13,401 nucleotides of DNA, from positions 1 through 13,401 of the forward strand of contig CAMIIY010000019.1 in the NCBI GenBank assembly GCA_946221045.1. The letters run 5' to 3'. The stretch is from an uncultured Oceanospirillaceae bacterium (GTDB taxonomy: Bacteria; Pseudomonadota; Gammaproteobacteria; Pseudomonadales; Balneatricaceae). Under the pieces are notes generated by a model that saw only the letters and a program-made list of their open reading frames with translations, was not told where the DNA came from and searched no databases. Both the position numbers and the translations under genes were made by a program. Below are positions 1 to 13,401 of the stretch, piece after piece (position 1 is the stretch's first letter; each line of letters opens with the position of its first letter).

Positions 1-1950
1 GAAGAGAAGAAAAAAGAAGCGGGTGGTCGTAGTGGTAAAACCCGCAAACGCGAAGACGGACGTTCACGTTTTGATGATGATGACCGCGGTGGCAACCGCC
101 GTGGCGGTAAACTGACCCGTGTTCGTGACAAGAAAGGCAAACTGGTTTCGAATAAGCCAAACAAACATGGCTTTAAAGAGCCAACCGCACCACAGGTGAT
201 GGACGTAAACATCCCTGAAAGCATTACCGTTGCTGATCTGGCCAAGAAGATGAATATCAAGGCCGCAGAAGTGATCAAAGTGATGTTTGGTATGGGGGCT
301 ATGGCGACCATCAACCAGGTGATCGATCAGGATACGGCGGTTCTTGTGGTAGAAGAGATGGGCCACAAGCCGGTACCGCTGCAGGAAAATGCGGTGGAAG
401 AGGCGTTGCTGGAAAGCATTCAGGCCCAGCAGGGTGAAGCCGAAAGCCGCGCGCCTGTTGTAACGGTGATGGGTCACGTTGACCACGGTAAAACCTCATT
501 GCTTGACTACATCCGTTCTACCCGTGTTGCATCAGGTGAGTCCGGTGGTATTACCCAGCATATCGGTGCCTACCATGTAGAAACTGATAACGGCATGGTG
601 ACCTTCCTGGATACCCCGGGTCACGCGGCCTTTACTGCAATGCGTGCCCGTGGTGCGTCTGTAACCGATATCGTTATTCTGGTGGTGGCTGCAGACGATG
701 GTGTTATGCCGCAGACTGAAGAAGCGGTGCAGCATGCGAAAGCGGCGGGTGTACCTCTGGTTGTTGCCGTCAACAAAATTGATAAAGAACAGGCTGATCC
801 GGACCGGGTCAAGAATGAGCTGTCCGCGCTGGATGTTATTCCGGAAGAGTGGGGCGGTGAAAATCAGTTTGTGAGTGTTTCAGCTAAAACCGGTGAAGGC
901 ATTGATGACCTGCTGGATGCTGTGCTGCTGCAGGCTGAAATCCTTGAACTGACGGCTGTGCCGAATGCACCCGGTCAGGGTGTGGTGGTTGAGTCCCGTC
1001 TGGATAAAGGTCGTGGTCCTGTGGCGACGGTTCTGGTTCAGAACGGTACCCTGCGCAAGGGTGATATCGTGCTGGCTGGTCTGCATTATGGCCGTGTCCG
1101 CGCCATGCTGGACGAGAATGGCAAGCCTATTGATGAGGCAGGCCCGGCTATCCCGGTTGAGATTCAGGGTCTGGACGGTACGCCGGACGCCGGTGACGAG
1201 TTCACCATGGTGTCCAACGAGAAGAAAGCGCGTGAAGTCGCACTGTTCCGTCAGGGCAAATACCGTGATGTGAAACTGGCGCGTCAGCAGAAATCCAAGC
1301 TGGAAAACCTGTTTGCCAACATGCAGGCGGGTGACGTAAAGACCTTCAACATCGTCCTGAAAACCGATGTTCGGGGTTCTCTGGAAGCCCTGACCCATGC
1401 ACTGGAAGACCTGTCCACTGACGAAGTGAAAGTGAACATTGTTTCCGGTGGTGTAGGTGGTATTGCTGAAACGGATGCCAACCTGGCGGTGACTGCGTCT
1501 GCCTTGATGGTCGGCTTCAACGTTCGTGCTGATGCTCAGGCGCGTCAGGTCATGGAACGTGAAGGCATCGAGCTGCGTTACTACAGCGTTATCTATGACA
1601 TCATTGATGACGTGAAACAGGCGATGAGCGGTCTGCTGTCACCTGAGTATAAAGAAGAGATCGTGGGTATTGCTGAAGTACGCGACGTGTTCCGTTCACC
1701 GAAGTTTGGCTCAGTAGCTGGCTGTATGGTGATCGAGGGTACCGTATACCGCAGTAAGCGTATCCGTGTACTGCGTGACAACGTGGTGATCTATGAAGGC
1801 GAGCTGGAATCCCTGCGTCGCTTCAAGGATGCCGTCAGCGAAGTCCGTCAGGGTATGGAGTGCGGTATCGGCGTGAAAAACTACAACGATGTTAAAGTCG
1901 GTGACCAGATTGAGGTTTACGACACCATCGAAGTACAACGCTCTCTATAA
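1..1950 (+). CDS. infB: Translation initiation factor IF-2, C-terminal part (5' end outside window)
   Basis: IF2 is the cytoplasmic GTPase that brings fMet-tRNA to the 30S subunit and promotes 50S joining. The frame is open from base 1, so the window holds the last 649 residues; the E. coli protein has about 890, so much of the N-terminal region lies upstream. Visible parts, in order: a basic, Gly-rich linker; an IF2 N-domain ([19 protein letters not shown]); and the G domain with G1 GHVDHGKT (472-495), G3 DTPGH (610-624), G4 NKID (772-783) and G5 SAK (880-888). The C-terminal fMet-tRNA-binding domain follows, with [13 protein letters not shown] near the end. GTG and ATG codons at 196 and 199 could be mistaken for a start, but conserved sequence continues upstream of them. 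rbfA follows after 18 nt, as in the usual nusA-infB-rbfA-truB operon. Nothing odd is seen. Confidence 0.98.
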
Positions 1951-1968
1951 GGTTGAGCTGAAAAAAAT

Positions 1969-2364
1969 ATGGCGCGAGATTACAGCCGTACACAACGGAT
2001 TGGTGACCAGCTCCAGCGAGAGCTGGCCCAACTGATCCAGTTTGAAATTAAAGACCCCCGTCTGGGCATGGTGACGGTCAGCCACGTCAAGGTCAGTAAA
2101 GACCTTGGCTTTGCGGATGTGTATATCACGGTGTTGCCCAAAGGCGAGCAGGACGAAGCCGAAGCTGTTGTCGTTGCCCTGAAGGTGCTAAACAATGCGG
2201 CAGGTTTTCTGCGCGGAGAGCTGGCCCATGCGATCAAGCTGCGGGTAATGCCGCAGCTGCGTTTTCATTTTGATGAAAGCATTGAACGTGGCCGTCACCT
2301 GCACAGTCTGATTGAGCGTGCCATCCGCAAGGAAAACGCTTCACAGAAACCAGACGAGGAGTAA
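1969..2364 (+). CDS. rbfA: Ribosome-binding factor A
   Basis: RbfA is a small KH-fold protein that binds the 30S subunit during late maturation of 16S rRNA and is needed for cold adaptation. The product has 131 residues, the usual size. It shows the family block [15 protein letters not shown] near residues 25-39, [13 protein letters not shown] after it, and LNNAAGFLR, which holds the Ala-x-Gly kink typical of this KH variant. The C-terminal tail is charged and probably disordered. The ATG lies 18 nt after the infB stop; only a weak Shine-Dalgarno-like AAGG is visible upstream, so translation may be coupled to infB. The gene ends 3 nt before truB, and its last codons supply the truB ribosome-binding site. 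Confidence 0.97.
2356..2361 (+). promoter_or_regulatory. truB Shine-Dalgarno inside rbfA end
   Basis: GAGGAG ends one base before the last base pair-free stretch preceding TTG at 2368, leaving a 6-nt spacing. It overlaps the final rbfA codons and abuts its TAA stop. This motif fixes the TTG at 2368 as the truB start and suggests translational coupling with rbfA. Confidence 0.75.
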
Positions 2365-2367
2365 TCC

Positions 2368-3318
2368 TTGGGGTCGCAACGCAAACGCCGTGGCCGTCCG
2401 GTTAACGGCGTTCTTTTATTAAACAAGGTCGGCGGCATCTCCTCCAACGCGGCCTTACAGCAAATCAAACGACTTTATCAGGCCGCCAAGGCGGGACACA
2501 CCGGTGCGCTGGACCCTCTGGCAACGGGCATGTTGCCGATCTGCCTGGGTGAAGCCACTAAATTTTCCCAATATCTGCTGGATGCGGATAAGGTCTATCA
2601 GACCACCGCCAAACTGGGTGTGCGCACTGACAGCAGTGATGCCGATGGTCAGGTGGTAGAAGAGAAAGCGGTGCCGGCAGACCTGACAGCAGCGCAGATT
2701 GAAGCGCTGCTGGTGGAACACTTCAGTGGTGAGATCGAGCAGGTGCCGTCGATGTTTTCGGCCCTCAAGTTTCAGGGGCAGCCGCTGTATAAGCTGGCAC
2801 GCAAAGGCATTCAGGTTGAGGTAAAACCGCGACGTGTCACCATCCATTCGATCCAACTGACCGGTTTTCGGGGTGATGAACTGGATCTGGAAGTGCACTG
2901 CTCCAAAGGTACCTATATCCGCTCGATTGTTGAGGATCTGGGTCTGCTGCTGGGCTGTGGTGCCCATGTCACCCGCCTGCACCGGCTGGATGTGGGCGCG
3001 TATCGTGCCGAACAGATGCTGACACTGGCGGAGATCGAGGAAAAAATCGCCAAATTTGACCCCGAAACTGAGGCAGAAAGCATACAAAATACCCTGGATG
3101 CGCTATTATTGCCGCCCTGGGCTGCGGTTTCGGCATTGCCGGAATATACGCTTGATGCCCAGCAGAGTCTGCTGATGTGCCAGGGACAGTCACTGCCCTG
3201 TGATGCGCTGCCCGAGCTGACTCAGGTTCGATTATTTACCACAGATGGCGGGTTTTTGGGTGTGGCCATGGTGGAGCAGGGGCGCTTAAAGCCTCAGCGA
3301 CTGATCAGTACCCACTGA
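2368..3318 (+). CDS. truB: tRNA pseudouridine(55) synthase TruB
   Basis: TruB converts U55 of the tRNA T-loop to pseudouridine and also acts as a tRNA chaperone. The 316-residue product matches the usual length (about 314 in E. coli). It carries the family signature GHTGALDPLATGMLPICLGEATKF, cited here as GHTGALDPLATG plus MLPICLGEATKF, with catalytic Asp49. Further conserved blocks are SDADGQ, PSMFSALKFQG, HCSKGTYIRSI and LGCGAHVTRLHR, followed by a C-terminal PUA-like region. The start is TTG, chosen because GAGGAG lies 6 nt upstream and because MGSQRKRRGRPVNGVLLLNK aligns with the E. coli N-terminus. No in-frame ATG would give a complete N-terminus. rpsO follows after 118 nt. Confidence 0.97.
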   Translation: MGSQRKRRGRPVNGVLLLNKVGGISSNAALQQIKRLYQAAKAGHTGALDPLATGMLPICLGEATKFSQYLLDADKVYQTTAKLGVRTDSSDADGQVVEEKAVPADLTAAQIEALLVEHFSGEIEQVPSMFSALKFQGQPLYKLARKGIQVEVKPRRVTIHSIQLTGFRGDELDLEVHCSKGTYIRSIVEDLGLLLGCGAHVTRLHRLDVGAYRAEQMLTLAEIEEKIAKFDPETEAESIQNTLDALLLPPWAAVSALPEYTLDAQQSLLMCQGQSLPCDALPELTQVRLFTTDGGFLGVAMVEQGRLKPQRLISTH

Positions 3319-3392
3319 TCTGAAGAACACCCCGGAGCACGGGTTGTGACGTTGTACTGGAAATATGCCCGGTACATCGTGTCTTTAATCCA

Positions 3393-3411
3393 GCGGTTGG
3401 CGTGCCACCGC
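3393..3411 (+). promoter_or_regulatory. rpsO leader hairpin, candidate S15 autoregulatory element
   Basis: GCGG(T)TGG pairs with CCACCGC around a CGTG loop, leaving one bulged T. The stem ends 11 nt before the AAGAGGA ribosome-binding site of rpsO (3422-3428). Many bacteria repress rpsO translation through S15 binding to its own leader RNA, so position and structure fit. A second, weaker stem lies at 3354-3375 (GTACTGG with CCGGTAC). No pseudoknot was modelled, and no convincing sigma70 promoter was found in the 118-nt gap. The regulatory role is inferred. Confidence 0.35.
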
Positions 3412-3436
3412 GTGCATATTTAAGAGGAAATACAAC

Positions 3437-3706
3437 ATGGCATTGTCTGTTGAGAAAAAAGCGGAAATCGTAAAAGATTTCGCCCGTGGCGAAGGTGATA
3501 CAGGTTCTCCGGAAGTTCAGGTTGCACTGCTGTCAGCTAACATTGACGGTCTGCAGGGTCACTTCCAGGCTAACAAACATGATCACCACTCTCGTCGCGG
3601 TCTGATCCGCATGGTAAACCAGCGTCGTAAACTGCTGGATTACCTGAAGCGTAAAGATGCGGATCGTTACCTGGAGCTGATCAAGCGTCTGGGTCTGCGT
3701 CGCTAA
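3437..3706 (+). CDS. rpsO: 30S ribosomal protein S15
   Basis: S15 is a primary-binding protein of the 30S subunit. It binds the 16S central domain, helps assemble the platform and contacts 23S rRNA in a bridge. The product has 89 residues, exactly the usual length. It carries [16 protein letters not shown], the rRNA-contacting [10 protein letters not shown], and [12 protein letters not shown], ending in RLGLRR. The ATG has AAGAGGA 8 nt upstream. A strong hairpin terminator follows and separates it from pnp, as in the classic rpsO-pnp arrangement, where partial read-through occurs. No anomaly is seen. Confidence 0.99.
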
Positions 3707-3726
3707 TAGAGTCGCGTAACACTGCT

Positions 3727-3755
3727 GGGGCCATACAATGTATGGCCCCGGTTTT
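3727..3755 (+). terminator. Intrinsic terminator after rpsO
   Basis: GGGGCCATAC (3727-3736) pairs perfectly with GTATGGCCCC (3740-3749) around an AAT loop, followed by GGTTTTA. The T-run is short (four), so termination may be incomplete and allow read-through into pnp, as known for the E. coli rpsO-pnp operon. Confidence 0.85.
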
Positions 3756-3793
3756 ATTCAGGGTACTGCACAGATAACCTCTTCATCTCGCCC

Positions 3794-3833
3794 GTACTCA
3801 ATTACGCTTTTTACCGAGAGTGTAACTGAGTAC
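3794..3833 (+). promoter_or_regulatory. pnp leader stem-loop, candidate RNase III/PNPase autoregulation site
   Basis: GTACTCAATTACGCT (3794-3808) pairs with AGTGTAACTGAGTAC (3819-3833) over 15 positions, with one A-C mismatch and one G-U wobble, around a 10-nt loop. It lies 67 nt upstream of the pnp start, downstream of the rpsO terminator. In E. coli, RNase III cuts a long leader stem at this place and PNPase then degrades the product, repressing its own translation. Position and shape fit that model; cleavage here is inferred. Confidence 0.6.
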
Positions 3834-3887
3834 AGGCAAGTCTCAGAGCATGATAGGTATCTGACCGTAGCGCCCGTTAACTTAAAT

Positions 3888-3895
3888 AAAGGTGA
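3888..3895 (+). promoter_or_regulatory. pnp Shine-Dalgarno that decides the start
   Basis: AAAGGTGA lies 5 nt before GTG at 3901. An earlier in-frame GTG at 3892 falls inside this motif and so is unlikely to be the start. The choice removes three residues from the longest reading. Confidence 0.75.
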
Positions 3896-3900
3896 TTAAC

Positions 3901-6006
3901 GTGTTTGATATCAAACAACAAACCTTCATGTTCGGTAACCAGGAAGTCACTCTGGAAACCGGCCGTGTTGCCCGTCAGGCAACCGGTTCCGTTATGGTAA
4001 CCATGGGCGGCAACCAGGTACTCTGTACCGTTGTTGGTGCCAAAGATGCCAAAGCAGGCCAGGACTTCTTCCCGCTGTCCGTACACTACCAGGAAAAATA
4101 CTACGCGGTTGGCCGTATTCCGGGTGGTTTCTTCAAGCGTGAAGCTCGTCCTTCAGAGAAAGAAACCCTGACTTCCCGTCTGATCGACCGTCCGATTCGT
4201 CCACTGTTCCCGAAAGGTTTCATGAACGAAGTGCAGGTGATCTGTACGGTTGTGTCTGCAGACAAGAAAAATGATCCGGATATTGCAGCCATGCTGGGTA
4301 CCTCTGCTGCGCTGGCGATCTCCGGTATTCCTTTCCAGGGCCCAATCGGTGGTGCACGTGTTGGCTTCACTGAAGCTGAAGGTTACATCCTGAACCCATC
4401 TTATGAGCAGCTGGCTACGTCTGAACTGGACATGGTGGTTGCAGGTACCTCTGATGCGGTACTGATGGTTGAATCTGAAGCCAAAGAGCTGTCTGAAGAT
4501 GAAATGCTGGGTGCAGTTCTGTTTGCACACCAGGAGATGCAGACGGCTATCAATGCAATCAACGCTCTGGTGGCTGAAGCCGGTAAACCGGTTTGGGATT
4601 GGCAGCCAGCTGCGAAAAACGAAGACCTGATTGCACAGGTTCGTGGCGTCGTTGCAGCGGGTCTGGCTGATGCTTATCAGGTGGCTGACAAAATGCAGCG
4701 TCAGGCAGCTGTTTCTGAACTGCGTAGTCAGGCGCTGTCTCAGATCGCGACTGGCGAAGAGGGTGCCCCTGATGCGGGTGACGTAGAAGGTATCTTCAAA
4801 TCACTGGAAAAAGAAGTGGTACGTGGTCGCATTCTGGATGGCGCGCCGCGTATTGACGGTCGTGATACCAAAACAGTGCGTCCAATCAACGTGGCAATCG
4901 ACGTGCTGAAAGGTACCCACGGTTCTGCGCTGTTTACCCGTGGTGAAACCCAGTCTATTGCTACCTGTACTCTGGGTACTGCACGTGACCAGCAGATCAT
5001 CGATGCAATTGAAGGCGAGCGCAAAGACCCGTTCATGCTGCACTACAACTTCCCTCCATACTCTGTAGGTGAGTGTGGTCGTATGGGTGGTGCCGGTCGT
5101 CGTGAAATCGGCCATGGTCGTCTGGCACGTCGTGGTGTGGCTGCGGTGCTGCCAACCCAGGAAGAGTTCCCGTACACCATCCGTATCGTATCCGAGATCA
5201 CTGAATCTAACGGTTCCAGCTCCATGGCGTCTGTCTGTGGTGCGTCCCTGTCCATGATGGATGCGGGTGTACCGCTGAAAGCACCGGTTGCAGGTATCGC
5301 AATGGGTCTGGTGAAAGAAGGCGACCGCTTTGCAGTCCTGACGGACATTCTGGGTGATGAAGATCACCTGGGTGACATGGACTTTAAAGTGGCTGGTACC
5401 GAGCACGGTGTTACTGCGCTGCAGATGGACATCAAGATCACCGGTATCACTGAAGAAATCATGGATATTGCGCTGGAGCAGGCATTTGATGCCCGTATCC
5501 ACATCCTGAAAGAGATGGCGCAGGTGATCGGTTACGCGCGTCCTGAGCTGCCGGACAATGCGCCTGCCATGACCCAGATTAAGATCAATCCTGAGAAGAT
5601 CCGTGATGTGATCGGTAAAGGTGGTGCAACCATCCGTGGTCTGACCGAAGAAACCGGTGCGTCTATCGATATCGAAGAAGACGGTACTGTTCGTATTTAC
5701 GCAGAAGACCGCTCTGCTGCGAAACTGGCTACCGACAAGATTCTGGAGATCACCGCTGAAGCTGAAGTCGGCAAGGTTTATCAGGGTAAGGTCGTACGTA
5801 TCGAAGACTTTGGTGCCTTCGTTAACATCCTGCCGGGTAAAGATGGTCTGGTGCACATCTCTCAGATCGCCAACAAGCGTGTTGAGAAAGTGACTGACTA
5901 TATCCAGATGGAGCAGATGGTCACCGTTAAGGTACTGGACGTGGATCAGCGTGGTCGTATCAAGCTGTCTATGAAAGACCTGGAAGAAGATGAAGCCGTA
6001 AGCTGA
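3901..6006 (+). CDS. pnp: Polyribonucleotide nucleotidyltransferase (PNPase)
   Basis: PNPase is a homotrimeric 3'-to-5' phosphorolytic exoribonuclease, usually part of the RNA degradosome. It consumes phosphate and releases nucleoside diphosphates. From GTG at 3901 the product has 701 residues, close to the family norm. Two RNase PH-like domains are present: the first with [14 protein letters not shown] and [16 protein letters not shown], the second with [29 protein letters not shown] and [13 protein letters not shown]. That last block keeps the residues equivalent to E. coli D486, D492 and K494. A KH domain follows ([20 protein letters not shown]) and then an S1 domain ([20 protein letters not shown]). 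The protein stops soon after S1 and lacks the long Ala/Pro-rich tail of the E. coli enzyme. A leader stem-loop and a strong terminator flank it. Confidence 0.98.
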
Positions 6007-6016
6007 GTCTGACACC

Positions 6017-6050
6017 GATAAAAAAACCGCCTTCTGGCGGTTTTTTTATC
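6017..6050. terminator. Bidirectional intrinsic terminator between pnp and bfr
   Basis: The arm at 6017-6031 (GATA, six more A, CCGCC) is perfectly complementary over 15 positions to 6036-6050, with a TTCT loop. The right arm holds seven T, and the A-run gives a U-tract on the - strand. It can therefore stop pnp from the left and the convergent bacterioferritin operon from the right. Confidence 0.92.
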
Positions 6051-6064
6051 TCTGTGCCCGGCTG

Positions 6065-6535
6065 TTATGAGAGCTGAGACTGCAGGTAGTTCTGGATACC
6101 GATGCGTTTTATCAGACCCAGTTGCTGTTCCAGCCAGTAGGCGTGATCCTCCTCGGTGTCTTCCAGCAACTTTTCCAGAATTTCACGGGTCTGATAGTCC
6201 TGCTCTTCTTCGCAGATCTTGATTGCACCTTTCAGGGCATCGCCCACGTCATATTCCAGCTGTAGGTCGTTGGTGAGCATCTCCGGTACATCTTTGCCCA
6301 CCTTGAAGCCCGTGCGTTTGGTCATATTCGGCGTGCCTTCGAGCATCAGCATCCGTTCGATCAGTGCAGCAGCGTGACCTTTCTCATCATCAAATTCATG
6401 GTCGATACGCTCATAGAGTTTGGTCAGACCCCAGTCTTCATACATCCGGGAGTGGATGAAGTACTGATCCATAGCGGCCAGCTCCATCGCCAGCAGTTCA
6501 TTCAGGGCATTGATAACCCGTACATTACCTTTCAT
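6065..6535 (-). CDS. bfr: Bacterioferritin subunit with intact ferroxidase site, lacking haem Met
   Basis: Bacterioferritin forms a 24-subunit cage that oxidises Fe(II) and stores it as mineral. From ATG at 6535 the product has 156 residues. In E. coli Bfr numbering the ferroxidase ligands are all present: E18, E51, H54 and E94, plus E128/H131, which equal E127/H130 after a one-residue insertion. Tyr25 is also kept. Residue 52, the haem-ligand Met, is Lys, so this subunit alone should not form the bis-Met haem site. The motifs [14 protein letters not shown] and [13 protein letters not shown] resemble Pseudomonas FtnA (formerly BfrA). An upstream in-frame start at 6574 was rejected: MKGNVRVI matches the family start, and TGAGGA, which includes the neighbour's stop, lies 7 nt upstream. 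The gap to the other subunit gene is 10 nt, so the two should be co-expressed. Confidence 0.95.
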
Positions 6536-6545
6536 TGTCCTGTCC

Positions 6546-7010
6546 TCAGATGTTCGACTGCAGATAGTTTTCAATACCGGTGTGCTGAATCAGGTATTGC
6601 TGGGTTTCCAGCCAGTCCACGTATTCCTCTTCGTACTCCAGAATCTCTTCCAGAATATCCCGGCTGACATAATCACTGGCGGTCTCGCATTCGGCGATGG
6701 CGGTGCGTAGCAGCGTCAACTCATCCATCTGAAAATCCAGATCACACTGAATCATCTCTTCGGTGTGTTCGCCGATGCGCAACCGGTCCAGGTGCTGCAG
6801 GTTGGGTAAACCTTCCAGAAACAGAATGCGTTCGATCAGCTCATCCGCCTGTTTCATGTCCTTGATCGACTTTTTGTACGCTTTTTCATTCAGCTCATTG
6901 AAGCCCCAGTTTTTATAGATCCGCGCGTGCAGGAAATACTGGTTGATTGAGGTCAGTTCGCTGGTAAGCACTTTGTTTAACAATGCGATGATTTGTTTGT
7001 CGCCTTGCAT
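6546..7010 (-). CDS. bfr: Bacterioferritin subunit with haem Met but degenerate ferroxidase site
   Basis: This 154-residue bacterioferritin paralogue precedes the other subunit in the same - strand operon. It starts [15 protein letters not shown], with AAGGAA 6 nt before the ATG. In E. coli numbering it keeps E18, Tyr25, E127 and the haem-ligand Met52. Four ferroxidase ligands are changed: E51 to Asp, H54 to Gln, E94 to Gln and H130 to Tyr. It should therefore bind haem at the two-fold interface but be poor at iron oxidation on its own. The mirror pattern in its neighbour points to a mixed cage. Paired, specialised subunits of this sort are known in Magnetospirillum, and two-subunit bacterioferritins occur in Neisseria and Pseudomonas. 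Bfd, encoded divergently, reduces the haem to release iron. No strong promoter was identified upstream. Confidence 0.95.
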
Positions 7011-7163
7011 GGGAAATTCCTTGTGGTTAGCAACCGTGGTCTCAGAACAGGTTCTCAGTTTAGTTCATAAATGGGCTGTTTCTCACAGCCTAACAAAATG
7101 AAGACGACGATGGCATCCCAAATCTTAATAGAAAAATATTCATACAAAGCGACAAGATTAGCG

Positions 7164-7192
7164 TTGAAATAAAACCAAATGATAAGTATTAT
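7164..7192 (+). promoter_or_regulatory. Sigma70 promoter of bfd
   Basis: TTGAAA (7164-7169) and TATTAT (7187-7192) are separated by exactly 17 nt, each one mismatch from consensus. Transcription should begin near 7199, giving a leader of roughly 30 nt before the bfd ATG. The Fur box covers the -10. Confidence 0.75.
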
Positions 7193-7197
7193 CATTT
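7177..7197. promoter_or_regulatory. Fur box over the bfd -10
   Basis: A perfect 9-3-9 inverted repeat (AAATGATAA, GTA, TTATCATTT) contains TGATAAGTATTATCA. That differs at one base from the 7-1-7 Fur core TGATAATnATTATCA. Fe-Fur bound here would block the -10 and repress bfd when iron is plentiful, matching known Fur control of bfd in other gammaproteobacteria. Confidence 0.85.
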
Positions 7198-7231
7198 ATA
7201 TTAAATTAACAGTTCGCCGGTTTTGTTTTAT

Positions 7232-7426
7232 ATGTATATCTGCATTTGCAACAACGTTACGGATCGTCAGGTTAAGGAAGCCGTTGAGCAGGGCGCACGT
7301 AACCTGCGGGATCTTAATCAGTCACTGGATGTTGCTGGTACCTGTGGTAAATGCGCCTGTGCCGCCCGCAAGCTGATGCAGCAGCACCTGAGTGAACAGG
7401 ACTTTGAACTGGCGGTACCCGCCTGA
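7232..7426 (+). CDS. bfd: Bacterioferritin-associated ferredoxin
   Basis: Bfd is a small [2Fe-2S] protein that docks on bacterioferritin near the haem and passes electrons to reduce stored Fe(III), releasing iron. The 64-residue product matches E. coli Bfd in size and in its opening MYICICN. The four cluster ligands are present at C4, C6, C38 and C41 (TCGKC), with an extra Cys43. A TTG at 7223 is in frame but would add three residues ahead of the conserved MY(I/V)C(I/L)C start, so ATG 7232 is preferred. No clear Shine-Dalgarno precedes it; the short leader is rich in T. It diverges from the two bacterioferritin genes and is controlled by a Fur-covered promoter, so it should be made when iron is low. 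A terminator follows. Confidence 0.95.
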   Translation: MYICICNNVTDRQVKEAVEQGARNLRDLNQSLDVAGTCGKCACAARKLMQQHLSEQDFELAVPA

Positions 7427-7453
7427 TAGTAGCGGTAACCTGATCATAATAAG

Positions 7454-7478
7454 AAGCCGGATTTTTTCCGGCTTTTTT
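7454..7478 (+). terminator. Intrinsic terminator after bfd
   Basis: AAGCCGGA (7454-7461) pairs with TCCGGCTT (7467-7474) around a five-T loop, followed by a run of T through 7478. It ends bfd. Read on the - strand, the tail is only CTTCTTATT, so termination of the convergent lipoprotein operon here would be weak. Confidence 0.85.
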
Positions 7479-7501
7479 ATGGGTGAGTAAAATGGTTTTA
7501 G

Positions 7502-8218
7502 TCAGGGGTCAAAACGGGTCAGCTCAAAGCTGATGGTGCCGCCTTTGAATATTTCCAGATCCAGCGGTTCCTCTCTGACCAGCTTCACCAGTCCTACTCC
7601 CGGTGCGTACCATTCGGTCTGGGTCAGTTTTACATCCGTATAACCAAGCTTGGGGTCAGCGTAGAGGTTGACCTTGGCTTTACCTTCAACCTTAACGCAG
7701 TTGGTAAACGTGCCCGCTGGTACGGTGACGGTTTCCTGCAGCCCGACAATCTCAAACAACATGTAGATATCACGTCCGCCGGGATCTTCGACCGCATAGG
7801 AGGGCAGGCTGTGCAGCGCGTAGGAGCGGGTAGTGGCTGACCAGTTGCGTCCCAGATCTAAGTCCTTGAAGTTTGGCAGAATACGGACCTCTTCCTCCTC
7901 ATACCGTGGACTGTATTCAATCAGGGTACGCCGACCGATCCGGTAGCTGCCGGTGTCATCCTGCAGGATGTAATAGTCGGTTCCGTCACTGGTATGGCGA
8001 ATACTGACGGGTTCATCGGCATAACGGCCATCCAGTTTTGCCGGACCCTGGTTTTCGATGCTGAAATTACGTTCACTGCGGCGATCAGTCAGATCTTCAG
8101 TCACTTTATATTCCCAGCGCACACCCTCATGCAGCGGGAAGTAGTCTGTTTCCGGTATATCTGCACCGCAACCACCCAGGAGCAGGGCCATCAGTGCCAT
8201 TGGCATTAGCGTGCGCAT
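7502..8218 (-). CDS. Predicted lipoprotein, last gene of ion-motor operon
   Basis: I do not recognise a named family. The 238-residue product begins with a lipoprotein signal: a hydrophobic stretch and the lipobox LGGC, giving lipidated Cys17. The residue after Cys is Gly, not Asp, which by the E. coli rule favours outer-membrane sorting. The mature part looks like a soluble beta-rich domain: it opens YFPLHEGVRWEYKV, contains VPAGTFTNCVKVEG and ends near WYAPGVGLVKL. That pattern is common in uncharacterised periplasmic lipoproteins. The start ATG has GGAG 8 nt upstream and lies 2 nt after the stop of the preceding two-helix gene. Being last in an operon with a MotA/TolQ-like and a TolR-like protein, it is probably the outer-membrane or periplasmic partner of that machine. 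This role is inferred from context only. Confidence 0.8.
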   Translation of the reverse strand: MRTLMPMALMALLLGGCGADIPETDYFPLHEGVRWEYKVTEDLTDRRSERNFSIENQGPAKLDGRYADEPVSIRHTSDGTDYYILQDDTGSYRIGRRTLIEYSPRYEEEEVRILPNFKDLDLGRNWSATTRSYALHSLPSYAVEDPGGRDIYMLFEIVGLQETVTVPAGTFTNCVKVEGKAKVNLYADPKLGYTDVKLTQTEWYAPGVGLVKLVREEPLDLEIFKGGTISFELTRFDP

Positions 8219-8220
8219 AC

Positions 8221-8736
8221 TTATTTCTCCGGCAGTGCCGGATCCGGCAGATCGGAAAATTCGAGCAGATACTTATGTTCGCCGAAGGCTTTTTTACCCT
8301 CCACACTTTCCGGTTTTTCCGGTTTGGGTGAGCGTTGCCCTAGCTGAATACTGCCATTGCGGATATCTTTCATGGCAATCTGGATATTGGTATGGGTTTC
8401 CTGATCATAAGGCACGCGATAGGCGCGGGGTTCCTCTGCCAACTGCTGGCCTTTCAGGTCGGTCAGCCAGAGGAAGATGCCACCCTCAATACCTTTTTCT
8501 TTATCCGGTTCTTCCACCACAGCGTAGTGCATCAGAAATTTTTCCGGCACATCCGCGTCCGTTGGCCAGCCCTGAGCCTGCTTCCAGCTCTGATAGCTGA
8601 TCCAGTAAAAGCCCAGTGCCAGCACCACCAGTGCCAGTTTGAAAAGCCAGTGTAACCGGCCGGAGATAACGGCGAGTAATAACACGGCGGTCAGAAACAC
8701 ATAGGCCAGAATCAGGCCCAGCAGTACTTCATTCAT
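8221..8736 (-). CDS. Small membrane protein with two N-terminal helices, ion-motor operon
   Basis: The function is unknown. The 171-residue product has two predicted membrane helices, about residues 3-24 and 31-48, joined by the short basic loop SGRLHWLFK. The positive-inside rule places that loop in the cytoplasm and the remaining 120 residues in the periplasm. The soluble part is charged, with a Lys/Pro/Glu-rich stretch (SPKPEKPESVEGKK) near the end, and shows no motif I recognise. Its ATG overlaps the stop of the TolR-like gene in an ATGA arrangement (8733-8736), a sign of translational coupling, and its own stop lies 2 nt before the lipoprotein start. It is likely an accessory part of the complex formed by its neighbours. 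Confidence 0.8.
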   Translation of the reverse strand: MNEVLLGLILAYVFLTAVLLLAVISGRLHWLFKLALVVLALGFYWISYQSWKQAQGWPTDADVPEKFLMHYAVVEEPDKEKGIEGGIFLWLTDLKGQQLAEEPRAYRVPYDQETHTNIQIAMKDIRNGSIQLGQRSPKPEKPESVEGKKAFGEHKYLLEFSDLPDPALPEK

Positions 8737-9341
8737 TTTGCATCTGCCTCAATAATGCTTTTTTGCAACTGGTTAATATTGATGACCTCACCCCCCGGGG
8801 TGATGGTAAAACGCAGTGCGGTCATCTCCTCGCCCTCTTTCTTCAGGGTGGTGGTGCTGTAGTTGAGCACTTTCATCACGGGGTTGACCTCTGCCAGATA
8901 GACGGTGACCGGCACCTCTTCCTGATTTTCGCTCTTGAAATAGTGCAGGTTAACGATGTACTCCCCCGGTGGGCGGCCACGAATGGTCAGAACCTCCTGG
9001 TTCAGCGGATTGACGATCTCCTGACCGTTAATGACCTGTGTATCGTTGGCCATGCCGCGGTCGTCACGGTCCAGATGCATCAGTCCCTGCTGGGTGCGCA
9101 TATACCAGACCTGGGTATGGTCAGGCCCCTGTGCCCAGACATCGATATCGTTGGGGTTGCGGTCCGGCCAGCTGACCGTGATCAGAAATTCGGCCTTGGG
9201 GTCGATGATGCCGGATTTTGCTGGCGGGTTGAGCAACAGCAGTGCCACCAGAAACAAAAAGGTGAAGGTCAGCAACGCATTGAACAGCAGGTCCGTAAAC
9301 GGGTCGATATCAAAGTCGCGTTTGTGATTGAACAGCGCCAT
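8733..9341 (-). CDS. TolR/ExbD/MotB-like single-helix partner with novel periplasmic domain
   Basis: The 202-residue product has a short cytoplasmic start (MALFNHKRDFDID), one membrane helix at about residues 18-37 and a periplasmic region of about 160 residues. At the head of the helix PFTDLLFNALLTF places Asp17 where ExbD, TolR and MotB have their proton-accepting Asp. The periplasmic part does not look like the TolR/ExbD fold or the OmpA-like peptidoglycan-binding domain of MotB. It has NDIDVWAQGPD near residue 64, LDRDDRG near 90 and RPPGEYIVNLHYF further on. This is a beta-sandwich-like pattern with clustered Asp that recalls DUF2135-type domains. It starts 4 nt after the TolQ-like gene. 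I infer it is the rotor/stator partner of that protein; the domain assignment is tentative. Confidence 0.8.
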   Translation of the reverse strand: MALFNHKRDFDIDPFTDLLFNALLTFTFLFLVALLLLNPPAKSGIIDPKAEFLITVSWPDRNPNDIDVWAQGPDHTQVWYMRTQQGLMHLDRDDRGMANDTQVINGQEIVNPLNQEVLTIRGRPPGEYIVNLHYFKSENQEEVPVTVYLAEVNPVMKVLNYSTTTLKKEGEEMTALRFTITPGGEVININQLQKSIIEADAK

Positions 9342-9345
9342 AGGC

Positions 9346-10050
9346 TTACCCGTTCACCCGGGTGCTGTCACCAAAGCGATGACCAAGGTTGACGGTTTCG
9401 GCGATCAGGCGGTCGGCCATGCGGTCCAGCATCAGGTATTGCGCCCCCAGCAGCATGCTGCAGACCAGACCGATCATGGTGGTGTTCATGGCGATGCCCA
9501 TGCCCTGTGTCATCTGCTGCATCAGTTCCTTGATATCTGACAGGTCGAGATTCTCCAGCCCGGATATAGAGCTGAGCATGATGACAAAGCCGACCACTGT
9601 TCCCAGCAGTCCAAGCTTGACCATCAGCCCGGAGACAAACCAGCCCACCTGATGTGAGCCCCGGGCACCTTCGGCCAGCAGTTCGGCCAGCAGGGCGTTT
9701 TCGTTTTCATGCTTGGCGCTGTGGCTTTTCAGCAGGCCGGAAAAATAATCCTGCGACAGTGAGCGGCCTTCAGCATAGGGCTGGCTGATGCCCGGATGCT
9801 GGCCACGGCTGAACTGCTGGTGGAAATGATCAAACATCAAAAACTGTCGGGCAATAAAGTAGCTGCGACGGGCACAGTGCACCGACATCACCAGCAGCAT
9901 CATCAGAATCAGCAGGCTCAGACGGGTTTTATCCTGATCCAGAATGGTTTGCAGCACCTGCAAATCCCAGCTGATGTAGAGGCCGAACAGCATCAGACCT
10001 GCCATGAGCAGCCAGTAGAGCAGGGTTTTGTAGGCAATCGGCTGATACAC
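9346..10050 (-). CDS. MotA/TolQ/ExbB-family proton channel protein
   Basis: This family forms pentamers around a dimer of ExbD/TolR/MotB-type helices and turns ion flow across the inner membrane into mechanical work. The 234-residue product has the family core: VKLGLLGTVVGFVIML (about 144-159), with Thr151 at the pore position of TolQ/ExbB, and MGIAMNTTMIGLV (about 184-196), with Thr190/191 on the next helix. Two further hydrophobic helices lie at about 10-27 and 44-60, with a cytoplasmic loop of about 75 residues between the helix pairs. That gives four helices, like MotA, rather than the three of TolQ/ExbB. The start is GTG, with GGA 8 nt upstream. It leads a four-gene operon; no tolA, tolB, pal or tonB is visible nearby, so this is not the standard Tol or Ton system. 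Confidence 0.87.
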   Translation of the reverse strand: MYQPIAYKTLLYWLLMAGLMLFGLYISWDLQVLQTILDQDKTRLSLLILMMLLVMSVHCARRSYFIARQFLMFDHFHQQFSRGQHPGISQPYAEGRSLSQDYFSGLLKSHSAKHENENALLAELLAEGARGSHQVGWFVSGLMVKLGLLGTVVGFVIMLSSISGLENLDLSDIKELMQQMTQGMGIAMNTTMIGLVCSMLLGAQYLMLDRMADRLIAETVNLGHRFGDSTRVNG

Positions 10051-10091
10051 GTGTTTATTCCAGTAGAGGTTTATAAGTTGTTGATACTACA

Positions 10092-10121
10092 ACCCGGCGG
10101 ACGGTGAAAGGCCCGCCGGGT
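10092..10121 (-). terminator. GC-rich hairpin between quinoprotein gene and ion-motor operon
   Basis: ACCCGGCGG (10092-10100) pairs perfectly with CCGCCGGGT (10113-10121) around a 12-nt loop. On the - strand it lies 28 nt after the quinoprotein stop and is followed by TTGTAGTATC, which lacks a true T-run. It may be a weak terminator or an mRNA-end stabiliser separating the two operons. Confidence 0.5.
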
Positions 10122-10148
10122 AAATTCCTACCCAAGTAGCAGCTGTGA

Positions 10149-11909
10149 TTACGGCGCGGATTCGGGCAGGGCAAACACCAGAATCTGGTCTCCGGTGGGG
10201 TAACCTGCCAGCTTGTTACCCCCGGCGGCCACGGCAATATACTGGCGGCCATCAATCTGATAACTGATCGGTGGTGCATTGACGCCATAGGTGGCCTGAT
10301 AGGACCAGAGCTTGTTGCCATTCATCGCATCCAGTGCGAAAAATTCGCCGTCACCCTCACCGCTGAAGACCAGACCGCCGGCACTGGCGAGTACGCCCCC
10401 CAGCATGGGCTGACGGGTTTTCTGCTGCCAGCGCAGTGAGCCATCATTCAGGTTGATTGCGGTCAGGGTGCCGTAGATATCTTTATCCGGAAACTCAAAG
10501 TAGGTGTAGGTTTGCCAGGGCAGGTTTTTATCCAGGCTCAGCGGTTTACGGAAATAGGTGGCCGGGCGGTGTACGGCGGCGACAAACACGGTTTTCTGCT
10601 GGTTATCAACGGAGACCGGTGACCAGTTACTGCCACCGACAATGCCGGGAGCAATCGTGACACCCGTTTCGGTTGGGTCGGCAAACAGGTTACTCTGCGG
10701 CACAAAGGGTTCAGACTTGAACAGCAGCTCACCGGTTTCCCGGTTCAGCACATAGTACCAGCCGGTTTTGCCGGCCTGGCCCACGGCTTTAATGGTTTTA
10801 CCAGCCAGTTCCAGCTCAAACAGCGCCGGCGGACTGGATACATCATACCCCCAGCGGTCGTGGGGGACCTGCTGATAAGCCCATTTGAGCTGACCGGTTT
10901 GACTGTCAATTGCCACCAGGCTGGAGGTGTTCAGGTTATCGCCGGGGCGGGTTGAGTCATCCATATTGGGTGCCGGGTTGCCGGTGCCGACAAACAGCCA
11001 GCCGGTCTCGGTATCTACTGCTGGAGTAGTCCAGATGGAGCCGCCCCCCAGCTTCCAGCTCTCCCGGAAACGTTCGGCTTTGGCTTTTTCTTTTTCGATA
11101 TTGCGATGCAGTGGCACACCGTCTGAAGTATTTTCTGACCAGTCGCCGACCCAGGTTTCACCCGATACACTGTACCAGCGCCACAGCTCCTTGCCGGTAT
11201 TGATGTCAAAGGCCGCCAGAAAACCGCGCAGGCCGGTGCGGCCATCACCCAGTCCCACTACTTTCAGCCCTTGCTCTGTATCCAGATGCAGCCCATAACC
11301 GGCCCCGGTACTGCCGATAAAAATTTTATCCTCATATACCTGTGGCGCCATATTGAAACTATGGCTGGTACCGCCGATGACCGTGGCCTTATCGCCCAGG
11401 TCAGCGCCTTGTAACAACCCGCCCAGTGTTTCCTGTGTGGAGAGGCTGAGGTCGCCGACCTGAGTATCCCAGACCAGCTGGCCGGTGGCCTGATCCACGG
11501 CAATCAGGTGGCCGTCAATGGTGGCCTGAAACACCTTGCCCTGTGCAACGGCTACGCCCCGGTTGGCCGGGCCGCAGCAGCTTTTTTTGCTTTTGAGCGG
11601 ATGGGCATAACGCCAGATCTCTTTACCGGTGACGGCATCCAGCGCGACGATATGGTTAAACGGGGTACTGAAATACATCACCCGGTCCACCACAATCGGG
11701 CTGGTCTGGAAAGATGCCTTGATACCGGTTTCGTAGCGCCAGGCCAGCGCCAGATCCGCCACGTTACCCCGGTTAATCTGGGCCAGTGGACTGAAACGCT
11801 GGTTGTGCAGACCATTGCCGTAGAGTGACCAGTCACTCTGATCCTGTGCTGCAAAGGCGCTACCAATGCTCAGGCTGAGGCTGAGCAGCAAACCGGCAAA
11901 AGGCTTCAT
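10149..11909 (-). CDS. Periplasmic PQQ-dependent alcohol-dehydrogenase-like quinoprotein with atypical active site
   Basis: The 586-residue product has a signal peptide, probably cleaved after AFA at residue 20. It is an eight-bladed-propeller quinoprotein of the methanol/ethanol dehydrogenase type, with repeats such as ALDAVTGKEIWR, AVDQATGQLVWD, AFDINTGKELWRW and AIDSQTGQLKWAY. Conserved parts are the vicinal cysteines C111-C112 (SCCGPANRG), PQQ-stacking W293 (GGSIWTTPAVD), N311 (GTGNPAPN) and K381 (GKTGWYYVLNR). The usual Ca-binding Glu in GGE(F/Y)G reads GAGYG (Gly204), followed by about 20 extra residues before TGLRG. The catalytic Asp of WDYD reads WGYD (Gly354). No CxxCH cytochrome domain is present. 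AGGAG lies upstream of the ATG. It is the second gene after a cupin protein, with a divergent MoxY-like kinase nearby. The substrate is unknown, and catalysis by the standard mechanism is doubtful. Confidence 0.88.
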   Translation of the reverse strand: MKPFAGLLLSLSLSIGSAFAAQDQSDWSLYGNGLHNQRFSPLAQINRGNVADLALAWRYETGIKASFQTSPIVVDRVMYFSTPFNHIVALDAVTGKEIWRYAHPLKSKKSCCGPANRGVAVAQGKVFQATIDGHLIAVDQATGQLVWDTQVGDLSLSTQETLGGLLQGADLGDKATVIGGTSHSFNMAPQVYEDKIFIGSTGAGYGLHLDTEQGLKVVGLGDGRTGLRGFLAAFDINTGKELWRWYSVSGETWVGDWSENTSDGVPLHRNIEKEKAKAERFRESWKLGGGSIWTTPAVDTETGWLFVGTGNPAPNMDDSTRPGDNLNTSSLVAIDSQTGQLKWAYQQVPHDRWGYDVSSPPALFELELAGKTIKAVGQAGKTGWYYVLNRETGELLFKSEPFVPQSNLFADPTETGVTIAPGIVGGSNWSPVSVDNQQKTVFVAAVHRPATYFRKPLSLDKNLPWQTYTYFEFPDKDIYGTLTAINLNDGSLRWQQKTRQPMLGGVLASAGGLVFSGEGDGEFFALDAMNGNKLWSYQATYGVNAPPISYQIDGRQYIAVAAGGNKLAGYPTGDQILVFALPESAP

Positions 11910-11934
11910 GGTTGTCTCCTGTGTATGGTTATTT

Positions 11935-12396
11935 TTACGCGTTTACTGGCGACTCAGAGCACTCATTTACCTGCGGCTGATACAGTGCCTGCAGATCTGA
12001 CATGCTGAAGGTTGCGACAATGTTTTGCTCCGCATCCATCAGTTCGTAGAGGGGCAGTCCGCCGTTATCAAAAATGCTGAACAGGACCACCGTGCCGCCC
12101 TCGCCACCGCTTTCAGTATGGGGGGCGTCCTGTGCCTCTGTCACGGTGTAACTGCCCGTGGGCCGGATCTCTTCAATCTGCCCGTCAGCCCGGTAAATTA
12201 CATGCTCACCCTCCAGCACCAGGGTTTTGTTCAGAGAACGGTGGCGATGCAGAATAATGGGCTGATGGGCATCAAACCAGAACAGCACCTCTGCCCGTTG
12301 CTGTTGCTCATCAATGTGCACGATGTGATATTTAAAGTGTTCCAGTCCTTCAAGCTGTTTCCAGGGCGTGACCACACCAATTGATTGTTTATACAT
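11935..12396 (-). CDS. Small cupin-domain protein upstream of quinoprotein
   Basis: This 153-residue soluble protein has no signal peptide and one cupin barrel. The first cupin motif is ILHRHRSLNKTLVLEGE, with H50 and H52; the second includes APHTESGGEGGTVVLFSI, with H93. These three His could bind a metal. The Glu normally found a few residues after HxH is not obvious. The middle resembles 2,4'-dihydroxyacetophenone-dioxygenase/ChrR-like cupins, but a reaction cannot be assigned. An upstream in-frame start at 12447 was rejected because AAGGA lies 8 nt before the ATG at 12396 and the extra residues (TRPITTRNRV) are unconvincing. It ends 25 nt before the quinoprotein ATG, so the two are probably one operon. 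A sensory or detoxifying role linked to alcohol oxidation is possible but unproven. Confidence 0.8.
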   Translation of the reverse strand: MYKQSIGVVTPWKQLEGLEHFKYHIVHIDEQQQRAEVLFWFDAHQPIILHRHRSLNKTLVLEGEHVIYRADGQIEEIRPTGSYTVTEAQDAPHTESGGEGGTVVLFSIFDNGGLPLYELMDAEQNIVATFSMSDLQALYQPQVNECSESPVNA

Positions 12397-12567
12397 AACC
12401 CGATTCCTTGTTGTTATTGGTCTGGTCACCTTAAGCCTGTCTGACAACAGTGTATGCTGAAAAATGACCGGTGGGTTCGGGCAAATTGCCCGATCTCAAG
12501 GCAGGGCTGTTCATGGGCCGGTGGGATTTCTAAAATAATGCAATAGTCCCTGTTATGGAGTTGGTCT
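12397..12567. promoter_or_regulatory. Divergent control region with palindrome and direct repeats
   Basis: This 171-nt region lies between the cupin-quinoprotein operon (-) and the histidine kinase gene (+). It contains a perfect 8-1-8 palindrome at 12477-12493 (TCGGGCAA, A, TTGCCCGA). CCGGTGGG occurs twice in the same orientation, at 12468-12475 and 12518-12525, exactly 50 bp apart and on either side of the palindrome. A/T-rich TAAAATAATG near 12531-12540 could serve as a -10 region for the kinase gene. I could not define a confident promoter on either strand. An operator for a regulator shared by both operons is a reasonable guess. Confidence 0.45.
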
Positions 12568-13401
12568 GTGCCTGTGCTGCGCCTTAACCTGTTGTTGATG
12601 TTGCTGGTGATATTGTCCGGCATTATCGCGCTGTTTATCTCGGCGGGTTTTATTCTGCAGCAGGCGGATCAGACCTCGCGTGAACGCACAGCCAGGTCAG
12701 CGGTGGTGGCGCAGCAGCAACTCGAACTGCAGCTTTACCGCATCGATAATCAGTTTGAGTTTCTGAAGCATTTTCCGGACTTCCACCTGTGGCAGAAATC
12801 GGCCAATCATGCCGGCCTCTGTGTCACCTACTTTAATCGCGAGGGCGATGTGCTGCGCAGCCTGTGTCTGGGCGATGTCACCGAAGAGAACTGGCCGCAA
12901 TGGTTTCAGTCGCTTTACCTGCAACTCTTTACCCCCGCCCAGCCGGTGCATCTGGATGTTACCTATAAAGAGCAACTGCAGGGGCGGATCGAAGTGTCTT
13001 CCAGCGAGATGGTGGAGATTGGCCGTGCCTGGCAAACCCTCTCTAACCTGATGGAACTGGTCTGTCTGATAGTACTGAGTCTCTGTGTGATGCTGTATCT
13101 GCTGATGCACTGGGTCTTGCGTCCGGTGCGGATTACCCAGCACTGCCTGCAACGCATGGTGCAGGAAGACCTGTCCCTGCGCGTACCCGAATTTAAAATC
13201 GCGGAATGGCAGGACACCGGTGTGGCGATTAATCGGTTGGCTGAAAGTCTGCAGGCGACGCTGGCCGAGCGTCAGGCGCTGGCGCTGAAGCTGGTCAATG
13301 TGCAGGAGGAGGAGCGGCGTTTCCTGTGTCGTGAGCTGCATGATGAACTGGGTCAGTCACTGGCGGGGCTGAGCGCCGTGGCCAGTGCCATGGCAGAAGA
13401 T
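12568..13401 (+). CDS. Membrane sensor histidine kinase, MoxY/NarX-like (3' end outside window)
   Basis: The window holds the first 278 residues. The start is GTG, chosen for GGAG at 12557-12560, 7 nt upstream. The order is: membrane helix 1 (about 5-31), a periplasmic sensor region (about 32-159), membrane helix 2 (about 162-184), a HAMP-like linker beginning LRPVRITQHC, a coiled stretch, and the HisKA_3 box ERRFLCRELHDELGQSLAG with phospho-acceptor His258. The box is typical of kinases paired with NarL/LuxR-type response regulators. The two-helix layout with a roughly 130-residue periplasmic region resembles the LapD/MoxY N-domain. The ATPase domain is beyond the window. It diverges from the cupin-quinoprotein operon, and in other bacteria such kinases control PQQ alcohol dehydrogenases, so it probably regulates that operon. 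The signal sensed is unknown. Confidence 0.87.
   Translation, partial: MPVLRLNLLLMLLVILSGIIALFISAGFILQQADQTSRERTARSAVVAQQQLELQLYRIDNQFEFLKHFPDFHLWQKSANHAGLCVTYFNREGDVLRSLCLGDVTEENWPQWFQSLYLQLFTPAQPVHLDVTYKEQLQGRIEVSSSEMVEIGRAWQTLSNLMELVCLIVLSLCVMLYLLMHWVLRPVRITQHCLQRMVQEDLSLRVPEFKIAEWQDTGVAINRLAESLQATLAERQALALKLVNVQEEERRFLCRELHDELGQSLAGLSAVASAMAED

What the first reader, a model, noticed from the sequence alone, without database searches (positions are those of the whole stretch)
7502..10050. Four-gene ion-motor operon of unknown function
A MotA/TolQ/ExbB-type channel (pore Thr151 and Thr190/191, four helices as in MotA) is followed by a TolR/ExbD/MotB-type protein with the key Asp17, a two-helix protein and a lipoprotein. 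Gaps are 4, -4 and 2 nt, so the four proteins are probably made together and form one complex spanning both membranes. Known rotary stators (Tol, Ton, flagellar, gliding, Zorya) come with other partners, and none of those is visible here. This may be an undescribed proton- or sodium-driven envelope machine.
Basis: partly seen in the sequence, partly recalled or inferred. Interest (0 to 1): 0.75.

Follow-up and report, generated by a model that had tools for sequence, protein, structure and literature searches.

The report
Bacterial and phage three-gene ion motor
A set of neighbouring genes that looks like an ion-powered membrane motor, with an unusual outward-facing part, is kept together in scattered bacteria and also in many bacterial viruses, and its job has not been described as far as could be found.

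Summary
On the minus strand, A (MotA/TolQ/ExbB-type channel), B (one-helix protein with Asp17), C (membrane protein) and D (lipoprotein) are packed with gaps of 4, -4 and 2 nt. No characterised system matched.

The conserved unit is A-B-C, found in order in 80 of 81 bacterial loci (the miss is cut by a contig end). The last part varies: 45 loci have D, 35 others an L,D-transpeptidase and/or VWA-FHA gene, none both, one neither.

B has no detectable peptidoglycan-binding domain. Its modelled periplasmic part is all-beta with a TerD-like fold and weak DUF2135 kinship. D resembles YmcC-type lipoproteins.

Unexpectedly, phages carry A-B-C too: 151 of 157 viral loci, and five of five Rhizobium/Sinorhizobium phage isolates examined, including 16-3. 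B's Asp is kept in 130 of 130 viral and 83 of 88 bacterial sequences. Phage A proteins almost lack the cytoplasmic domain.

Best reading: an undescribed branch of 5:2-type ion motors delivering work in the periplasm, with exchangeable outputs in bacteria. Complex formation, ion, rotation and biological role are inferred. New variant of a known kind.

The parts
9346..10050 (-). A: MotA/TolQ/ExbB-type channel subunit, 234 aa, GTG start; pore residues Thr151 (9600-9598), Thr190 and Thr191 (9483-9478)
   Evidence: PF01618 4.6e-9; alignment A3; across 80 bacterial and 159 viral A proteins T191 is T in 80/80 and 152/159 (7 S); T151 is T in 75 of 78 bacterial rows with a residue there (3 K) and in 138/159 viral (20 N, 1 A)
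8733..9341 (-). B: one-helix subunit with the candidate ion-binding Asp17 (9293-9291) and an all-beta periplasmic part (about residues 46-199) with a TerD-like fold
8994..9149 (-). Acidic cluster of B: Asp65, Asp67, Asp93, Asp94, Glu116; candidate calcium site (inferred; their closeness in space was not checked)
   Evidence: All five identical in 218 of 218 sequences (88 bacterial, 130 viral); Asp93/94, and Asp65/67 for part of the viral set, were in the search patterns
8221..8736 (-). C: N-terminal hydrophobic segments (probably two helices) and a conserved C-terminal part (PRAYxxPY, DLPDPxLPEK); no family
   Evidence: No Pfam/NCBIfam hit over cut-off and no PADLOC hit; homologue after B in 81/81 bacterial loci and detected in 155/157 viral loci
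7502..8218 (-). D: lipoprotein (lipobox Cys17), DUF3108-like, YmcC-type fold; accessory output part
7454..7474 (-). Terminator-like hairpin just after D
   Evidence: Pattern scan, consensus match only

Best explanation
A and B form an ion-driven motor of the 5:2 stator kind. Ions pass between the Thr-lined helices of an A pentamer and Asp17 of a B dimer and drive movement of B. C is the third, constant subunit. B ends in an all-beta TerD-like domain with an invariant acidic cluster (perhaps calcium-binding) instead of a peptidoglycan-binding domain, so the work is delivered in the periplasm to a partner other than the cell wall. In this bacterium that partner is probably D, a lipoprotein of YmcC-type fold that probably sits in the outer membrane; other bacteria use an L,D-transpeptidase and/or a VWA-FHA protein. 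I think the likeliest job is upkeep or trafficking in the outer envelope, powered from the inner membrane. Phages carry the A-B-C motor, probably to act on the host envelope during infection. Shown: gene order, co-conservation, conserved channel and Asp residues, predicted folds, phage carriage. Inferred: 5:2 stoichiometry, rotation, ion identity, calcium binding, partner contacts and the envelope role.
For: A matches PF01618. Asp17 is D in 83/88 bacterial and 130/130 viral B sequences. Channel Thr columns are conserved. A-B-C order holds in 80/81 bacterial loci, 13 of the 15 genomes newly found in the phylum survey and 151/157 viral loci. Pairwise distances of A, B and C correlate at r 0.68-0.89, with 0 of 500 permutations as high in each comparison. 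B fold. D fold. D and LDT/VWA-FHA exclude each other: 45, 35, 0 overlap, 1 with neither. The stretch of A between residues 62 and 136 has a median of 75 residues in bacteria and 17 in viruses, so there is little to grip a cytoplasmic rotor.
Against: No multimer was predicted and no experiment exists. Five of 88 bacterial B sequences (alpha-type loci) have Val at position 17 and keep only Asp13. 20 of 159 viral A proteins have Asn, and 3 of 78 bacterial ones Lys, instead of Thr151. The TerD likeness is by fold only: profile comparison gives 0.2-4.2% probability, and Foldseek alone gave no match at E <= 0.001. DUF2135 kinship by Pfam is weak (13 of 53 members, best 0.0018), and the DUF2135 alignment had only 6 sequences, picked by a W/DxDL motif. 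Below its two best matches, D is nearly as close to DUF1849, autotransporter barrels and vitellogenin as to lipid carriers. Three of 27 D proteins have Asp at +2, an inner-membrane signal in enterobacteria (recalled). Distribution is patchy (16/398 phylum, 11/99 family, 5/194 order), so it is not a core housekeeping system.
Confidence: 0.55

Rival explanations
1. A sensor or exclusion device: a minimal Zorya-like membrane module that detects disturbance of the envelope (for example incoming phage DNA) and blocks infection; phages carry it for superinfection exclusion.
For: ZorA models are the best NCBIfam/PADLOC hits of A; patchy distribution; carriage by many phages, including 16-3, called temperate in PMC5537653 (passages).
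Against: ZorA hits are far below cut-offs (27.9 against 100 bits). B, C and D have no PADLOC hit and no nuclease or helicase lies in the operon. In the window the operon lies near infB-rbfA-truB-rpsO-pnp and bacterioferritin genes, not in a visible defence island (gene names recognised from sequence). Neighbours of the other loci were not scanned for defence genes.
Confidence: 0.22
2. A regulated ion channel or leak rather than a motor: A and B conduct ions, and calcium binding by B and the C subunit gate them.
For: The phage A is close to a bare channel (62-136 stretch median 17 residues); invariant acidic cluster in B.
Against: The MotA/ExbB and one-helix Asp architecture is otherwise that of motors (families recalled; PMC12505986, results part 1 and section 14 read). 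Dedicated further genes (D, or LDT/VWA-FHA) co-occur with the module.
Confidence: 0.13
3. A Ton/Tol-like uptake energiser that lends its force to a separate transducer encoded elsewhere.
For: A is of the TolQ/ExbB/MotA family; VWA force transducers next to TolQ-like motors have been proposed (PMC12204202, section 8 read).
Against: Window B matches no Pfam family and C and D do not resemble TonB/TolA in Pfam; no TonB or TonB-dependent receptor gene was recognised among the window's ORFs (by eye). The rest of the genome is not held.
Confidence: 0.1

Closest known systems
5:2 ion motors: MotAB, ExbBD, TolQR (families recalled; PMC9389320 by passages, PMC12505986 by abstract, results part 1 and section 14)
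   Same: PF01618 channel subunit followed by a one-helix subunit with a membrane Asp; adjacent genes
   Different: B has a TerD-like all-beta domain and no OmpA or ExbD/TolR match; a constant third gene C; exchangeable further genes; carried by phages
TPH-vWA motors, Williams-Jones et al. 2025 (PMC12204202, abstract, outline, section 8 and passages read)
   Same: TolQ-like channel whose pore helix carries a non-standard periplasmic domain; proposed force transducer of unknown role
   Different: Their pore-helix proteins are vWA folds and occur predominantly in heterologous pairs; here B is all-beta and single, and C follows. A VWA protein occurs only as a separate gene in the second architecture
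Zorya ZorAB (NCBIfam and PADLOC models)
   Same: MotA-type channel; patchy distribution
   Different: ZorA scores below cut-off; no PADLOC match for B, C or D; short A
TerD family (PDB 3ibz, 2qz7, 2kxt; 2qng, titled unknown function, is recalled as a member)
   Different: No profile-level sequence kinship; here tethered to a motor helix and facing the periplasm
YmcC-type lipoproteins (PDB 3fzx, 4fvs; more weakly 2in5 YmcC and LolA)
   Same: Fold of D; lipoprotein
   Different: In an operon with an ion motor

Membership tests
MotA/TolQ/ExbB channel family (PF01618) | Over the curated cut-off | tested here: met
   A: 36.5 bits, cut-off 22.9. One viral A tested (L201) scored 22.5, just below
5:2 ion motor | Membrane Asp in the B helix and channel Thr in A, conserved | tested here: met
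   exceptions: 5/88 bacterial B have V17; 20/159 viral A have N151 and 3/78 bacterial A have K151
5:2 ion motor | Pentamer around dimer, ion-driven rotation | not testable with these tools
   No multimer prediction on hand
ExbD/TolR | Pfam/NCBIfam family match of B | tested here: not met
   0 families for window B; no ExbD/TolR model among the 10 Pfam families listed for 53 members
MotB/PomB | OmpA-like peptidoglycan-binding domain | tested here: not met
   No OmpA match; the model is beta strands after the helix
Zorya | ZorA over cut-off with ZorB and effectors | tested here: not met
   27.9 against cut-off 100 bits; no PADLOC hit for B, C, D
Tol-Pal / Ton | TolA/TonB, TolB, Pal partners in the operon | tested here: not met
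   C and D have no such Pfam or NCBIfam match; rest of the genome not held
TPH-vWA motors (PMC12204202) | vWA domain on the pore helix | tested here: not met
   B model is one helix plus beta strands; no VWA hit in Pfam
TerD | Pfam PF02342 or profile kinship | tested here: not met
   No PF02342 hit; hhalign 0.2-4.2%
TerD | Fold | tested here: met
DUF2135 (PF09906) | Profile kinship | tested here: inconclusive
   13/53 members at E <= 0.1, best 0.0018; hhalign 83-92% against at most 0.3% in controls, on 6 motif-picked DUF2135 sequences
DUF3108_like (PF21347), for D | Over the curated cut-off | tested here: met
   Window D 32.1 against 27 bits; a divergent D (L060) 18.2, below it

The most novel reading that the evidence does not exclude
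Phages carry a family of minimal rotary ion motors: three genes, the channel almost without a cytoplasmic domain, forming a separate viral lineage. The same motor in bacteria is fitted with exchangeable outer-envelope output modules. It would be a general periplasmic work unit that viruses deploy on the host envelope during infection.
Probability: 0.45. Interest if true: 0.9.

Novelty: new variant of a known kind. Interest (0 to 1): 0.76.

Why it matters
Few outputs of 5:2 ion motors are known (motility, phage defence, secretion, membrane stabilisation and nutrient import are listed in PMC12204202, passage). This adds a module with a new type of periplasmic head, a constant third subunit, interchangeable further genes, and wide carriage by phages, which I did not find described in the held library (searches; listings capped; subscription journals and preprints not held). 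It makes a direct test possible: what work can an A-B motor do without a cytoplasmic rotor interface, and why would a virus want one? Sinorhizobium phage 16-3 (genes p038, p040, p042) and cultured relatives of the window give ready laboratory systems.

Tried and rejected
A known system by family search: rejected. A plasmid location: only 7 Azospirillum records at about 32-34% identity. TerD kinship by profile: not supported; a first TerD alignment had only 4 sequences because my motif filter was too narrow and was rebuilt with 33. Link to phospho-signalling: metallophosphatase plus Ser/Thr kinase-Usp follow C in L108 and look alike in L109, but were not seen by eye in L110, L112 or L113, so it was dropped as a general claim. 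Link to lysis: endolysin and protease families near the prophage-like module L118 and an endolysin near L269, but replication genes near others, so no general lysis claim. The text searches for MotA in phage papers gave false hits (MoTad2, an author name). (DUF2135, YfaP or macroglobulin) matched 8,357 papers and its 6 rows named neither DUF2135 nor YfaP, so it is no evidence of absence. The viral structure library (BFVD) gave 5 matches at E <= 0.001, mostly parts of longer phage proteins, not followed. Simple hydropathy was too coarse to count helices. L106 and L107 were not fully matched by the bacterial profiles; reading the wider regions showed A-like and C-like ORFs by eye in L117 (not scored), and in L118 an A at 5e-7 and a C at 2.9e-4.
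Full report
The operon. The four ORFs are on the minus strand: A 10050-9346, B 9341-8733, C 8736-8221, D 8218-7502, with gaps of 4, -4 and 2 nt. A matches PF01618 well over its cut-off; window B matches no Pfam family and C none over a cut-off; D matches DUF3108_like (PF21347) over its cut-off. NCBIfam and PADLOC give ZorA hits for A, below cut-off where NCBIfam sets one, and nothing over a cut-off for the others. Neighbours are a PQQ-dependent dehydrogenase upstream and, by recognition from sequence, bfd, two bacterioferritins, pnp, rpsO, truB, rbfA and infB on the other side. The closest locus found is from Neptuniibacter sp. CAU 1671 (98% identity in B); A is 90% identical to a protein filed under 'Pontibacter sp. 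JAM-7'.

Conservation in bacteria. B has 5194 relatives at E <= 0.001 in the protein search (120 listed), A 261 (120 listed). With the window that makes 81 loci. A was found in 80 (the missing one, L062, begins with B at a contig end; L002 holds only a cut A and L036 an A in two ORFs), C in 81, D in 45, co-oriented. With ORF starts taken as the longest, the A-B gap is within 30 nt in 73 of 80 and the B-C gap in 65 of 81. What accompanies them differs cleanly: 45 loci have D; 31 have genes of an L,D-transpeptidase cluster upstream (YkuD), 24 a DUF302 cluster, and 23 a VWA-FHA cluster after C (clusters by BLAST linkage; one member of each put through Pfam). 35 have the transpeptidase and/or VWA-FHA; no locus has both D and either of these; one short contig (L032) has neither. 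One genome (G008, from Methylohalomonas lacus locus L053) carries one operon with D and one without D, the latter with the transpeptidase.

Distribution. Of the 15 genomes newly found, 13 show A-B-C with the bacterial profiles, ten of these being one alpha-type group; the other two are divergent. One of these, L118, lies beside endolysin and phage-protease families, so it is probably a prophage. So the module is widespread but patchy.

Phages. tblastn of window B against 50,697 phage records gave 27 records, all Rhizobium or Sinorhizobium phages, annotated 'hypothetical protein' in the 20 rows listed; a query from L118 gave 9 records, again only these two host groups, and a marine viral B gave 27; the lists overlap. 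Gene order was read in five isolates chosen from these (16-3, RHph_N34, N3_13, I1_18, X2_25): in each an A-like ORF of 138-148 aa precedes B and a C-like ORF of 141-153 aa follows; in N34, N3_13 and I1_18 the three are adjacent, in 16-3 small ORFs lie between, and in X2_25 small ORFs and an HNH endonuclease gene. Profile E-values, for a search of this small set only, were 3e-14 to 1.3e-4 for A, 1.4e-45 to 1.4e-24 for B and only 1.7e-4 to 1.4e-3 for C, so the C assignment rests on weak scores plus position. Two scans of IMG/VR gave 185 and 83 relatives; the best 80 of each made 157 loci, of which at least seven repeat a contig already listed and some are the isolates above. With profiles seeded by bacterial and phage members, A-B-C occurs in order on one strand in 151 of 157, BC in 4 and AB in 2. 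Metagenomic viral contigs can be misassigned, but the isolates cannot; of 10 neighbour proteins tested, 9 match phage families, among them endolysin, DNA polymerase and exonuclease. A FastTree tree of 218 B sequences puts the 130 viral ones on one side of a branch (local support 98, 0 of 500 label shuffles as low); several long branches make deep placement unsure.

Residues. In those 218 sequences (88 bacterial; 130 viral, counting L118) Asp17 is D in 83 of 88 and 130 of 130; the five exceptions are Val, and the alpha-type loci L108-L110, L112 and L113 show it. Trp58, Asp65, Asp67, Asp93, Asp94, Gly96 and Glu116 are identical in all 218. Asp91-Gly96 lay in the search patterns, and Asp65-Asp67 in one of them, so those columns are partly selected for; Asp17, Trp58 and Glu116 were not. 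Asp13 is in all 88 bacterial sequences and is not conserved in the viral ones. In A, Thr191 is T in 80/80 bacterial and 152/159 viral (7 S); Thr151 in 75 of the 78 bacterial rows with a residue there (3 K) and 138/159 viral (20 N, 1 A); Asp40 in 77 of 77 filled bacterial rows and 155/159. The stretch between window residues 62 and 136 has a median of 75 residues in bacteria and 17 in viruses; it is under 45 in 8 of 80 bacterial and 158 of 159 viral rows.

Co-inheritance. Distance matrices of A, B and C correlate (viruses, 123 loci with distinct B: AB 0.87, BC 0.81, AC 0.68; bacteria, 80 loci: 0.84, 0.89, 0.88; D against A, B, C in 44 loci: 0.81, 0.77, 0.88), with 0 of 500 permutations as high in each. 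Shared descent alone can give this, and no unrelated gene was used as a control; it shows co-inheritance, not contact.

Mechanism. The channel and the Asp helix fit an ion-driven motor. Because phage A proteins almost lack a cytoplasmic domain, and because the variable genes look like periplasmic, lipoprotein or membrane-anchored proteins, I infer that the output is on the outer side. D's fold suggests lipid or lipoprotein handling; the transpeptidase and VWA-FHA set suggests cell-wall work. These are inferences from folds and gene order.

Prior work. PMC12505986 (abstract, results part 1, section 14 read) notes generic ion transporters with varied domains of unknown function. PMC12204202 (abstract, outline, section 8, passages read) describes vWA proteins coupled to TolQ-like motors. 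PMC9389320 was seen by passages only. I found no description of a DUF2135/TerD-headed motor or a phage-borne one in the held library (several listings were capped); subscription journals and preprints are not held.

Verdict. The real unit is A-B-C, shared by bacteria and phages. It is a new variant of the ion-motor kind with an unknown biological role.

Noticed in passing
L121 4259-6120 (phage 16-3), L122-L125, L160-L316: A-B-C motor cassette in phages, with no function given in the records read; in 20 viral loci a related gene that looks like a trypsin-like protease lies upstream (the 16-3 neighbour p036 matches Pfam Trypsin_2).
   Followed up: partly
L108-L110, L112, L113: Alpha-type loci: B has Val instead of Asp17 but keeps Asp13; the candidate ion-binding residue may have moved one helix turn, or the motor may be altered.
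   Followed up: partly
L108 6673-8853, L109 9074-11241: A metallophosphatase and a Ser/Thr kinase with a universal stress domain follow C in L108 (Pfam); the same-looking pair follows C in L109. Not seen by eye in L110, L112 or L113.
   Followed up: partly
L035, L038-L041, L066 and others: Second architecture: L,D-transpeptidase and DUF302 genes before A, VWA-FHA gene after C; tilS-, accA- and dnaE-like genes lie further downstream on the opposite strand in 24, 22 and 21 loci (names recognised from sequence).
   Followed up: partly
L207, L308, L238 and related viral loci: Genes related to an Hsp20 gene (PHROG 432, L238) and genes that look like ClpS and ClpP lie near the motor cassette in 18, 17 and 16 viral loci.
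   Followed up: no
window 8733-9341 against phrog_1735: The B beta domain weakly matches (1.4e-4) positions 427-556 of a 673-position phage protein family of unknown function, so the domain may also occur in larger phage proteins.
   Followed up: no
window 6065-7426: Two tandem bacterioferritin-like genes with a Bfd-like gene beside them (recognised from sequence).
   Followed up: no
protein P0122: The nearest A relative other than the window's own is filed under 'Pontibacter sp. JAM-7', a genus of another phylum (recalled); the label is probably a mistake for a marine gammaproteobacterium.
   Followed up: no
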